Shown: positions 1-64,000 of the stretch, in pieces
Layout of the letters: each line of letters begins with the position of its first letter
How positions within the stretch are numbered: the stretch's first letter is position 1
Origin: Microbacterium sp. PM5
Lineage (GTDB): Bacteria > Actinomycetota > Actinomycetes > Actinomycetales > Microbacteriaceae
Assembly: GCF_003293595.1 (NCBI RefSeq)
Contig: NZ_CP022162.1
Location: 280,346-344,345, forward strand
Reading direction: 5' to 3'
DNA: 64,000 nucleotides
Notes under the pieces: model-generated
The model's database searches: none
Seen by the model: the letters and a program-made list of their open reading frames with translations, nothing else
What the model was told of the DNA's origin: nothing
Translations under genes and position numbers: made by a program

Positions 1-10
1 CCCAGAATCG

Positions 11-979
11 GTGTCGGCCCGCTATGGCCGGTTCGCCCGCGAGGAGGCTCCCGGACGTTCCGCGCTGTACGGCGAGTGGGCCGCCGGAGTCGCGGCGGAT
101 GCCGAGGCGCAGGAGGTGCTCGGTCGGATCGCGCCTTCTCATCGTCAGCCCCCGCTCGTCTTCGCCGCCGCTCGGATGCTCGGATCCGGCGAAGGCGGGT
201 ACCGCGAGTGGCGGCAATGGGTGCTCGCCCACGGCGACGAGCTGGTCGCGGAATGCGGGGCGCGCTCTCTGCAGACCAACGAACCCCTCCGGTGCGCCGC
301 CCTGCTGCCCGCGCTTGCGGGCATCGACGGGCCGATCGCGCTGCTCGAGGTCGGAGCGAGCGCGGGACTGTGCCTCTACCCCGACCGCTACTCGTACCGG
401 TATCGAGGCGTCGCCGGCGAGATCGTGCTCGATCCCCCCGACGGGGCGTCGTCGGTCGTGCTCGAGAGCGAGCTGCGCGGTCAGCACGTGCCCCCGTTGC
501 GGCATCCGGAGATCGTCTGGCGGGCGGGCATCGATCTCGCGCCACTGGATCCGGCCGACCCCGCCACCGAGGCGTGGTTGACGGCTCTCGTCTGGCCGGG
601 CGAGACCGGACGCGCGGATCGGGTGCGTTCCGCGCTGCGCATCGCGGCGGCGGACCCGCCCCTCATGTTCGCGGGAGACGGCGTCGAACAGCTCGCCCGC
701 GCGGCCGCGGCGGCGCCGCGGGAGACGACACTCGTCGTTCAGACGCCGGGTGTCCTGGCCCATCTCGGATGGCATGCGCGACACGCGTTGATCGAGGCGG
801 CATCCGCCGCAGGACGATGGATCACCCTCGATGCCCCCGCTCTCCACGAGGGCTGGCGCGGTGGCGCGCCGGCGACGTGTGCGGCGGAGGGCTTCGCGCT
901 CGCACGAGACGGCATCGTCCTCGGCCGTGCCGATCCTCTTGGGCGATGGCTGGAGTGGCATCCCGGCGGGTGCGGCTGA
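11..979 (+). CDS. DUF2332 family protein
   Basis: This 322-residue protein matches the DUF2332 family by its overall pattern. Residues 88-104 (TNEPLRCAALLPAL region) are followed at 111-120 by a glycine-rich LEVGASAGL motif, which resembles the nucleotide loop of a SAM-dependent methyltransferase. No catalytic assignment is safe. The GTG start lies only 10 bases into the window, so the ribosome binding site and a possible longer N-terminus cannot be judged. It is followed after 18 bases by the DUF3263 gene on the same strand. Confidence 0.75.
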   Translation: MSARYGRFAREEAPGRSALYGEWAAGVAADAEAQEVLGRIAPSHRQPPLVFAAARMLGSGEGGYREWRQWVLAHGDELVAECGARSLQTNEPLRCAALLPALAGIDGPIALLEVGASAGLCLYPDRYSYRYRGVAGEIVLDPPDGASSVVLESELRGQHVPPLRHPEIVWRAGIDLAPLDPADPATEAWLTALVWPGETGRADRVRSALRIAAADPPLMFAGDGVEQLARAAAAAPRETTLVVQTPGVLAHLGWHARHALIEAASAAGRWITLDAPALHEGWRGGAPATCAAEGFALARDGIVLGRADPLGRWLEWHPGGCG

Positions 980-997
980 CGGGGTTAGCGTGAGGAC

Positions 998-1267
998 GTG
1001 CCCCTCTCCGACCGCGATCGTCTCCTCCTCGACTTCGAGTCGCGGTGGATCGCACACGACGCCGTGAAGGAGGAGGCCATCCGCGCCGAACTCGACCTGG
1101 CGCCGGCCCGGTACTACCAGCTGCTCGCCCGCATCATCGATCAACCGGATGCCGCGGCGCACGACGCCATGCTGGTGCACCGTCTGCGCCGGCTCCGCGA
1201 CGCGCGCGAGAGCGAGCGCGAGGGACGCGCGGCCGTTCCCGCCGTCCGCACGGGAACAGGCCGATAG
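998..1267 (+). CDS. DUF3263 family protein
   Basis: This is an 89-residue, highly charged protein with a GTG start. The first 70 residues (LLLDFESRW, then PARYYQLLARIID) match the actinobacterial DUF3263 family, small helical proteins with a putative DNA-binding helix-turn-helix. The C-terminal 20 residues are Arg/Glu-rich and look disordered. It sits 9 bases before the LytR_C gene, an arrangement common in actinobacteria, so the two are probably co-transcribed. No biochemical function is established for the family. Confidence 0.8.
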   Translation: MPLSDRDRLLLDFESRWIAHDAVKEEAIRAELDLAPARYYQLLARIIDQPDAAAHDAMLVHRLRRLRDARESEREGRAAVPAVRTGTGR

Positions 1268-1276
1268 CATTCTGGG

Positions 1277-1849
1277 GTGCCGAGTACGCCCCCGCAGAAA
1301 GACCGCTTCGATGATCTCGCCCTCGAGGGAGGGCGCATCGGTGCTCACCGCGCCGAGAATCCGCGTCTGCGAGGCGGAGTCGTGGTGCTGTGGTCGATCA
1401 TCGCGATCGTCGTTCTGGTCGCGGTCGGCATCTTCGGCACGCTGATCGCCACTGGCCGCGTCACCCTCTTTCCCACGCCGAGCGCCACGCCGACGACCAT
1501 CGCGACCGCCGAGCCGGGCATCGACACGTCCTACGCGGTGACGGTCCTCAATGCGACGACGCAGTCGGGTCTGGCCGGCTCCCTCGCGCAGACCATCGTC
1601 GCGGCCGGATGGGCGTCCGACAGAGTCACCGCCGGCGACGCCAGCTCCAAGGACTTCCCGACCACGACGGTCTTCTACTCCGACCCCGCCGAAGAAGGGG
1701 CGGCGCGCGGCCTCGCCCAGGTGATCGGCGGCGCGGCGGTGACCCTCAGCGACGCCTACGCCTCTCTTGCGGGTGGCGACGGCAGCAAGCTCCTCGTCGT
1801 CGTCATCGGCGCGGATCGCACGGATGCCGGAGCCACTCCGGCCGGCTGA
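1277..1849 (+). CDS. LytR C-terminal domain membrane protein
   Basis: This 190-residue protein has a cytoplasmic N-terminus, one membrane helix at about residues 35-58, a Ser/Thr/Pro linker, and a LytR_C domain at about 86-178 (ITVLNAT-like start, then GLA and a GW turn). LytR_C domains occur at the C-terminus of LCP cell-wall ligases. Here the domain stands alone without the LCP catalytic part, so an extracellular envelope-associated role is inferred but no reaction. The GTG start at 1277 keeps the domain order sensible. Confidence 0.8.
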   Translation: MPSTPPQKDRFDDLALEGGRIGAHRAENPRLRGGVVVLWSIIAIVVLVAVGIFGTLIATGRVTLFPTPSATPTTIATAEPGIDTSYAVTVLNATTQSGLAGSLAQTIVAAGWASDRVTAGDASSKDFPTTTVFYSDPAEEGAARGLAQVIGGAAVTLSDAYASLAGGDGSKLLVVVIGADRTDAGATPAG

Positions 1850-1903
1850 CCCCACCGCCCGGTGATCACGAGCGTGGTCATGAGCGCCGAGCGTGTTTCG
1901 CGC

Positions 1904-1937
1904 GTGTGAACAGTTCGATGCGCCCGTGTCAACAGTT
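1904..1937 (+). repeat. Direct repeat upstream of cold-shock gene
   Basis: Two copies of GTGTSAACAGTT (1904-1915 and 1926-1937, 11 of 12 bases identical) start 22 bases apart, which is two helical turns. They lie about 75-105 bases before the cold-shock ATG, upstream of a plausible -10 hexamer TAGCAT at 1972-1977. This spacing suits a dimeric activator or repressor. The binding protein is unknown. Confidence 0.4.
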
Positions 1938-2010
1938 GCCGGAACGGCGATTTCGCCGCTCTCGCGCTGGTTAGCATTGCGACGTCCCACCGCAGCATCA
2001 GGAGATTCGC

Positions 2011-2214
2011 ATGGCCCAAGGCACCGTCAAGTGGTTCAACGCCGAGAAGGGTTTCGGCTTCATCACCGTGACCGACGGCCAGGACGTGTTCGTCCACTAC
2101 TCCAACATCGACATGTCGGGATTCCGCGTCCTGGAGGAGGGGCAGACGGTCGAGTTCACCGTCGGAGCCGGTCAGAAGGGCCCCCAGGCCGAGTCGGTCC
2201 GCGTCGTCGCCTGA
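2011..2214 (+). CDS. cspA: CspA-family cold-shock protein
   Basis: This 67-residue protein is a single cold-shock domain. RNP1 is KGFGFI at residues 13-18 and RNP2 is VFVHY at 27-31. Such proteins bind single-stranded RNA or DNA and melt mRNA structure. The ATG is preceded by AGGAG at a good distance. The 160-base upstream region carries the direct repeats noted separately. Its length and charge fit the major actinobacterial CspA. The gene stands alone, with the groL CIRCE element about 70 bases downstream. Confidence 0.95.
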
Positions 2215-2284
2215 CGCCGTCCGGCCCTCCCATCGCGCCCGCTCGGCGCGGCTTGCACTCGTCATGCCAGAGTGCCAGAATGAG

Positions 2285-2311
2285 TTAGCACTCAATCATC
2301 GCGAGTGCTAA
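2285..2311 (+). promoter_or_regulatory. CIRCE element (HrcA operator)
   Basis: The sequence is a perfect inverted repeat, TTAGCACTC, nine bases, then GAGTGCTAA, identical to the CIRCE consensus. It lies 37 bases before the groL ATG. This predicts HrcA repression and heat-shock induction of groL. hrcA is not in the window. Confidence 0.97.
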
Positions 2312-3967
<1,656 letters not shown>

Positions 3968-3980
3968 GTCCGGATCTCCA

Positions 3981-4012
3981 CAGAAAGGCCCCTCTTCGGA
4001 GGGGCCTTTCTG
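3981..4012 (+). terminator. Intrinsic terminator after groL
   Basis: A perfect 14-base-pair stem (3981-3994 with 3999-4012) is closed by a TTCG tetraloop and begins 14 bases after the groL stop. It contains AAAGGCCCC/GGGGCCTTT, so it can act on both strands and also end transcription of the convergent WXG100 gene. Confidence 0.92.
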
Positions 4013-4038
4013 CGTGACGGAGCACGATGACGACCGCG

Positions 4039-4326
4039 TCAGCGGAACATGCTCGCGGCGGAGCTCTCGGTCTGCGCGTACTGGGCGCCGGCGTTCCCCA
4101 GGGCGGTGCCGATGTCGCCGAGCGCGCTCTCCAGCTCGGTCTGTGCGGCCCGCCACCGATCGACCAACCCCTGGAAAGCAACGGCGGCGCTGCCCGTCCA
4201 CGCACTCTGCAGCTGGGTGAGCTGGCCGAGCATCGCGGCGGTCTCTGATTGCAGGCGATCGGCGGTCGCGCGAATCGCCCCGGTGGCGCTGAGTACGGCA
4301 TCCGAATCCACACTGAACGCGGTCAT
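4039..4326 (-). CDS. WXG100 family protein
   Basis: This 95-residue protein is two predicted helices joined by a turn carrying W-T-G (W43, G45), the signature of the ESAT-6/CFP-10 WXG100 family. These are secreted by type VII systems or act as partners for their substrates. An ATG ten codons upstream is possible. The chosen ATG at 4326 is better because AAAGGAG lies seven bases before it. No type VII secretion gene is nearby, so export and partner are open. It is convergent with groL. Confidence 0.85.
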   Translation of the reverse strand: MTAFSVDSDAVLSATGAIRATADRLQSETAAMLGQLTQLQSAWTGSAAVAFQGLVDRWRAAQTELESALGDIGTALGNAGAQYAQTESSAASMFR

Positions 4327-4465
4327 GGTGAGCTCCTTTCGTCGGTGTGGCGCCACGCTACCCAGCGGTGCAAGGGCGCGCGATGACGGCGAGTGCGCGC
4401 GTGCAGAATGCGCTCAGGAGAGGCGCTGGGGAGGAGCCGGCGCGCGGCGTCGCCGGCTCGGCGTC

Positions 4466-6193
4466 TCAGGGCTCGATGTGCAGCCGAGGCAGGGGCTGGG
4501 TCTCGATGAAGAGGTGCTCGGCGGCGTCGCGGCTCTGCGCGAGCGGGAAGGCGACGCGGAAGGTGGCACCCCCGCCGGGCGTCTCGCTCACCACGATCGA
4601 TCCGTGCAGCGCGTCGACCACCGACGCCACGATGGACAGACCGAGACCAGAGCCGCCGGTCTCGCGCGTGCGTGAGGTGTCTGCGCGCCAGAACCGCTGG
4701 AAGATCTTCTCCCGCAGTTGCGGAGCGATGCCCTCGCCGTGATCGATGACCGAGATCCATCCCATTCCGCCCGGTTCGTCGACGCCCACGGCGAGCTCGA
4801 TCGGCGAGCCGTCGGGTGTGTAGCGGCGCGCATTGCCGAGCAGGTTCGCGACGACCTGGCGGATGCGGTTCTCGTCGCCCAGGACGATGGGTTCCCGCTC
4901 GGAGGGCAGGGGCACCGCAGGGGCGGGGGAAGGTGCTGTGACCGTCTCGCCGTCGGCGCGCGGCCGGCGTCGCAGCAGTGCACCGATCGCCGCGGTCGGG
5001 GGCCGTCGACGCGTCGGGGCGCTGGCCGTGGGCGGCGCGGATGCCGGACGCAGCACCGCCGGGCGTGAGTCGTCGTCGACGAACGAGACGGTCCGTTCCG
5101 GCGAGGTCGCGCGCGCATCCAGCACCGCGTCGCGGGCGATCGGGCGCAGGTCTACGGGAGCGACGACGATGTCACGGCGCTCGTCGAGGCGGGCGAGGGC
5201 GAGCAGGTCCTCGACGAGGCCGCCCATGCGGATGGCCTCTTTCTCGATGCGTTCCATCGATTGCGCCGTCTGCTCGTCGCCCGAGATGGCGCCCATCCGG
5301 TACAGCTCCGCGTATCCGCGCACGGTCACCAGGGGTGTGCGCAGTTCATGACTGGCGTCGCCGATGAAGCGTCGCATCTGCAGCACGGTGGCGTCGCGCT
5401 GGCCGAGCGCCTGATCCACGCGGTCGAGCATGGCGTTGATCGCCGTCTTGAGCTTCCCGACTTCGGTGCCGGGAGCGATGTCGCCCATGCGCTGGCCGAA
5501 GTCGCCCCGCGCGATGGACATCGCCGTCTGCTCCACCTGCCCGAGGCTCCGGAACGCCAGCGTGACGAGCCAGCGGGTGAGCAGGGCGCTCACCAGGATC
5601 GTCATGAGCGCCAGAATCGTGTAGATGCCGACGAAGCTCGCCACCGTCTGATTCACGGGCGTCAACGGCAGGGCGAGCAGCTGGACGTTGTTCTCGCGTG
5701 CTCCCGGGATCTGCAGGATGTCGACGGCGGCATGGAAGGTCGTCTTGCCGTCGGCCGAGGTGAGATCGAACGGAGTCGTGCCCTGCATGAGGGTGCTGTC
5801 GAGACCGAACGTGGCCGGGAACACCGGTGGGTTGTCGGAGGGCGGGCCTCCGGTGGCCAGCCTCGTGCCGTCGGGCCCGTAGACGGCGATGTAGAAGGAT
5901 GTCAGCGGCGGATAGTCGGCGGGCTCGAATTTGGCGACCCCGTCGACGACCTCGACGTTGAGCAGGCTGCTGGCCTGATCGAGCGTCACCGTCTGGCTGA
6001 TCGACTGGTCGCGCTCGGCGATCTGGGCGTTGCGCAGGAACACCGCTGTACCGAACCCGGCGACGAGCAGTCCGCCGGTCAGCACGGCCACGGTGACGCC
6101 CGTGACCTTGGCCCGCAGGCTGATGCCGCGCCACCACGAGGTGAGGCGGTCGTTCTTCTTCGCGTGTGCCGCGTACACGCCGTCCGCCGTCAT
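4466..6193 (-). CDS. Sensor histidine kinase (TcrY-like)
   Basis: This 575-residue membrane kinase partners the response regulator just upstream. It has a membrane helix at about 28-52, an extracellular sensor at 53-185, a second helix at 187-212, then a HAMP region. The dimerisation helix carries the phospho-acceptor H282 in DASHELRTPL. The ATPase domain shows an N-box (NLLGNARRY), DHGEGI and GGSGLGLSI. An unusual Pro/Ala/Arg-rich insertion of about 50 residues (about 375-430) interrupts the region between the first part of the kinase domain and the N-box. The architecture resembles mycobacterial TcrY/PrrB kinases. The signal sensed is unknown. Confidence 0.92.
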   Translation of the reverse strand: MTADGVYAAHAKKNDRLTSWWRGISLRAKVTGVTVAVLTGGLLVAGFGTAVFLRNAQIAERDQSISQTVTLDQASSLLNVEVVDGVAKFEPADYPPLTSFYIAVYGPDGTRLATGGPPSDNPPVFPATFGLDSTLMQGTTPFDLTSADGKTTFHAAVDILQIPGARENNVQLLALPLTPVNQTVASFVGIYTILALMTILVSALLTRWLVTLAFRSLGQVEQTAMSIARGDFGQRMGDIAPGTEVGKLKTAINAMLDRVDQALGQRDATVLQMRRFIGDASHELRTPLVTVRGYAELYRMGAISGDEQTAQSMERIEKEAIRMGGLVEDLLALARLDERRDIVVAPVDLRPIARDAVLDARATSPERTVSFVDDDSRPAVLRPASAPPTASAPTRRRPPTAAIGALLRRRPRADGETVTAPSPAPAVPLPSEREPIVLGDENRIRQVVANLLGNARRYTPDGSPIELAVGVDEPGGMGWISVIDHGEGIAPQLREKIFQRFWRADTSRTRETGGSGLGLSIVASVVDALHGSIVVSETPGGGATFRVAFPLAQSRDAAEHLFIETQPLPRLHIEP

Positions 6194-6203
6194 CGCCCCG
6201 CGA

Positions 6204-6896
6204 TCAGGCGGTCTTGCCGGCCTTCAGCATGTAGCCGAAGCCGCGCTTGGTCTGGATGAGCGGCTCCGAGGAGTACGGGTCGATCTTGCGGCGCAGGTAC
6301 GAGATGTAGCTCTCCACGATGCCCGCGTCGCCGTTGAAGTCGTACTCCCAGACGTGATCGAGGATCTGCGCCTTGCTGAGCACCCGGTTGGGGTTGAGCA
6401 TGAGATAGCGCAGGAGCTTGAACTCGGTGGGGGACAGGTCGATCGAGACGTCTCCCACCGTGACGTCGTGCGTGTCCTGGTCCATGGTCAGCTCGCCGGC
6501 GCGGATGGTCGACTCCTCGTCGGCCTGCATGGTGCGTCGGAGAATCGCCTGGAGTCGCGCGACGATCTCGTCGAGGGAGAAGGGCTTGGTGACGTAGTCG
6601 TCGCCACCGGCGTTCAGCCCTTCGATCTTGTCCTCGGTCTCGTCCTTCGCCGTGAGGAAGAGGATGGGCGCCGTGTACCCCGCGCCGCGGAGGCGCTTGG
6701 TGACGCTGAACCCGTTCATGTCGGGGAGCATCACGTCGAGGATGATGAGGTCTGGTTCCTCTTCGAGCACGGCCGAGATGGTCTGCGCGCCGTTCGCGAC
6801 GGCGCGCACCTGGTAGCCGGCGAACCTGAGGCTCGTGACCAGCAGGTCCCGGATGTTCGGTTCGTCGTCCACGACGAGGATGCGCGGTGCGGTCAT
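6204..6896 (-). CDS. OmpR-family response regulator (TcrX-like)
   Basis: This 230-residue regulator has a receiver domain at about 1-120, with the acidic pair D10/D11, phospho-acceptor D54 and K104 in VTKPF. A winged-helix DNA-binding domain follows at about 130-226, ending in KRGFGYML. The start ATG at 6896 gives a receiver beginning TAPRILVVDDE; a longer open frame upstream is not conserved-looking. It is transcribed first, with 10 bases to the kinase gene, so the two form one operon. Closest family is the TcrX/PrrA group. Confidence 0.95.
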   Translation of the reverse strand: MTAPRILVVDDEPNIRDLLVTSLRFAGYQVRAVANGAQTISAVLEEEPDLIILDVMLPDMNGFSVTKRLRGAGYTAPILFLTAKDETEDKIEGLNAGGDDYVTKPFSLDEIVARLQAILRRTMQADEESTIRAGELTMDQDTHDVTVGDVSIDLSPTEFKLLRYLMLNPNRVLSKAQILDHVWEYDFNGDAGIVESYISYLRRKIDPYSSEPLIQTKRGFGYMLKAGKTA

Positions 6897-6953
6897 AGCC
6901 CCATCCTGGCATCGCAACCCTTCCCTTTGCTGGATATCGGAGAAGATGGATGG

Positions 6954-7982
6954 ATGACGACGCCCGCGCCGCAGGTCCCCGTCCCCCCGTCGGCACCGCT
7001 GTTCGCACCCCCGACGCCGCCCGTCCCGCCCACGATCGTCCGCACGGCCCGCGCCCTCCCGGTCGACGCCGTGATCGGTGGTCTCGCCTTCCACCGGCTG
7101 AACTTCGCGCGCCGTCGGTCGGGATGGTGGACCCCGCTGGTGACCGGCATCCTGGGCCTCGCGATCTACCTCGGGTTCCTCGTGTTCGTCATGGTCGTCA
7201 TCGGGATCGCGCTCTTCCGCGACCCGGAGCGCCTGGACGACCTCGCACGCCTCGGTCAGTCGGGCGGCGTCGACATGGGCGACCCCCTCATGGTCGCGAT
7301 CCTGCTCGGGACGATCGCCCTCATGCTTCCGGCCTACATCCTCGCGTCACTGATCGTGAACGGACGCCGGGTCGGGCTCGTCTCCTCGGCCGCGGGACGG
7401 CTGCGCTGGCGCTGGATGCTGCTGTGCGGTGCGCTCGCCGTCGGCGTGTCCGCCGTGCTGACCGTGGTCGGTCTCCTCCTCCCCGGCGGCACGGAGGAGC
7501 CCGCGACGGGCGGCCCGGCCCCGACCTGGCCGATCACGCTCGTGGTCGTGCTGCTGCTCGTTCCCGTGCAGGCGGCGGCGGAGGAGTACATCTTCCGCGG
7601 GTACCTCATGCAGAGCATCGGGCGCTGGCTGCGGCATCCGGCGTTCGCGATCCTCCTGCCCGTGCCGCTGTTCGTCCTCGGGCACGGCTACGACCTGCTC
7701 GGTCAGATCGGCGTCGGCCTGTTTGCCGTCGCTGCCGGCTGGCTCACGTGGCGCACCGGAGGACTGGAGGCGGCGATCGCCCTGCACGTCGTGAACAACC
7801 TCTCGGCGTTCCTGCTCTCGCTCGCCTCCGGCTCCAGCCCCACCGAGAGTTCGACGGGACTGGTCAGTTTTCTGTGGTCGTTCCTGCTGATCGCCGGATA
7901 CGTCGCGATCGTCGAGTGGATGCTGGCGCGTCGTCCGCTGCCGCGCACGCTCGTCCTGCCGCCACCGGCTCCCGTGTGGTGA
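6954..7982 (+). CDS. CPBP-family intramembrane protease
   Basis: This 342-residue membrane protein has a proline-rich cytoplasmic start (residues 1-28) and about eight hydrophobic helices. The CPBP (Abi) motif EEYIFR contains E210, E211 and R215; H244 follows in GHGYD, and the final motif has H278 and N282 in HVVNNL. These are the metal-site residues of Rce1-type proteases. Members cleave prenylated proteins in eukaryotes and affect bacteriocin immunity in bacteria. The substrate here is unknown. It is divergent from the two-component operon with 57 bases between. Confidence 0.88.
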   Translation: MTTPAPQVPVPPSAPLFAPPTPPVPPTIVRTARALPVDAVIGGLAFHRLNFARRRSGWWTPLVTGILGLAIYLGFLVFVMVVIGIALFRDPERLDDLARLGQSGGVDMGDPLMVAILLGTIALMLPAYILASLIVNGRRVGLVSSAAGRLRWRWMLLCGALAVGVSAVLTVVGLLLPGGTEEPATGGPAPTWPITLVVVLLLVPVQAAAEEYIFRGYLMQSIGRWLRHPAFAILLPVPLFVLGHGYDLLGQIGVGLFAVAAGWLTWRTGGLEAAIALHVVNNLSAFLLSLASGSSPTESSTGLVSFLWSFLLIAGYVAIVEWMLARRPLPRTLVLPPPAPVW

Positions 7983-7983
7983 G

Positions 7984-9627
7984 CTACGCGGCGGCGATGC
8001 CCTCGGCATCCAGGATCGTGTAGCTGTAGCCCTGCTCGGCGAGGAAGCGCTGCCGGTTCTGCGCGAAGTCCTGGTCGACCGTGTCGCGCGCGATGAGCGT
8101 GTAGAAGCTCGCCGTGTGCCCGTTCGACTTCGGACGCAGCAGTCGTCCGAGCCGCTGCGCCTCCTCCTGGCGCGAGCCGAATGATCCCGACACCTGGATC
8201 GCGACCGAGGCGTCGGGCAGATCGATCGAGAAGTTCGCGACCTTCGAGACGACGAGGACAGGCAGGCGCGCCTCACGGAAGGCGGCGAACAGCTCCTCGC
8301 GCTCGTCCACGGGCGTCGCTCCGGTGATCTTCGGTGCGTCCAGAGCCTCGGACAGCACGTCGATCTGATCGAGATACTGGCCGATGACGAGGATCTGCTC
8401 TCCCGCGTGGCGGGCGACGAGATCCTTCACCACGCCGATCTTCGCGTGGGCCGTGGCGGCGAGACGGTAGCGCTCGTCGTCGGCGGATGCCGCGTACTCC
8501 ATGCGGTCGGACGGCGGGAGGTCGACGCGCACCTCGTAGCAGACGGCCGGAGAGATGAAGCCCTGGGCCTCGATCTCCTTCCACGGAGCATCGAAGCGCT
8601 TGGGGCCGATGAGGCTGAAGACGTCCCCTTCGCGCCCGTCCTCTCGGACGAGCGTCGCGGTGAGTCCGAGTCGGCGACGCGCCTGCAGGTCGGCGGTGAG
8701 CTTGAAGACCGGTGCGGGAAGCAGATGCACCTCGTCGTAGACGATGAGGCCCCAGTCCAGCGCATCCAGGAGCGCGAGGTGCGCGTACTGGCCCTTTCGC
8801 TTCGCCGTGAGGATCTGATAGGTCGCGATGGTGACCGGCTTGATCTCCTTGGTCTGTCCCGAGTACTCGCCGATCTCCTCGGGGGTCAGCGTCGTGCGCT
8901 TGAGCAGCTCGTCGCGCCACTGGCGCGCGCTGACGGTGTTGGTGACGAGGATGAGGGTCGTCGTCTTCGTCTCGGCCATCGCCGCGGCCCCCACGAGCGT
9001 CTTGCCGGCGCCGCAGGGAAGCACGACGACACCCGAGCCGCCCTCGCTGAAGATGTCGACGGCCTGGCGCTGATACGGACGCAGGGTCCAGCCGTCCTCG
9101 TGCAGATCGATCTCGTGCGGGGTGCCGGGGGTGTAGCCGGCGTGATCCTCCGCCGGCCAGCCGATCTTCAGCAGTTCCTGCTTGATGTGCCCGCGCGCCC
9201 ACGCGTCGATCACGTACGTGTCGGGGGAGGGGTGGCCGATCAGCAGGGGCTGGATGCGCTTGTTCTTCGCCATCTCGGCGAGAACCGCGGGGTCGGAGCC
9301 TCGCAGCACGAGTGCGCCCTCGGCATCCCGTTCGATGACCAGACGTCCGTAGCGGTTCACCGTCTCACGGATGTCGATCGACACCGATGCGGGCACGGGG
9401 AAGCGCGACCAGCGGTCGAGGGTGGCCAGCATGTCGTCGGCGCTGTGCCCCGCGGCGCGCGCGTTCCAGAGCCCCAGTCGGGTGACCCGGTAGGTGTGGA
9501 TGTGCTCGGGTGCGCGCTCGAGCTCGGCGAAGATGGCGAGCTCGTGGCGCGCCGTCTCCGCGTGGGGGTGCGCGACTTCGAGCAGCACGGTGCGGTCGCT
9601 TTGCACGATGAGGGGGCCGTCAGCCAT
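7984..9627 (-). CDS. XPB-type DNA helicase
   Basis: This 547-residue superfamily 2 helicase resembles bacterial XPB/RAD25. Walker A is CGAGKT at 205-210, the DEAH-box equivalent is DEVH at 298-301, motif III-like LTATLVRED is at about 322-330, and the arginine-finger motif EEAQRLGRLLRP is near residue 500. Residues 1-180 form the damage-recognition-like N-terminal part. The ATG at 9627 fits the family; the open frame extends further upstream without conservation. It is 70 bases downstream of the helicase-associated gene, with which it is usually paired in actinobacteria. It is expected to act in DNA repair. Confidence 0.93.
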   Translation of the reverse strand: MADGPLIVQSDRTVLLEVAHPHAETARHELAIFAELERAPEHIHTYRVTRLGLWNARAAGHSADDMLATLDRWSRFPVPASVSIDIRETVNRYGRLVIERDAEGALVLRGSDPAVLAEMAKNKRIQPLLIGHPSPDTYVIDAWARGHIKQELLKIGWPAEDHAGYTPGTPHEIDLHEDGWTLRPYQRQAVDIFSEGGSGVVVLPCGAGKTLVGAAAMAETKTTTLILVTNTVSARQWRDELLKRTTLTPEEIGEYSGQTKEIKPVTIATYQILTAKRKGQYAHLALLDALDWGLIVYDEVHLLPAPVFKLTADLQARRRLGLTATLVREDGREGDVFSLIGPKRFDAPWKEIEAQGFISPAVCYEVRVDLPPSDRMEYAASADDERYRLAATAHAKIGVVKDLVARHAGEQILVIGQYLDQIDVLSEALDAPKITGATPVDEREELFAAFREARLPVLVVSKVANFSIDLPDASVAIQVSGSFGSRQEEAQRLGRLLRPKSNGHTASFYTLIARDTVDQDFAQNRQRFLAEQGYSYTILDAEGIAAA

Positions 9628-9697
9628 AGCGTCCCAGTCTACCGACCTCGCAGCGGCGGGGGCTCGCGTCACCAGCCGTGCGTGCGCGTGCGGACGG

Positions 9698-11440
9698 TCA
9701 GAGGGGGCGGATGCCGCTGATGCTGGATACCGGCAGGGTGCGCTCCACATCGACCGCCCGGTCGAGTCCCCGCAGGCGTCCGCCGCCGAGGCCGGTCGCC
9801 TCGATCGTGAACTCGCGCTCGGTGCCGTCGGGCATGCGGACGGCGACGACGATGGTGGCGCGCGCCTTGACCGCGTGATCCAGTTCGCGGCCGAGCCAGG
9901 CCGCGTCGGCATCGTCAGCGGGCGCGGCGCGCAGTCGTGCGAGGAGCGCGGCATACGTGTCGCGCGCGGGCGCGGGCTGCGACGGCGACGGCGCCAGGCG
10001 GTGGCGGTCGAGTCGTCGGCGCTCGCCGTCGGCATCCACCGCGACGACCGGGTAGCGGGCGTCGGCGATCATCCAGAACGCGGTGTCGACTCCGCTGCGG
10101 GTCACCAGTGCGTCGGCATCCGGTACCAGCCCGAGGGGACGCAGCGCCTGGTCGACGGCGAGGGTGCGCAGCAGGGCCTCGTCGTCGCTCGAGACCCGGG
10201 TGCGACCCTCCTGGTCGGGGCCGACGCGAACCATCCCGTGCGTGCGAGCCGTGCGTTCGATCTCGTACGCCAGCGGCTGGGGCACACCGGTGAGTGACAG
10301 GTCGGAGAGGAAGGCCCGCAGCGACTCGGCGCTCTCGCCCGCCGTGAGTGCATCGGCGATGCTCTCGGCGGTGAAGCGGTAGCTCGACGCCTGTGCGCGC
10401 GACTCCCGCCGCGCCATGGAGCGCAGTCGCATGTCGAGGTGCGGCGAGAGAGGTCCGGGCGCAATCGCGGTCAGATCGTTCTGCAGGTACACCCTGTCGA
10501 CCTCGCTGGGCAGCAGCCGCGCGAGGGTGTCGAGGGCGGCGGCTGGGAACGGCGATCCCGCGCCGTCGAGGAATGCACCCCGCGCCCACGAGGTGGGGCG
10601 CCCAGCGTCGTCGAGGACGCCCCAGCGTCGCAGGAGCCCACGAAGATCCGCCGCTGTCTCCGGCCAGAGCACGTCCCACGGGTAGGCCTGCGCCCACGCG
10701 GCGGGCGCGATCCAGCCGCCGGTCGGTCGCCGCAGTCCGCGCGGCAGCGTTTCGAGGAACGCGGTGGCGACGGCGCTCCACCGTGCGATCGTGTCGGAGT
10801 GCAGCCACTGAGCACCCGCGGGCGTCACGAGCCAGCTCTTGTCCTGACCCGACAGCAGACCCGTCCGCTCGGCGATCTCGACGAGGTCATCGGCGGTGGC
10901 GCCGTCGTCGACGATCCCGTCCTCCATCAGCCGGCGGCGGTCGGCGGCCCCGAGCGCTCCGGAACCGATGCGGCCGAACGGGTGCGTGAGCGCAGCATGC
11001 AGGAAGTCGCCGAGTGAGCCGAGCGAGGAGAACGCCCGCTCGGCGGCAGCGGCGTCGTCCGGCCGTGCCGCGGCATCCGTGTCCTCGGCTTCGTCGACGT
11101 CGGCCGCGGGCGTGGATGCCGCGGTGAGGGCCGTCAGTGCGGACGACACCGCCTCGTACATCATTCCCTGCTCGTCGACGAGCGCCAGCTGCTGCAGCCG
11201 CGAGCGGGCAGCGTCGTCCGTGTCGACGGCGGCGTCGGCGAGGGCGGAGATCTCGCCCGAGGTCAGGCCCCGCAGGGCGCGCTCGATCGACGAGGGCTCC
11301 AGAAGCGCCTCGGCGGCGTCGAAGGCGTCGTTCCAGCTGGCGGTCGGGGATACGTGGCGTGCCGCGAACAGGGCCGCCAGTGCGTCGTCGCTGCGCTGCA
11401 CGAGGTGCTGTGCGAGAGCGCGCGCGTCCGACCCGGTCAC
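9698..11440 (-). CDS. Helicase-associated (XPB/Ssl2-like) domain protein
   Basis: This 580-residue protein belongs to the actinobacterial helicase-associated family that accompanies XPB. It lacks helicase ATPase motifs. It is Ala/Asp-rich with a winged-helix-like N-terminal part (LTSGEISALADAA) and a C-terminal half with the conserved FWMIADARYPVVAVD stretch. The pairing suggests a partner or loading role for the XPB helicase, but direct evidence is lacking. The start overlaps nothing: the small membrane-protein gene ends at 11442, one base away, so the two are probably co-transcribed. Confidence 0.8.
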   Translation of the reverse strand: MTGSDARALAQHLVQRSDDALAALFAARHVSPTASWNDAFDAAEALLEPSSIERALRGLTSGEISALADAAVDTDDAARSRLQQLALVDEQGMMYEAVSSALTALTAASTPAADVDEAEDTDAAARPDDAAAAERAFSSLGSLGDFLHAALTHPFGRIGSGALGAADRRRLMEDGIVDDGATADDLVEIAERTGLLSGQDKSWLVTPAGAQWLHSDTIARWSAVATAFLETLPRGLRRPTGGWIAPAAWAQAYPWDVLWPETAADLRGLLRRWGVLDDAGRPTSWARGAFLDGAGSPFPAAALDTLARLLPSEVDRVYLQNDLTAIAPGPLSPHLDMRLRSMARRESRAQASSYRFTAESIADALTAGESAESLRAFLSDLSLTGVPQPLAYEIERTARTHGMVRVGPDQEGRTRVSSDDEALLRTLAVDQALRPLGLVPDADALVTRSGVDTAFWMIADARYPVVAVDADGERRRLDRHRLAPSPSQPAPARDTYAALLARLRAAPADDADAAWLGRELDHAVKARATIVVAVRMPDGTEREFTIEATGLGGGRLRGLDRAVDVERTLPVSSISGIRPL

Positions 11441-11441
11441 G

Positions 11442-11732
11442 TCAGCGGCCCTTGCCGACCCGGGCCTTCCGCACGAAGGTCATGATGAGCACTGCCATGA
11501 GGAGGATGAACGCGACGATCGGCGCGATGTACACCAGCGTGCCGACCAGCGGCCACGCGCCCTGTCCGAAGTCGTCGTGCTTCATGCCCGCGGCCGAGCC
11601 GATCATGATCGCGACGAAGCAGATCACGGACAGCAGCAGCAGACCCAGGGACATGAACGCGAGGACGCGGTCGATGCGGCGGACGGGGAGATCGTCGGCC
11701 GAGTCGGGTGTGCGAGAAGACGAAGAGGGCAT
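11442..11732 (-). CDS. Small two-helix membrane protein
   Basis: This 96-residue protein has two hydrophobic helices, about residues 23-48 and 62-87, with a charged N-terminus and a basic C-terminus (VRKARVGKGR). It has no enzymatic motif. Similar proteins in Microbacterium are often annotated loosely as transporter-related, which the sequence does not support. The ATG at 11732 is chosen because the longer open frame upstream runs antisense through the second cold-shock gene. It is probably the first gene of the helicase operon. Confidence 0.7.
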   Translation of the reverse strand: MPSSSSRTPDSADDLPVRRIDRVLAFMSLGLLLLSVICFVAIMIGSAAGMKHDDFGQGAWPLVGTLVYIAPIVAFILLMAVLIMTFVRKARVGKGR

Positions 11733-11870
11733 CGGGATCACCCTACTGCGTCCCCGCGCCGGGCGTGGGGGTGTCGTAGGCTGGAGTGGGCATGATGCCC
11801 ACCCTCGTGCCCTCACGGCACGGGTCACGATGTCACCGCGCGCGAAGGCGCCGACGAGCGAGGTTTTGCG

Positions 11871-12254
11871 ATGCCCACCGGCAAGGTCAGGTTCTACGAC
11901 GACGAGAAGGGGTTCGGCTTCATCACCACCGATGACGGTCAGGACGTCTTCCTGCACGCCACGGCCCTCCCCGCGGGCACCGAGGGGCTGAAGGCCGGGA
12001 CGCGCCTCGATTTCGGCGTCGCCGACGGCAAGCGCGGGCTGCAGGCGCTTGCGGTGCGGGTGCTCGACGCTCCCGTCAGCCTCGCCAAGCGCAACCGGAT
12101 GAAGCCGGATGACATGGCGATCGTGGTCGAGGATCTCGTCAAGCTGCTCGACAAGGTCGGCGGCGACCTGCGTCACGGTCACTATCCGAACGCGGGACAG
12201 GGCAAGAAGGTCGCCGCGATCCTGCGCAAGGTCGCCGATGAACTCGACGCCTGA
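11871..12254 (+). CDS. Cold-shock domain protein with C-terminal extension
   Basis: This 127-residue protein has a cold-shock domain at 1-67 (RNP1 KGFGFI, RNP2 VFLHA) followed by a 60-residue basic helical extension (KRNRMKPDDMAIVVEDLVKLLD), unlike the 67-residue CspA at 2011. Such long forms are common in actinobacteria and probably bind RNA. The downstream DUF3027 gene starts inside its last codons, so translation of the two is coupled. The ATG has GCGAGG about nine bases upstream. Confidence 0.9.
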   Translation: MPTGKVRFYDDEKGFGFITTDDGQDVFLHATALPAGTEGLKAGTRLDFGVADGKRGLQALAVRVLDAPVSLAKRNRMKPDDMAIVVEDLVKLLDKVGGDLRHGHYPNAGQGKKVAAILRKVADELDA

Positions 12255-12837
12255 GTCGGTCGACTCCGGCGCGGATGCCGAGGGCGAGGCGCCGGCGCTC
12301 GTCGCCGACGACCGCCTGCTCGCGGCCCACGACCTGGCACTGTCCGCGCTGCGGGAGATCACGCCGGCGGCGACGATCGGCGAGCCCGCCGGATACACGG
12401 TCGAGGCGGACGGTGTCGTGTCGTTGCGCTTCGCCACCACGATGGAGGGCTACCCCGGCTGGTTCTGGACGGTGAGCCTGGCCGTCGTCGACGACGCCGA
12501 GCCGACGGTGCTCGAGGCCGAGCTCCTACCGGGCGAGGGTGCGCTCTTGGCTCCGGAGTGGGTGCCGTGGGCGGTTCGTCTGGCGGAGTATCAGGCCGCG
12601 CAGGCGGCGCTGGCCGCCGAACGCGGTGTCGAGGCCGAAGACGCCGAGGGCGTCGACGACGATGAGTCCGACGAGGAACTCGACGACGACGACCTCGACG
12701 ACGTGGATGATCTGGATGCCGCCGACTTCGACGACGACGGATCGCCGATCCTGCACGCCGGTGACGTCGACGGCGTCGACATCGACGTGCTGGACGACGA
12801 TTCCGACGAGGACGAGGACGAGGACGAGGAGGACTAG
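12238..12837 (+). CDS. DUF3027 protein with acidic tail
   Basis: This 199-residue protein has a DUF3027-type core at about 20-130 (YPGWFWTVSLA, then APEWVPWAVRLAEYQ) and a C-terminal tail of about 60 residues that is more than half Asp/Glu. The ATG at 12238 overlaps the cold-shock gene end by 17 bases in another frame, so expression is coupled. Function is unknown. An acidic disordered tail can mimic nucleic acid or bind basic proteins, which is only inference here. Confidence 0.85.
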   Translation: MNSTPESVDSGADAEGEAPALVADDRLLAAHDLALSALREITPAATIGEPAGYTVEADGVVSLRFATTMEGYPGWFWTVSLAVVDDAEPTVLEAELLPGEGALLAPEWVPWAVRLAEYQAAQAALAAERGVEAEDAEGVDDDESDEELDDDDLDDVDDLDAADFDDDGSPILHAGDVDGVDIDVLDDDSDEDEDEDEED

Positions 12838-12853
12838 CGGCGTTTCGTCTCGT

Positions 12854-12880
12854 GCCGGGGGCGCTCGCTCAATGACCGGG
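12854..12880. repeat. Half copy of an intergenic hairpin repeat
   Basis: These 27 bases match 48490-48516 at 24 positions (GCCGG, then CTCGCTCAA, then GACCGGG). The copy lies in the 45-base gap between the convergent DUF3027 and GH3 genes. Only the right half of the full element near 48.4-48.5 kb is present, plus a GTTTCG at 12842. Confidence 0.7.
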
Positions 12881-12882
12881 CG

Positions 12883-15144
12883 TCAGAGCACGACGTGGAA
12901 CCGTGCGCTCTGCAGGACCTCGTCGCGCGATGACGGACCGACCAGCAGGTCGAAGGCGCCGGGCTCGACGATCCGCTCACCACGGGCATCGACGATGGTG
13001 CAGGCGCGCACGGCGACGGCGAGTTCGACGGTGCGCTCCTCACCCGCCGCCAGCGTCACTCGTCGATATGCCTTCAGCTCCTTGTCCGCCCAGCTGGCGG
13101 ACGTCACCGCATCCCGCACGTAGACCTGCACGAGTTCGTCGACCGGTCGCATCCCTGTGTTGCGGACGGTCACGTGCGCACGCACCGTGTCGTCCAGTCC
13201 CACCTGTGAGGCCTCGAGCGCGGGAGGCCCGTATTCGACCGTCGAGTACGACAACCCTTCGCCGAAGACGTGTGCAGGGCGCTGTGTGAGGTCGGCGTAG
13301 CGATCGCCGTGCTGCCCGCGGAGCTGGTTGTAGTAGGTGGGCTGCTGCCCCACGTGCTCGGCGAACGAGATCGGCAGGCGTCCGCAGGGCTCGATACGGC
13401 CGAGCAGGAGTTCCGCGATGGCGCGTCCGCCTTGCATCCCGGGGTTCGCGACCCAGAGCAGGCAGCAATCGCGCACCGCCTCGGGGAGCACGAGCGGTTT
13501 GGAGGCCATGAGGACGACCACCACCGGCGTACCGGTCGCGACAAGGGCCTCCAGAAGTGCCGTCTGGGCGCCGATCAGCTCGAGCGTTGCGGTCGAGCGA
13601 CCTTCGCCGACCAGTTCGATCCGATCGCCGACCACCGCCACGACGACGTCGGACGCGTGCGCGGCAGCGACGGCCTCGGCGATCAGCTCCTCGTCGGGCC
13701 GGGCGGCAACGACGACACGCGGTCGGGGCTGTCCGTCGGGGAAGTGGGAGCCCGCAGGGTCGTCCTCCCACGTCAGAATGTCCGCGCCCCGCGCGTGCGC
13801 GAGTTCCCAGTCGGAGGGCAGCAGCTCGCGCAGGCCGTCGATCACGGTGGTGATCTGCGAGCGCGGCTGACCATCCGGCATCCAGTCCACCTGGCCCGAG
13901 GAGCCGGCCCAGTCGCCCAGCTGCGTCTGCGCGTCGTCGGCGAGCGGGCCGACGACGGCGATTCTGCGCGCCGGGGATCCGGCGCGCTCCAACGGGAGGG
14001 TGCCGTCGTTGCGGAGCAGGACGAGCGAGCGGCGCGCGACGTCGAGGTTGAGGGCCGTGTGCGCGGCGGTCGCTATGTTGTCGCTGATGCGCACCGCCTC
14101 GGGCAGGCGTGGATTCTCGAACAGCCCGAGCTCGAACTTCAGGGTGAGAATCCGCCGGACGGCCCGATCGAGGTCTCCTTCCGACAGGAGGCCGGCATCG
14201 ATCGCCGCCAGCGCCCCGTCGAAGAAGCCCGGTGTGGTCATGACCATGTCGTTGCCGGCGCGAATGGCCGCCGCGGCGGCGTGAGCGTAGTCGGGCTGTA
14301 TCTTCTGCTCCCACACCATGCGGCCGACGTTGTCCCAGTCGGTGATGAGTGTGCCCGTGTAGCCCCACTCGCCACGCAGCACGTCGTCCAGCAGCCAGTC
14401 GTTGACGGTGATCGGAACCCCGTCGGTGGTCTGGTAGCCGAGCATGAACGTCGCGCAGCCCTCGCGCGCGACGCGTTCGAACGGAGGGAGGAACCACGAG
14501 CGGAGCTTGCGGCGCGAGATGTCCGCTTCGCTCGCATCGCGCCCGCCCTGCGTCTCGGAGTAGCCGGCGAAGTGCTTCGCGGTCGCGAGGATCGCGGTCT
14601 CGTCGCGCAGTCCGCGTCCTTGGTAGCCACGGACCATGGCGCTGGCGAGCTCGCCGATCAGGAACGGGTCTTCACCGAAGGTCTCGCCCACCCGCCCCCA
14701 GCGCAGATCGCGTGCGATGCAGAGCACCGGTGAGAAGGTCCAATGGATGCCGGTCGCCGCCACCTCCGTCGCCGTCGCGCGGGCGACGCGCTCAAGGAGG
14801 TCGGGGTCCCACGTCGCGGCCATGCCCAGCTGCGTCGGGTAGATGGTGGCGCCCTCCCAGAACGAGTGGCCGTGGATGCAGTCCTCGGCGACGATCAGGG
14901 GGATGCGAAGACGCGTCTGGGCGGTCAACTCCGCGGCGCGCAGGACCTTCTCGGGAGAGGTGTGCAGGATCGAGCCGGCATGGCGCTCGAGGATGATGTG
15001 GTCCAGATCCTCGCGGGCGTCCCACTGCATCATCTGGCCGACCTTCTCGGCGACCGTCATCCGGCCGACGAGGTCGGCGACCCGGTGCGATACGGCAAGG
15101 GACGCGTCCAGGTAGGCGGCGGTGTCGCGGTCGATGAGGCTCAT
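12883..15144 (-). CDS. Glycoside hydrolase family 3 (beta-glucosidase-like)
   Basis: This 753-residue enzyme has a GH3 TIM barrel, with AKHFAGYSE at about 189-197 and the catalytic nucleophile D269 in LITDWDNV. A GH3 C-terminal alpha/beta domain follows, and a fibronectin III-like domain covers roughly the last 100 residues. It lacks a signal peptide, so it should hydrolyse imported oligosaccharides in the cytoplasm. It overlaps the upstream permease gene by four bases and is the last gene of the transporter operon. Beta-glucosidase or beta-xylosidase activity is likely; sequence alone does not separate them. Confidence 0.92.
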   Translation of the reverse strand: MSLIDRDTAAYLDASLAVSHRVADLVGRMTVAEKVGQMMQWDAREDLDHIILERHAGSILHTSPEKVLRAAELTAQTRLRIPLIVAEDCIHGHSFWEGATIYPTQLGMAATWDPDLLERVARATATEVAATGIHWTFSPVLCIARDLRWGRVGETFGEDPFLIGELASAMVRGYQGRGLRDETAILATAKHFAGYSETQGGRDASEADISRRKLRSWFLPPFERVAREGCATFMLGYQTTDGVPITVNDWLLDDVLRGEWGYTGTLITDWDNVGRMVWEQKIQPDYAHAAAAAIRAGNDMVMTTPGFFDGALAAIDAGLLSEGDLDRAVRRILTLKFELGLFENPRLPEAVRISDNIATAAHTALNLDVARRSLVLLRNDGTLPLERAGSPARRIAVVGPLADDAQTQLGDWAGSSGQVDWMPDGQPRSQITTVIDGLRELLPSDWELAHARGADILTWEDDPAGSHFPDGQPRPRVVVAARPDEELIAEAVAAAHASDVVVAVVGDRIELVGEGRSTATLELIGAQTALLEALVATGTPVVVVLMASKPLVLPEAVRDCCLLWVANPGMQGGRAIAELLLGRIEPCGRLPISFAEHVGQQPTYYNQLRGQHGDRYADLTQRPAHVFGEGLSYSTVEYGPPALEASQVGLDDTVRAHVTVRNTGMRPVDELVQVYVRDAVTSASWADKELKAYRRVTLAAGEERTVELAVAVRACTIVDARGERIVEPGAFDLLVGPSSRDEVLQSARFHVVL

Positions 15145-16163
15145 TCGGCATCCTTCGTATTCGGCGCTGCCGTCGTCGGCGTCGCCGTGCGGACCGCGGT
15201 GACGGCGCTCGTCGCCTTCAGGCCCTTCTTCCTCAGCGCGCGAGCACGCTCGCCGGCCGAGCGCAGTCGCGGGTTGACGTACTCGTCGATCCCGAAATTG
15301 ATCAGGGCGAGTGCGACCCCCAGCAGGGCGATGCACAGACCCGCCGGCACGTACCACCACCAGTAGTCGGGAAAGGCCGAGTTCTGCTGGGCCCAAAACA
15401 GGATCGTGCCCCAGTTGAGATTCGACACCGGGATCACTCCGATGAAGGCCAGCGTCGTCAGACCGAGCACCGCGGCGGTCATGGTGCCCACGAAGCTGGA
15501 GGCGATGATCGCCAGGAGGTTCGGCAGCATCTCGACCAGGATGATCCGGTGCAGCGGTTCGCCGTTCGCCCGCGCCGCCTGCACGAAGTCGCGGTTGCGC
15601 AGCGACATGGTCTGCGCGCGCAGCACGCGGGCGCCCCATGCCCACCCGGTCAATCCCAGGACGGCGGCGATGAGCACGAGCGGGGGGTCCTGGAACTGTG
15701 AGGCGATGATGATCATCAGCGGCAGCGCCGGAAGCACCAGGAACACGTTCGACAGCGCCGAGAGCGACTCGCTCTTCCAGCCGCGGAGGTAGCCCGCCGT
15801 CACCCCCACCAGGATGGCGACGACCGTGGCCATGATGGTCGCGAGGAAGCCGACGATCAGCACGCCGCGGGTGCCGTAGACGATCTGGCTGAACACGTCC
15901 TCGCCGATGTGCGTCGTGCCCAGCAGATGTTGAGCGGACGGAGGCTGCAGGGTCGCACTCAGATTCTGCGCCGTCGGATCGTAGGGAGCGATCACGGGCG
16001 CGAAGATCGCGACGAGCACGAAGACGGCGAGGATCACGAGGCCGGTCGCCGACTTCGGGTTCGCGAACATCGCCACCGACGCTCGGAGCTGGCGCAGAAA
16101 CGTGCGTCTGGGCGGCGCGGACGGCGACGCGGTGAGCACCGCGGCGGTTTCGGGGATCGACAT
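15141..16163 (-). CDS. Opp/Dpp-type ABC permease (DppC-like)
   Basis: This 340-residue permease begins with a cytoplasmic leader and an OppC_N helix at about 45-65 (ILAVFVLVAIFAPVIAPYD). About five further helices follow, with the EAA-type loop around RAQTMSLRNRDFVQAARANGEPL. It pairs with the DppB-like permease two bases upstream and overlaps the GH3 gene by four bases. In this family the ligand may be a peptide or an oligosaccharide. The glycosidase in the operon favours a sugar. The C-terminal 45 residues are a basic Ala/Thr-rich tail. Confidence 0.92.
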   Translation of the reverse strand: MSIPETAAVLTASPSAPPRRTFLRQLRASVAMFANPKSATGLVILAVFVLVAIFAPVIAPYDPTAQNLSATLQPPSAQHLLGTTHIGEDVFSQIVYGTRGVLIVGFLATIMATVVAILVGVTAGYLRGWKSESLSALSNVFLVLPALPLMIIIASQFQDPPLVLIAAVLGLTGWAWGARVLRAQTMSLRNRDFVQAARANGEPLHRIILVEMLPNLLAIIASSFVGTMTAAVLGLTTLAFIGVIPVSNLNWGTILFWAQQNSAFPDYWWWYVPAGLCIALLGVALALINFGIDEYVNPRLRSAGERARALRKKGLKATSAVTAVRTATPTTAAPNTKDAE

Positions 16164-16165
16164 GG

Positions 16166-17233
16166 TCAGGCCTCCGTCTCTCGGACGCGGGGGTCGAGGA
16201 TGGCGTACGCGACGTCCGCCAGGATGTTCGCGATCAGCACCGCGAGAACCAGCACCAGGAAGATCCCCTGCATGAGGGCGTAGTCCTTCGCGTTGGTGGC
16301 GTTGAGCAGCAGCAAGCCGATACCCGGATAGGAGAAGACCATCTCCATCACCAGCGTGCCGCCGACGATGAAGCCGAGCGCCAACGCGAAGCTCTGGATC
16401 TGGGGGAGTACCGCGTTGCGTGCCGCGTAGCGCCAGAGCACGCGGCGGTCGGGCAGGCCCTTCGCCTGGGCGACGGTGATGTAGTCCTCGTCGAGCACCG
16501 TCAGCATCATGTTGCGCATACCGAGCACCCAACCGCCCAGAGAGGCGATGACGATCGTCAACGCCGGAAGAGCAGCATGCGAGACCACCTGGCCGATGAA
16601 CTCCGCATTCCAGCCCGGCTCCACGCCCAACTCGTAGGCGTGCCCGGCGGGGAACCACCCGAGAAGCGTCGAGAACACAGCGATGAAGATGAGGCCCAGC
16701 CAGAAGTACGGCACCGTTCCGAGGAACGTCGTGATCGGCACGAGCACGTCGAGCCGTCCTCCTCGTCGCCATCCGATGACCGCGCCGAGCACGGTTCCCA
16801 CGACGAAGGAGAGGATGGTCGCCGTGCCGACCAGGCCCAGCGTCCAGGGCAGTGCCGAGCCGATCACGTCGCCGACGGGAGCCATGCCGCTGGAGATGGA
16901 GATTCCCAGGTCGCCCCGCAGCAGCATCCCCCAGTAGTTGACGTACTGAACCCACAGCGTCGTGGACGAGTCGAGGCCGAACATCAACCGCAGCGCCTTC
17001 TCGGCCTCGGGCTGCAACTGTCCACGGGCCTGCGCCATGTACGCGGTGACCGCATCGCCGCGCATCATGCGCGGGATGAAGAAGTTGATCGTGATGGCCG
17101 CCCACGCCGTGAACGCGTAGAACAGCACTCTGCCGCCGATGAAACGCCACGGAACCCGCATGCGTCCCCGTTCGGCACGGGTCGCGGTCGTGCCCACGAG
17201 CGTGGGATCGACGGTCGAGATGTCGCTGATCAT
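16166..17233 (-). CDS. Opp/Dpp-type ABC permease (DppB-like)
   Basis: This 355-residue permease has a first membrane helix at about 30-52, then five helices in the C-terminal two thirds. The EAA loop lies near LDEDYITVAQAKGLPDRRVL. The periplasm-facing segment carries ARGQLQPEAEKALRLMFGLD, typical of DppB/OppB proteins. The ATG at 17233 overlaps the upstream ATPase stop by four bases, so the two are translationally coupled. It forms the membrane channel with the DppC-like protein. Confidence 0.92.
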   Translation of the reverse strand: MISDISTVDPTLVGTTATRAERGRMRVPWRFIGGRVLFYAFTAWAAITINFFIPRMMRGDAVTAYMAQARGQLQPEAEKALRLMFGLDSSTTLWVQYVNYWGMLLRGDLGISISSGMAPVGDVIGSALPWTLGLVGTATILSFVVGTVLGAVIGWRRGGRLDVLVPITTFLGTVPYFWLGLIFIAVFSTLLGWFPAGHAYELGVEPGWNAEFIGQVVSHAALPALTIVIASLGGWVLGMRNMMLTVLDEDYITVAQAKGLPDRRVLWRYAARNAVLPQIQSFALALGFIVGGTLVMEMVFSYPGIGLLLLNATNAKDYALMQGIFLVLVLAVLIANILADVAYAILDPRVRETEA

Positions 17234-18042
17234 CGTTCACCTCCGGCGGCCGCAGCCGCTCGTCTGCGGAAGAACTTCTCCGGATCGGGAGATGCCGCAC
17301 GCAACTCCTGCGTGTAGGGATCGCGCGGCCGGAGGATGACGTCGTCCGCGGTTCCCCGCTCGACGACGCGGCCCTGATTGAGCACCATGATCTCGTCGCT
17401 GAAGTGGCGCGCCGTCGCCAGGTCGTGCGTGATGTACAGCACCCCCAGACCCTCCTCGCGCTGGAGATCGGCGAGGAGGTTCAGCACACCGAGACGAATC
17501 GACACGTCGAGCATCGACACCGGCTCATCGGCGATGAGCAGGGCCGGACGCGAGGCCAGGGCGCGCGCGATGGCGACGCGCTGACGCTGGCCGCCGGACA
17601 ACTCGTGGGGACGCCGCTCCATGACGACGTCGGGGTCGAGGCGCACACGCTCCAGCAGGCGGCGCACCTCGGCATCCGTCTCGCCGCGCGCCACCACGCG
17701 GTCAAGCCGCAACGGGCGCTCGATGTGGTGACGGATCGTGTGCGACGGGTTCAGGGAGGCGAAGGGGTCTTGGAAGACCATCCGCAGCTTCTGCCGATAG
17801 GCGCGCAGGCCCGCGCCGCGGCGGGGGATGGGACGCCCGTCCAGCAGCACCTCGCCGCGCGTGGGCACTTCGAGCTGGGTGAGGATCTTCGCGATGGTGG
17901 ACTTGCCGCTGCCGGACTGACCGACGAGTCCGATCGTCTGGCCGGCGCTCAGGCGAAAGCTGACATCGTCGAGCGCGGTGATGTGTCCCGCGCCGCGCAC
18001 GTTGTAGATCTTCGTGACACCGGCGACGTCGAGCGTCGTCAT
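17230..18042 (-). CDS. Opp/Dpp-type ABC ATPase (DppF-like)
   Basis: This 270-residue ATPase shows Walker A GQSGSGKST at 41-49, a Q-loop in VFQDPFASLNP, signature LSGGQRQRV, Walker B ALLIADEPVSMLD and the H-loop in ITHDLA. The C-terminus carries the oligopeptide-type extension (DPYTQELRAASP). It overlaps genes on both sides by four bases. With the DppD-like ATPase it powers the importer. Confidence 0.94.
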   Translation of the reverse strand: MTTLDVAGVTKIYNVRGAGHITALDDVSFRLSAGQTIGLVGQSGSGKSTIAKILTQLEVPTRGEVLLDGRPIPRRGAGLRAYRQKLRMVFQDPFASLNPSHTIRHHIERPLRLDRVVARGETDAEVRRLLERVRLDPDVVMERRPHELSGGQRQRVAIARALASRPALLIADEPVSMLDVSIRLGVLNLLADLQREEGLGVLYITHDLATARHFSDEIMVLNQGRVVERGTADDVILRPRDPYTQELRAASPDPEKFFRRRAAAAAGGER

Positions 18043-18863
18043 CGTGCCACCACCCCCTTGTCTCCGGTGAGGCGCGGGAAGGAGCGCAGCAGCGTGCGTG
18101 TGTAGTCGTGGTGCGGATCGGACCAGATCTGCTCTGCCGTGGCGAGCTCGACGATCTCGCCTTCCCGCATGATCGCGATCCGGTCGCTGATCTCCAGCAG
18201 GAGCGGGAGGTCGTGGGTGATGAAGATCACGGAGAAGCCGAACTCGTGGCGCAGCTGGGAGATCTGCCGAAGGATCTCACGCTGCACGAGAACGTCGAGA
18301 GCCGTCGTGGGCTCATCCATGACCATCAGCTGGGGGCGCAGTGCGAGGGCCATGGCGATCATGACGCGCTGTCGCATGCCTCCGGACAGCTCGTGCGGGT
18401 ACGACCGCAGTCGCTGGGCGCCGACCTTGACCGTCTCGAGGAGGTCGATCACCGCGGCACGCCGCTCGGCCCGACTCATCGACGGCCGGTGCACCACGAA
18501 GACGTCGTCGAGCTGCGCACCGATAGTGCTGACCGGGTTCAGCGCGTTCATCGCGCCCTGGAAGACCATCGAGATCTTGTCCCACCGGAAGCGACGCATC
18601 TGCTCGGCGTCGAGCGTGTTGACGTCGATGTCGATTCCGGACTCGTCGTGGAAGACGACACGGCCGCTCGTGATGACGGCGGGCGGCTTCAGCAGTCGCT
18701 GGATGCCGTAGGCAAGGGTCGTCTTGCCGCTACCGCTCTCGCCGGCCAGGCCCACGATCTCGCCGCGGCGGATCTCGAGACTCACGTTCGCGACGGCGGT
18801 GACGGCCGGGTCCACGTCGTAGACGACCGAGAAGTCGTCGATGGTCAGAAGGGTGTCTGTCAT
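18039..18863 (-). CDS. Opp/Dpp-type ABC ATPase (DppD-like)
   Basis: This 274-residue ATPase has Walker A GESGSGKTT at 41-49, Q-loop VFQGAMNALNP, signature LSGGMRQRV and Walker B LMVMDEPTTALD. It is shorter than many DppD proteins because the C-terminal oligopeptide extension is cut down to LRSFPRLTGDKG. A 102-base gap containing a hairpin separates it from the substrate-binding protein gene, which probably lets the binding protein be made in excess. Confidence 0.94.
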   Translation of the reverse strand: MTDTLLTIDDFSVVYDVDPAVTAVANVSLEIRRGEIVGLAGESGSGKTTLAYGIQRLLKPPAVITSGRVVFHDESGIDIDVNTLDAEQMRRFRWDKISMVFQGAMNALNPVSTIGAQLDDVFVVHRPSMSRAERRAAVIDLLETVKVGAQRLRSYPHELSGGMRQRVMIAMALALRPQLMVMDEPTTALDVLVQREILRQISQLRHEFGFSVIFITHDLPLLLEISDRIAIMREGEIVELATAEQIWSDPHHDYTRTLLRSFPRLTGDKGVVAR

Positions 18864-18890
18864 CTGCTCGTGCTTTCGGGTTCTCCTGAG

Positions 18891-18934
18891 GCTCGAGCGG
18901 ACGGTCGCCGCGATGGCGTGCCGTCCGCCCGAGC
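18891..18934 (-). promoter_or_regulatory. Hairpin between binding protein and ATPase genes
   Basis: Fourteen-base arms (18891-18904 and 18921-18934) pair with a single G-U position around a 16-base loop. The position, just after the substrate-binding protein stop, suits a 3-prime stabiliser or partial terminator within the operon. No T-tract follows. Confidence 0.5.
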
Positions 18935-18965
18935 GTGAGGCAGGAATGCTGATCGGAGCCCGCGC

Positions 18966-20639
18966 CTACTTGGCCGGTGTGAGCTTCATCACGACCTGCA
19001 CGGCGGACGGCGCCGTCGGGTCCGCCGTCGCGTACTGGTCGTCTTCGCTCGGCCATCCGACGAAGCTGCGCGTGTTGTACTCGCCGAGGGTCGGGTGGGT
19101 TCCGATCGGGATGGCAGGCACGTCCTCGACGAAGATCTTCTGGATCTGGTTCAACGTGTCGGTTCGGGTCGCGTCATCCGAGGCGCTCGCGTACTTCTGC
19201 AGGAGCGCCGTCGCCGTCGGGTTGTCGTAGCGCCCGAAGTTGTCCGAGACCTGACCGCCCGAGGCCTGCTGCAGGTACGCGCCGTTCATGACGTCGTCGT
19301 AGATGTGCCACGGGTTGGAGCCCGATCCGCTCCAGTGCAGTGCCGCGTCGAAGTTGCCCGAGGAGAGGTTGCCGAACCAGGTGTTGGCATCGGGGGTGGC
19401 GACTTTCGCGTCCGCGCCGAGCGTGTTCTTGACCTGCGTCGCCACGAGCTGGATGCCGGTGACGTAGTCGTTCCATCCCTGCGGGTCTTGCAGCGTGAAG
19501 GACACGGGCGCGCCCGACGGGTCCATCAGGGCGCCGTCCTTCCACGTGTAGCCGGCGTCCGTCAGCACCTTCTTCGCGCCGTCGACGTCGATCGTGAAGT
19601 TCTGGTCCTTGTACTCGGGGGCGATGTACTGGTCGCCGGTGGGCTGCGGGATGCCGGTGACGTTCGTCAGTTCGGGGCCCGCATTGCTGCGTGCTTTCTC
19701 GGCGTGGGCCTTGCGGTCGATGACCATGTTGACGGCCTTGCGGAAGGCGACGTCGTTGAACGGGGCCTTCGTCGTGTTGACGACGATCATGTCGGGGCTC
19801 AGCACGTTGGCGCCCCAGAACACGTTGTGCTGCGGGTCCTTGTCGACGTAGTTCGTCTGGTAGTCGGTGATGAAGATCTGCGCCCAGTCGACCTCCTTGG
19901 TCTGCAGCGCACGCAGCAGACCGGTGTTGTCGTTGTACTCCAGGTACTTCAGTTCGGCCACGGGGACGGTCCCGCCCCAGTAGTCCGTGCGGGCGGAGAG
20001 GACGACACCCTGCGACGAGAAGCTCTTGACCGTGTAGGGGCCGGTGCCGATCGCGTCTTTGACGGCGTCCTTCGACGGGTCCGCGATGCCCTTCCACTGG
20101 TGCTCGGGAACGATCGCGGTCTGCAGGACGTCACCCTGCTTGACGAACTTCGACTCGCTGAAGGAGAGCACGACGTTATCGCCGTCCTTCGCGATGCTCG
20201 ACAGCTTGAGTCCGGCGAGGTCGAGAGCCGGTGTGTTCTTGATCATCGTGAAGGTGAAGATGATGTCGTCGGCGGTGAAGTCCTGGCCGTCGCTCCACTT
20301 CACGCCCGCGCGGGGGTGCACGGTCAGCTGGGTGTAGTCGGCGTTCCATTCCACCTTGTCGGCGAGCCAGGGTGTGGTCTCGTTCTTGCCGACGGGGTTC
20401 ACCAAGGCGAGGGGCTCGTAGATCATGCGGTCGTAGCCGAGCGACATGCCGGAGCCCGTGGTGATGAACGGGTTGTTGATCTGGGTGGCCAGCACGGCGG
20501 CGCCGTCGGGCTTGGCGATCGTGAGCGAACCGGTGCTCGCGCTGCTGCCGCCGGACGTCCCGCCCGCGCAGCCGCTGAGCACGAGAGCTCCGAGGAGGAC
20601 AGCGGTGGCGCCCGCGATCACATGCTTTTTGAACCTCAT
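18966..20639 (-). CDS. Family 5 ABC solute-binding lipoprotein
   Basis: This 557-residue lipoprotein has a signal peptide ending in the lipobox LVLSGC (C24) and then an SBP_bac_5 fold. It shows the typical YEPL, NPVGKNETTPWLADKVEW and GTGPYTVKSF blocks. Family 5 binding proteins take peptides, but several take cello- or xylo-oligosaccharides; the GH3 gene in the operon favours the latter. It is the first gene of a six-gene operon and lies divergent to a TetR regulator with a palindrome between. TTTCTCC on the plus strand gives GGAGAAAC before the ATG. Confidence 0.93.
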   Translation of the reverse strand: MRFKKHVIAGATAVLLGALVLSGCAGGTSGGSSASTGSLTIAKPDGAAVLATQINNPFITTGSGMSLGYDRMIYEPLALVNPVGKNETTPWLADKVEWNADYTQLTVHPRAGVKWSDGQDFTADDIIFTFTMIKNTPALDLAGLKLSSIAKDGDNVVLSFSESKFVKQGDVLQTAIVPEHQWKGIADPSKDAVKDAIGTGPYTVKSFSSQGVVLSARTDYWGGTVPVAELKYLEYNDNTGLLRALQTKEVDWAQIFITDYQTNYVDKDPQHNVFWGANVLSPDMIVVNTTKAPFNDVAFRKAVNMVIDRKAHAEKARSNAGPELTNVTGIPQPTGDQYIAPEYKDQNFTIDVDGAKKVLTDAGYTWKDGALMDPSGAPVSFTLQDPQGWNDYVTGIQLVATQVKNTLGADAKVATPDANTWFGNLSSGNFDAALHWSGSGSNPWHIYDDVMNGAYLQQASGGQVSDNFGRYDNPTATALLQKYASASDDATRTDTLNQIQKIFVEDVPAIPIGTHPTLGEYNTRSFVGWPSEDDQYATADPTAPSAVQVVMKLTPAK

Positions 20640-20688
20640 TGTTTCTCCTTGTGATGGACGTCCTCGCCTTCGAGGTCGACGATGGGTA

Positions 20689-20706
20689 ACTTACTTGTCA
20701 GTAAGT
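20689..20706. promoter_or_regulatory. Putative TetR operator
   Basis: A perfect 18-base palindrome, ACTTACT-TGTC-AGTAAGT, lies between the divergent binding-protein and TetR genes, 50 and 61 bases from their starts. TetR regulators usually bind such sites next to their own gene. It is AT-rich against a GC-rich background, which supports a real operator. Confidence 0.8.
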
Positions 20707-20766
20707 AAAACTGCAAACGCCCCATAGGCTACGGTTCGATAACGGAAGAACGGAGACCGGACGCGC

Positions 20767-21399
20767 ATGCCCGTCGACAAGCGCCAGACGCGCAATCGCC
20801 CCGAGACGCTGACGCGACGTCGCGAAATCCTCGACGCCGCGGTGGAGATCTTCGGCAGCAAGGGCTTCGCGAGCGGGACGCTCGGCGACATCGCGGAGCA
20901 GGTCGGAATGACCCACGCCGGCATCCTGCACCACTTCGGCTCGAAGGATCAGCTGCTGCTCGAAGTGCTCAAGCATCGCGACGCCTCGGATGTCGCACAT
21001 CTGGACGATCAGCACATCCCCGATGGGATGCCGCTGTTTCGCCATCTCGTGCGCACGGCGTTCCTGAACGCCCAGCGTGCCGGCATCGTGCAGGCCTACG
21101 CCGTGCTCTCCGCGGAATCGGTCACCGACGATCACCCGGGTCGCGAGTTCTTCGAGCGCCGTTACCGCACGCTCCGGGCCGAGGTCGCGCACGCGTTCGC
21201 CGTCGTCTGCGCGGAGCGCGGTGTGACCGCCCCGCACCGGATCGCCGACGCCTCCGCCGCCATCCTCGCCGTCATGGACGGACTGCAGGTGCAGTGGCTG
21301 CTCGAGCCCGATGCGCTCGATCTCGGGACGGCATCCGAATTCGCGATCGAGGCCATCGTCGCGGCCGTGCTCGATCCGCGGCCCTCACCGCTGGCCTGA
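20767..21399 (+). CDS. TetR/AcrR family regulator
   Basis: This 210-residue regulator has an N-terminal helix-turn-helix at about 15-60 (RREILDAAVEIFGSKGF, then LGDIAEQVGMTHAGILHHF), typical of TetR, and a helical ligand domain behind it. Its gene faces the transporter operon across the 18-base palindrome. It probably represses that operon and itself, with the imported oligosaccharide or a product as inducer; this is inferred from layout. Confidence 0.93.
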   Translation: MPVDKRQTRNRPETLTRRREILDAAVEIFGSKGFASGTLGDIAEQVGMTHAGILHHFGSKDQLLLEVLKHRDASDVAHLDDQHIPDGMPLFRHLVRTAFLNAQRAGIVQAYAVLSAESVTDDHPGREFFERRYRTLRAEVAHAFAVVCAERGVTAPHRIADASAAILAVMDGLQVQWLLEPDALDLGTASEFAIEAIVAAVLDPRPSPLA

Positions 21400-21423
21400 G
21401 CCGGCGGCGCGGCCCTGCGGGCC

Positions 21424-22542
21424 TCAGGCCTGCATGTGCTCGATGGTGTAGTCGATCGCCTTGATGAGCTGGCGGACATCGTCGGGCTCGATCGAGACGA
21501 ACGTCGCGATGCGCAGCTGGTTGCGTCCGAGCTTGCGGTACGGCTCGGTGTCGACGATGCCGTTGGCGCGCAGGCTGGCGGCGACGGCCGCGGCATCCAC
21601 GCTCTCATCGAAGTCGATGGTGACAACGACGGGGGAGCGGTCGGCGGGATCGGCGACGAACGGGGTGGCCACCGGCGAGCTCTCGGCCCACTGGTAGAGA
21701 GCCTGCGAGGACTGCGCCGTGCGGGCCGCGGCCCAGCCGAGGCCCCCGTTGCCGTTGATCCATTCGAGCTGCTTGTCCAGAAGGACGAGGGTGGCGACCG
21801 CGGGGGTGTTCAGCGTCTGGTTGAGTCGCGAGTTGTCGAGAGCGTTCTTCAGGCTGAGGAACTCGGGGATGTAGCGACCGGATGCCGCGACGCGCTCGAT
21901 GCGCTCGATCGCGGCGGGGGAGACCGCCGCGAACCACAGTCCGCCGTCGGAGCCGAGGTTCTTCTGCGGGGCGAAGTAGTAGACATCGGTCTGCGAGACG
22001 GCGAAGTTGATGCCGCCGGCCGCGCTCGTCGCATCGATCACCGTGAGGGCACCCTCGTCACCGGAGACACGGGAGATGGGTGCCGCGACGCCGGTGGAGG
22101 TCTCGTTGTGCGGCCAGGCGTACACGTCGACGCCCTCGACCGCCTCGGCGACCGTGCGCGTTCCGGCATCCGCCTTGCGCACGTCGGGCGCGTCGAGCCA
22201 CGGGGCCGCGGCCGCCGCGGCGAACTTGCCGCCGAACTCGCCGAAGACGAGGTTCTGCGCTCGACGTTCGATGAGACCGAACGCGGCCGCGTCCCAGAAC
22301 GCCGTCGAGCCGCCGTTGCCGAGGATGATCTCGTAGCCGTCGGGAAGACGCAGCAGGTCGCTGAGTCCCATGCGAACCTGGCCGACGAGGTTCTTGATCG
22401 GAGCCTGCCGGTGCGAGGTCCCCATCAGCACCGCGCCGGGGCCTGCCAGGGCAGCGAGCTGCTCCGGCCGGATCTTGGACGGGCCGCAACCGAAGCGACC
22501 GTCGGCGGGCAGGATCTCGCGGGGCAGCGTGACGTGGGCCAT
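21424..22542 (-). CDS. serC: Phosphoserine aminotransferase
   Basis: This 372-residue PLP enzyme converts 3-phosphohydroxypyruvate and glutamate to O-phosphoserine in serine biosynthesis. The PLP lysine is K194 in APQKNLGSDGG, and the N-terminal GCGPSKIRPEQL and GTSHRQAPIK blocks match the actinobacterial form. The ATG at 22542 is chosen because the much longer open frame upstream is antisense to the DtxR gene. It stands alone, convergent with the TetR gene. Confidence 0.96.
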   Translation of the reverse strand: MAHVTLPREILPADGRFGCGPSKIRPEQLAALAGPGAVLMGTSHRQAPIKNLVGQVRMGLSDLLRLPDGYEIILGNGGSTAFWDAAAFGLIERRAQNLVFGEFGGKFAAAAAAPWLDAPDVRKADAGTRTVAEAVEGVDVYAWPHNETSTGVAAPISRVSGDEGALTVIDATSAAGGINFAVSQTDVYYFAPQKNLGSDGGLWFAAVSPAAIERIERVAASGRYIPEFLSLKNALDNSRLNQTLNTPAVATLVLLDKQLEWINGNGGLGWAAARTAQSSQALYQWAESSPVATPFVADPADRSPVVVTIDFDESVDAAAVAASLRANGIVDTEPYRKLGRNQLRIATFVSIEPDDVRQLIKAIDYTIEHMQA

Positions 22543-22641
22543 GCTCCCGATTCTAGGGTCAGCGCCGCCGGCGCCCCGCCGCGTCGCCGTAAGAAACGGA
22601 TAGGCTGAGAAGACACCCACGAACGTGCGCGAGGCCTGCCC

Positions 22642-23349
22642 ATGACCGATCTGATCGACACCACCGAGATGTACCTGCGTACCATCCTCGAGCTCGAGGA
22701 GGAGGGCATCGTCCCCCTGCGCGCGCGCATCTCGGAGCGTCTCGGACATTCCGGTCCGACCGTGTCGCAGACGATCGGGCGGATGGAGCGCGACGGTCTC
22801 GTCGTGGTCTCCGACGACCGTTCGCTCGAGCTCACGACGCCCGGGCGGCAGAAGGCCGTCGACGTCATGCGCAAGCATCGCCTGGCGGAGCGTCTGCTCA
22901 GCGACGTGATCGGTCTGGACTGGGCGTACGTGCACGAAGAGGCCTGCCGCTGGGAGCACGTGATGAGCGAGCTCGTCGAGCGTCGCCTGATCGAGCTGCT
23001 CGGTCATCCCACCGAGTCGCCCTACGGCAACCCGATCCCCGGGCTCGACCAGCTGGGCGACGTTCCGGCCCGCACCTTCGACGACGGCGTGGTGGGCCTG
23101 GTGCGCCTGCTCAACCAGACGGGCGGTCCCGTGCGCGGCACCGTCCGGCGCCTTGCCGAGCCGGTGCAGGTCGACCCCGAACTCCTCGAGCAGCTCCGCG
23201 ACGCCGGCGTCGTGCCGGGAGGCGTCGGCGACTTCCGCTTCAGCGAGGGCTACGTGCTGGTGCAGATGGCTGACAAGGCGGATGGCCTGGAGCTGCCGGT
23301 CGAGGTCGCCTCGCACATCTTCCTCGTCGATGCCGTGCCCCACGCCTGA
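22642..23349 (+). CDS. DtxR/IdeR-type metal-dependent regulator
   Basis: This 235-residue repressor has a winged helix at about 1-70 (ISERLGHSGPTVSQTIGRMERDGLV), a dimerisation domain with the metal-site motif HEEACRWEHVMSE at about 98-110, and a C-terminal SH3-like domain. These features match iron- or manganese-sensing DtxR/IdeR proteins. The conserved C, E and H of the motif are present, so metal sensing is expected. It is divergent from serC, 99 bases apart. Target genes are not evident here. Confidence 0.93.
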   Translation: MTDLIDTTEMYLRTILELEEEGIVPLRARISERLGHSGPTVSQTIGRMERDGLVVVSDDRSLELTTPGRQKAVDVMRKHRLAERLLSDVIGLDWAYVHEEACRWEHVMSELVERRLIELLGHPTESPYGNPIPGLDQLGDVPARTFDDGVVGLVRLLNQTGGPVRGTVRRLAEPVQVDPELLEQLRDAGVVPGGVGDFRFSEGYVLVQMADKADGLELPVEVASHIFLVDAVPHA

Positions 23350-23577
23350 GCGTCACCCGGGAAGCGCCTGGGCATGAACACCTGTGCGTGACTTATTCGT
23401 TACCTTCCGGTAGCCTCGAAAAGTCCACGTGGCGAGAAGCCCGCCACGGACCTCCGCACGGATTGCCTCATCGGTTCGTCGTTCGCGCGGTGACACCCGT
23501 ACATCTGTGCCCTGACACCGAGTGCCGACGAACCAGCGAGCCGTCCCGAGCGGGATCGCAGAGGCGCCGGAGGACAA
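23350..23577 (+). other. Long structured 5-prime leader of the M23 gene
   Basis: This 228-base gap separates the DtxR-type gene from the peptidase start. It contains a short stem (GTGGCG with CGCCAC near 23430-23450) and a GTCCC/GGGAT-type hairpin near 23540. Peptidoglycan hydrolase genes in actinobacteria often have c-di-AMP riboswitches, but I could not find the ydaO core motifs here. Confidence 0.35.
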
Positions 23578-24480
23578 TTGGCTGAACAGTACGACCCGTC
23601 GCAGGAGATTCCCGAGTCCGAAGCGACGACACCCACCCGCCGCAGTCGCGCGCAGCGCGCCGCCGTGACCCGCGCTGCGGGCTCCGCCCCCGCCGTGCGC
23701 GAGGCGGCCGTCGCCAGGTCCGCGACGCCGCGACGAGCGCGCCGCAAAGGCCATCCCGTCCGCAGCTTCATCACGGTCGCCGCCGTCGGCGGTCTGATCG
23801 CCACGGTCGCGATCGCTCCCGCCTTCGCCGCCTCGAGCTCTAATTCCGCCGAAGCGGTCACGCTCCAGCAGGTCGCCGCGGAGAACGCGCAGGCGCTCGT
23901 CATCGCGTCCGAGGCGACGCCGGCCGCGCTGGCACGCGACAGCTACTCGGCGACGACGCCCGAGGAGATCCAGACCAAGAAGAACGAGGATGCCGCGAAG
24001 GCTGCCGCGGCGGCCCGCATCGCGGCGGCATCCACCGCCTCGGCCGATGCCTCCGTCTACTCCGGCTCGCTCGCCGAGACCATCGCTCCGGCCGGCTCCG
24101 TCGTTCGTCCGCTGCCGTTCTTCAACCACTTCGGTGAGCCGTACCCGGGTCACAAGGGCACGGACTACATGGTCGACCGGTACACCCCGATCTATGCGAT
24201 CGCCGACGGCGTCGTGGTCGAGTCGAGCGAGGACGGTCCCGGATGGGGCGTCTACGTCAAGATCGCCCACAACATCGGCGGCAACACGGTGACCTCGCTG
24301 TACGCCCACATGTCGTACGGCACCCGCCGCGTCGTCGTCGGCGACACCGTGCGCGCCGGACAGATCATCGGTCAGGTCGGTGACACGGGCCGCGCGTTCG
24401 GTACCCACCTGCACCTCGAGATCTACGTCAACGGGTCGTGGACCAACGCCGAGGACTTCCTCGTCGCCAACGTCCACTGA
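23578..24480 (+). CDS. M23 family metallopeptidase
   Basis: This 300-residue cell-wall protein has an Arg-rich cytoplasmic start, a membrane or signal segment at about 62-85 ending AFAA, an Ala/Lys-rich coil at 95-160, and a LytM/M23 endopeptidase domain at about 175-295. The zinc residues are H192 and D196 in GHKGTDY, and H277 and H279 in THLHLE; all are present. It should cut peptidoglycan cross-links outside the cell. The TTG start at 23578 is set by GGAGG just upstream. Confidence 0.93.
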   Translation: MAEQYDPSQEIPESEATTPTRRSRAQRAAVTRAAGSAPAVREAAVARSATPRRARRKGHPVRSFITVAAVGGLIATVAIAPAFAASSSNSAEAVTLQQVAAENAQALVIASEATPAALARDSYSATTPEEIQTKKNEDAAKAAAAARIAAASTASADASVYSGSLAETIAPAGSVVRPLPFFNHFGEPYPGHKGTDYMVDRYTPIYAIADGVVVESSEDGPGWGVYVKIAHNIGGNTVTSLYAHMSYGTRRVVVGDTVRAGQIIGQVGDTGRAFGTHLHLEIYVNGSWTNAEDFLVANVH

Positions 24481-24602
24481 CGCCGTTCGCTCCGTCCGCC
24501 CCCTTCGGGAGACACGCGGCATCCGTTCACCTCTGATTCGCCCTGGCGGCTTCTGCGTGCGTTAGCCTGATCCCGACGCTCGCACAGCCGAGGGGGAGCC
24601 GC

Positions 24603-24716
24603 ATGGACACAGGACCTCGCATTCGAACCGTGAATGCGCTGGGCCGCTATGTCCTTCGGCATCGTGTGCACGACTGCCACGACATTCGTCGTGGGTTCAA
24701 GGCGCTGTCTTCATGA
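24603..24716 (+). CDS. Candidate 37-residue small ORF (or sRNA)
   Basis: An ATG eight bases after GAGGGGGAG opens a 37-codon frame rich in Arg and His (ending GFKALSS). Its stop TGA falls inside the loop and right arm of an intrinsic terminator. Third-position GC is only about 58 percent by my count, well below neighbouring genes, so it may instead be a short non-coding RNA of about 150 bases ending at the terminator. A TAGCCT-like -10 is seen near 24565. No homologue is recognised. Confidence 0.35.
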   Translation: MDTGPRIRTVNALGRYVLRHRVHDCHDIRRGFKALSS

Positions 24717-24729
24717 CAGCGCCTTTTTT
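24699..24729 (+). terminator. Intrinsic terminator before HNH gene
   Basis: An 11-base-pair stem (24699-24709 with 24715-24725) with a TTCAT loop is followed by a T-run, giving a textbook rho-independent terminator. There is no large gene directly upstream on this strand except the M23 gene 220 bases away, so it probably ends a short transcript containing the small ORF. Confidence 0.9.
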
Positions 24730-24810
24730 CGTGCCCGCGCCGCCGCGCCTGTGCGACGTCGACAACGGAGAGCCGTCGAAGCCATCGACGGCCGTTCGAG
24801 AGGAACGCGC

Positions 24811-25308
24811 ATGCGCACACTGGTGCTGAACGCCGGATACGAACCCCTGGCCGTCGTCTCGTTCAAGAGAGCCCTCGTGCTCGTCATGAACGAGAAGGCG
24901 ACCGTCATCGAACGCATGGACGGCAATCCCGTCTGGGGCATCCGGGGGGCGTGCGACCGGCCGGCGGTGATCGTCCTCACCCGGTACGTGCGCGTGCCCG
25001 GGGCGCGCCGAGTGCCGGTCACCCGCCGCGGGGTTCTCCGCCGCGACGCCCACCGCTGCGCCTACTGCGGCAAGGGCGCCACGACCATCGATCACGTCCT
25101 GCCGCGTTCGCGCGGTGGTGCCGACTCGTGGGAGAACCTGGTGGCCGCCTGTCTGCGCTGCAACAACATGAAGGGCGATCGGACCCCGCAGGAGATGGGG
25201 TGGGAGCTGCGATGGGCGCCGCAGCCGCCGCGCGGACCGCAGTGGACGGTGCGCGGCACCGAGCGCTCGGAGCCGGCATGGGAGCCCTACCTGTCGCTCG
25301 CCGCGTGA
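24811..25308 (+). CDS. HNH endonuclease
   Basis: This 165-residue nuclease has a zinc-binding pair C83/C86 (CAYCG), the catalytic TIDHVLPRSRGG with D94 and H95, and a second pair C114/C117 in CLRCNNMKG. This is the HNH fold of McrA-like nucleases that is widespread as a single-copy gene in actinobacteria. The first 75 residues (LVLNAGYEPLAVVSFKRALVLV) are the usual extension of this group. The role in the host is unknown. The ATG at 24811 follows GAGAGGAAC. Confidence 0.93.
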   Translation: MRTLVLNAGYEPLAVVSFKRALVLVMNEKATVIERMDGNPVWGIRGACDRPAVIVLTRYVRVPGARRVPVTRRGVLRRDAHRCAYCGKGATTIDHVLPRSRGGADSWENLVAACLRCNNMKGDRTPQEMGWELRWAPQPPRGPQWTVRGTERSEPAWEPYLSLAA

Positions 25309-25339
25309 CAGGCGAACGCCCGCCCGCCACGCGGCGGGT

Positions 25340-25996
25340 TCAGCCGGGCAGCGCCGCGAGAATCCAGCTGTCGGCGTCGCGCGTGTAGGCGATGCGGCGG
25401 CTGGCGGCGAGTGGGTTCGAGACCCAGAACACCAGGCGGTGCGGCGTGACGGCGAATCCGGCCCACGACGCGGGCGGGGTGAAGGAAGGGTCGCCGGCAC
25501 CGCCGTGCGCCCGCAGGAACTCGTCCCAGCGTGCGCGCCGTTCGGCGAGCGGCAGCTGCGCGAAAGCGGGAGTGTTCTGCCACGCGAGCTGCTGGAGGTA
25601 GGGCGAGCGCCGCCGATACGCCTCGTCGGACTCGGCGCGCGAGGAGCGTGACGCCGTGCCCTGCACGACCAGCTGGCGGGTGAACCCGGGCCACAGGATC
25701 GTGAGCGCGACGCCGGGGTCGGCGGCGAGTTCGGCGGCCTTGCGGCTGTCGGCGTCGGTGTGGAAGAAGAATCGTTCCCCGTCGAAGTCGCTCAGCATCG
25801 TCGTGCGTGCGTCGGGCAGTCCGTCGAGGCCGATGGTGGACACCGTCATCAGCAGGCGATCCTCGCCCGGACCCGGAAGCCATTCGCGGGCGAGGGCGAG
25901 GGGGTCGGCGAGGGGCGTGTCGGATTGCACCGGGTCGCTGTCGTGATCGATCACCACGGGCGCGGGTGGGATGCCGGGAGCGTAGGAAGCCGTCAC
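25340..25996 (-). CDS. PNPOx-family flavin protein
   Basis: This 218-residue protein has the pyridoxamine 5-phosphate oxidase fold: RTTMLSDFDGERFFFHTDADSRKAAELA is followed by the C-terminal RLVFWVSN and RIAYTRD blocks. The GTG start at 25996 overlaps the creatininase stop by four bases, so it is the last gene of a three-gene operon. It may be a true PdxH-like enzyme or an FMN- or F420-dependent reductase working with the FAD oxidase of the operon. The PdxH C-terminal motif is present in altered form (the end reads WILAALPG). Confidence 0.85.
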   Translation of the reverse strand: MTASYAPGIPPAPVVIDHDSDPVQSDTPLADPLALAREWLPGPGEDRLLMTVSTIGLDGLPDARTTMLSDFDGERFFFHTDADSRKAAELAADPGVALTILWPGFTRQLVVQGTASRSSRAESDEAYRRRSPYLQQLAWQNTPAFAQLPLAERRARWDEFLRAHGGAGDPSFTPPASWAGFAVTPHRLVFWVSNPLAASRRIAYTRDADSWILAALPG

Positions 25997-26802
25997 CCGA
26001 ACACGAACCCGTCGATCTCGGCGAGCGCTTCGCACACGAAGTCGACCCCGCGCTCGTAGAGCTCCTTGCCGTGCGCGGCGTTCGCGCCGGTCGCGTCTCC
26101 GATCACTCCTTCCGGGCCGAAGTCGTCGCTCGTCCAGCCGAACATCACCGGCTTGCGGTTGAAGCCGATGTGGGTGAGACCCGCGATGTGTTCGGGGATG
26201 TTCCGCGCCGGCATCTCGGGGGCGACGAGGTGAGGGGCGAGGTGCATGACCAGCGAGGTCTCCGAGAAGCCGCCGTGGATGCCCTGGCCCTTCTCGTCGG
26301 GCCGGCCGTCGAGACCGTCGCCGGCTCCGGCGGCGGTCGCCGGCATCGAGAACGTGCGCAGGCCGAAACGCCGGCGCAGTTCGCGATTGGCCCAGCCGAG
26401 CAGCATCACGTTGCCGCCGTGTCCGTTGACGAACACGACGGTCGTGGCCGGTGTCATCGAGATGGAGCGGCCGATGTCGACCAGCGTCTCCAGCACCGTC
26501 GTGCCTTCGAGCCAGACGGTGCCGGGCGCCCAGTGGTGTTCGTCGGACTTGGCGTAGCTGATCGTCGGCAGCACCCACGCGTCGATGCCGTCGGCGGCGA
26601 CCCGTTCGACCGCGGCGGTGGCGATCGCCTCGGCGACGAGGGCGTCGGTGCGCAGAGGCAGATGCGGGCCGTGGTGCTCGATCGCGCCGATCGGCACGAC
26701 GGCGATCGACCTTTCCGTGAGCGCCGCCGTGAGCGCAGGCCCGGACAGGTCGGCCCAGTGGCGGGATCTCGGGGTGAACGGAGGCGTGAACGCGGCGGTC
26801 AT
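25993..26802 (-). CDS. Creatininase-family amidohydrolase
   Basis: This 269-residue metalloenzyme carries the family metal motif IEHHGPHLPLRTDA at about residues 42-55, VNGHGGN near 128-134 and a downstream GGFSETSL glutamate. Creatininase relatives open cyclic amides or hydrolyse formamides and include MftE and FAPy deformylases, so creatinine itself need not be the substrate. It overlaps the FAD oxidase gene by four bases upstream and the PNPOx gene by four bases downstream. The substrate is unknown. Confidence 0.9.
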   Translation of the reverse strand: MTAAFTPPFTPRSRHWADLSGPALTAALTERSIAVVPIGAIEHHGPHLPLRTDALVAEAIATAAVERVAADGIDAWVLPTISYAKSDEHHWAPGTVWLEGTTVLETLVDIGRSISMTPATTVVFVNGHGGNVMLLGWANRELRRRFGLRTFSMPATAAGAGDGLDGRPDEKGQGIHGGFSETSLVMHLAPHLVAPEMPARNIPEHIAGLTHIGFNRKPVMFGWTSDDFGPEGVIGDATGANAAHGKELYERGVDFVCEALAEIDGFVFG

Positions 26803-28172
26803 CGGATGGATCCCTTCACCGGACCGGCGTAGTCCGGGTTGAGCTTGCCGGGGTTGAGCAGGCCCCGCGGGTCGGTGCTGCGGGCGAGTGCGACCGTCTC
26901 GGGCAGGCGGAAGTCCACGTTCCACTGGTGCGGGCTGTGGACGCCCACGCCGAGGGCGGTGAGCGCGGCGATGCCGTCGGCGACCTGTTCCGGGCTCTCG
27001 TAGACACCGGCGAGCATGCCGATCGGACGCAGCGCCGTCGCCTCGATGTGCAGGTGCGCGCCGGGGTAGACGGCCATGACCTCGTCGTGGCGATCGATGA
27101 GCGCGTCGCCGCCCACCTCGACGTGGAAGTAGACGCCGGGCTCGGACTTCTGCAGCCATTCGATCGGGTGGTTGTAGCTGAGCACCGAGATCGCGGCCGA
27201 GACCTGGGGGCCTTCGCGCACGTCTTCGATGCGGCCGCCGGCGGCCGTGATGATGTGCGAGGCCTCCTCGACCAGGCTCGCGTCGATGATCGTGCGCAGC
27301 GAGCTGCGCCCCTCCGGGAAGGCCGGGTCCGGCGGAAGCTGGGCCGACACGTGCGGATCATCGGCGGAGACGAGCCGCGGGGTCGGGCTCAGCGCCGCCA
27401 GACGCTGGAGAACCGACATCGAGCCGGCGAAGTCCTCGAAAGACGCGTAGAGCCCGCGCCAGTCGTTCATCGGCTCGAGGCGCACCGTGGCACGCGCGAT
27501 GATGCCCGCGGTGCCGTAGTTGTGCACGTAGCCGAGCGCGTCGTCGCCCTCGACGTGCACGAGCGCGCCTTCGGATGCCGGGGTCACGACGTCCAGTGCC
27601 ACGACGAAGCCCTCGTGGTTGCTGCCGTGCGCGATCGAACCGGTGCCGCCGGAGCCGCCGGAGAGGAACCCTCCGAGCGTCGAGTGCACTGTCGAGGGAT
27701 ACATCCACAGCTGCTGGCCGTGCTGGCGGGCGGCGAGCTCGAGGGTAGCCATCGGAGCGCCCGCCTCGGCCGTGATCCACCCGTCGCCGACCTCGACGAT
27801 CGCGCGGGCGCGGGAGGTGTCGAGCACGAGTCCGCCGGGCATGGGGATCGCCTGGCCGTAGTTGCCGGTGCCCTTTCCGCGCGGCGTCACCGGCGCACCG
27901 TACGCCACGGCGATGCGGACGGTCTCCGCGATCTGCTCGGCATCCGCGGGGAAGGCGACGAGGTCGGCGACGCCGAGCGGAAGCTGCTCGGCGATGATCG
28001 GCGACATGCGCGCGCCGTCGACCGATGCCTTCTCGCGCTGACGCGGGTCGCTGGAGATGCCGCGGGGTCCGAGCGCGGCGGCCAGGTCCGCCTCGAGGGC
28101 GGCGTAGTCGGGGGTCGGCGCGGCGACAGTCGCCGCGGGATCGAGGACGTCGGTGGGAATCGCGCCGGTCAT
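26799..28172 (-). CDS. FAD-binding oxidase (VAO/GlcD type)
   Basis: This 457-residue flavoenzyme has a VAO-type FAD domain at about 70-250 (TPRGKGTGNYGQ, then GGFLSGGSGGTGSI), and a C-terminal substrate domain ending in DPRGLLNPGKLNPDY, like glycolate oxidases and alditol oxidases. The ATG at 28172 has AAGGAAA eight bases upstream, better than a more upstream ATG that would collide with the divergent regulator. It starts the operon with creatininase and PNPOx. The substrate is unknown. Confidence 0.88.
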   Translation of the reverse strand: MTGAIPTDVLDPAATVAAPTPDYAALEADLAAALGPRGISSDPRQREKASVDGARMSPIIAEQLPLGVADLVAFPADAEQIAETVRIAVAYGAPVTPRGKGTGNYGQAIPMPGGLVLDTSRARAIVEVGDGWITAEAGAPMATLELAARQHGQQLWMYPSTVHSTLGGFLSGGSGGTGSIAHGSNHEGFVVALDVVTPASEGALVHVEGDDALGYVHNYGTAGIIARATVRLEPMNDWRGLYASFEDFAGSMSVLQRLAALSPTPRLVSADDPHVSAQLPPDPAFPEGRSSLRTIIDASLVEEASHIITAAGGRIEDVREGPQVSAAISVLSYNHPIEWLQKSEPGVYFHVEVGGDALIDRHDEVMAVYPGAHLHIEATALRPIGMLAGVYESPEQVADGIAALTALGVGVHSPHQWNVDFRLPETVALARSTDPRGLLNPGKLNPDYAGPVKGSIR

Positions 28173-28206
28173 CTCGGTTTCCTTTCGTGTGTCATAGTCT
28201 TCAGTC

Positions 28207-28818
28207 ATGTCGGATGCCGCCTCCTCGCGCCGTGGCGCCCCGGGTGACGACGGGCCCGCATCCGCGTCGCGGGCGCTGGGTGCCCGGATCCGGGCGCTGC
28301 GCCAGAGTCGCGGGATGACGCTCACCCAGGTCGCGGTGCAGGCCGAGCTGTCGCACTCGTTCCTGAGCCAGGTCGAGCGCGGGCTGGAACGGATGAGCAT
28401 GACGTCGCTGTTCCGCGTCGCGCAGGCGCTGGGCACCACGCAGCAGGCGCTGCTGACCGACGACGCCGACGCGGCGCCGAGAGGCGCGGGCAGCTTCCAC
28501 GTCTTCCGGGCGAGCGAAGCGACCCCCCTGGACGCCGGGGGCAGCCCGATGCGGGTGCTCGCCCGCGACCACCCGCGCTTCGTGCCGATGGTGATGTCGG
28601 GGACTTTCACCGAGGACCTGTGGTGGGTGCACGACGAGGAGGAGTTCGTCTACGTGCTCCAGGGACGACTCGTGGTGGTGCTGGAGGCCGAGGAGTTCGC
28701 TCTGGAAGCGGGGGATGCCGTGTATTACCAAGGCGGCATACGTCACCGCTGGCGCACCGATCCGGGTGAGAGCGTGCAGGTCCTCACCGTCAAGGAAGGC
28801 AGCGCCGGCGCGCACTGA
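28207..28818 (+). CDS. XRE-family regulator with cupin domain
   Basis: This 203-residue regulator has an N-terminal XRE helix-turn-helix at about 23-80 (GMTLTQVAVQAELSHSFLSQVERG) and a C-terminal cupin at about 115-195 (EEEFVYVLQGRLVV, DAVYYQGGIRHRW). Such proteins sense small metabolites in the cupin pocket. Only 34 bases separate it from the divergent FAD oxidase gene, so it almost certainly controls that operon. Whether it also binds the TGTTGG palindromes at 31.1 and 36.2 kb is not known; no such site lies in its own promoter. Confidence 0.92.
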   Translation: MSDAASSRRGAPGDDGPASASRALGARIRALRQSRGMTLTQVAVQAELSHSFLSQVERGLERMSMTSLFRVAQALGTTQQALLTDDADAAPRGAGSFHVFRASEATPLDAGGSPMRVLARDHPRFVPMVMSGTFTEDLWWVHDEEEFVYVLQGRLVVVLEAEEFALEAGDAVYYQGGIRHRWRTDPGESVQVLTVKEGSAGAH

Positions 28819-28826
28819 GAGACGGA

Positions 28827-29915
28827 TCACGACCCGCCTCCGAGCTCGCGTGCGACGGTGGCGAGGTCTGCGGCATACGCGGCCTCATCCCCGGGTCGGG
28901 CACCTCCCGCGATGACCACGCCGCCGACCTCGCCCGTGGCGATCAGCGCCTGCCCGTAAGCGACGGCGAGGCGGATGCCCTCTGCACGCACGTCGCGCGC
29001 GGCGAAGAGGCGATCGATGAAGCCGGACGGCAGCTTCGCGGCGTGGAAGGAGGCGAGCAGCTCAGCGCCCTCGCGATCGACCACGAGAGGAACGCCGGGA
29101 AGCACCGGCACGTCGGAGCCCGCCGCGCGGCAGAGCGCCACGAAGGCGGCGACCTCCTCGGCATCCCCGGCGTACTGCGTGAGGCACATCCTCCCTCCGG
29201 CGCGCTGCTTCTCGGCGACGCGTGCGCCGCGTTCGGCGATGGGCGGGGCGGCGGGCGACTCGGCGAACGAGGTGAGAAGCCCGAGGGCGGCCGCGCGCGG
29301 GAGCGTCGTAGTCGATTCGAGGTCGAACACGGGGCGTGCGTCGGGGCGGTCGCCCGTCTGCGTGTGATCGCCCGTGACGCAGTGCACCCCGGCGACCCCC
29401 AGGGCTCGCAGCGAGAGCAGTTCGCGCTCCAAAGCGGTGCGGTTGCGGTCGCGGGTGTTGAACCCCATCCACAGTCGCAGCCCGGTCGCGCCGATCAGCG
29501 CCGCACGGTAGGACGGAGGAAACTGCACGCGGGAGCGTCCGGCGTCGCCGGACAGGACGGCGTCGACGCTGCCGAGGAGAGCCTCGGCCGTCGCGCCCAC
29601 GGCGTCGGCGCGCAAGGCACGCACGGGAAAGCCCGTGAACACGAGTGGTCGCCGCGCCGCGATCGCGACCAGCTCGCGCCCGGCGAGTGTCGATGCCGTC
29701 GACGGGTCACCGGAGCCGGCCTCCGGATCCGTCGCACGCGCCGCAGCGCCCGTCCAGCGTACGGGCAGCTCGCGAGCGAGGAACACGCACGGGGTCGGGT
29801 GCACCTCGCACGTGCCGTCGGCGTTCACACCGCCGCAGGGACCGTAGGCCATCGACTTCGGGCACCCGGCGACGCGGCTGGCGAGTGCCGCGGGTGTCGG
29901 CGTCATGACGCTCAT
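28827..29915 (-). CDS. MetV-MetF-like fusion protein A
   Basis: This 362-residue protein starts with a four-cysteine motif (C18, C27, C36, C43; CPKSMAYGPCGG core) like the MTHFR_C domain of acetogen MetV. It continues as a MetF-like TIM barrel at about 70-355, with NTRDRNRTALERELLSLRALGV and CVTGDHT, the methylenetetrahydrofolate reductase pattern. It should act on folate-bound one-carbon units, but it is not a standard MetF. The ATG overlaps the stop of its upstream paralogue by four bases. In acetogens the two domains are usually separate proteins. Confidence 0.85.
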   Translation of the reverse strand: MSVMTPTPAALASRVAGCPKSMAYGPCGGVNADGTCEVHPTPCVFLARELPVRWTGAAARATDPEAGSGDPSTASTLAGRELVAIAARRPLVFTGFPVRALRADAVGATAEALLGSVDAVLSGDAGRSRVQFPPSYRAALIGATGLRLWMGFNTRDRNRTALERELLSLRALGVAGVHCVTGDHTQTGDRPDARPVFDLESTTTLPRAAALGLLTSFAESPAAPPIAERGARVAEKQRAGGRMCLTQYAGDAEEVAAFVALCRAAGSDVPVLPGVPLVVDREGAELLASFHAAKLPSGFIDRLFAARDVRAEGIRLAVAYGQALIATGEVGGVVIAGGARPGDEAAYAADLATVARELGGGS

Positions 29916-31066
29916 GCGTCGCCCGCCGTTTCGGCGACGATCGCATCCGCGGCGATCACGGCCCGCAGTCGCGCCGCTGCCGACGCCAGAGCATCGACCG
30001 CGGCGAGTTCGGCGGCGTCCGCCCGATCGGGCGGCTCGGTGGCCCCAGCCGCGATCGCCGACAGGTGGACGCCCACGACCCCGGGGATCGCGAGTGCACG
30101 GTGCGCCCAGGCGACGGCGGCGGCGATGCCCGACTCCACCGGGTCGTCGGCGCCGGCCACCGCCCTGACGAGTTCGTCCGGCAGTCCGACCCCGGGAAGC
30201 GCGGCCAGCCGTCGGGTCGTCGCGGCCGACGTGAGCACCGGAACCGACACGAGAACCGGCACGGGAGTCGCCGTGGTTGCCAGAGCGGCGGTGAAGCGGC
30301 GGATCTCGGCGAGGTCGCCGCAGAGGTTCAGGATGCCGAGTTCCGCCCCGGCGTGCGCTTTGCGCGCGAGACGGGTGGGACGGTAGTCGACCGGCGGCGC
30401 GGAGGGCTGTTCGGCCACGGCCACGAAGAGCCCGGCCCGGCGGGCGAGCGCCGCGAGACGTGTCGCGTCGAGGTCGAAGACCGGCTGCGCCTGCGGGAGG
30501 GCGGTGGAGGCAGGGTGATCGCCGGTCACGGCGAGCACGCCGGACACGCCCAGGTCGGCGAGGGCGGCGAGCTCACCCTCGATCGCGACGCGGTTGCGGT
30601 CGCGGCAGGTGAGACCGGCCACCACGCGAGATCCGGCGGCGGCGAGCAGGAGCGCCTTGTGGGTCGGGCTGAGCGCCTCCCGCAGCCCGGGCGGCTCACC
30701 GGCGATGACGGCGGTCAGCTCTCGCAGTCGCACGCCCGCCTCGGTGATGACGGCCGGGTCGACGGAACGCACCGGAAGGTCGGCCGTGATGACCGCACCC
30801 GCCTCGACCAGGGCCGCGAACGCCGTCGACGCCTCTCCTCGCGGCAGGACCGGCAGTGCGTCGCCGCTGTCGCGGGCGGCGACCGGAGCGTCCACCTCTG
30901 CGGTGGAGAACTCCAGATGACGCAGCACCGCGGCGTCATCGACGAACGAGCATCGGATGCCGGGCACTTCGCAGCCGCCGTCGACCGTGACACCGCCGCA
31001 GGGTCCGTGGACCATGCGTTTCGGGCAGCGCCGTGTCGCCTCATGCAGGCGCAGAGAAGCGGTCAC
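29912..31066 (-). CDS. MetV-MetF-like fusion protein B
   Basis: This 384-residue paralogue has the same order: four cysteines near the start (C14, C23, C32, C39; CPKRMVHGPCGG core) and a MetF-like barrel (TCRDRNRVAIEGELAALADLGV, AVTGDHP). The GTG at 31066 is chosen because GAGAGGAGC lies just upstream and because a 17-base palindrome at 31103-31119 would otherwise fall inside the gene. It is the first gene of the pair. The two copies are clearly diverged, so a heteromer or two different folate substrates are possible. Confidence 0.83.
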   Translation of the reverse strand: MTASLRLHEATRRCPKRMVHGPCGGVTVDGGCEVPGIRCSFVDDAAVLRHLEFSTAEVDAPVAARDSGDALPVLPRGEASTAFAALVEAGAVITADLPVRSVDPAVITEAGVRLRELTAVIAGEPPGLREALSPTHKALLLAAAGSRVVAGLTCRDRNRVAIEGELAALADLGVSGVLAVTGDHPASTALPQAQPVFDLDATRLAALARRAGLFVAVAEQPSAPPVDYRPTRLARKAHAGAELGILNLCGDLAEIRRFTAALATTATPVPVLVSVPVLTSAATTRRLAALPGVGLPDELVRAVAGADDPVESGIAAAVAWAHRALAIPGVVGVHLSAIAAGATEPPDRADAAELAAVDALASAAARLRAVIAADAIVAETAGDA

Positions 31067-31102
31067 GGGTGCTCCTCTCGCGGTCGCGGGCCGGTCCGAC
31101 GA

Positions 31103-31119
31103 TGTTGGTGTCGCCAACA
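31103..31119. promoter_or_regulatory. Operator palindrome TGTTGG-N5-CCAACA, copy 1
   Basis: The 17-base palindrome lies 37 bases upstream of the MetVF-like operon and 100 bases upstream of the divergent cyclodeaminase gene. An equivalent site with identical arms is at 36239-36255, upstream of the importer operon. Shared arms at matching distances indicate one regulator. Confidence 0.75.
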
Positions 31120-31218
31120 ATGCCACTGTAGAAGCCCGCCGTTTCGCCGGTGTTACGGTCGCGTGTGCGTCGATGTCGGCGCGAAATCACGCGGTGCACG
31201 GGCCCTAGAGTGAGGCCC

Positions 31219-31827
31219 ATGCCGATGTCCGAGCTTGCCGCCTCCCGCTTCGACGACTGGCTGGAGAAGCTGTCCGCGCCCGTGCCCGATCCCGGTGGGG
31301 GCGCCGCTGCCGGAATCGTGATCGCCACCGGTGCCGCCCTGGTCGCCATGGCGGCCGGGTACGTCCGGGCAGACGCGGCGGCGGAGCTCGTCGCCACGGC
31401 GACCCGGGTGCGCGGCGAAGCGCTCGCCGCCGCGGAGCACGACGGGCGGATGTCGGGCCTGCTCGTCGACGCCTTCCGGCGCCCGACCGACGACCCCGGG
31501 CGCGAGGAGGCGCTGCGCACCGCCACCGTCGCCGCTGCGGATGCCGGTGCCGATCTGGTCGCGCTCGCGGCATCCCTGGACGGCACCCTCCTCTGGCTGG
31601 AGCGCTTCGGCGAGGCGCGCCTGGCCCCCGATGTCGCCGTCGCGGCGCGAATGCTCGCCTGCGGCATCCGCTCGACCGCCGTCAACATCCGTGGGAACAC
31701 CACGAGCGCCGCCGGTGCGGGAGTCGATGCTCCGACCCTGCAGCGACTGCGCGCCGCGGGGGAGCGGGCGGAGCAGGCCGCTGCCCGCCTGGACGCGGTG
31801 GCAGAGCGGGTGACCGCGACGCTCTGA
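31219..31827 (+). CDS. Cyclodeaminase/cyclohydrolase family protein
   Basis: This 202-residue helical protein begins with VPDPGGGAAAGIVIATGAAL, the FTCD_C (formiminotetrahydrofolate cyclodeaminase, FchA-like) signature, and keeps the VAARMLACGI and NIRGNT blocks. Known members release ammonia from 5-formimino-tetrahydrofolate or interconvert methenyl and formyl folates. It faces the MetVF-like operon, supporting a folate pathway. No formiminotransferase is in the window. The ATG at 31219 places the conserved motif at residue 20 as usual. Confidence 0.88.
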   Translation: MPMSELAASRFDDWLEKLSAPVPDPGGGAAAGIVIATGAALVAMAAGYVRADAAAELVATATRVRGEALAAAEHDGRMSGLLVDAFRRPTDDPGREEALRTATVAAADAGADLVALAASLDGTLLWLERFGEARLAPDVAVAARMLACGIRSTAVNIRGNTTSAAGAGVDAPTLQRLRAAGERAEQAAARLDAVAERVTATL

Positions 31828-31833
31828 GAACAC

Positions 31834-31873
31834 GCCGATGCCCTGACCCCGCGGAGGGAGTCAGGGCATCGGC
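31834..31873. terminator. Bidirectional terminator
   Basis: A perfect 14-base-pair stem (31834-31847 with 31860-31873) with a 12-base loop fills the gap between the convergent cyclodeaminase and binding-protein genes. There is no long T-run on either side, but position and symmetry suit a two-way terminator. Confidence 0.8.
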
Positions 31874-31884
31874 CGTGAGGACGG

Positions 31885-33090
31885 TCAGTTCATCTTGATC
31901 GACGTGTCGATGAACTGGTTCGTGTAGAGCTCGGACGGATCGATCGCCGATGCGGCGGCCTGCGTGATGCTACCGGCGGTGACGAGGAAGGGCGTGAAGT
32001 CCTTCACGATCGACGCCATACGGTCGGGGTCGAACTGGCCGAACACGCCCGATGCCTTGTCGTTGGCGACGAGCCCCAGCTTCTTCTGCTGCTCGACGGA
32101 GAACTGCGCGACGCCCTCGGAGTAGGTCCAGCCCGTGTCGTACTTCTCGACGAGGTCGAGGATCACGGCGTTGCCGTGCTCGGGCGCGTTGAGGAAGTCG
32201 ATCTGCGACTGCTGCATGATCGGGACGAGCTTCTTCAGGCAGTCGGCCTTGTCGGTGACGTCGGCCTTTCGCACCGCGAGCGGCTCGGGGTAGATGTTGT
32301 AGCCGAGCTCGGACAGCAGCTGGTAGCCGACGTCCTTGCCCCACTGCGAGATCTCGTTCTTGTAGATGTAGGGCTCGGCGGTCGCGAAGCCCTGCTGCAG
32401 GATCTTCGGATCGGAGACGAAGCGCTGCGGGGTGCCCTCGTAGCTCGTGTCGATCTGCGACTTCGTGATGATGCCCTGCGAGAGCAGGAGGTTCGGGATC
32501 ACGTCGCCGGAGGTGACGATCGGGTCGCCGCCGGACGCGGCCTCCTTGATCGTCGTCGCGCCGTTGTGGCTCGCCGGGTCCCACATGAGGATCTGCGGGC
32601 TGAAGGTCAGCTGCGAGGTCACCGCGACGGTGGGCTGGTCGGCGTTCGCGACGATCGCGGCGTCGGTGTTGACCGCACCGATGAGGATGTCGGTGTCGAG
32701 GTACATCAGGGCGGGGACGGGCTGGAAGTTGACCGCGGGGCCGCCGGAGCGCACCTCGATCTTGACACCGGTGTCGGTGCCGTTGACGACCAGGGGGCCG
32801 GTGACCGTCTTCTTGTCGGTGTCGACGGTGTAGCCGTCGCCGACGAGGTTGTACATGGCGCCGTGCTCGGACTCGGGCTGCCAGTCCTGCTGCATGACGA
32901 CGGTCGCCGGGCAGACGCTGGCGAGGTCGAGCGGGCCGCCCTTCTCGGCGACGTTCGCCGCCGAGGAGGTCGCCGGAGCCGCGGCGTCGGTGCTGGAACA
33001 TCCCGCGACGGCGGCGACGGTGGCGGCGAGCGCTCCGATCGCGACGGTGCGTGCGATCACGCGGCGGGAGAGAAAGGCGGGCTGTGACAC
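31885..33090 (-). CDS. ABC solute-binding lipoprotein (NMT1/SsuA-like)
   Basis: This 401-residue lipoprotein has a signal peptide with lipobox VAAVAGC (C31) and a periplasmic binding fold of the NMT1/SsuA/TauA type (GDVIPNLLLSQGIITKSQID, then a C-terminal helical hairpin). These bind small organic solutes such as pyrimidines, sulfonates or nitrate. It is the last gene of the importer operon, 84 bases after the permease. Coupling of the importer to a CodA-like deaminase suggests a nitrogen heterocycle. Confidence 0.88.
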   Translation of the reverse strand: MSQPAFLSRRVIARTVAIGALAATVAAVAGCSSTDAAAPATSSAANVAEKGGPLDLASVCPATVVMQQDWQPESEHGAMYNLVGDGYTVDTDKKTVTGPLVVNGTDTGVKIEVRSGGPAVNFQPVPALMYLDTDILIGAVNTDAAIVANADQPTVAVTSQLTFSPQILMWDPASHNGATTIKEAASGGDPIVTSGDVIPNLLLSQGIITKSQIDTSYEGTPQRFVSDPKILQQGFATAEPYIYKNEISQWGKDVGYQLLSELGYNIYPEPLAVRKADVTDKADCLKKLVPIMQQSQIDFLNAPEHGNAVILDLVEKYDTGWTYSEGVAQFSVEQQKKLGLVANDKASGVFGQFDPDRMASIVKDFTPFLVTAGSITQAAASAIDPSELYTNQFIDTSIKMN

Positions 33091-33174
33091 GGTGTCCTCC
33101 TGGAAGGCTTCGGGTGCGGTGTGGACAGACGGGTGGTGCGTGTTCGTGGTGCAGGGAGGGAAAGAAGAGGTGCG

Positions 33175-34119
33175 TCAGCGCGTGGCGACGCCGAACAGCC
33201 GACCGACGACGACGCGGTCCAGCGCGGCGAAGATCGAGAAGACGATCACACCGAACAGAGCCGTGAAGATGATCGCGAGGAACAGCGGCTCCATGTTCAG
33301 GCGCAGCGTGTAGGTGCGCAGCAGCCCACCGATGCCCTGGCTGCCCTGCTGGAAGAAGAAGTCTCCGACGATGGCGCCGATGACGGCGAGGCCGGCCGAT
33401 TGGCGCAGGCCCGTGAAGATCGACGGGATGGCCGCGGGCAGCATGAGCTTCGTCATCCGCTGCCACTTCGTGGCCTTCTGCAGCGTGAACAGGTCGTGGG
33501 CGGCGGGCGTGGCCGACTGCAGGCCGAACAGCGTGTTGGAGATCATCGGGAACACCGCGATGATGACGCAGACCACGATGCGGGCGGGAAGCCCGTAGCC
33601 CATCCAGATGCCGATCAGCGGCGTGAGCGCGAGGATCGGGATCGTCTGCAGGATCACGGCGTACGGGTAGAGGATCTTCTCGGCGAGGGTCCACTGCGAC
33701 ATGACGATCGCCCACCCCATGCCGATGAGGACGGCGATCGCGAGGCCGATGAGGGCGACCGTGATGGTCTGACCGAGTGCGGCGATCATCGGGCCGATCA
33801 CCTTGTCGTTGCCGATCGTCTCGGCCAGCACCTGGTGGGGAGGTGGCAGCAGGAAGCGGCGGCTCTCGCTGAGCAGCAGGTACGACACCGCGTACCAGAT
33901 CGCGATGATGCCGATCAGCGCCGCGACGATCGGCATGGCCCGCGACCAGGCGCCGCGGGCGACCGACCCGGCGCTGCGGGCGCGGGGGCGACGGGCGGCC
34001 ATCGAGGCGGTCGTCGTCTCGGCGGATGCCGCGGCATCCGCCGCCGATGAAGCGGGCGAGCCGGACGCGGACGTGTCGGCGAGCGAGGCCGGGGCCTTCA
34101 GGGCGAGGTTCTGGCTCAC
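33175..34119 (-). CDS. ABC permease (SsuC/TauC type)
   Basis: This 314-residue permease has an Ala/Ser-rich N-terminal tail of about 60 residues and six membrane helices. The binding-protein-dependent transport loop follows (ATPAAHDLFTLQKATKWQRMTKLMLPAAIPSIFTGLR, containing the LPAA-x-PxI-x-TGLR core). The GTG at 34119 overlaps the ATPase stop by four bases. It belongs with the ATPase and NMT1-like lipoprotein. Confidence 0.92.
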   Translation of the reverse strand: MSQNLALKAPASLADTSASGSPASSAADAAASAETTTASMAARRPRARSAGSVARGAWSRAMPIVAALIGIIAIWYAVSYLLLSESRRFLLPPPHQVLAETIGNDKVIGPMIAALGQTITVALIGLAIAVLIGMGWAIVMSQWTLAEKILYPYAVILQTIPILALTPLIGIWMGYGLPARIVVCVIIAVFPMISNTLFGLQSATPAAHDLFTLQKATKWQRMTKLMLPAAIPSIFTGLRQSAGLAVIGAIVGDFFFQQGSQGIGGLLRTYTLRLNMEPLFLAIIFTALFGVIVFSIFAALDRVVVGRLFGVATR

Positions 34120-34910
34120 GAGTGCGCCTCCAAAGCGTGCGAGAGGTGTCCGACGATGCGTCCGAACTCGGGTTCGTAGCGCAACTCGGGGGATCGGGGG
34201 TAGGACCAGGGCAGCTCGATGTCGTCGACGATGCGGCCGGGGCGACCGCTCATCACGAGCACGCGGCTGGAGAGGTAGACGGCTTCGGAGATCGAGTGCG
34301 TGATGAACATCGCGGCGAACCCTTTGAGCTGGAACAGGCGTTGCAGCTCGGTCTGCATCTTCAGACGGGTGATCTCGTCGAGGGCGCCGAACGGCTCGTC
34401 GAACAGGGCGAGTTGCGGCTCGGCGACCAGCGCGCGCGCGATCGAGACGCGCATGCGCATGCCGCCGGACAGCGCCCGCGGGTGCTGGTTCTCGAAGCCC
34501 TTCAGGCCGACCAGATCGAGGGCCTCCGCGGCGCGACGGCGGCGCTCGGCCGCCCCGACACCGGCGAGCTCGCCGACCAGCTCGACGTTGCGCTGGGCCG
34601 TCCGCCACTCGAGCAGGGTCGCCTCCTGGAAGACGAAGCTCGTCGTGTCGGCGCGGACGTCGACCACGCCCTCGGTGGCGTCGTCGAGGCCGGCGGCCAG
34701 GCGCAGCAGGGTCGACTTTCCGCAGCCGGAGGGGCCGACCACCGACACGAACTCGCCGGGACGGACGTCGATCGACACGCCCTCCAGGGCGCGCGTCCCG
34801 GTGGCGAAGACCTTGGCGACGTCGGTGAAGGCGAGCGTCGGCGCGGTGGTGGCGTCCACCGCTGTCGCGGCGGTGGACGGGGCGGCGGTCGAGTCGATGG
34901 TGGTGCTCAT
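34116..34910 (-). CDS. ABC ATPase (SsuB/TauB type)
   Basis: This 264-residue ATPase has Walker A GPSGCGKST at 59-67, Q-loop FVFQEATLLEW, signature LSGGMRMRV and Walker B LALFDEPFGALD, followed by ITHSISEAV, typical of nitrate/sulfonate/taurine-type importers. It is four-base coupled to the amidohydrolase upstream and the permease downstream. The first 25 residues are a Thr/Ala-rich extension. Confidence 0.94.
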   Translation of the reverse strand: MSTTIDSTAAPSTAATAVDATTAPTLAFTDVAKVFATGTRALEGVSIDVRPGEFVSVVGPSGCGKSTLLRLAAGLDDATEGVVDVRADTTSFVFQEATLLEWRTAQRNVELVGELAGVGAAERRRRAAEALDLVGLKGFENQHPRALSGGMRMRVSIARALVAEPQLALFDEPFGALDEITRLKMQTELQRLFQLKGFAAMFITHSISEAVYLSSRVLVMSGRPGRIVDDIELPWSYPRSPELRYEPEFGRIVGHLSHALEAHS

Positions 34911-36199
34911 AGCAGTGCTCCCTCGGAGGTCGGGGCGGAGGGCGGAGTCGGCACGGCGCGCAGGTCGAGCACGCTGCTGACCACGCGGCGGCGGACGGCG
35001 ATCACGCGCCCGTCGCGGATGACGATGCGGTCGGGCGCGCGCTCGGCGAGGGCCTCGGCGGTGTGCGCGGCGCGTACGAGCACGACGTCGGCGACGTCGC
35101 CGACGCGTCCTCGCGCCGGGGGCAGTCCGAATGCGGCGCGGCCGCCGTGCGAGCTGACGTGCCAGGCTTCGGCGGGCGTGAGGTGACCGGCGACGACGAG
35201 CTCGGAGGCGACATCGACCATGTCGGCGTTGCCGAGCGGGTTGAACGGGTCCTGCACGTTGTCGCCGCCGGCGGCCAGCGTGATGCCGGCGGCGAGGATC
35301 TCGCGCAGCGGCGGGATGCCGCGGGGCGTCGCGACCGGGTGCTGCCAGCCCTGCAGGTAGAGGTTGGTCAGCGGGTTGGTGATGATCGAGACGCCGGCCT
35401 CGGCGACGGCGGCGAGGGTGCGGGCGCGGGTCTCGGCATCCTGCATGGACAGGCTCACGCAGTGCCCCGCCGAGCGGATCACGCCGGCAGGCCAGTGCCG
35501 CGTGCGGGCGGCGAGCTCGGCGAGACCCGTGGATGCCGCGTCGAGCGTCTCGTCGGTGTGCAGGTCCATGCCGAGGCCGAACTCTTCGGCGAAGGCGGCG
35601 TTGCGCTCCAGATCGGCGCGGGGGTCCTCGGCGAGGTGGGGAAAACCGCCGATGAGGTCGATGCCGAGGGCCACCGCGGCGCGTCCGAGGTCGTCGGGGC
35701 CGTCGGACGCGCCGGGGCTGGCGACGATCTGCAGGTCGACGATGCCGGCGAACTCGTCGCGCAGCTCGATGAGGGCGCGCACTCCGCGGAGGGGGTCGTC
35801 GCCCAGGTGGTAGTTCGTGTGCGAGCGCACGGCCGTGACACCGGCGTGCAGCGCGGCCACCAGGTGCCGCCGGGCGCCGGTCTTGATGTCGTCGGAGGAG
35901 TGGTGCTCGCCGTGGTCGATCCAGCACGCGATCGCGTCGTCGAGCGATCCCTCGGGCTGGCCGAACGAGGTCCAGGTGTAGCCCTTGTCGAGGTGGGCGT
36001 GCAGATCCGCCAGGGGCGGCAGGGCGATCCAGCCCGTCGCATCGACCGTCTCGCCGCCGGCGCCGCCCGCGAGCTGGGACGCATCGGCGTCGACCACGAC
36101 GCCGCCCGAGAAGGCCAGGCGGTCGCCGATCTCGCCGCAGGCAGTGAGGCCGGTCAGGGCGGCGATGCGCTGGCCCGGCTGCAGGAGTTCGGCGTCCAT
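34907..36199 (-). CDS. CodA-like amidohydrolase
   Basis: This 430-residue enzyme has a complete cytosine-deaminase-type metal site: H67 and H69 in ADLHAHLDKG, a downstream HTDE (His and catalytic Glu), SAGHC, and the aspartate in GGDNVQDPF. Relatives deaminate cytosine, isocytosine or creatinine, or hydrolyse other N-heterocycles. It is the first gene of the importer operon and overlaps the ATPase start by four bases, so the imported solute is probably its substrate. GAGGAGGAC precedes the ATG. Confidence 0.9.
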   Translation of the reverse strand: MDAELLQPGQRIAALTGLTACGEIGDRLAFSGGVVVDADASQLAGGAGGETVDATGWIALPPLADLHAHLDKGYTWTSFGQPEGSLDDAIACWIDHGEHHSSDDIKTGARRHLVAALHAGVTAVRSHTNYHLGDDPLRGVRALIELRDEFAGIVDLQIVASPGASDGPDDLGRAAVALGIDLIGGFPHLAEDPRADLERNAAFAEEFGLGMDLHTDETLDAASTGLAELAARTRHWPAGVIRSAGHCVSLSMQDAETRARTLAAVAEAGVSIITNPLTNLYLQGWQHPVATPRGIPPLREILAAGITLAAGGDNVQDPFNPLGNADMVDVASELVVAGHLTPAEAWHVSSHGGRAAFGLPPARGRVGDVADVVLVRAAHTAEALAERAPDRIVIRDGRVIAVRRRVVSSVLDLRAVPTPPSAPTSEGALL

Positions 36200-36238
36200 C
36201 TGATCGTCCTCCTCGGGGTCTGCGGTGTCGTGCGGTGT

Positions 36239-36255
36239 TGTTGGTATGGCCAACA
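36239..36255. promoter_or_regulatory. Operator palindrome TGTTGG-N5-CCAACA, copy 2
   Basis: This 17-base palindrome lies 40 bases upstream of the CodA-like gene that begins the importer operon and 140 bases upstream of the divergent reductase. Its arms equal those of the copy at 31103-31119, and the distance to the start codon is almost the same (37 and 40 bases). Confidence 0.75.
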
Positions 36256-36395
36256 TCGGGTGAGAATCAGTAAACGCTCGACGTGTTTCCTGCCAGGCCT
36301 GTCGGGATTGCGGCCGTGTTAAATCCGCGCGAAGAGTGCGGCCGGTCGCCGCCCTCGCGCACGGGGGCGTTGCGCGAGCGGAGAGAGTGGGAGCC

Positions 36396-37397
36396 ATGAG
36401 CTACTTCAGTGACGTCGAACGCGACCTCGTGGTCGCCGCCCGCACCGTGCTGGCCGATGGGATCGTGGCGCTGGACCTCGTCGCGCACAACGGTCGCGAT
36501 CTGCCGGTCTGGGAGCCGGGGTCGCACGTCGATCTGATCTTCTCCGACGCGCGCGTGCCCGCGGCCGAGCGCGTCGAACGGCAGTACTCGCTCTGCGGCG
36601 ACGCGGCCGACCGCTCCACCTGGCGGGTCGCGGTGCTGCGCGAAGACGAGGGACGGGGCGGATCGGTGCGGGTGCACGAGGAGGTGCAGGTGGGGCAGCG
36701 CCTGCGCGTGCGCGGACCGCGCAACCACTTCGCGTACGAGATCGTTCCCGCCGTCACCCACCGCTTCGTCGCCGGGGGCATCGGGATCACGCCGCTTCTC
36801 GGCATGGTCCGGGCGGCGGCGCGGGCCGGAGCGGAGTGGACCCTCGACTACGCCGGACGGTCGCTGTCGACGATGGCATTCGTCGACGAGCTGCGCGCGC
36901 TCGACGGCGGCGCGGGGCGGGTGCGTCTGTACCCCGCCGACAGCGGGGCACGTCTGGATGTGGCCGGGCTGGTGGATGCCGCGGGTGACGGCGGTCCGGT
37001 CTACGCGTGCGGACCCGCCCGGCTGATCGCCGCCCTCGAGGACGGTTTCGAAGCCGCCGGCCGCGCCGCAGCGCTGCACGTCGAGCGGTTCGAGGCGATC
37101 GAGTACGGCGAGCCCGTCTGGCCGGACCCGTTCGAGGTCGAGCTCGCCCTGTCGGGCGACATCGTGACCGTGCAGCCCGGGCAGTCGGTGCTGGAGGCGA
37201 TCGAGGAGCAGAGCCCCACGACGATGGTGCTCTCCAGCTGCCGTCGCGGGACGTGCGGCACCTGCGAGGTGCCCGTCCTGGAGGGCGAGATCGAGCACCG
37301 CGACTCCGTGCTCACGCCGCTCGAGCGCGAGCAGAGCGCGGTCATGATGGTGTGCGTCTCGCGCGCAGCGTGCCCGCGGATCGTGCTCGACGCCTGA
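36396..37397 (+). CDS. PDR/VanB-family oxidoreductase
   Basis: This 333-residue protein is an electron-transfer reductase. The FMN motif RQYSLC is at 62-67, the NAD-binding GGIGITPL at 127-134, and a plant-type 2Fe-2S domain has C282, C287, C290 and C320. This is the reductase of two-component Rieske oxygenases such as vanillate O-demethylase or N-demethylases. No Rieske oxygenase gene is in the window, so its partner is elsewhere or the role differs. It is divergent from the importer operon. Confidence 0.92.
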   Translation: MSYFSDVERDLVVAARTVLADGIVALDLVAHNGRDLPVWEPGSHVDLIFSDARVPAAERVERQYSLCGDAADRSTWRVAVLREDEGRGGSVRVHEEVQVGQRLRVRGPRNHFAYEIVPAVTHRFVAGGIGITPLLGMVRAAARAGAEWTLDYAGRSLSTMAFVDELRALDGGAGRVRLYPADSGARLDVAGLVDAAGDGGPVYACGPARLIAALEDGFEAAGRAAALHVERFEAIEYGEPVWPDPFEVELALSGDIVTVQPGQSVLEAIEEQSPTTMVLSSCRRGTCGTCEVPVLEGEIEHRDSVLTPLEREQSAVMMVCVSRAACPRIVLDA

Positions 37398-37424
37398 CGC
37401 GATGCCGGAACGGCGCCGCGACGC

Positions 37425-38780
37425 TCACCGGCCGACGCGCTCCCGGAGGGCCCCGGTGAGGGCGTCTTCGTCGGCGGTGACCAGCCGGTAGTCGCGGACG
37501 ACGACGCGTCCCGCGACCACGACATGGCGAGGGCGGCGTCCCGGATGGGCCCAGAGCAGGCCCGCGACCGGGTCGGCCACTCCGGCGTCGGCGACCCCGG
37601 AGACATCCCAGACGCAGAGATCGCCCGCCGCTCCCGGAGTCAGAATGCCGAGGTCGGCGCGTCCGAGGCCGCTCGCGCCACCCGAGGTGGCCATGGCGAG
37701 CACGTCACGGGCCGGGAGGGCGGTGCCGACCATGCCCGACACCTGCATCGCCAGACGCGCATCGGCGAGCAGGTGCCCGGCGTCGTTGGAGCCGCCGCCG
37801 GAGGTGCCCAGTCCCACCGTGATGCCGGCCTCCTGCAGGCGGCGCACCGGAGCGATGCCCCAGCCCATCGGCACGTCGCAGCCCGGAGCGTGGGTCGCGG
37901 TGATGCCGGCGGCGGCGAGTCGCACGATCTCGTCGTCGGTGACGTCGCACAGGTGCGCGATCGTCACCCCCGGCTCGAGCCAGCCCCATTCCTCGAGGAG
38001 GTCCAGGGGGCGCCGGCCGTAGCGGGCCAGGGCGATCTCGGTGTCGACCTGCTCGTTCGCCTGGGTGCGCCGGCGCAGCCCGTGGCGTCGGGCGACGTCG
38101 CCCAACGCGCGGAAGGTCTCCTCGCTGTCGGAGTGCACGCCGGCGGGACCGACGGCGAGCTGCAGCATGCCGTCGGCGCTCGTGCCGCCCGGAGAGGATG
38201 CCGCACCCTCGGGGAGCAGGGCGCGCACGATGGCGTCTGCGCTCGCCGCCGCGGCATCCGGCGCGTCGCGCGCCGAGCCGCGGACGAACACGAGCCGGGC
38301 GCCGAGTGCCGCGGCGGCATCGGCGATCGCCCGCGCGATGGCCACGGTGTCGCCGACGGGGTCGTCGCTGCGCGCCGGGTCGGGCCAGTTGAGCTGATGG
38401 TCGGCGACCGTCGTCACCCCGCTCAGCAGCGACTCGGCCACGCCGACCCCGGCGGTCGCACCGACCAGGGACGCATTGATGCGGGCGTCGGCGTAGGCGG
38501 CGGCCATGGCCGGCAGCCACTCGCGCATCGGCACGCCGCGGGTGCCGGGAAGGGTGCGAAAGCCCGACTGCAGCAGGTGGTGATGCGCGTTGACGAGGCC
38601 GGGGGTGACGATGCCGCCGTCCGCGTCGAGGGTGTCGACGCTTTCGTCCGGTGACGGTGCGGATGCCGCGGTGGTGACCCGTCCGCCTCGGATCACGAGG
38701 TCGCCGCCGCGGTCGCGGGCGGGGTCGTCGAAGCGTTCCACGATGCGGGCGGCGCCGGTGAGGGTGAGTGATCCGGTCAT
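37425..38780 (-). CDS. AtzB/TrzN-like amidohydrolase with altered metal ligands
   Basis: This 451-residue protein is a subtype III amidohydrolase like 8-oxoguanine deaminase and hydroxyatrazine ethylaminohydrolase. H66 and H68 are in NAHHHL and H276 is in TIAHLCD. The usual His of HxxE reads Q240 (TQANEQ), and the usual metal Asp is S327 in GLGTSGGGSND. A Ser or Thr in place of that Asp is known in AtzB and TrzN; the Gln is less expected. It is convergent with the reductase. The substrate may be a purine- or triazine-like ring. Confidence 0.85.
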   Translation of the reverse strand: MTGSLTLTGAARIVERFDDPARDRGGDLVIRGGRVTTAASAPSPDESVDTLDADGGIVTPGLVNAHHHLLQSGFRTLPGTRGVPMREWLPAMAAAYADARINASLVGATAGVGVAESLLSGVTTVADHQLNWPDPARSDDPVGDTVAIARAIADAAAALGARLVFVRGSARDAPDAAAASADAIVRALLPEGAASSPGGTSADGMLQLAVGPAGVHSDSEETFRALGDVARRHGLRRRTQANEQVDTEIALARYGRRPLDLLEEWGWLEPGVTIAHLCDVTDDEIVRLAAAGITATHAPGCDVPMGWGIAPVRRLQEAGITVGLGTSGGGSNDAGHLLADARLAMQVSGMVGTALPARDVLAMATSGGASGLGRADLGILTPGAAGDLCVWDVSGVADAGVADPVAGLLWAHPGRRPRHVVVAGRVVVRDYRLVTADEDALTGALRERVGR

Positions 38781-38878
38781 GCCGTCCGTCCTATCAGCCG
38801 CATGTTTCGGGCAGATGTGCGCGCCGGCGCGCAATGTCCGAACCCGTTCCTATCTTCGAGGAAAGCACATTGAAGTAC

Positions 38879-38894
38879 TCGAATACATGTTCTA
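38879..38894 (+). promoter_or_regulatory. LexA (SOS) box
   Basis: TCGAATACATGTTCTA matches the actinobacterial SOS consensus TCGAAC-N4-GTTCGA at ten of the twelve defined positions. It lies 10 bases upstream of the imuA GTG, so LexA repression and damage induction of the cassette are expected. Confidence 0.85.
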
Positions 38895-38904
38895 ATCTGT
38901 CGAA

Positions 38905-39618
38905 GTGAGGCCGATCGTGGGGACCGTTGCTGCCGCGGATGTCGCGGGCACCGTGAGCACCCTGCGCGCTCAGATGGAGCGTATGCAGGGGCGTCGCCTC
39001 GACACGCCCGTGCTCCCCGTCGCCCCGGCGCTGGCGGAGCTGCTGCCCGGCGGCGGACTGCGAACAGGGGGAGCCTACGCGCTCGGACGGTCGATGGCGC
39101 TGCTGTTCGCCCTGCTCGCAGAGCCCTCGCAGGCCGGGTCGTGGTGCGCCGTCGTCGGCATGCCGCACGTGGGCGTCGAAGCGGCCCGCGCTGCCGGGGT
39201 CGACCTGTCGCGGCTCGTGCTGGTGCCCGACCCCGGAGAGCGGTGGTTGGCCGTCACCTCGACCCTCGCCGACGTGCTGTCGGTGGTCGCGGTGCGCCCG
39301 CCGTCGCGGGCGAAGGACAGCGAGGTGGCCCGGCTGGCCGCCCGCATGCGCGAGCGCGAGGCGGTGCTGCTCGTCCAGGGGCCGTGGCCGCAGACGGAGG
39401 CCATGATCGATGTGTCCGATCCGTCGTGGTCGGGCCTCGGCGCAGGGCACGGCATCCTGTCGGGCCGTGAGCTCACGGTCACCGTGACCAGCCGCCGGGC
39501 GCCGGTGCCGCGCTCACGGCGCCTGATGCTGCCCGACGACCGGGGCCGCCTGGGCGGCGAATCGCAGCCCACCCGCACGCGCCTGCCCGAACCCGTGCCG
39601 ATGCGACGGGCGGTATGA
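38905..39618 (+). CDS. imuA: ImuA-type mutasome accessory protein
   Basis: This 237-residue protein is a RecA-like remnant with the LPGGGLRTGGAYAL stretch in place of a full Walker A, and a C-terminal basic tail (RAPVPRSRRLML). Position before imuB and dnaE2 identifies it as the actinobacterial ImuA-prime. It is needed for damage-induced mutagenesis together with ImuB and DnaE2. The GTG at 38905 follows the LexA box; GTG at 38917 is an alternative start. Confidence 0.88.
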   Translation: MRPIVGTVAAADVAGTVSTLRAQMERMQGRRLDTPVLPVAPALAELLPGGGLRTGGAYALGRSMALLFALLAEPSQAGSWCAVVGMPHVGVEAARAAGVDLSRLVLVPDPGERWLAVTSTLADVLSVVAVRPPSRAKDSEVARLAARMREREAVLLVQGPWPQTEAMIDVSDPSWSGLGAGHGILSGRELTVTVTSRRAPVPRSRRLMLPDDRGRLGGESQPTRTRLPEPVPMRRAV

Positions 39619-39619
39619 G

Positions 39620-41218
39620 ATGACTGTCCTCCCTGCGGGCACCCCGCCGCGGAGCCTGGTGGTCTGGGTGCCCGACTGGCCGATCGTGGCGACCACCCGC
39701 GACGGCGACGACCCCCTCGACGCCGCGGAGCCGATCGCCGTGTTCGAGAAGGGGGCGGTCGTCGCCTGCTCGGCCGCGGCGCGCGCCGCGGGTGTGCGAC
39801 GGCGCATGCGCCGCCGCGATGCCCAGGCGCGCTGCCCGCAGCTGGCCGTGGTGGATGCCGACGCCGTGCGCGATCACCGCGCGTTCGCCCCTCTGATCGC
39901 GGCGATCGAAGAGGTCGCGCCGAACGTGCAGGTGATGCAGCCCGGACTGTGCGCGCTGCGCGCCCGGGGGCCGGCGCGCTACTTCGGCGGCGAGGCGGCC
40001 GCCGCCACCGTGCTGGCCGGAGCGATCGCCGCGCTGGGCATCGACGACGTGCGCGTGGGCATCGCCGACGGCACCTTCACGGCCGAACAGGCGGCGCGCT
40101 CCGGCACCCGCCGCGAGGATCCGGTGCGGATCGTGCCCGCCGGCACCGCGGCGGACTTCCTCGCCCCCTTGCCGGTCGTCGTGCTCGATGAGGAGCTGGC
40201 CTCGCTGTTCGGCCGGCTCGGGGTGCAGACGGTGGGGGAGGTCGCCGCGCTGGGCGCCGACCGTCTGGTGGAGCGCTTCGGCACCCGTGGCCAGTGGTTG
40301 TACGCGCTGTCCTCCGGCCGCGATCCCCGACCGGTCACCGCCCGCACACCGCCGCCCGAACTGCACCGCGAGGTGGCGTTCGAGCCGCCCGTGGAGACCG
40401 CCGATCAGATCGCCTTCGCCCTGCGGGTTCCCGCCGCGGAGTTCGTCTCCCGTCTGGGTGCGCAAGGGCTGGTCTGCACCGAGCTGCGTGTCGTGCTGAC
40501 CGGTGATCGCGGCGAGCGCAGTGAACGGGTCTGGCTGCACCCGGGGGCTTTCGATGCGGCAGCCGTCGTCGACCGGGTGCGCTGGCAGCTCGCCGAGCAG
40601 AGCCCGGGCGGGGGAAAGAACGGTGCGCTGCCGAATCACCTGCCCGGACAGCTGCGTAGTGCCGTGGGTCGTGTGCGGATCGAGCCCGAGGCGGTGGATG
40701 CCGCCGCCCACCACACCGCACGTCTGTTCGGGTCGGGACCCGAGGAGCGCGTGCACCGCGCACTCTCCCGCGTACAGGCGATGCTCGGCCATCAGGGCGT
40801 GCTGACCCCGGCGGTCGGCGGAGGGCGCTGGCTGAGCGAGCGGCAGCGCCTCGTGCCGTGGGGCGATGTCGCGGGCGACCTGCAGGCCGGCGAGCGGCCC
40901 TGGCCGGGGAGCCTTCCCGATCCGCTGCCCTCGGCGGTGTTCGCCGAGGGCGTGCCGGTGGCGGTGCTCGACGACGACGGCGACATGATCGCGGTCGATG
41001 CGCGGGGCGAGCCCACGGCGATGCCGACCGTGATCGAGCTCGGGGGCAGACGCCGCGGCATCCGCACCTGGGCCGGGCCGTGGCCGGTCATCGAACGCGA
41101 GTGGGATCCCGCCCGAGCGCGACGAGCGCATCGCTTCCAGATGGTCGACGATGCCCAGGGGGCATGGCTGCTGGTGTGCGAGGAGGGCGTCTGGCAGATC
41201 GAGGGGAGGTACGACTGA
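39620..41218 (+). CDS. imuB: ImuB, inactive Y-family polymerase
   Basis: This 532-residue protein has the Y-family fold, but the acidic catalytic residues are missing: the palm motifs read WVPDWPIVATT and QPGLCALRARGPARY instead of the usual D and DE. This loss is characteristic of ImuB, which acts as an adaptor that brings DnaE2 to the sliding clamp. It starts two bases after the imuA stop and its stop overlaps the dnaE2 ATG (TGATG), so the three are coupled. Confidence 0.93.
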   Translation: MTVLPAGTPPRSLVVWVPDWPIVATTRDGDDPLDAAEPIAVFEKGAVVACSAAARAAGVRRRMRRRDAQARCPQLAVVDADAVRDHRAFAPLIAAIEEVAPNVQVMQPGLCALRARGPARYFGGEAAAATVLAGAIAALGIDDVRVGIADGTFTAEQAARSGTRREDPVRIVPAGTAADFLAPLPVVVLDEELASLFGRLGVQTVGEVAALGADRLVERFGTRGQWLYALSSGRDPRPVTARTPPPELHREVAFEPPVETADQIAFALRVPAAEFVSRLGAQGLVCTELRVVLTGDRGERSERVWLHPGAFDAAAVVDRVRWQLAEQSPGGGKNGALPNHLPGQLRSAVGRVRIEPEAVDAAAHHTARLFGSGPEERVHRALSRVQAMLGHQGVLTPAVGGGRWLSERQRLVPWGDVAGDLQAGERPWPGSLPDPLPSAVFAEGVPVAVLDDDGDMIAVDARGEPTAMPTVIELGGRRRGIRTWAGPWPVIEREWDPARARRAHRFQMVDDAQGAWLLVCEEGVWQIEGRYD

Positions 41219-44200
41219 TGGGCTTCAACAATCCGTCGGTGCGCTGGTCGGAGATGGCGCGGCTGCTGGGCTCTCCCGACATCGGCGGCGACAAACAACC
41301 CGACGGCGGCGACGGCCCGGCTTTCTCGCGCAAGCGCGGAAAGTACGAGCCGCCCCCGATCGAACGCCCCGCGGATGCCGTTCCCTACGCCGAGTTGCAC
41401 GCGCACTCGTCGTTCTCCTTTCTCGACGGGGCGTCGTCGCCGGCCGAGCTCGCCGAGGAGGCGGAGCGATTGGGACTGCACGCCCTCGCGATCACCGACC
41501 ACGACGGGTTCTACGGCATCGCCCGCTTCGCCGAGGCGGCGGAGCAGCTGCAGCTGAAGACCGTCTTCGGCGCGGAGTTGACGCTCGGCGACGGCGCGGG
41601 TGGCGGTGCGGGTGGCCGTGCGGACCTGGGGGCGCCGCCGGCCGGATTGCTGAGTGCACCGAGCCCCGCCCGGTCGGGCGCCGCCGATCCGCTCGGATCG
41701 CACCTGCTCGTGCTGGCCCGCGGCGAAGAGGGGTATCACCGTCTCGCCGCCGCGATCACGCATGCCCAGCTCGCCGGCGGTGAGAAGGGGCGTCCCTGGT
41801 ACGACCTCGATGATCTCGCCGATCGCGGCGGCGGGCACTGGGCGGTGCTCACCGGATGCCGCAAGGGCGCCGTGCGGCAGGCGCTCGCCGCCGGAGGTGC
41901 GGATGCGGCCGCATCGGCGCTCGACCGGCTCGTCAGCCTGTTCGGCCGCGAGGCGGTCTTCGTCGAGCTGATCGACCACGGCGCCCCCACCGACACCCGC
42001 GACAACGATGTGCTGGCCGCTCTGGCCGCCGCACGCGGCCTTCCGGTGCTGGCCAGCAACAACGTGCACTACGCGGTTCCCGAACGTGTGCATCTGGCGG
42101 CGGCGGTCGCGGCGGTGCGGGCGAATCGAGGGCTGGACGAGCTCGACGGGTGGCTGCCGTCGCATGCGAGCGCACACCTGCGCTCGGGCGCCGAGATGAC
42201 GCGGCGGTTCCGGCGCTATCCCGGTGCGATCGCCCGCACGGTCGCCCTCGCCGACGAACTCGCCTTCCCGCTGCGCCGCGCCAAGCCCGCGCTGCCGAAG
42301 CTCCCCGTCCCCGAAGGGCATACGCCGATGTCGTGGCTGCGCCGGCTCGTCTGGGACGCGGTGCCACACATGTACCCCGACCTCGACGGCGACGGGCGGG
42401 CCCGCATCGAGAAGGAACTCGGCGTCATCGAGCAGAAGGACTTCCCCGGCTACTTCCTGATCGTGCACGGCATCGTGGCCGAGGCACGTCGGCGCGGCAT
42501 CCTCTGCCAGGGGCGGGGATCGGCCGCCAACAGTGCGGTGTGTTACCTGCTCGGCATCACCGCGATCGATTCGATCTTCTACAACCTGCCCTTCGAGCGC
42601 TTCCTGTCGGCGATGCGGGAGGAAGAGCCCGACATCGACGTCGACTTCGACTCTGATCGGCGTGAGGAGATCATCCAGTGGGTCTTCGACGAGTACGGAC
42701 GTGAGCGCGCGGCGCAGGTCGCGAACGTCATCCAGTACCGACCGAAGAACGCGGTGCGCGACATGGCCAAGGCGCTCGGGCACTCGCCCGGGCAGCAGGA
42801 CGCCTGGTCGAAGCAGGTGGAGCGGTGGGACGGCGCCGTCGCCGGCGCGCACGACATCCCCGACCGGGTGCTCGCGTACGCCGGTGAGCTGCTGAAGGCA
42901 CCCCGCCATCTCGGCATCCACTCCGGGGGCATGGTGCTCACCGAGCGGCCGGTGGGGGAGGTGGTGCCCATCGAGCACGCGCGGATGGAGAATCGCACCG
43001 TCATCCAGTGGGACAAGGACGACGCCGCCTGGATGGGGCTCGTGAAGTTCGATCTGCTCGGACTCGGCATGCTCGCCGCGCTGCAGTACTGCTTCGACCT
43101 CATCGCGGAGGCGACGGGCGAGACCTGGACGCTGCAGAGCATTCCGAAGGAGGAGGCGGCCGTCTACGACATGCTGTGCCGCGCGGATTCGATCGGCGTG
43201 TTCCAGGTCGAATCGCGCGCGCAGATGGGGCTGTTGCCGAGACTGCAGCCACGGCGGTTCTACGACCTGGTGATCGAGATCGCGCTGATCCGGCCCGGAC
43301 CCATCCAGGGCGGGGCGGTGCACCCGTACGTGCGGCGCAAGCTCGGGCTGGAGGAGCCGACGTATGCGCACGAGAAGCTCATCCCGGTGTTGGAGCGCAC
43401 CCTCGGGGTGCCGGTGTTCCAAGAGCAGCTGATGCAGATGGGCATGGCCGTCGGCGACCTCACCGGAGAGGATGCCGATGTGCTGCGCCGGGCCATGGGC
43501 TCCAAGCGCGGCATCGAGCGCATCGAGTCGGTGCGCCAGAAGCTCTACGACGGCATGGCGCGCAACGGTCTGGTGGGAGCCGTCGCCGACGACATCTACG
43601 CGAAGATCCAGGCGTTCGCGAACTTCGGCTTCGCCGAGAGCCACTCCCTGTCGTTCGCGCTGCTCGTCTACGCCTCGTCATGGCTGAAGCTGCACTACCC
43701 CGGGGCGTTCTTGGCGGCTCTGCTGCGTGCGCAGCCGATGGGGTTCTACTCGCCGGCGACCCTCACCGCCGACGCCCGCCGCCACGGTGTCGTCGTGCGT
43801 CGTCCCGACCTGCACGCCTCCGGGGTGGATGCCGGGCTCGAGCCCCTCGATGCCGACGGCAGCGGCGCTCCCACCGGCATCCCCTCCTGCACCGATCGTC
43901 ACCAGCCTCCCGTACCCCTGTTCGACATCACCGCTCCCGACGTCTCGGCCGCCCACCGTCGCGACGCCGGCCACGCGGTGCGGCTGGGACTTGCGGCGGT
44001 CACCGGGGTGGGAGAGCGGCTCGCGGAACGCATCGTCGCCACCCGCGACGCCGAAGGGCCGTTCCGTGACCTGCGCGACCTCGTGCGGCGGACGGGCGCC
44101 ACCGCCGCACAGGTGGAGGCGTTGGCGACGGCGGGCGCCTTCGAGAGCATGGGCATCAGCCGTCGCGAGGGCATCTGGTTGGCCGGCGACGCGGCACAGG

Positions 44201-44676
44201 ATCTGCCCGAGTTCCTGCCCGACTCGCTCGTCGCTGTTCAGCCGCCGCTGTTCGGCGACCCCTCGACGTACGACGTGCTGGCCGCGGACCTGTGGGCCAC
44301 GGGCATCTCGACCGACGATCACCCCCTCACGCACTACCGCGCGCCGCTGGATGCCCGCGGCGTGCTCACCTCGCGAGAGCTCCGCACGCACGAGGTCGGC
44401 CGCCGGGTCGAGGTCGCGGGCCTGGTCACGCACCGGCAGCGGCCGGCGACGGCATCCGGCATCACCTTCATCAACCTCGAAGATGAGCACGGCCTCGTCA
44501 ACGTCATCTGCTCGAAAGGCGTCTGGGACCGCTATCGCCGCGTGCTGCGCGATGCGCCCGCTCTCATCGCCCGCGGCATGCTCGAGCGGTCGCCCGAGGG
44601 CGTCACCAACCTCGTCGCCGACGCCTTCGAAGACCTGCGCGTCGGCGTGCGCCACCGCTCCCGCGACTTCCGCTGA
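41218..44676 (+). CDS. dnaE2: Error-prone DNA polymerase III alpha, DnaE2
   Basis: This 1152-residue translesion polymerase has a PHP domain at about 55-240 (YAELHAHSSFSFLDG, ITDHDGFYG), the polymerase palm with the catalytic aspartates in PDIDVDFD and the later VKFDLLGLGM, a helix-hairpin-helix region, and a C-terminal OB fold (ITFINLEDEHGLVNVI). The tau-binding tail of DnaE1 is absent. A Gly/Ala-rich insertion near residues 120-155 interrupts the PHP domain. It completes the SOS mutagenesis cassette. Confidence 0.97.
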   Translation: MGFNNPSVRWSEMARLLGSPDIGGDKQPDGGDGPAFSRKRGKYEPPPIERPADAVPYAELHAHSSFSFLDGASSPAELAEEAERLGLHALAITDHDGFYGIARFAEAAEQLQLKTVFGAELTLGDGAGGGAGGRADLGAPPAGLLSAPSPARSGAADPLGSHLLVLARGEEGYHRLAAAITHAQLAGGEKGRPWYDLDDLADRGGGHWAVLTGCRKGAVRQALAAGGADAAASALDRLVSLFGREAVFVELIDHGAPTDTRDNDVLAALAAARGLPVLASNNVHYAVPERVHLAAAVAAVRANRGLDELDGWLPSHASAHLRSGAEMTRRFRRYPGAIARTVALADELAFPLRRAKPALPKLPVPEGHTPMSWLRRLVWDAVPHMYPDLDGDGRARIEKELGVIEQKDFPGYFLIVHGIVAEARRRGILCQGRGSAANSAVCYLLGITAIDSIFYNLPFERFLSAMREEEPDIDVDFDSDRREEIIQWVFDEYGRERAAQVANVIQYRPKNAVRDMAKALGHSPGQQDAWSKQVERWDGAVAGAHDIPDRVLAYAGELLKAPRHLGIHSGGMVLTERPVGEVVPIEHARMENRTVIQWDKDDAAWMGLVKFDLLGLGMLAALQYCFDLIAEATGETWTLQSIPKEEAAVYDMLCRADSIGVFQVESRAQMGLLPRLQPRRFYDLVIEIALIRPGPIQGGAVHPYVRRKLGLEEPTYAHEKLIPVLERTLGVPVFQEQLMQMGMAVGDLTGEDADVLRRAMGSKRGIERIESVRQKLYDGMARNGLVGAVADDIYAKIQAFANFGFAESHSLSFALLVYASSWLKLHYPGAFLAALLRAQPMGFYSPATLTADARRHGVVVRRPDLHASGVDAGLEPLDADGSGAPTGIPSCTDRHQPPVPLFDITAPDVSAAHRRDAGHAVRLGLAAVTGVGERLAERIVATRDAEGPFRDLRDLVRRTGATAAQVEALATAGAFESMGISRREGIWLAGDAAQDLPEFLPDSLVAVQPPLFGDPSTYDVLAADLWATGISTDDHPLTHYRAPLDARGVLTSRELRTHEVGRRVEVAGLVTHRQRPATASGITFINLEDEHGLVNVICSKGVWDRYRRVLRDAPALIARGMLERSPEGVTNLVADAFEDLRVGVRHRSRDFR

Positions 44677-44721
44677 CCCTCCCCACCGCCCCACCTCACC
44701 CCCGCCGAGCCGCCATCTTTT

Positions 44722-44767
44722 CGCCGAACCGCCATGATCTTGCGCGCAGCATCATGGCGGATCGGCG
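44722..44767. repeat. Inverted repeat between convergent genes
   Basis: Seventeen-base arms (44722-44738 and 44751-44767) pair with one mismatch around a 12-base loop. The left arm core CGCCGAACCGCCAT also has a near-direct copy (CGCCGAGCCGCCAT) about 20 bases upstream. The position between dnaE2 and the decarboxylase gene suits a two-way terminator, though no T-run follows. Confidence 0.65.
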
Positions 44768-44784
44768 CGTTCGTAGCGGCTCGC

Positions 44785-44821
44785 GGGAGGGGGAGAGAGG
44801 GAGAGGGGGAGGGGGAGGAGG
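44785..44821 (+). other. G-rich polypurine tract
   Basis: This 37-base run is all purine on the plus strand, with at least five runs of three or more G separated by one to five bases, a G-quadruplex-type pattern. It directly abuts the end of the acetolactate decarboxylase gene, and would be in the 3-prime end of the dnaE2 transcript. Confidence 0.6.
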
Positions 44822-45553
44822 TCAGGCGCGGCCGGCGTGCTGCTCGGTCTTGGCGAGCTGGTCGGCCAGGTCGTCGGGGGCGAGGGCCGCCTCGCGGAAC
44901 TCCGTCGTCAGCGGCAGGCGCAGGTGCAGGTCGGTGCACAGGCACAGCTCGACCGTGCCGTGATCCAGCACGAAGTCGAGCACGTGGCCGCCGCGCGTGC
45001 GTCCGTCGTCGATGAAGTGCGCGTGGCATCCGGGAACGCCGATTCCCTGCTCGTACAGCGGGGTGCGGAAGGCGACGATCGTGCCGTCGACCTCGTCGAA
45101 CTGCAGCACGGCATCGTCATCGGTGGCCTCGGTCATCGGTCGGTACGGCTTCTGCTGGCGGGTGACCGTTCGGGCGGTCACGCGCCGGAAGCGCCCCGTG
45201 ATGCGCAGCGCGTACATGTAATTGGCCGACGCGGTGATCGCATCGATTGCGGCCGAGGCCTCGGCGCGCGTGACGCCGTCGGGCAGCGTCCGCGTGAGGG
45301 TGGGCACGAAGTCGGTCACCACCGCGTACGGCGTCGCCGAGTCGGCGGATGCCGCGGCGGCGGTGCCGTCGCCGCGCAGGCGGTAGGCGACGCCGTCGAC
45401 GACGACCATCTCGCCGTCGAGGGCGTTGAACGTGCCGATGCCGAAATCGCCGTGCTCGAGCAGTTCGCCGACCGTCATGTCGTCTTCGTAGATGCCGTCC
45501 AGCAGCGCGGCCATGAGGCTCGTCTGGAACAGGGTGTGACGTTCGGCGCTCAT
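44822..45553 (-). CDS. alsD: Alpha-acetolactate decarboxylase
   Basis: This 243-residue cytoplasmic enzyme converts 2-acetolactate to acetoin. It shows the family pattern TLFQTSLMAALLDGIYEDDMT at the start, LDGEMVVVDGVAYR, and the zinc-site HAHFIDDGRTRGGHV with its histidines intact. It lies 52 bases downstream of the acetolactate synthase gene and is co-directional, forming an acetoin operon. Confidence 0.95.
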   Translation of the reverse strand: MSAERHTLFQTSLMAALLDGIYEDDMTVGELLEHGDFGIGTFNALDGEMVVVDGVAYRLRGDGTAAAASADSATPYAVVTDFVPTLTRTLPDGVTRAEASAAIDAITASANYMYALRITGRFRRVTARTVTRQQKPYRPMTEATDDDAVLQFDEVDGTIVAFRTPLYEQGIGVPGCHAHFIDDGRTRGGHVLDFVLDHGTVELCLCTDLHLRLPLTTEFREAALAPDDLADQLAKTEQHAGRA

Positions 45554-45605
45554 GCGCGGTCCTTTCGGGAAGAGGGAAGGTGGATGCCGAGAGGCCGGAG
45601 TCTGC

Positions 45606-47363
45606 TCACAGCAGCACGTCGGCGAGCAGGTCGCCGCCCAGGCGGCGCAGGTTGTCGCGGTAGTCGACGGGCACGTCGATCACCGAGGGGCCGGGTTCGG
45701 CGATCGCGGCGAGGATCGTCGGAACGAGGTCGTCGATGCGGGTGACCCGGTGGCCGTGGGCGCCGAACGACTGAGCGAAGGCGACCACGTCGTAGGCGCC
45801 GAGTTCGACCGCCGCGGTGCGTCCGTATTTCTCGACCTGCTGGAAGGCGACCATGTCGTAGGCGGAGTCGTTGAACACGATGTGCGTGAAGCTCGCCCCG
45901 ACGCGCACGGCGGTCTCCAGCTCGACGGCGGAGTAGAGGAACCCCCCGTCGCCCGACACGGACACGACTGGCGCGCCCGCGTCGGCGAGGCTGGCCGCGA
46001 TGGCCCAGGGCAGGGCGACGCCGAGGGTCTGCTGCCCGTTGGAGAACAGGAGCGAGCGCGGTCGGTAGGTGCGGAAGTGGCGCGCCATGTAGAGGTAGTT
46101 CGAACCGACGTCGCAGAGCACGGTGGCGGCGTCGGGGAGGGCGGCGCGGATGCCGGCGACGACCGCGACGGGGTCGAGGCCGAACGCGTCGTCGTGGTCG
46201 GGGTCGCCGAGGTCGGTGTTCTCGGCGAGGCGGGTGCGCTCACGGTCGACGATGCGGGCGGTCTCGGCATCGTGCTCGAGGGGAAGGCCCGCGCCGTCCA
46301 CGGCGAGGAGTAGGTCGACGAGGCTCGTGGCGAGATCGCCGACGAGTTCGACCGTCGGTCGATAGTCGTTGTCGATGTCGGCCGGGATGGTGTCGATGTG
46401 GACGATGCGGCGGTCCTTGCCGGCGTTCCATTCCGCGGGCACGAACTCGACGGGGTCGTAGCCGACGGTGAGCACGAGGTCGGCGTGGTGCAGCAGCACG
46501 TCGCCGGGCTGATTGCGGGCGAAGCCCACACGTCCGAGGTAGTGGTGTTCGAGCTCGCGCGAGATGATGCCGGCGGCCTGGAAGGTCTCCACGACCGGCA
46601 GTCCGGTGGCGCGCAGCAGCGCGTGAAGGGCGTCGACGGTGCGGGGATCACCGCTGCGGGCCCCGGCGAGGATCACGGGGAACCGGGCCTCGCGCAGCAG
46701 CGCGGCGGCGCGATCGACGGATGCCGAGGCCGCCCCGCCGGTGACGGCGGGCACGATCGCATCGCGGAAGCCGATCGCCGTCGTCGCGGTCGACACGTCG
46801 TAGGGGAGCACCACGGCGGCGGCGCCGCGGGGTTCGCGCGTCGCGGCGCGGAACGCGTTCACGATCGCCTCGGCGACGTTGTCGGCGGCGGTGACCTCGG
46901 CGGCCGAGACCGTGACGGTCTGCAGCATGCCGACGGCATCCATCGCCTGGTGTGCCCGCTTCAGGTGCTGTGTGCGCGACACCGCGCCGCAGATCGCCAC
47001 CACCGGGTCGCCCTCGGTCGTCGCGGTGAGCAGCCCCGTCGCAAGGTTCGCGGTGCCGGGGCCGCTGGTGACCAGCACGACACCCGGGATGCCGGTGAGC
47101 CGGCCGACCGCAGCGGCCATGAAGACCGCGTTCTGCTCGGTGCGGCACGTGATCAGCTGCGGCGCCCCGGCGACCCCCTGCACCGCCGCGAGCGCGTCGA
47201 AGACGGGGTCGATCTTCGCCCCGGGCACGCCGAACACCCACCGCACGCCGTGCGCCATGAGCACGTCGACGACGCGGTCGGCAGCGCGACGTCCCGTGGG
47301 CGGCGTCGGCACGTGCGTGTCGGAGGGCGACGGAGATGCGGTGGCGACGGCGGCGATACTCAT
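45606..47363 (-). CDS. alsS: Acetolactate synthase (catabolic, AlsS-like)
   Basis: This 585-residue TPP enzyme joins two pyruvates to 2-acetolactate. An N-terminal pyrimidine-binding domain has the catalytic Glu region (LITCRTEQNAVFMAAA); the TPP motif GDGGFLYSAVELE with FND downstream lies in the C-terminal third. Pairing with a decarboxylase and a LysR regulator, and the absence of a regulatory small subunit gene, indicate the catabolic acetoin type rather than branched-chain amino acid synthesis. Confidence 0.92.
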   Translation of the reverse strand: MSIAAVATASPSPSDTHVPTPPTGRRAADRVVDVLMAHGVRWVFGVPGAKIDPVFDALAAVQGVAGAPQLITCRTEQNAVFMAAAVGRLTGIPGVVLVTSGPGTANLATGLLTATTEGDPVVAICGAVSRTQHLKRAHQAMDAVGMLQTVTVSAAEVTAADNVAEAIVNAFRAATREPRGAAAVVLPYDVSTATTAIGFRDAIVPAVTGGAASASVDRAAALLREARFPVILAGARSGDPRTVDALHALLRATGLPVVETFQAAGIISRELEHHYLGRVGFARNQPGDVLLHHADLVLTVGYDPVEFVPAEWNAGKDRRIVHIDTIPADIDNDYRPTVELVGDLATSLVDLLLAVDGAGLPLEHDAETARIVDRERTRLAENTDLGDPDHDDAFGLDPVAVVAGIRAALPDAATVLCDVGSNYLYMARHFRTYRPRSLLFSNGQQTLGVALPWAIAASLADAGAPVVSVSGDGGFLYSAVELETAVRVGASFTHIVFNDSAYDMVAFQQVEKYGRTAAVELGAYDVVAFAQSFGAHGHRVTRIDDLVPTILAAIAEPGPSVIDVPVDYRDNLRRLGGDLLADVLL

Positions 47364-47416
47364 GACTCCATGCTCCGTCGCCCAAGGACGGCGAGGAAGA
47401 CGGCGTCGGCGATGCG

Positions 47417-47439
47417 AATCATCTGATTCGCAGATGATT
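47417..47439. promoter_or_regulatory. Putative LysR operator
   Basis: Perfect 9-base arms AATCATCTG and CAGATGATT flank five bases in the 110-base gap between alsS and the divergent LysR gene. LysR proteins bind dyads of this kind between themselves and the genes they control. Confidence 0.7.
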
Positions 47440-47473
47440 TCCGTCGCGTCGGGGAGCGCGGCATGATCGAGGC

Positions 47474-48403
47474 ATGGATGTGCGCCACCTCTCCGTCTTC
47501 GTCGCCGTTGCCCGAGAGATGAGCTTCACGCGGGCGGCCGACAGCCTGCTGCTCGCGCAGTCGGCGGTGTCGACCACCGTGCGCGAGTTGGAACGTGAAC
47601 TGGGCGTCGAGCTGTTCGACCGTTCTCATCGGCAGATTCGACTCACCGGTGCTGGGGAGGAGTTGCTGACGCGCGCTCAGGCGGTGCTCGAGCAGATGCG
47701 CGAGATCGGCGAGGCGGTCGCCTCCGCGGCGACCGAGCTGCGAGGAGCCGTCACGATGGGGCTCATGACGGGCGTCGATCTTGTCGACGTGCCGGGGCTG
47801 CTGGGCCGCTATCACGCGCGGCACCCCGCCGTCGCGGTGCAGCTGCGCGCGACGGGGCTGGGATCGTCGGGCCTGGTCGCGCAGCTCGAACGCGGCGAGA
47901 TCGACCTGGCGCTGCTCGCGGTCGTCGATGCGCTGCCCGCGAGCCTGCGGGGAGAGGCCGTCGCCGCGTCGCCCTACGTGCTCGTCGTGCCCGGCACGCA
48001 TCCCCTCGCGGATGCCGAGGGGATCACCCTCGCGATGCTCGAGGGGGAGAGCTTCGTGGACCTGCCGCCGGGTTACGGGTCGCGGCGCATCGTCGACGAT
48101 GCCTTCGCCCACGCCGGGGTGTCGCGCCGTGTGCTCATCGAGGTCGCCGATCTTTCCACCGCCGCCGCGTACGTCCCGCAGGGACTGGGCCTGGCGATCG
48201 TGCCGCGTTTCGCGGCGCTGGCGGCCTCGTCGGGCTCGGGGCGTCCGTTCGCCGACCCCGCCCCGCGGATGCCGGTGCGCATCGTGTCGCTCGACGACGC
48301 CGTTCCCGCCTTCGAGGTGTCGCTCGCGTGGTCGCGTCGCCGCCCCTTGACCGCCGCCGCGCAGGGCCTCATCGACCTCTTGCGCACAGAGCTGCTGCCG
48401 TAG
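47474..48403 (+). CDS. LysR-family regulator (AlsR-like)
   Basis: This 309-residue regulator has an N-terminal winged helix (FVAVAREMSFTRAADSLLLAQSAVSTTVRELERELG) and a type 2 periplasmic-like effector domain. The gene is divergent from alsS-alsD with a 23-base dyad between, the same layout as AlsR of Bacillus, which activates acetoin synthesis in response to acetate. It is a member of the LysR group by sequence; the regulatory target is inferred. Confidence 0.92.
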   Translation: MDVRHLSVFVAVAREMSFTRAADSLLLAQSAVSTTVRELERELGVELFDRSHRQIRLTGAGEELLTRAQAVLEQMREIGEAVASAATELRGAVTMGLMTGVDLVDVPGLLGRYHARHPAVAVQLRATGLGSSGLVAQLERGEIDLALLAVVDALPASLRGEAVAASPYVLVVPGTHPLADAEGITLAMLEGESFVDLPPGYGSRRIVDDAFAHAGVSRRVLIEVADLSTAAAYVPQGLGLAIVPRFAALAASSGSGRPFADPAPRMPVRIVSLDDAVPAFEVSLAWSRRRPLTAAAQGLIDLLRTELLP

Positions 48404-48415
48404 CGCCCGCAACCT

Positions 48416-48517
48416 CCCCGGTCGTTGAGCGAGTGAGCGGAGCGAGCGAGTCGAAACGGGGTTTCGCAGGGTGGGGCGATTCGACTCGGGCCGGTGGCCC
48501 TCGCTCAACGACCGGGG
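48416..48517. repeat. Nested intergenic hairpin repeat
   Basis: Perfect 17-base outer arms (48416-48432 and 48501-48517) enclose inner arms GAGTCGA/TCGACTC (48448-48454, 48481-48487) and a small CGAAAC/GTTTCG hairpin at 48452-48466. A GAGCGA-type repeat fills the left side. A 27-base half copy lies at 12854-12880. This resembles a REP-type element; it also may act as terminator after the LysR gene. Confidence 0.75.
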
Positions 48518-48590
48518 GTTGAGCGGGACGGAACAGGACTCGACGATCGTCCAACCCCGTGACGCGCACAAGCGGCGTAGCGTCGAACCC

Positions 48591-50330
48591 ATGGCGAACG
48601 TTGCAGACTTCTTCATCGACACCCTCAAGCGCGCCGGCGTCACCCGCATCTGGGGTCTTCCCGGCGACTCGCTCAACGCCTTCACCGATGCGCTGCGGCG
48701 CGACAGCGGCGACGACGCGATCCGCTGGATGCACATGCGGCACGAGGAGGCCGCCGCCTTCGCCGCCGGCGCCGAGGCGGAGCTGACGGGCGAGCTCGCC
48801 GTCGTCGCGGGCTCGTGCGGCCCCGGCAATCTGCACTTCATCAACGGTCTGTTCGACGCCAACCGCAACCGCGTGCCGCTGCTGGCGATCGCCTCGCACA
48901 TCCCGTCGGCCGAGATCGGCAGCACCTACTTCCAGGAGACGCACCCCCAGGAGCTCTTCCGCGAGTGCAGCGTCTACACCGAGCTGGTGAGCGATCCGGC
49001 CCAGCTGCCGTGGGTGCTGGAGATCGCCATGCGCACCGCGGTCGAGAAGCGCGGCGTCGCGGTCGTCGTCGTGCCCGGCGACGTGTTCTTCGCCGACGCG
49101 CCCGACCGGCGGCCGACGGCACCGATCCGGGCGGCCGGCTCGACGGTGCTGCCGTCGGCATCCGCTCTGGCCGCCGCCGCGACCGCGCTCAACGATGCCA
49201 AGAAGGTGACGATCCTCGCCGGGTCGGGCGTCGCGGGCGCGCATGATGAGGTGCTCGCCCTCGCTGAGACGCTGCAGGCGCCGATCGTCCACGCCCTGCG
49301 CGGCAAGGAGCACATCGAGTGGGACAACCCCTACGACGTCGGCATGACGGGACTGCTGGGCTTCTCGTCGGGGTACAAGGCGATGGAGTCGTGCGACACC
49401 CTGCTCATGCTCGGCACCGATTTTCCGTACCGTCAGTTCTTCCCCTCGAAGGCGACGGTGATCCAGGTCGACATCCGCGGCGAGCAGCTGGGGCGGCGCA
49501 CGCCCATCGACGTGGGATTGGTCGGCGGTGTGAAAGAGACCGCGAACGCGCTGCTGCCGCTGCTGCAGGGCGACCGCTCGTCGAAGCATCTGGACGACAG
49601 CGTCGCCCACTACCGCACGACGCGTGAGCGGCTCGACGATCTGGCCGTCGACGACGGCAAGGCTCCGGTGCGGCCGGAGTACGTCGCGCGCGTGCTGGAC
49701 GAGCTCGCCGACCAGGATGCCGTGTTCACCGCCGACGTCGGAAGCCCCGTGATCTGGGCCGCCCGCTACCTGCACATGAACGGAAAGCGCCGGCTGATCG
49801 GCTCGTTCGCGCACGGGTCGATGGCCAACGCGATGCCGCAGGCGCTCGGGGTGCAGGGCGTCGACCGCTCGCGCCAGGTGATCGCGCTCGCCGGCGACGG
49901 CGGGCTGGCGATGCTCCTCGGCGATCTGCTGTCGATTCGCCAGAACGACCTGCCCGTGAAGATCGTCGTGTTCAACAACTCGTCGCTCAACTTCGTCGAG
50001 CTCGAGATGAAGGCGGCGGGCATCGTCAACTTCGGCACGGGGCTCGACAATCCGAGCTTCGCGGCGATCGCCGAGGCGATGGGCATCACCGGCATCCGGG
50101 TGGAGAAGGGCAGCGAGCTGCGCGGAGCGATCGCGCAGGCGCTCGCGACCGACGGGCCGGTGCTCGTCGACGTGGTCACGGCGCGTCAGGAGCTGGCGAT
50201 GCCGCCGTCGATCACGCTCGCCCAGGCGAAGGGGTTCTCACTCTGGGCGCTGCGCACCGTGCTGTCGGGGCGCGGCGACGAGCTGATCGACCTCGCCGAC
50301 ACGAACGTCTGGCGTCGCCTGTTCCACTGA
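48591..50330 (+). CDS. poxB: Pyruvate:quinone oxidoreductase
   Basis: This 579-residue TPP- and FAD-dependent enzyme decarboxylates pyruvate to acetate and passes electrons to quinone at the membrane. The N-terminal domain has MHMRHEEAAAFAAGAEA with the catalytic Glu, and the TPP motif GDGGLAMLLGDLLSIRQ with FNNSSLNF is in the C-terminal domain. The longer open frame upstream overlaps the hairpin repeat and is not conserved. Its last 93 bases overlap the convergent EamA gene. Confidence 0.93.
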   Translation: MANVADFFIDTLKRAGVTRIWGLPGDSLNAFTDALRRDSGDDAIRWMHMRHEEAAAFAAGAEAELTGELAVVAGSCGPGNLHFINGLFDANRNRVPLLAIASHIPSAEIGSTYFQETHPQELFRECSVYTELVSDPAQLPWVLEIAMRTAVEKRGVAVVVVPGDVFFADAPDRRPTAPIRAAGSTVLPSASALAAAATALNDAKKVTILAGSGVAGAHDEVLALAETLQAPIVHALRGKEHIEWDNPYDVGMTGLLGFSSGYKAMESCDTLLMLGTDFPYRQFFPSKATVIQVDIRGEQLGRRTPIDVGLVGGVKETANALLPLLQGDRSSKHLDDSVAHYRTTRERLDDLAVDDGKAPVRPEYVARVLDELADQDAVFTADVGSPVIWAARYLHMNGKRRLIGSFAHGSMANAMPQALGVQGVDRSRQVIALAGDGGLAMLLGDLLSIRQNDLPVKIVVFNNSSLNFVELEMKAAGIVNFGTGLDNPSFAAIAEAMGITGIRVEKGSELRGAIAQALATDGPVLVDVVTARQELAMPPSITLAQAKGFSLWALRTVLSGRGDELIDLADTNVWRRLFH

Positions 50331-51239
50331 CGCGGCCTGCTCCGTCGCACGTCGGGCCAGGCGGTGGCGACGCTCGATCGCCTGCCCGGCGTAGCTCGCG
50401 CCGACGATGAGTGCCGCCCCCGCGACGCCGACAGGCCCGATCGCCTCGCCGCCGATGGCGACGCCGACCACGAGTGCCCAGACGGGTTCGGTGCCCATGA
50501 GGATGCTCGCGCGTGCGGCCGACGTGCGCCGCACCGCCCAGAGCTGCACCGCGAAGGCGAACACCGAGCACAGCAGTCCGAGGAACAGCACGTCGGCGAG
50601 GGCCGCGGCATCCAGTCGCGCGACCGCGACCGGCAGGGAAGGCCCGGCGATCGCGCTGAACACGACGCTGCCGACCGTCAGCTGCACGAAGACCACGCCG
50701 AGCGAGCTGTCGCGGCGCCCGCGGGTGAGGTGGCCGCTGGCGGTCACGTGCACGGCGCGCACCACCGCGGCGGCGATGACGAGGGCGTCGCCGGCGGTCG
50801 GCAGGCGGATGCCGTCGCCGGAGACGAGCAGCGCGACGCCGACGACGGCGGCCACCGCGGCGACGAAGTACGAGCGCGGCAGCCACACGCGCGACGCGAT
50901 GCCCTCCAGTGCCGGCGTCATGACGAGGGCGAGGCTGATGAGCAGGCCCGCGTTGGTGGCGGAGGTGAGGCTCACGCCGCAGGTCTCCAGCCCGATGACG
51001 GCGGCCTGCGTGCCCCCGAGCGCCACCGCGATCACGAGCCCGCGCCCCCGGGGGAGGCGCTGTCGGGTGAGGGTGCACAGGATGCCGGCGCCGGCGGCGG
51101 CGACAAGGAACCGCAGCGCGTTGGCCGAGGCGACGCCCGTGAGGGCGATGAGATCCTTCGCGACGAGGAAGCTCGCCCCCCAGACGGCGGCGACCGCGAG
51201 GAGGGCGAGGTCGACGAGCAGGTCGGAGCGGCGGGTCAT
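50238..51239 (-). CDS. EamA-family drug/metabolite transporter
   Basis: This 333-residue membrane protein has ten predicted helices in two EamA repeats (LLAVAAVWGASFLVAKDL start; second repeat with GTEPVWALVVGVAIGGEAIG). Members export amino acids, nucleotides or drugs. The ATG at 51239 is the natural family start. The C-terminal 50 residues are hydrophilic, and the last 31 codons overlap poxB on the other strand. It is divergent from a LysR regulator 71 bases away, which probably controls it. Confidence 0.9.
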   Translation of the reverse strand: MTRRSDLLVDLALLAVAAVWGASFLVAKDLIALTGVASANALRFLVAAAGAGILCTLTRQRLPRGRGLVIAVALGGTQAAVIGLETCGVSLTSATNAGLLISLALVMTPALEGIASRVWLPRSYFVAAVAAVVGVALLVSGDGIRLPTAGDALVIAAAVVRAVHVTASGHLTRGRRDSSLGVVFVQLTVGSVVFSAIAGPSLPVAVARLDAAALADVLFLGLLCSVFAFAVQLWAVRRTSAARASILMGTEPVWALVVGVAIGGEAIGPVGVAGAALIVGASYAGQAIERRHRLARRATEQAASVEQATPDVRVGEVDQLVAAPRQHGAQRPE

Positions 51240-51310
51240 GCGCCCAGCGTGACAGCCACGGTCGTGAAGAGCATCGGGCAATGTCTTCATCGATGTGTTA
51301 GAGATTGCTT

Positions 51311-52207
51311 ATGGATCCGATGCGCCTGCGGCTGCTGCGCGAGCTGGATGATCGCGGCAGCGTCTCGGCGGTCGCGGCGGCGCTGCACGTGAGCGCATCG
51401 GCGGTGTCTCAGCAGCTGGCGATTTTGCAGGCGGACGTTCCCGTGCCGCTCACCGTGAAGCAGGGGCGTCGGCTGGTGCTGACCGATGCCGGGCGCGCGC
51501 TCGCGGCGGCCGCCGCTCGCGTCGACGAGGCGCTCGTGCTCGCCCGAGAGAGCGTCGGAGCGTTCCTCGCCCACGATGCCGCGCCAGTGCGCGTGTCGGC
51601 GTTCCACAGTGCGGGCGTCGCGCTGTTCGGCCCCCTGTTGGCCGCGCTCGACGGCGTACCCGTCGCCCTGACCGACGAGGACGTCGCGCGCGAGGAGTTT
51701 CCCGGACTCGTGGCCGCGCACGACCTCGTCATCGCGCACCGGCTGGCCCACGACCCGGACTGGCCGCGGGAGCGGATGGTGATGACGCCGCTGTTCGTCG
51801 AACCGCTGGACGTCGCGCTGCCGGCGGCGCACCCCCTGGCATCCGCCGATCGGATCGATCCCGCGGCCCTCCGCGGACAGACGTGGATCTCGACGCACGA
51901 GGGCTTTCCGCTCACCGGCGTGCTGCAGGCGATCGCTGCGCTGAGCGGAGAGCCGCCGGTCATCGCCCACCGGGTGAACGAGTTCTTCGTCGCCGCGCAG
52001 ATCGTCCGCGCCGGGGCGGCGATCGCCGTCATGCCGAGGTTCACGGCGCGCTCCCTGGCGACCGACGGCATGGTGCTGCGACCGCTGGCCGGGGTCACCC
52101 TCAACCGTCACGTGGACGTGCTGGCCCGCCCCGACGCGCTGGCACGTTCGGCGGTGCGCCGCGTGCGGGCTGCGCTGGGGGATGTCGCCGCCGACCTCGC
52201 GCGGTGA
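51311..52207 (+). CDS. LysR-family regulator
   Basis: This 298-residue regulator has a winged helix at about 1-60 (LRLLRELDDRGSVSAVAAALHVSASAVSQQL) and a periplasmic-like effector domain (VIAHRVNEFFVAAQIVRAGAAIAVMPRF). It lies divergent to the EamA exporter, a common regulator-target pair in the ArgP/LysE style. A TTG two codons upstream is an alternative start; ATG is preferred. No clear ribosome binding site is seen before it, so a leaderless transcript is possible. Confidence 0.9.
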   Translation: MDPMRLRLLRELDDRGSVSAVAAALHVSASAVSQQLAILQADVPVPLTVKQGRRLVLTDAGRALAAAAARVDEALVLARESVGAFLAHDAAPVRVSAFHSAGVALFGPLLAALDGVPVALTDEDVAREEFPGLVAAHDLVIAHRLAHDPDWPRERMVMTPLFVEPLDVALPAAHPLASADRIDPAALRGQTWISTHEGFPLTGVLQAIAALSGEPPVIAHRVNEFFVAAQIVRAGAAIAVMPRFTARSLATDGMVLRPLAGVTLNRHVDVLARPDALARSAVRRVRAALGDVAADLAR

Positions 52208-52231
52208 CGACCGCCGGGGCATGCTGGTGGC

Positions 52232-52450
52232 ATGGAGTTCTCCGGCTGGCACGTCCTGATCTTGATCGTGGTGCTTGCGGGCATCGCGCTGTTCGTCGGT
52301 GCGGTGGTCAGCATCGCGTCGTCGGCGGCGACGAGCCTGGAGAAGACGCTCTGGATTCTCGTCACGCTGATGTTCCCGCTGATGGGGCCCATCGTCTGGT
52401 TCGCCGTCGGTCGGCGTTCGATCGTGGTCAATCCGGCAGATCGCCGCTGA
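52232..52450 (+). CDS. PLDc_N-domain small membrane protein
   Basis: This 72-residue protein has two membrane helices (about 7-30 and 38-60) joined by a short loop with SLEKTLWILVTLMFPLMGPIVWF, the PLDc_N signature found at the N-terminus of cardiolipin synthases. The catalytic PLD domains are absent, so it is the stand-alone form with unknown role. It starts 24 bases after the LysR gene. Confidence 0.88.
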   Translation: MEFSGWHVLILIVVLAGIALFVGAVVSIASSAATSLEKTLWILVTLMFPLMGPIVWFAVGRRSIVVNPADRR

Positions 52451-52462
52451 CGCGGCCGACGG

Positions 52463-53026
52463 TCAGCCGGCGAGCGCGAGACCGCAGGTCTCGATCGTCC
52501 ACCCGATGAACGCCTGATAGTTCGGGTCGCTGCCGACCGCCTGCATCGCTCGCGTGTTGGTGAAGGTCTCGACCGGCACGTCGGCGATCTGCGTCTGCGG
52601 AGCAAGCCCCTCGAGCACGCCGATGAGCTCATCGGTCGACGCCGCGAACACCTCGGCGCCCGCGGCGACCTCGGCGGGCACGCCGGTCATCGGAAGCAGC
52701 GCGCGGATCGCCGCCGACTGGCGACGCGTCGCGGCGAGGTCGTCGGCGACGGTGCCCTGCTTCGCCTGCGCCGCGGCTCCGTTGGCATCGCAGAGCTCGC
52801 GGTAGTCGGTGCTCGCGGTCGACGGTGCGGATGCCGAGGACGTCGGCGTCGGGGTGGGCTCCGCTGAGGCGGCGGCCGGGGTCGTCCCCGCGGCATCCTG
52901 CGTGCCGCTGGAGTTCCAGACGACGGCCAACCCCACGATCACGCAGACGGCGACGATGATCGCCGCGATCGCGATGCCGGGCACGAGGAAGCGCGGTCGC
53001 GGCGCGGGGGGTGTGGAGGCGTGCAT
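52463..53026 (-). CDS. Secreted or membrane-anchored hypothetical protein
   Basis: This 187-residue protein has a short Pro-rich cytoplasmic start, one membrane helix at about 13-37, a Thr/Ser/Pro/Ala linker at 45-72 and an extracellular helical domain with two cysteines (LCDANG and ETCGLALAG) that could form a disulfide. I do not recognise a family. The start at 53026 follows GAGGAAGAGGAACCC. It is divergent from the acyltransferase gene. Confidence 0.75.
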   Translation of the reverse strand: MHASTPPAPRPRFLVPGIAIAAIIVAVCVIVGLAVVWNSSGTQDAAGTTPAAASAEPTPTPTSSASAPSTASTDYRELCDANGAAAQAKQGTVADDLAATRRQSAAIRALLPMTGVPAEVAAGAEVFAASTDELIGVLEGLAPQTQIADVPVETFTNTRAMQAVGSDPNYQAFIGWTIETCGLALAG

Positions 53027-53199
53027 GGGTTCCTCTTCCTCGATCGTCTGTCGCCGGTCGCTGCCTGCCAGCCTATAAAACACGCCCGGAGTCGCGGGGG
53101 GCGGCGAGCGTCGGGCGACCCCCGGATGACCTGGGGCTGAGAGCGCTCCCGTAGGCTGGAGTCGACCTCTTCCTTCCCCTTGAGAACGACTGCGTTCCC

Positions 53200-55620
53200 G
53201 TGCCACTTCGTCGCGATATCCAGGGTCTGCGCGCGCTCGCCGTGCTGGCCGTCATCGGCGCGCACGCCGCCGGCTGGCCGCGGGGAGGCTTTGCCGGTGT
53301 CGACGTGTTCTTCGTCATCTCGGGGTTCGTGATCACCGGAATGCTGCTGCGCGAGCAGCAGGAGGCGGGACGCATCCGCCTGTCGCGGTTCTACGCGCGG
53401 CGTGCCCGTCGGCTGCTGCCGGCGGCGCTCGTCACGGTCGGTGCCGTGGTCGGGGCCGCGTTCGCTCTGTTCGGTCGGGCGCGGGCCGAGCAGGTGATGT
53501 GGGACGGTGCCTCGGCGTTGCTGCTGGTGTCGAACTGGCGATTCACACAGCAGGGCACCGACTACTTCCATGCCGGCGACGCGTTGTCGCCGCTGCAGAA
53601 CTTCTGGTCGCTGTCGGTGGAGGAGCAGTTCTATCTCGTCTGGCCGGGGCTGCTGATCGTGTCGCTGCTGTTCGTTCCCGCCGTGGCGCGTCGCGGTCGG
53701 GCGGCGGCCGCGGTCGCCGCCGGGTGGGCGGTCGTCGTGATCGCGGCATCCTTCGGCTGGGCGCTGCTGCAGGGGTCGTCGGCGCCGACGGCGGCGTACT
53801 TTTCGACGGCGACGCGCGCGTGGGAGTTCGCGCTGGGCGCGCTGCTCGCGGCAGGCGTGCCGCTGCTGCGTCGGCTTCCCGCGGCGCTCGGGGCGCTGCT
53901 CGCGTGGATCGGGGTCGCGGGCATCGTGGCGTCGCTGGTGCTCATCGACATGACCGCTGTGGGCTTTCCGGGGCCGTGGGCGGCGGCGCCGACGCTCGCG
54001 ACCGCGCTCGCGCTGGCCGGCGGCGTGACCGCGCCGCCGCGGACACTGTTCCTGTGGACGAACCCGGTCGCGGTGGTCGTGGGCAACGCGTCGTACTCGC
54101 TGTATCTGTGGCACTTCCCGGTGGTCGTGTTCGCCGCCGCGCTGCTGCCCGCGTCGCCGTGGTCGCTGCCGCTGACCCTGGCGATCGTCGCCGTCGTCGG
54201 CTTCGCGTCGTACGCGATCATCGAGCAGCCGCTGCGCTACGCGCCGTTCCTGGGCGGGCGGGTGCCGGCGATTGCGGCGGCCGATGCCGAGGAGCCGGCG
54301 GTCGAGGCATCGGATGCCGCGGAGCCCACACCGCCCGCGGTCGCGCCTGCGGTGCCGGTCGTGCGGACTCCCGAGATTGCGACGCGGCGTCCCGCGGGGT
54401 GGCAGCCGGGCACGCGCTACTTCCCAGGCAGTCCGCGGACGGCGGCGCAGAGTGCGGCGGCGGGGCCGGTCGAGGTGGTAGCGGCATCCGTTCCGGAGGT
54501 CGCGCCCGTCGAGCCTGTGAGCGCTGCACCGCCGGTGGAGGCGCCGCGGGTGCCGTCGGTCGCGATCGCGGATAGTGTGGCCGGGGCGATCGCGGCTCCG
54601 ATGGCCGCATGGCGGGAGCGCTTTCGCACGCAGGTCGCGTTGGCCGCCGCCGGTCTCGTCGCCGCCGCGTTGCTGGTCGTGCTCGTCGTGCAGGTGCAGC
54701 AGCCGCGTCCCTTGCCGCCGACGGCCGGGGGAACGGGCCAGGCGGCGCCCGCGATCGAAGATCCCACGGCGGCGCTGCAGGCCGATCTCGCGGCGGCGGT
54801 GTCGGCGACCGCGTGGCCCGATCTGCATCCGTCGATCGACGAGGTGATGGCGCAGTCGTCGGGAGCCAATCCCGCGCACGACTGCTTCGCGCCGACGCCG
54901 CAGCCGGACGCCGCCGCGTGCACGTGGGGCAGCGCCGATGCTCCGCGGCACCTGTACCTCGTGGGCGACTCGACCGCGATGGCCTACGCACCGGCCCTGA
55001 AGGCGCTCGCCGAGCAGAGCGGGGGAGCGATCCGCGTCACCACGGTCGGGCTCTACGGATGCCGGTTCACCGACGTGCTGGTGCAGAACGACGACCCCGC
55101 GGTGATGCAGGCGTGCACGCAGCGCAAGAACGACGTCGCCGCGATGATCGCCGCCGACCACCCCGAGCAGGTGCTGGTCTCCAACGCGTACACGCTGGGC
55201 CGTACGGCGGACGGGCGCGACCTGAGCGCGGCAGATCTGATCGCCGCGGAGGCAGCAGAGATGGCGCGGTACGGGATGCCGGGGCGCATCGTCTTCCTCG
55301 AGGCGCCGCCGGAGGGCGCGCCGCTCGGCAATTGCTACACGCGGGTCGGGTCGCCGTACGCGTGCGCGACGAGCATCACGCCGGTGTGGCGCGACATGCA
55401 GGCGGCGACGGCGGCCGCCGCGGCGGCGTCGGGCGATCGCCTGGTGGGTGCGCTGGCCTTCACATGTTGGCAGGAGGTCTGCCCGGCGTTCGCGGGGACA
55501 CTGCCGATCCGCTACGACCAGACACACCTCACGGTCGCGTACTCCGAGCACCTCGCGCCGTACCTGCGGTGGGCGCTGGACGGCGCCGTCGCGGCGGGCG
55601 CCCCGGCGCCGCCCGGCTAG
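53200..55620 (+). CDS. OafA/YrhL-type acyltransferase with SGNH domain
   Basis: This 806-residue membrane protein begins with an acyltransferase 3 domain of about ten helices (DIQGLRALAVLAVIGAHA, GFAGVDVFFVISGFVI, SVEEQFYLVWP). A Pro/Ala-rich linker of about 150 residues follows, then another helix (LVAAALLVVLVVQV) and a C-terminal SGNH domain with YLVGDSTAMAY and the late DQTHLTV. Such enzymes O-acetylate cell-surface polysaccharide or peptidoglycan. The GTG start lacks a strong ribosome binding site. Confidence 0.9.
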   Translation: MPLRRDIQGLRALAVLAVIGAHAAGWPRGGFAGVDVFFVISGFVITGMLLREQQEAGRIRLSRFYARRARRLLPAALVTVGAVVGAAFALFGRARAEQVMWDGASALLLVSNWRFTQQGTDYFHAGDALSPLQNFWSLSVEEQFYLVWPGLLIVSLLFVPAVARRGRAAAAVAAGWAVVVIAASFGWALLQGSSAPTAAYFSTATRAWEFALGALLAAGVPLLRRLPAALGALLAWIGVAGIVASLVLIDMTAVGFPGPWAAAPTLATALALAGGVTAPPRTLFLWTNPVAVVVGNASYSLYLWHFPVVVFAAALLPASPWSLPLTLAIVAVVGFASYAIIEQPLRYAPFLGGRVPAIAAADAEEPAVEASDAAEPTPPAVAPAVPVVRTPEIATRRPAGWQPGTRYFPGSPRTAAQSAAAGPVEVVAASVPEVAPVEPVSAAPPVEAPRVPSVAIADSVAGAIAAPMAAWRERFRTQVALAAAGLVAAALLVVLVVQVQQPRPLPPTAGGTGQAAPAIEDPTAALQADLAAAVSATAWPDLHPSIDEVMAQSSGANPAHDCFAPTPQPDAAACTWGSADAPRHLYLVGDSTAMAYAPALKALAEQSGGAIRVTTVGLYGCRFTDVLVQNDDPAVMQACTQRKNDVAAMIAADHPEQVLVSNAYTLGRTADGRDLSAADLIAAEAAEMARYGMPGRIVFLEAPPEGAPLGNCYTRVGSPYACATSITPVWRDMQAATAAAAAASGDRLVGALAFTCWQEVCPAFAGTLPIRYDQTHLTVAYSEHLAPYLRWALDGAVAAGAPAPPG

Positions 55621-55633
55621 AATCGATGCGCCA

Positions 55634-55705
55634 GCCTCTGTAGCTCAGTGGAAGAGCCACTCCGTCCTAAGGAGCGGGTCGGGGGTTCGAATCCCTCCAG
55701 GGGCA
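55634..55705 (+). tRNA. tRNA-Arg (anticodon CCT)
   Basis: A cloverleaf folds over 72 bases: acceptor GCCTCTG pairs with CAGGGGC, the D-arm is GCTC/GAGC, the anticodon loop GTCCTAA shows T before CCT, and the T-arm has GGTTCGAAT. CCA is not encoded. One A-C mismatch occurs at the base of the anticodon stem. It decodes AGG. The 3-prime end is a common integration site, and an integrase gene follows. Confidence 0.95.
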
Positions 55706-55912
55706 CATCTATTTTTTGCGCTTGACCAGGTTTTTCTTCCGATGTCAGACCTCACAGATTTCGTTTTTGGCCGCTATTTGGCCGCATTTGAGGAACCTAT
55801 GAGCTGAGAACGAGGCCCTCCAATGGGCTTCGTTCGACGTCCTAGAACGACGAAATCGGGCAGATTCGACGTCGCGAGCCTTGCCCGAAACTGAGCAATC
55901 TGCGCTCGGCGG
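55706..55912. other. Gap between tRNA-Arg and integrase remnant
   Basis: This 207-base stretch after the tRNA is visibly less GC-rich than the core. I see no gene in it. It includes the expected left attachment region at the tRNA 3-prime end. No second copy of the tRNA end was found inside the window, so the other island end should lie beyond 64000. Confidence 0.5.
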
Positions 55913-57044
55913 TCACTGCGGACGGCGGTAACGGGTCTGCGGACCCGTCGGCGACGCGAGCAGCGGCATGGCGTCGTTGAGGCGAGATGCGACGGCATCC
56001 AGATCGTCGTCGAAGAGGTCGGCATAGGTGTCGAGCGTCATCGCAGCCGACGCGTGGCCGAGCATCCGCTGCACGGCCTTCACGTTGGCGCCGGAGCTGA
56101 TCGCGAGCGATGCGGCCGTATGGCCGAGGTCGTGAGGCGTGAGCCGGGGGATGGACGGATCGATCATCTGCGCACGCTTCACCGCGTTCGCGAACCCATC
56201 CCTGCGCGCCCGAGTTGCGCATGTGATGGACCCCGTCGCCAAAGGGCAGCCCTTCCGGGCCCTTGCCGGCGCAGGCCAGCTCGATCATGGGCGCGAGGCG
56301 ATCGGGGTAGGGGACCGAGCGCTTCTCGTGCGTCTTCGGAGTGCCGACGTGGATTTCGTAGCCGGTCATCACCGCGTTCTCTTCGATGACGAAGCGCTTG
56401 CGCAGCCGGTTCACGCTGCGCACGCGCAGCCCGGTTGCCTCGCCCCAGCGCAATCCGGTGTACGCCAGCGTCAGGACCATGGTCGGGTGCGCCGAGCACG
56501 CCGCGAGTGTCGCCACCTGGTCGCGCGAGAGGTACACGCGGCGCTTGCCAGGCCCTGTCCGCGGCAGATTGCGAATGTTTCGAGCAGGGTTGGTTGCGAG
56601 GCGACGATCGTCGATGGCGACGTCGAGGATGCCGGCAAGGACGCCCAGGGCGCGAAGAACGACGGTGCGCGACCTCAGTGTCGAGAGCTCGGACACCCAC
56701 TCTTGAACCTCAGAGTGCCGGATCGACCAGATCTCCCGGTCCGCCCAGACCGGAGCGACGTGGTTGTTCCACGCCCGCTCGAGCGTCATGTAGTACGAGG
56801 GTTTTGACATCGGCGGCTGCTTGAAACGCAACCAGCTGTCCGCGAACATCCGAACCGTAACGCGCGAGGCGTTCGGGTCGATGTACTCGCCCCTCGACTT
56901 CGACACCGTGACCATCGAGAGGTAGAGCTGTGCTTCGCGCATCGTCGTGAAGCCGCGCTTCTGCGCCTCGCTGAGATCCGGCTTGCGGTAGCGCACGCGA
57001 TAGCGGCGGCCCTTTGCCGTCTCGTATGGCGTGATGGTGCCCAT
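55913..57044 (-). pseudogene. Tyrosine integrase, frameshifted and active-site mutated
   Basis: The reading frame from 57044 encodes an N-terminal AP2-like and SAM-like core and the first part of the catalytic domain, with the first catalytic Arg in TGLRWGEATGLR and Lys in TPKTHEKRSVP. Near 56209-56211 one extra base shifts the frame. The rest of the domain (HDLGHTAASLAI, GHASAAMTLDTYADLF) continues in the next frame to 55913. The HxxR arginine is also changed to Gly (codon at 56123-56125). It adjoins tRNA-Arg, as phage-type integrases do. The enzyme is probably inactive. Confidence 0.88.
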
Positions 57045-57644
57045 CTCGACCTCCGCTCAATCCGGCTCGGCCATCAGTATCGGCCCAGTGTCGGACACTC
57101 GCCGGGCGCCGTCAACGCCACTGGCGACGGATGTGGATAGATGGCGGAAGACGTCGTCAATTGGCGAGGCTCAGCAGCCGTTCGACGACGAGCACTGCGC
57201 CGCGCCCGAACGCTAGGCCGCCCAACTGAAGGCGGGGCGGATCCATTGACGCACGCTCAACATAGGCTTGGCGCTGCAACAGCGGGAGTCGAGATGAAGG
57301 TCTTCATCTCCACCTCGAGCCATCTCGATCAGAGAACGCGACAACACTCGGTTCTTCAATCCGCCGATCCGTCTCAGTCGGCGGCTCCGGTGTTCTCGCC
57401 GAAGTGCGATGGCTTCTGGCTCCCGGCCCCATCATGGCGTGTCGCGGTGCTGGAGATCATCACCGCCGGCACAGCGGCCGATTGTGCCAGCACCGTTGGC
57501 AGTCTCGCTCTGTCGTCTTACGACGTCCGGGGTGTCCAACACATCGAACAACAACGATGTGAGACATCGGACAACAACGATGTGAGCCTGGGCGGTAGCG
57601 ACCACGCGTGACGGAGACCGCTTCCTCCGGCGGGGCGGACCGCG
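57045..57644. other. 600-base gap upstream of the methyltransferase gene
   Basis: Between the integrase remnant and the C5 methyltransferase gene I find no convincing gene. An open frame at 57141-57611 on the plus strand lacks codon bias and any recognisable motif. The stretch does contain a tandem 23-base repeat at 57541-57586. It may hold the promoter of the restriction-modification genes or decayed phage sequence. Confidence 0.55.
57541..57586. repeat. Tandem 23-base repeats with internal dyads
   Basis: Two adjacent 23-base units (57541-57563 and 57564-57586) agree at 22 positions. Each holds an inverted pair ACATCG and CGATGT with eight bases between. They lie 60-105 bases before the methyltransferase start. 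Two equal dyads in tandem suit a controller-protein or methyltransferase autoregulation site. Confidence 0.7.
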
Positions 57645-58856
57645 ATGTCGGAAGCCGAGCATACGATCGATGTTATGACCAAGACCCTTCGCATGATCGA
57701 CCTGTTCGCCGGTTGCGGAGGCATGACGGTCGGGTTCGCAGCAGAGGGATTCCGCTCTGTGCTCGCGGTCGAGTGGGATCGAGCGGCCGCGGCCACGTAC
57801 GCGGCAAATTTCGGTGAGGAACATGTGATCGCGGGAGACATCGCGCGTGTGCCTGACGAGGCCATCCCCGAGGCCGACATCATCATCGGCGGTCCACCCT
57901 GCCAGGGATTCTCGAACCTCGGGCTCAAGGACATCAATGACCCGAGAAATCAGCTCTGGCGTGAGTACATGCGGTTCGTGAAGCGGTCGCGTCCCAAAAT
58001 CTTCGTCATCGAGAACGTCGACAGGTTCGCGACGTCGCCGGAGTTCGCGATGCTGTTGGCGGAGACGGATCATGGCGCTCTGGCCGAGTACGAGCTCCAG
58101 CACGCGGTGCTCAACGCTGCTGACTACGGTGTGGCGCAACGACGTAAACGGACGATCGTCATCGGATCACGGATCGGTCGGATTGACCTGCCCGAACCCA
58201 CGCACGCGAAGGAGCCTGTCGAAGGATCGGGACTGCTGCCTTGGCGGACCGTCCGTGATGTTATCTCTGCCATCCCGCCGCGCCCTGCAACGACGGAACT
58301 CCCGGACAGTAGATCTGTGGTTTTCGGCGAGTCCATGCCGGGCGTCTTCCGCGGACTCGACCTTCACATCGGACGGACGCCGACCAGCAAGAGTCTCGAT
58401 CGATACAGCTTCGTCCCGCCGGGCGGAGGGCGATTCGACGTTCCGCGGGCCCTGCTGCCTAACTGCTGGGCGAACAAACCCACGGGAACGACAGACGTGA
58501 TGGGCCGTCTCCGTTGGGACGCACCATCCGTGACGATCCGGACCGAGTTCTTCAAGCCGGAGAAAGGGCGATACCTTCACCCGCAATGGGAGCCCGGTGA
58601 GTGGGTGGAGGAGTACGGTCAGTACCGCAGCGACCCGGTCCGATCGGTAGACCGAGTGATCAGCCACTTCGAGGCCTCGCTGATCCAGGACTTCCCGCCC
58701 GACTACCGTTGGGTCGGCACGAAGATTCAGATCGCGCGCCAGATCGGAAATGCCGTGCCCTCCGGCCTGGCCCGAGCGATCGCCCAGCAGATCAAGCCGC
58801 ACCTCCTAGCGCAGCGTGTTGCCGACGAGCAGGAGTTGGAGCTGGCGGTCGCTTAG
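57645..58856 (+). CDS. C5 DNA cytosine methyltransferase
   Basis: This 403-residue enzyme methylates cytosine at carbon 5 using SAM. Motif I is FAGCGG (21-26), motif IV GGPPCQGFS carries the catalytic C86, motif VI ENV is at 123-125, motif VIII is QRRKR and motif X is GNAVP near the C-terminus. The start may be ATG 57645 or ATG 57675; neither has a strong ribosome binding site. It is convergent with the NaeI-like endonuclease, overlapping at the stop codons. The recognition site cannot be read from sequence; a GCCGGC-type site is possible if the partner is truly NaeI-like. Confidence 0.95.
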   Translation: MSEAEHTIDVMTKTLRMIDLFAGCGGMTVGFAAEGFRSVLAVEWDRAAAATYAANFGEEHVIAGDIARVPDEAIPEADIIIGGPPCQGFSNLGLKDINDPRNQLWREYMRFVKRSRPKIFVIENVDRFATSPEFAMLLAETDHGALAEYELQHAVLNAADYGVAQRRKRTIVIGSRIGRIDLPEPTHAKEPVEGSGLLPWRTVRDVISAIPPRPATTELPDSRSVVFGESMPGVFRGLDLHIGRTPTSKSLDRYSFVPPGGGRFDVPRALLPNCWANKPTGTTDVMGRLRWDAPSVTIRTEFFKPEKGRYLHPQWEPGEWVEEYGQYRSDPVRSVDRVISHFEASLIQDFPPDYRWVGTKIQIARQIGNAVPSGLARAIAQQIKPHLLAQRVADEQELELAVA

Positions 58857-59851
58857 CCCCGCCTGGGCGTCTGCAGGTCCCACTCGATTTCAAGCTGAGC
58901 CGGGGTTACGTCGACCCGGGGCTGAATTTTCGATGGACTCACCGCTACCCATCCATCATCACCCAGCTCGAATCCGAGTTCCCTCGCTCGTAGACGGTCG
59001 GCGACCCATGTGCCGACCAGTACCTCAAGCCCGGACGTCGCGCGCACTGCGTCCTTCGCCTGTCTCGCGCGGCGCATTGGGTCCTTGTTCCCGAAGCACA
59101 CCGTCTCCATCGACGACCTGGGGATGACTGTGTCGGGTAGGAACCCGAAAAGTGCGGTCAGTCGTGCAGTTTGCCCTACCCTCGGCGCGAAAACTACGGC
59201 GAGTTGCTCGGGGGTGAGCTGGGCCAATGGTTCGGCGGGAAGCGGCGTCCAGTCGATCAGAGGGAGCGAGAACCGTCCGAGGGCGTCCGCAGCGATCCCA
59301 CGTTTCCGGTCCTTGTTCGCTCCGTCATTCAGCCAGATCCGGTGAGCGCGCATCAGGAATGCGCGGTGACGTCGCCCGGCAGCATCAGCCTGGATGAGCA
59401 CGCTGATCTCGCATTGGCCCTCAGTCGGGATCATCCAGTTCGAACGGACCGTGCCTTTTAGCTCGACCGGGATCCCAAGGATTCGCGTGTCGAGCGGTGG
59501 CTCCTTGTACAAACCCAGCTCGTTCAGAACGCGATACTGAAGTTTGGTGCCGACGGACGCTCGCTCGTCAGAGTCGACGTCGGGACTGAGTAAATCGAAT
59601 CGTCCGGTCCTCGCGCCGTCGAGCACGTACTTCACCGCGTCGTCGACGGCGCGCGTGAGTAGTCCGGGCAAAGGACGCGCAACGAGCCATGACCACACCT
59701 TCCTGAGCTCAGCGTCGTCCTCCGGGCCATGCGCAATGTGCGGAACGGACGCGTGCCCGCGCCGCTCGTCCGGCACACAGACGCCGCCTGGCGGTGGGAC
59801 AATCTTCTTCACGATCGTGACGCTATCGCACTCGTCGCGCAGCGTAGACAC
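58853..59851 (-). CDS. NaeI-like type II restriction endonuclease
   Basis: This protein of about 332 residues matches the NaeI family. A first segment has LDGARTGRFDLL, corresponding to the NaeI DGQRTGRW block. The PD-(D/E)XK core is DTRILGIPVELKG with E and K of the ExK pair. NWMIPTEGQCEISVLIQAD follows, as in the WMLPPES region of NaeI. A second DNA-binding domain is expected C-terminally. The GTG at 59851 is two bases from the vsr stop; GTG 59812 is an alternative. Its stop overlaps the methyltransferase stop by four bases. Confidence 0.8.
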   Translation of the reverse strand: MSTLRDECDSVTIVKKIVPPPGGVCVPDERRGHASVPHIAHGPEDDAELRKVWSWLVARPLPGLLTRAVDDAVKYVLDGARTGRFDLLSPDVDSDERASVGTKLQYRVLNELGLYKEPPLDTRILGIPVELKGTVRSNWMIPTEGQCEISVLIQADAAGRRHRAFLMRAHRIWLNDGANKDRKRGIAADALGRFSLPLIDWTPLPAEPLAQLTPEQLAVVFAPRVGQTARLTALFGFLPDTVIPRSSMETVCFGNKDPMRRARQAKDAVRATSGLEVLVGTWVADRLRARELGFELGDDGWVAVSPSKIQPRVDVTPAQLEIEWDLQTPRRG

Positions 59852-59852
59852 G

Positions 59853-60308
59853 TTAGTCGGGTAGTCCGAGTGATCTGCGCCTGCCACTGACAGCGGCCAT
59901 GACGCGCGCGGCGGCGTCGGCAACCGATTCGTGTTCCCAGATGCGGACTACCGTCCAGCCGCTGGTTTCCAGGGCTTGCGTTGTCTCCATGTCGCGAAGC
60001 CGGTTCCGCTTCAGCTTCGGCACCCAGTAGTCGACGTTGGTCTTGGGCACGGTTCCATGGATCGGGCATGAGTGCCAGAAGCAACCGTCGACGAAGACCA
60101 CGATGCGGAGACGTGTGAAGACGATGTCTGCGCGTCGTCGCCGATCCGGGCCTGGGGAATGGTCGACTCTGTACCTGTAACCCGCCGCATGCAGCATCCG
60201 ACGCAGCGCAAGCTCGGGACTCGTGTCGCGACCGCGGTTGGATCGCATCGATTTTGAGACGCGCTCTGAGCTCGCCCACGACGCCCGCGACGACCCCTGC
60301 TCTTCCAT
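59853..60308 (-). CDS. vsr: Very short patch repair endonuclease (Vsr)
   Basis: This 151-residue nickase repairs T:G mismatches that arise when 5-methylcytosine deaminates. The family signature RGRDTSPELALRRMLHAAGYRYRV is at about residues 25-48, ADIVFTRLRIVVFVDGCFWHSCPIHG at about 60-85 holds the catalytic Asp and His, and NRLRD and GWTVVRIWEHE follow. Its presence next to a C5 methyltransferase is expected. It is transcribed before the NaeI-like endonuclease. Confidence 0.95.
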   Translation of the reverse strand: MEEQGSSRASWASSERVSKSMRSNRGRDTSPELALRRMLHAAGYRYRVDHSPGPDRRRRADIVFTRLRIVVFVDGCFWHSCPIHGTVPKTNVDYWVPKLKRNRLRDMETTQALETSGWTVVRIWEHESVADAAARVMAAVSGRRRSLGLPD

Positions 60309-60708
60309 TTCGAGACTCTAGCGCCAGCTCGTCACCGCCGTAGCAGGCTCATCGATCGTTCCTGGAGCAAGGAGGGTCTGGGCCTGCATTACTAGGTGGT
60401 GCTCGCAACTGGCGTCGGTGGGTCGACCAGCACTTCGGAAGCACCGCATTCGAGACGTGTCGGCGACGTGCGTGACAGCGCGTTACCCGACATGCTGGCT
60501 GCCGGGCGAGCACTGAAGCTCTCATGTCGCCTCGCCCGCGGTGTCAGGCGCGACTTCGAGGAGCCGCGAGATCATGCGCGCGGGACGGTTACGCGTTGAG
60601 AAGAGCCCGATCCCGGATGCGTCTGGCGTATCGAGGCTACGTGTCCATAAGGCGAATATATCTGAAAAGGAGCTTGCGGAGAAGATAGAGTTACTGTATA
60701 GTCATCCT
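60309..60708. other. 400-base gap with promoter for the RHH-ATPase operon
   Basis: No convincing gene lies here. The first 300 bases show only short unconserved frames and may be decayed sequence. The last 40 bases hold the strong promoter described separately and are clearly AT-richer than the surroundings. Confidence 0.6.
60674..60702 (+). promoter_or_regulatory. Strong promoter, probably leaderless transcript
   Basis: A -35 TTGCGG (60674-60679) and a -10 TATAGT (60697-60702) are separated by 17 bases. The expected transcription start is at or next to the ATG at 60709, so the mRNA of the RHH gene would be leaderless. No ribosome binding site is present before that ATG. Confidence 0.75.
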
Positions 60709-61845
60709 ATGACCACAAGAGACGCAGATAGTGAACGCATCGTCAAAGTGCCGTTCCCGATCTCTCTGATAAGACGGATGGACGAGACGATCGTCGCCGA
60801 GCGCGGCGGCTTTCGCACTCGTGCGGAGTTGATGCGTGAGGCAGTTGAGAACCTCCTCGACGAACTCGACTATCCGGAGGCTCCTCCTGAGCGCAATTCT
60901 CACGGGCCGCTGCTGCTCGCCGACTCGGAGGTTTCCAAGAACGAACCTGAGCAATCGGCTGGTTTCACCGAGGCGCGCACGCTTTTCGCGAACCTCCCCG
61001 CCTGGGAACGCGAGGAGCTGGCTCTGGACGACCTGACCGCGACTACCCTTACCGCGCCCGAAGCGCGCCCGTTCATTCTGGACAGGGGCGAGGCATCGGT
61101 GGCGAACGGGCCGCTCCTTGGATTACACAACCGCGACTATGTGTCTATGTGGGCGCTGCACCGGCTCGCACGGTACACGGCCGACGGTCCCATCCCCTTT
61201 GAGGACTACCTCGGCCGCATCACGAAGGCCGCCTGGTACTACGGCGCTCAACTCCATGCGCTCGAGCGAAGCAATCCCGGCCGGAAGCTCACGGTGCTGT
61301 TCCCGACAAACTCGACGAAGCAACCGTCTGCGGAGCGAGGCTTCCAGAACTTCGCAATCGGCACGCTCGCGCGTCGTGTGGGTGAGGGGATCCCAGCGTC
61401 CGGGCCGCTCTTCGCATGGCAGGCTTTGCAGGTCTCGTCCGATAACGGCCTGGGCACTGGGCTCACAACGGCGGGCTGGCGCCTGCTCAAGGAGCTGGAC
61501 GGACTGTCGTTGGAGCTGCCCCACGATCCCGCGCTCATGGAGCGGTTCATGACCTACCTGGCCGAACACGCGCCCGGGGATCGCTGGGGGTTCGACCACT
61601 TGCTCGCCGCCGCCGCGGATGGACCCGACCGCCTGGCGCTCGTGAATCGTTTCCGGGAGACGCATCCCGAATGGAGTCCGGCGACGGCCAGCTCCGTAGC
61701 GCAGGGTTACGTGGCTCGCGCCCGAGAGTGGGGGCTCGTCGAGCCTCGCCTTATCGAGGGCCGCTACTGGCTAACGGATATCGGCCGGCAACTCCGGCGC
61801 GAATCCTCCCCAATCACCGCAACCAGCGAAGGAACACTCAAGTGA
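60709..61845 (+). CDS. Ribbon-helix-helix protein of unknown function
   Basis: This 378-residue protein has an N-terminal RHH DNA-binding domain at about 8-52 (IVKVPFPISLIRRMDETIVAERGGFRTRAELMREAVENLL). A long middle region follows that I cannot assign. A C-terminal part (about 270-360) looks like a winged helix (QGYVARAREWGLVEPRLIEGRYWLTDIGRQL). The gene begins directly at the promoter TSS and its stop overlaps the next start (GTGA), so the two form a coupled pair. It may autoregulate the operon or be the DNA-sensing partner of the ATPase. Confidence 0.8.
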   Translation: MTTRDADSERIVKVPFPISLIRRMDETIVAERGGFRTRAELMREAVENLLDELDYPEAPPERNSHGPLLLADSEVSKNEPEQSAGFTEARTLFANLPAWEREELALDDLTATTLTAPEARPFILDRGEASVANGPLLGLHNRDYVSMWALHRLARYTADGPIPFEDYLGRITKAAWYYGAQLHALERSNPGRKLTVLFPTNSTKQPSAERGFQNFAIGTLARRVGEGIPASGPLFAWQALQVSSDNGLGTGLTTAGWRLLKELDGLSLELPHDPALMERFMTYLAEHAPGDRWGFDHLLAAAADGPDRLALVNRFRETHPEWSPATASSVAQGYVARAREWGLVEPRLIEGRYWLTDIGRQLRRESSPITATSEGTLK

Positions 61846-64000
61846 CCAACACCAGCACCACCATCGCAAGCGTCGAGACCAAGATCATCGAGTCGGCGAT
61901 CAATGCGACGACGTACGACGACGCAGTCGCGGTCGCGGCGCTCATTGAGAGTGCTGTGGGAGCGCGCTATGTGCGTCCCATCGGCGACCGATACAACAAT
62001 TACGGGCTTATGGCCTCTAGCGGCTCATACGAGTACAAGGCCCTCGAGCCCGTCACCAACGAGCAGGACGGTGTGCTGGAGAGGCTCGCAGCTGCCAAGT
62101 GGGGTGATCTCAGCAAAGTCCCGTACCAGACGCCTGCCGAGGCTGCCGAGGACCTCCTTAGCGGCATGAATTACCAGCAGCGAGCCGACATGGTAACCGT
62201 CGCCTTCCGGGAGTCTGATAGCCCGACGCGCTCCTCCAAGCGGTTGACGATCGTCTACAGGGATCAAGGCTGTGGGATGGAGCCAGGGGCTATTCCTGGA
62301 ACTATCTTCGCTCTCGGTTCGAGCCACAAGATCGACACTAGGTGGCACCAAGGCGCGTTCGGCATCGGTGGCGCAAGCACCTATCGGAATGCGAAGGCCG
62401 TCGTGCTGGTGACTCGACGCGCGCCCGAGATGGAGCCGGCCGACGACCGCATCGCGGTGGCGGTCGTGTTGTGGGACGCCCATGGAAAGGGCCAGACAGC
62501 CTCCTACCTCGTCACCACTGACTGGGAAACGAACTCGGCGGCGCAGCCGTGGTCGGCGCCGGCCAGCGCCTACCCTCAGTTCGAGCCCGGCACCCATCTG
62601 GCGCTGGTGTCCTACGGTGTCGAGGGTTTCCACCGTGCCCGGTCCGGTGACGAGCGCTCGTTCGACATGGTGCTCAACACGCGCCTGTTGTCGCCCATCA
62701 TGCCCGTTCGTTTCACTAACGAGATTACGCGGGGGAAGAACGAGTACCTCCGCGGCCTCAGCAGACGGCTCGCCGACAACCCTAGCCCCGAGCGACTCGA
62801 GGACGACGAGGAGATGCTCTACACCTTCGGCGGCGTCAGCTACAAGCTGCCGGTGAGGTACTGCGTTTTTCCGACTGGGGACAAGGGGACTCGCCGCCGG
62901 TTCGTCGCCAAGGGCCATGCGCTCGTCTTCACGTCCAACGGTCAGGTCCACCACCATTGGACTCCGGCGGATTTCCGCCTGCGTACCTCGCTGAACAAGC
63001 TCTACGAGCGGATCTTCGTAGTCGTCGAGACCGACGACCTGCCCATCGAGCACAGGACGGCGTTGTTCACGCCGGACCGGTCACAGTTGCTGTCGAATGA
63101 GGCGGCGCTTCAACTCGAGGACCAGGTGGCGGACTTCCTGGATAACTGGCACAAGCTGCGCGAGCTCAACAACCAATTGGTCCGGGAGGCGATCTCGTCC
63201 GCGAGCGGGGGACGCTCCGCGCTCGACGTCGGCCGACGCATTGCCACGGCGCTGAAGGTCAAGGGTTTCAATCTCGGGGGATCCGGTGGATCCGCGGGAG
63301 GCGGGGCGACGGGCACCGGCGGCCCGCGGGTCCGGAAGAAGGTTGAGACCTACCCCGACCCGACCACCCTCGAGGGCCCAGACAAGCTCATCGTGGAGGA
63401 CGGCAAGGTGCGCTATCTCGAGTACATGCTGAACGCCGTCGACGACTTTCTCGACAGTGGGCGCGGCGCGCTGTCGTTCACGACCGACCATCCGGACATT
63501 AAGCCCTTGAAGCACATCGTGGTCGGTCGGCTTCGCGACGGCTACGTCCGTGTGCAGTTGCAAGTGCCCGAGGGAGCCACCGAGGGCGAGTTCACCCTGA
63601 CGGCTTCGCTTGACGGCTGGCACCGGGCGTCCGGCGGCATCGGATCGACGATGTCCTACACGACCGCTCTCGTAGTCGTCGACGAGATGCCTGGGAGGTC
63701 TGGCGGCGGCAACGGCCATGGCAGTGGCGGCGCCGGCGAGGGTGGTCAAGTGGCGGTGCTCTGGCAGACACCCGAGGAATACGGCAACGGCTGGAATAAC
63801 TCTGTTCCCGGAGGCGTGGACGAGATCGAGGCCGCAACACTCGCGTCGGAACGGGAGGAGTACAAGGAGCTGGCTAAGCTCGGCCAGCAGCGCATCCCGA
63901 CGATCGTGCTCAACAGCACTTATTCACCGTACAAGGGCTACATCCAGATGCGCGCCAAGGAGCTCACCGATACCGGCGCCCAGGAGGCGTCAGACCGCTA
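61842..64000 (+). CDS. GHKL (Hsp90/MutL-like) ATPase, runs off the window
   Basis: At least 719 residues are visible and no stop occurs. The Bergerat-fold motifs are an N-box EPVTNEQD (E69, N73, D76), G1 box DQGCGM at 141-146 and G2 box GAFGIGGAS at 171-179, as in MutL, Hsp90 and MORC proteins. A Gly-rich linker near 480-495 and another near 640 separate later domains I cannot name. The GTG start overlaps the RHH stop by three bases. Prokaryotic MORC-type GHKL proteins are known neighbours of restriction-modification genes, which fits this island. Confidence 0.85.
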   Translation, partial: MTNTSTTIASVETKIIESAINATTYDDAVAVAALIESAVGARYVRPIGDRYNNYGLMASSGSYEYKALEPVTNEQDGVLERLAAAKWGDLSKVPYQTPAEAAEDLLSGMNYQQRADMVTVAFRESDSPTRSSKRLTIVYRDQGCGMEPGAIPGTIFALGSSHKIDTRWHQGAFGIGGASTYRNAKAVVLVTRRAPEMEPADDRIAVAVVLWDAHGKGQTASYLVTTDWETNSAAQPWSAPASAYPQFEPGTHLALVSYGVEGFHRARSGDERSFDMVLNTRLLSPIMPVRFTNEITRGKNEYLRGLSRRLADNPSPERLEDDEEMLYTFGGVSYKLPVRYCVFPTGDKGTRRRFVAKGHALVFTSNGQVHHHWTPADFRLRTSLNKLYERIFVVVETDDLPIEHRTALFTPDRSQLLSNEAALQLEDQVADFLDNWHKLRELNNQLVREAISSASGGRSALDVGRRIATALKVKGFNLGGSGGSAGGGATGTGGPRVRKKVETYPDPTTLEGPDKLIVEDGKVRYLEYMLNAVDDFLDSGRGALSFTTDHPDIKPLKHIVVGRLRDGYVRVQLQVPEGATEGEFTLTASLDGWHRASGGIGSTMSYTTALVVVDEMPGRSGGGNGHGSGGAGEGGQVAVLWQTPEEYGNGWNNSVPGGVDEIEAATLASEREEYKELAKLGQQRIPTIVLNSTYSPYKGYIQMRAKELTDTGAQEASDR

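Follow-up and report, generated by a model that had tools for sequence, protein, structure and literature searches.

What is the function of a two-gene operon, encoding a ribbon-helix-helix (RHH) protein and a large GHKL ATPase, that lies beside a restriction-modification system in Microbacterium sp. PM5? The window analyzed here is a stretch of 64,000 nucleotides (64 kb), and the ATPase gene runs 184 bases past its end. The features of the region are as follows.

55634..55706, + strand: tRNA-Arg (CCT), where the island probably integrated (ARAGORN)
55842..57044, - strand: tyrosine integrase, apparently frame-disrupted (Phage_int_SAM_3, 26.8 bits)
57645..58856, + strand: C5-cytosine DNA methyltransferase, 403 aa (PF00145, 206 bits)
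58853..59923, - strand: NaeI-family restriction endonuclease, start codon uncertain (PF09126, 99.4 bits)
59853..60308, - strand: Vsr very-short-patch mismatch endonuclease (PF03852, 66 bits; TIGR00632, 129.3 bits)
60674..60702, + strand: possible leaderless promoter, TTGCGG-17-TATAGT (sequence reading; missed by a consensus scan)
60709..61845, + strand: RHH protein gene, 378 aa (N-terminal RHH and a body of ~230 aa, roughly residues 135-365)
61842..64000 in the window, stop at 64184, + strand: GHKL ATPase gene, 780 aa in full (N-terminal GHKL, NGQ/LFxxxR region, Gly-rich linker, possibly a beta-rich part (low confidence), conserved C-terminal region)

The GC content, about 0.70, drops to 0.61-0.65 just inside the tRNA-Arg gene and rises again about 16 kb beyond that point. 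The C-terminal part of the integrase is in another frame (55913-56242; the frame break was read by eye). The first-pass annotation placed the pair in an island with a C5 methyltransferase, a NaeI-like nuclease, and Vsr, and family matches confirm this setting; the methyltransferase and the nuclease form a type II restriction-modification system of the NaeI kind. The methyltransferase is 61% identical to a Rhodococcus methyltransferase adjoining an NgoMIV enzyme and 43% identical to that of locus L017 (see below). Its predicted specificity, taken from the partner nucleases, is GCCGGC. This word is not depleted in the 64-kb window (115 seen and 121.7 expected). A PDB search with the NaeI protein gave no match, and a search for direct repeats of at least 14 from the first 1.2 kb at the tRNA end of the island gave one chance-like match. 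The island further holds a Dsr1-like SIR2 gene and a NERD ORF.

The RHH and ATPase genes overlap by 4 bp. The ATPase start GTG at 61842 lies inside GTGA, and AAGGA is found upstream of it, which bears out the translational coupling proposed earlier. The mechanical ORF of the RHH gene spans 60541-61845. Its best-fitting start is the ATG at 60709, which is preferred because TTGCGG (60674-60679), 17 bp, TATAGT (60697-60702), and 6 bp precede it, a spacing read by eye. The "strong leaderless-type promoter" of the first-pass annotation keeps its leaderless geometry but not its strength: it has 8 of 12 consensus positions, and a promoter consensus scan returned 0 sites. The TANNNT-6-ATG pattern occurs five times on the two strands of the 64-kb window. 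More genes past the window had been suggested as a possibility. The genes next beyond it are on the opposite strand, and the operon therefore ends with the ATPase and consists of two genes, RHH and GHKL.

The window ATPase has no match in the releases of Pfam, PADLOC, NCBIfam, and PHROGs searched; no Pfam family reached E = 1. Homologues define a family of 19 loci, and 18 of the proteins were aligned. E69, N73, D76, D141, G143, G145, K163, G171, and G176 are identical in all 18, so the N, G1, and G2 boxes are intact, as had been noted. The G1 motif of the window protein is D141xGxG145, with G171..G176 and K163 kept alongside. By its N box, G1, G2, and lid lysine, the protein is assigned to the GHKL superfamily. 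Its relatives, scanned with Pfam only, match HATPase_c_3 at E <= 0.1 in 7 of 16 members, one of which (L007) is over the cut-off. Of eight sub-significant PDB matches to a 16-member profile, six are GHKL proteins, with MORC4 ranked first, plus four Topo VI-B and one Hsp90; with an earlier 4-member profile, none of the 11 sub-significant matches was to a GHKL protein.

Further downstream, N366 is found in 16 of the 17 members reaching that region, and G367, Q368, F409, and R413 in all 17. A GHKL and S5 module is defined by an S5-fold domain with a basic finger. The invariant R413 and the NGQ motif are compatible with such a module, although the AlphaFold model of the L017 ATPase (3 sequences) has a pLDDT of 39.3, too poor for fold assignment. 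The window protein has HHH at 370-372; H370 is shared by 11 and H372 by 6 of 17 members. After residue 430, Glu, Lys, His, and Arg stay below 70% in every column of the family alignment, and the sole acidic column is an Asp (12/16) at the window's N531. By this alignment the family is without nuclease-like conservation. No relatives were found in phages, nor in viral contigs in three scans. The family is apparently undescribed.

The RHH assignment draws on RHH_1 of Pfam at 16.5 bits, under the cut-off of 20.5, on phrog_38461 of PHROGs (E = 0.0017), and on an N-terminal pattern common to the window protein and its L017 homologue. At L040 the body exists without the RHH domain behind a MASE1-histidine kinase. 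By hhalign, comparison of the body with DUF4007 and with eight neighbour proteins (one shuffle each) gave nothing significant. The AlphaFold model of the RHH protein (2 sequences, pLDDT 34.8) is too poor for fold assignment, and no homologues were found in plasmids. The first-pass annotation named a lack of co-occurrence of the two proteins as grounds for rejecting its proposal, and this applies in part. Both full-length RHH homologues found adjoin the ATPase gene, but RHH is present in 2 of 19 ATPase loci and the body is also found without the ATPase in G441.

The RHH-GHKL pair exists at one other locus only, L017 of a Dormibacterota MAG, where the genes also overlap and lie near a C5 methyltransferase. 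Identity to the window is 41% for RHH and 46-47% for GHKL, and the two ATPases branch together as sisters (tree support 0.897). The coupled pair is thus conserved across two phyla. Directly upstream of the ATPase, a recognizable DNA-binding partner is found in 6 of 19 loci; in the four loci with a non-RHH partner the types include Mrr_N-like, HARE-HTH-like, and DndB-like proteins.

Of the 17 loci that could be assessed, 13 carry a C5 or N4/N6 methyltransferase, SspBCD, or a DISARM set no more than 6 kb from the ATPase; L016 and L031 are excluded from this count because their contigs end too near. The other four (L013, L015, L034, and L035) have no such DNA-modification gene. In five of nine homology-found genomes (the window's own genome omitted) a methyltransferase lies within 5 kb, with 0.09 expected (P ~6e-9); this P value assumes random gene placement, contrary to the clustering of defence genes. 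The linkage to DNA-modification genes is above random placement, and the neighbours of the homologues are not housekeeping chaperone or topoisomerase loci, which the first-pass annotation had named as evidence against its proposal. The methyltransferase is less than 200 bp from the ATPase gene in L028, L029, L030, and L050. L050 (G716) was found afterwards by profile alone, and there the C5 methyltransferase, GHKL, and Vsr genes are adjacent. In L037 the ATPase gene is between a C5 methyltransferase gene and the DrmA-DrmB-DrmC genes. In the three Ssp loci, 2-5 kb separate it from the modification genes, and in two of them it is on the opposite strand. Vsr adjoins the ATPase gene or lies no more than 6 kb away in the window, L006, and L050, and an HhH-GPD glycosylase is beside the ATPase in L036. 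In the methyltransferase loci L014, L028, L029, and L030, no restriction endonuclease family is seen next to the ATPase; by eye alone, small ORFs of DUF559/Vsr-like type were noted in L028 and L030, and PIN ORFs in L029 and L030.

Relatives with a similar methyltransferase and NgoMIV, HNH, and/or Vsr exist without the ATPase (L041, L043, L044, and L045), and of 16 plasmids carrying a similar methyltransferase, 15 are absent from the ATPase-search matches, the exception being Rhodococcus. The restriction-modification setting was rightly identified at first, but the system does not require the RHH-GHKL pair, which is accessory to it.

Prokaryotic MORC ATPases are described in restriction-modification operons, and DNA looping is proposed for them (Iyer et al. 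2008, PMC2292703). Like these, the window ATPase lies beside a C5 methyltransferase, Vsr, and a restriction nuclease. According to the same paper, MORC proper has a GhXhhpXXRhl motif in S5 and an SFII helicase in its operon in ~70% of cases. The strict motif is in 0 of 18 members of our family (L031 is too short to reach the region) and a loose form occurs once, outside the S5 motif region, while the one positive control, a MORC-type protein of Arthrobacter p2MP adjoining a related methyltransferase, has the strict motif. The conserved LFxxxR stretch may be a diverged counterpart, and a profile alignment placing it on the MORC-motif region is non-significant (E 0.083). Unlike in MORC operons, no helicase adjoins the window pair; DrmA is beside the L037 relative. 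The window case falls under the general idea of paraMORC1-5, a varied set of GHKL proteins that bear C-terminal extensions and occur near restriction-modification genes. In the excerpted description (PMC2292703), paraMORC1-2 have a family-specific extension or ExxxH motif, paraMORC3 a C-terminal RE-fold nuclease with E-D-ExK, paraMORC4 a C-terminal TIR, and paraMORC5 an HxH in the C-terminal extension, and an RHH partner or a link to Ssp or DISARM is not mentioned. Compared with these by description, our family shows neither an RE-fold nuclease nor a TIR extension; a possible counterpart of the paraMORC5 HxH is the window's HHH at 370-372, whose outer histidines vary among members as given above, and the family may belong to one of the remaining paraMORC groups or to none. 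MORC proper is rejected by its strict motif, paraMORC3 by the lack of nuclease-type conserved columns after residue 430, and paraMORC4 by the lack of any TIR match in Pfam.

VcSduA, a paraMORC3-like Shedu type I-D protein with its own PD-(D/E)xK nuclease (DUF4263), is a GHKL ATPase with demonstrated phage defence (PMC12137116, in part), whereas the family described here is without nuclease-like conservation and, in the window, has a separate DNA-binding partner. The HEF_HK and Response_reg_2 pairs (PMC8011034, as excerpted) are also two-gene GHKL units beside type II restriction-modification, C5 methyltransferase, and Vsr, but their partner is a response-regulator-like protein, and with no match to PF19191 or PF19192 here this kind is rejected too. 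A type II toxin-antitoxin system, with a short antitoxin and a toxin of known fold, does not fit proteins of 378 and 780 aa without a toxin family match. Relatives of the ATPase sit in DISARM and SspBCD loci; no drm or ssp genes are next to the window pair. The excerpts of PMC10853773, PMC12839542, and PMC12458937 on DISARM and Ssp name no GHKL proteins; among the matches listed, PMC13373217 mentions GHKL. HARE-HTH and GHKL were not found together in the open-licence papers searched.

MutL, Topo VI-B, and MORC are ATP-driven dimeric clamps or loop-formers on DNA. We give roughly even chances to the reading that the operon encodes an accessory ATPase of modification-based defence, an ATP-gated DNA clamp with exchangeable DNA-binding adaptors. 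It builds on the intact ATP-site residues, the coupled pair in two phyla, and the linkage of the family to modification genes; against it stand the cassettes that lack the ATPase, the four loci with no modification gene, and the small share of loci with an RHH or other recognizable DNA-binding partner. By analogy with the superfamily, the GHKL protein would dimerize on ATP and form a clamp or loop on DNA, the RHH protein would bind DNA and recruit the ATPase there, and the pair would respond to how the neighbouring methyltransferase has marked the DNA. For an anti-phage effect, unmarked incoming DNA could be held or compacted to let NaeI-type cleavage and host nucleases do their work, or its use could be blocked directly. 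In relatives, the ATPase would serve N4/N6 methylation or phosphorothioate marks through other adaptors.

Alternatively, the pair may sense and stop phages alone, its shared islands reflecting the clustering of defence genes. This is possible, if clearly less likely: similar methyltransferase cassettes lack the ATPase, four of 17 loci have no modification gene, the ATPase in the Ssp loci is kilobases away and mostly on the other strand, and the window island also holds the SIR2 and NERD genes. The methyltransferases within 200 bp at four loci, and the position of the L037 gene, argue against such independence. Toxin-antitoxin operons usually have the RHH gene first, an overlap, and the promoter at the RHH start. 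The window operon has this layout, with 4 bp of overlap and a possible promoter, and RHH could be the repressor or antitoxin of a harmful ATPase in a toxin-antitoxin-like or self-limiting abortive module. It is unlikely, given the 780-aa ATPase without nuclease-type conservation, the long extra body that is also fused to a histidine kinase, and the relatives whose partners are DndB-like, HTH, or not recognized. Less likely still is a regulator or mismatch-repair helper of restriction-modification, such as a MutL-like partner of Vsr at deaminated 5-methylcytosine. MutL-Vsr cooperation is described (PMC2292703, in part), and Vsr at three loci and the glycosylase of L036 are consistent with it. 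The ATPase is, however, absent beside Vsr in L041, L043, and L044, and it also accompanies N4/N6 and phosphorothioate systems, for which a role in repairing 5-methylcytosine would be meaningless.

A further, more novel reading is tentative and rather doubtful. One GHKL family would be the common effector engine of 5-methylcytosine, N4/N6, and phosphorothioate systems (type II, DISARM, and Ssp), with swappable adaptors (RHH-body, Mrr_N-like, HARE-HTH-like, and DndB-like) reading the mark. In L014, L028, L029, and L030 the ATPase would itself carry out interference, silencing unmarked DNA topologically and without a nuclease, as a prokaryotic counterpart of MORC silencing. Small nuclease-like ORFs near two of these four loci make this reading slightly less likely.

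Because the ATPase family is often found beside DNA-marking genes in other bacteria and archaea, the pair probably assists epigenetic phage defence as an accessory machine. Defence finders that rely on models may overlook the ATPase, which matches no model in the releases searched and whose relatives are mostly below the HATPase_c_3 cut-off. Eukaryotic MORC relatives of GHKL ATPases are linked to silencing. An apparently nuclease-free family with intact ATPase motifs and links to several DNA marks would provide a test of ATP-driven clamping as a form of prokaryotic DNA restriction, and would also let one test the reading of marks by one machine through swapped adaptors.

In the source genome (3.16 Mb, a single contig; window 280346-344345), the genes of the ribbon-helix-helix (RHH) protein and the GHKL ATPase overlap in the sequence GTGA, which bears out their coupling as proposed in the first-pass annotation. 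The island it described around them, with its methyltransferase, nuclease and Vsr genes, is also found, all three lying upstream of the pair.

57645-58856, C5 methyltransferase
58853-59923, minus strand, NaeI-family nuclease
59853-60308, minus strand, Vsr
60709-61845, RHH protein of 378 aa, with the ribbon-helix-helix at its N-terminus
61842-64184, GHKL ATPase of 780 aa, with ATP-site motifs (final 61 codons outside the window)

Further genes past the window had been suggested as possible. Instead, the genes 3' of the ATPase lie on the opposite strand: an ORF with a NERD domain, two genes that match no family and a member of the uracil-DNA-glycosylase family. The operon therefore consists of two genes and ends with the ATPase. 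Beyond them, on the plus strand, lies a Dsr1-like SIR2 gene in two ORFs. The GC content is 0.61-0.65 from tRNA-Arg (55634-55706) to about 71 kb in window numbering, compared with 0.67-0.70 outside, and a disrupted integrase is found at the tRNA end. Given the lowered GC and this integrase, the stretch is a defence island. These downstream genes of the island are seen in L003, the locus extract reaching beyond the window.

L003:9978-12060, minus strand, ORF with a NERD domain plus two overlapping genes that match no family; together they may form an additional defence operon
L003:12262-12957, minus strand, divergent member of the uracil-DNA-glycosylase family (PF03167, 42.8 bits)
L003:12789-16499 (past the window's end, about 67443-71153 in its numbering), the Dsr1-like SIR2 gene for defence, probably disrupted, the middle of the Dsr1 profile being unmatched

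Searches of Pfam, PADLOC, NCBIfam and PHROGs gave nothing at E <= 1 for the window ATPase; the RHH protein has an RHH_1 match below threshold and weak PHROG matches. Homologues of the ATPase were collected by tblastn of plasmids, one scan of genome contigs and searches of sampled genomes. The protein itself, as query, matched only the window's own genome among 297 of the same order, and none of 12 other genomes of the genus. Profile searches matched 4 of 396 genomes of the same phylum, one being the window's own; 4 of 201 from the phylum to which a Dormibacterota MAG belongs, the MAG among them; 3 of 298 from the order of a Mycobacteriaceae MAG, again counting the MAG itself and also one doubtful match within a 12,646-aa frame, which was dropped; and 4 of the 186 genomes sampled last, three of them previously found. 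Three scans of viral contigs, two with the ATPase and one with the RHH alignment, gave no relative. The family thus comprises 19 loci: the window, L006, L007, L013 to L017, L028 to L037 and L050. L050 was found later and left out of the alignment of 18 members, in which L015 lacks the N-terminus and L031 contributes its first 213 residues only.

As annotated at first, the GHKL N, G1 and G2 boxes are intact: E69, N73, D76, D141, G143, G145, K163, G171 and G176 are identical in all 18 aligned members, and G367, Q368, F409 and R413 in all 17 that reach that region. HATPase_c_3 is reached at E <= 0.1 by 7 of 16 members, and one (L007) exceeds the cut-off. Past residue 430, what the aligned members conserve at >= 70% is hydrophobic positions, Gly, Pro, Trp, Asn and Tyr; a single column is Asp (Asn in the window protein) and none is Glu, Lys, His or Arg, a pattern unlike a built-in nuclease. 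In this the family differs from VcSduA, a GHKL protein that carries a nuclease of its own and confers protection from phages (PMC12137116), so that a GHKL protein acting in defence is established elsewhere.

MORC and paraMORC proteins have been proposed to loop DNA in restriction (Iyer et al., PMC2292703). The published MORC motif is present in the MORC-type protein of L042 (Arthrobacter plasmid p2MP), whereas its strict form is absent from the window family. A profile of 16 members gave eight sub-significant matches in PDB, of which six were to GHKL proteins, MORC4 ranking first; a four-member profile matched no GHKL protein there. Comparison of the family profile with the L042 protein was not significant (E 0.083). 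Because this alignment nevertheless places the family LFxxxR stretch exactly on the MORC motif, a distant kinship with MORC-type proteins is possible from the sequences. The general type, GHKL ATPases in restriction-modification loci, is already known (PMC2292703; PMC8011034), and the family may correspond to a paraMORC family already published. Among the literature matches listed, and likewise in passages of PMC10853773, PMC12839542 and PMC12458937, there was no description of this family, of its RHH partner or of its occurrence at Ssp and DISARM loci.

DNA-modification genes and upstream DNA-binding proteins at family loci

Window: C5 methyltransferase; RHH-body protein upstream
L017 (Dormibacterota MAG): C5 methyltransferase, HNH; RHH-body protein upstream
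L006 (Rhodococcus plasmid): C5 methyltransferase, NgoMIV, Vsr; DndB-family protein upstream
L036: C5 methyltransferase, HhH-GPD glycosylase
L037 (haloarchaeal plasmid): C5 methyltransferase, DrmA, DrmB, DrmC
L050: C5 methyltransferase, Vsr; N4/N6 methyltransferase and Eco29kI-family nuclease further up
L028: N6_N4 methyltransferase; protein with Mrr_N (52.5 bits, above cut-off) and a sub-threshold SeqA_N match upstream
L014: N6_N4 methyltransferase; HTH-like protein upstream
L031: HTH-like protein upstream
L029, L030: N6_N4 methyltransferase
L007, L032, L033: SspB, SspC or SspD

At 13 of 17 assessable loci the ATPase has a DNA-modification gene within 6 kb (L016 and L031 were left out, as their contigs end); none is found within that distance at L034 and L035, nor at L013 and L015, whose contigs are short or one-sided. 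Across nine genomes recovered through homology, excluding that of the window, a methyltransferase (PF01555 and PF00145 counts, pieces of a single gene merged by eye) lies within 5 kb five times against 0.094 expected, P = 5.7e-9 if genes are placed at random; since defence genes cluster, the true contrast is smaller. L050, found by profile alone after this count, has its C5 methyltransferase within 200 bp. Other genes at these loci are as follows.

L050:1648-3563, at a distance of about 3 kb from the ATPase, N4/N6 methyltransferase overlapping the Eco29kI-family nuclease
L037:5143-17334, ATPase gene between the DISARM genes (DrmA, DrmB, DrmC) and the C5 methyltransferase
L029:9726-10382 and L030:11165-11575, VapC-like PIN ORFs (by eye)
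L032:12521-13191 and L033:17760-18388, annotated VapC pairs, the latter > 7 kb away
L030:6826-7194, L030:4234-4527 and L028:5064-5609, small ORFs near the ATPase or methyltransferase resembling DUF559/Vsr-type nucleases (by eye)

Restriction-modification does not require this ATPase family. A similar methyltransferase occurs in 16 plasmid records, of which only the Rhodococcus plasmid is among those matched by the ATPase searches. Six were inspected: L006 and five others, of which L041 (NgoMIV, Vsr), L043 (Vsr), L044 (HNH, Vsr) and L045 (HNH) lack the ATPase and L042 has the MORC-type ATPase instead (HATPase_c_3, 72.8 bits). These gene contents indicate that the methyltransferase type pairs with varied nucleases and with varied GHKL accessories or none. 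In L042:6001-13098, the C5 methyltransferase, a 1096-aa sacsin-like protein, the MORC-type ATPase and an annotated PD-(D/E)XK protein form one run.

The locus nearest in architecture to the window is L017, with a C5 methyltransferase, an HNH nuclease on the other strand, the RHH protein (41% identity) and the ATPase (46-47%), the last two genes overlapping in ATGA. The two ATPases are sisters in the FastTree tree (support 0.897), as are those of the Rhodococcus plasmid, with its DndB-like partner, and the Mycobacteriaceae MAG (0.989), where the contig ends upstream and hides the upstream gene. The RHH alignment matched 2 of 396 genomes of the same phylum (the window's own and G441), only the MAG itself among 201 of the Dormibacterota MAG's phylum, and nothing in the Mycobacteriaceae MAG or in the plasmids and phages searched. 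In G441, which is absent from the ATPase matches among the same 396 genomes, a MASE1-histidine kinase is followed by about 230 residues matching the RHH-protein body without the RHH, so the body is a separate module. In this draft genome the fusion (L040:738-3506, match in the C-terminal 230 residues) joins the body to another GHKL-type protein. Both full-length RHH proteins found adjoin an ATPase of this family, but 17 of the 19 ATPase loci have no recognised RHH homologue or are unable to show one.

A recognisable DNA-binding protein is encoded immediately upstream of the ATPase at 6 of the 19 loci. The HTH-like proteins of L014 and L031 are 40% identical over 72 residues, and one has a HARE-HTH match below threshold; SeqA_N, matched in L028, is RHH-like. 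No common ancestry was detected among the upstream partners compared. In GHKL proteins that carry an S5 domain (MutL, topoisomerases, MORC), ATP drives the rearrangement of partners and DNA. The anatomy of the proteins, as read from sequence, fits an accessory clamp carried to DNA by a DNA-binding partner: the ATPase would close on DNA to which the separate protein brings it, and cleavage, where any, would be done by other enzymes.
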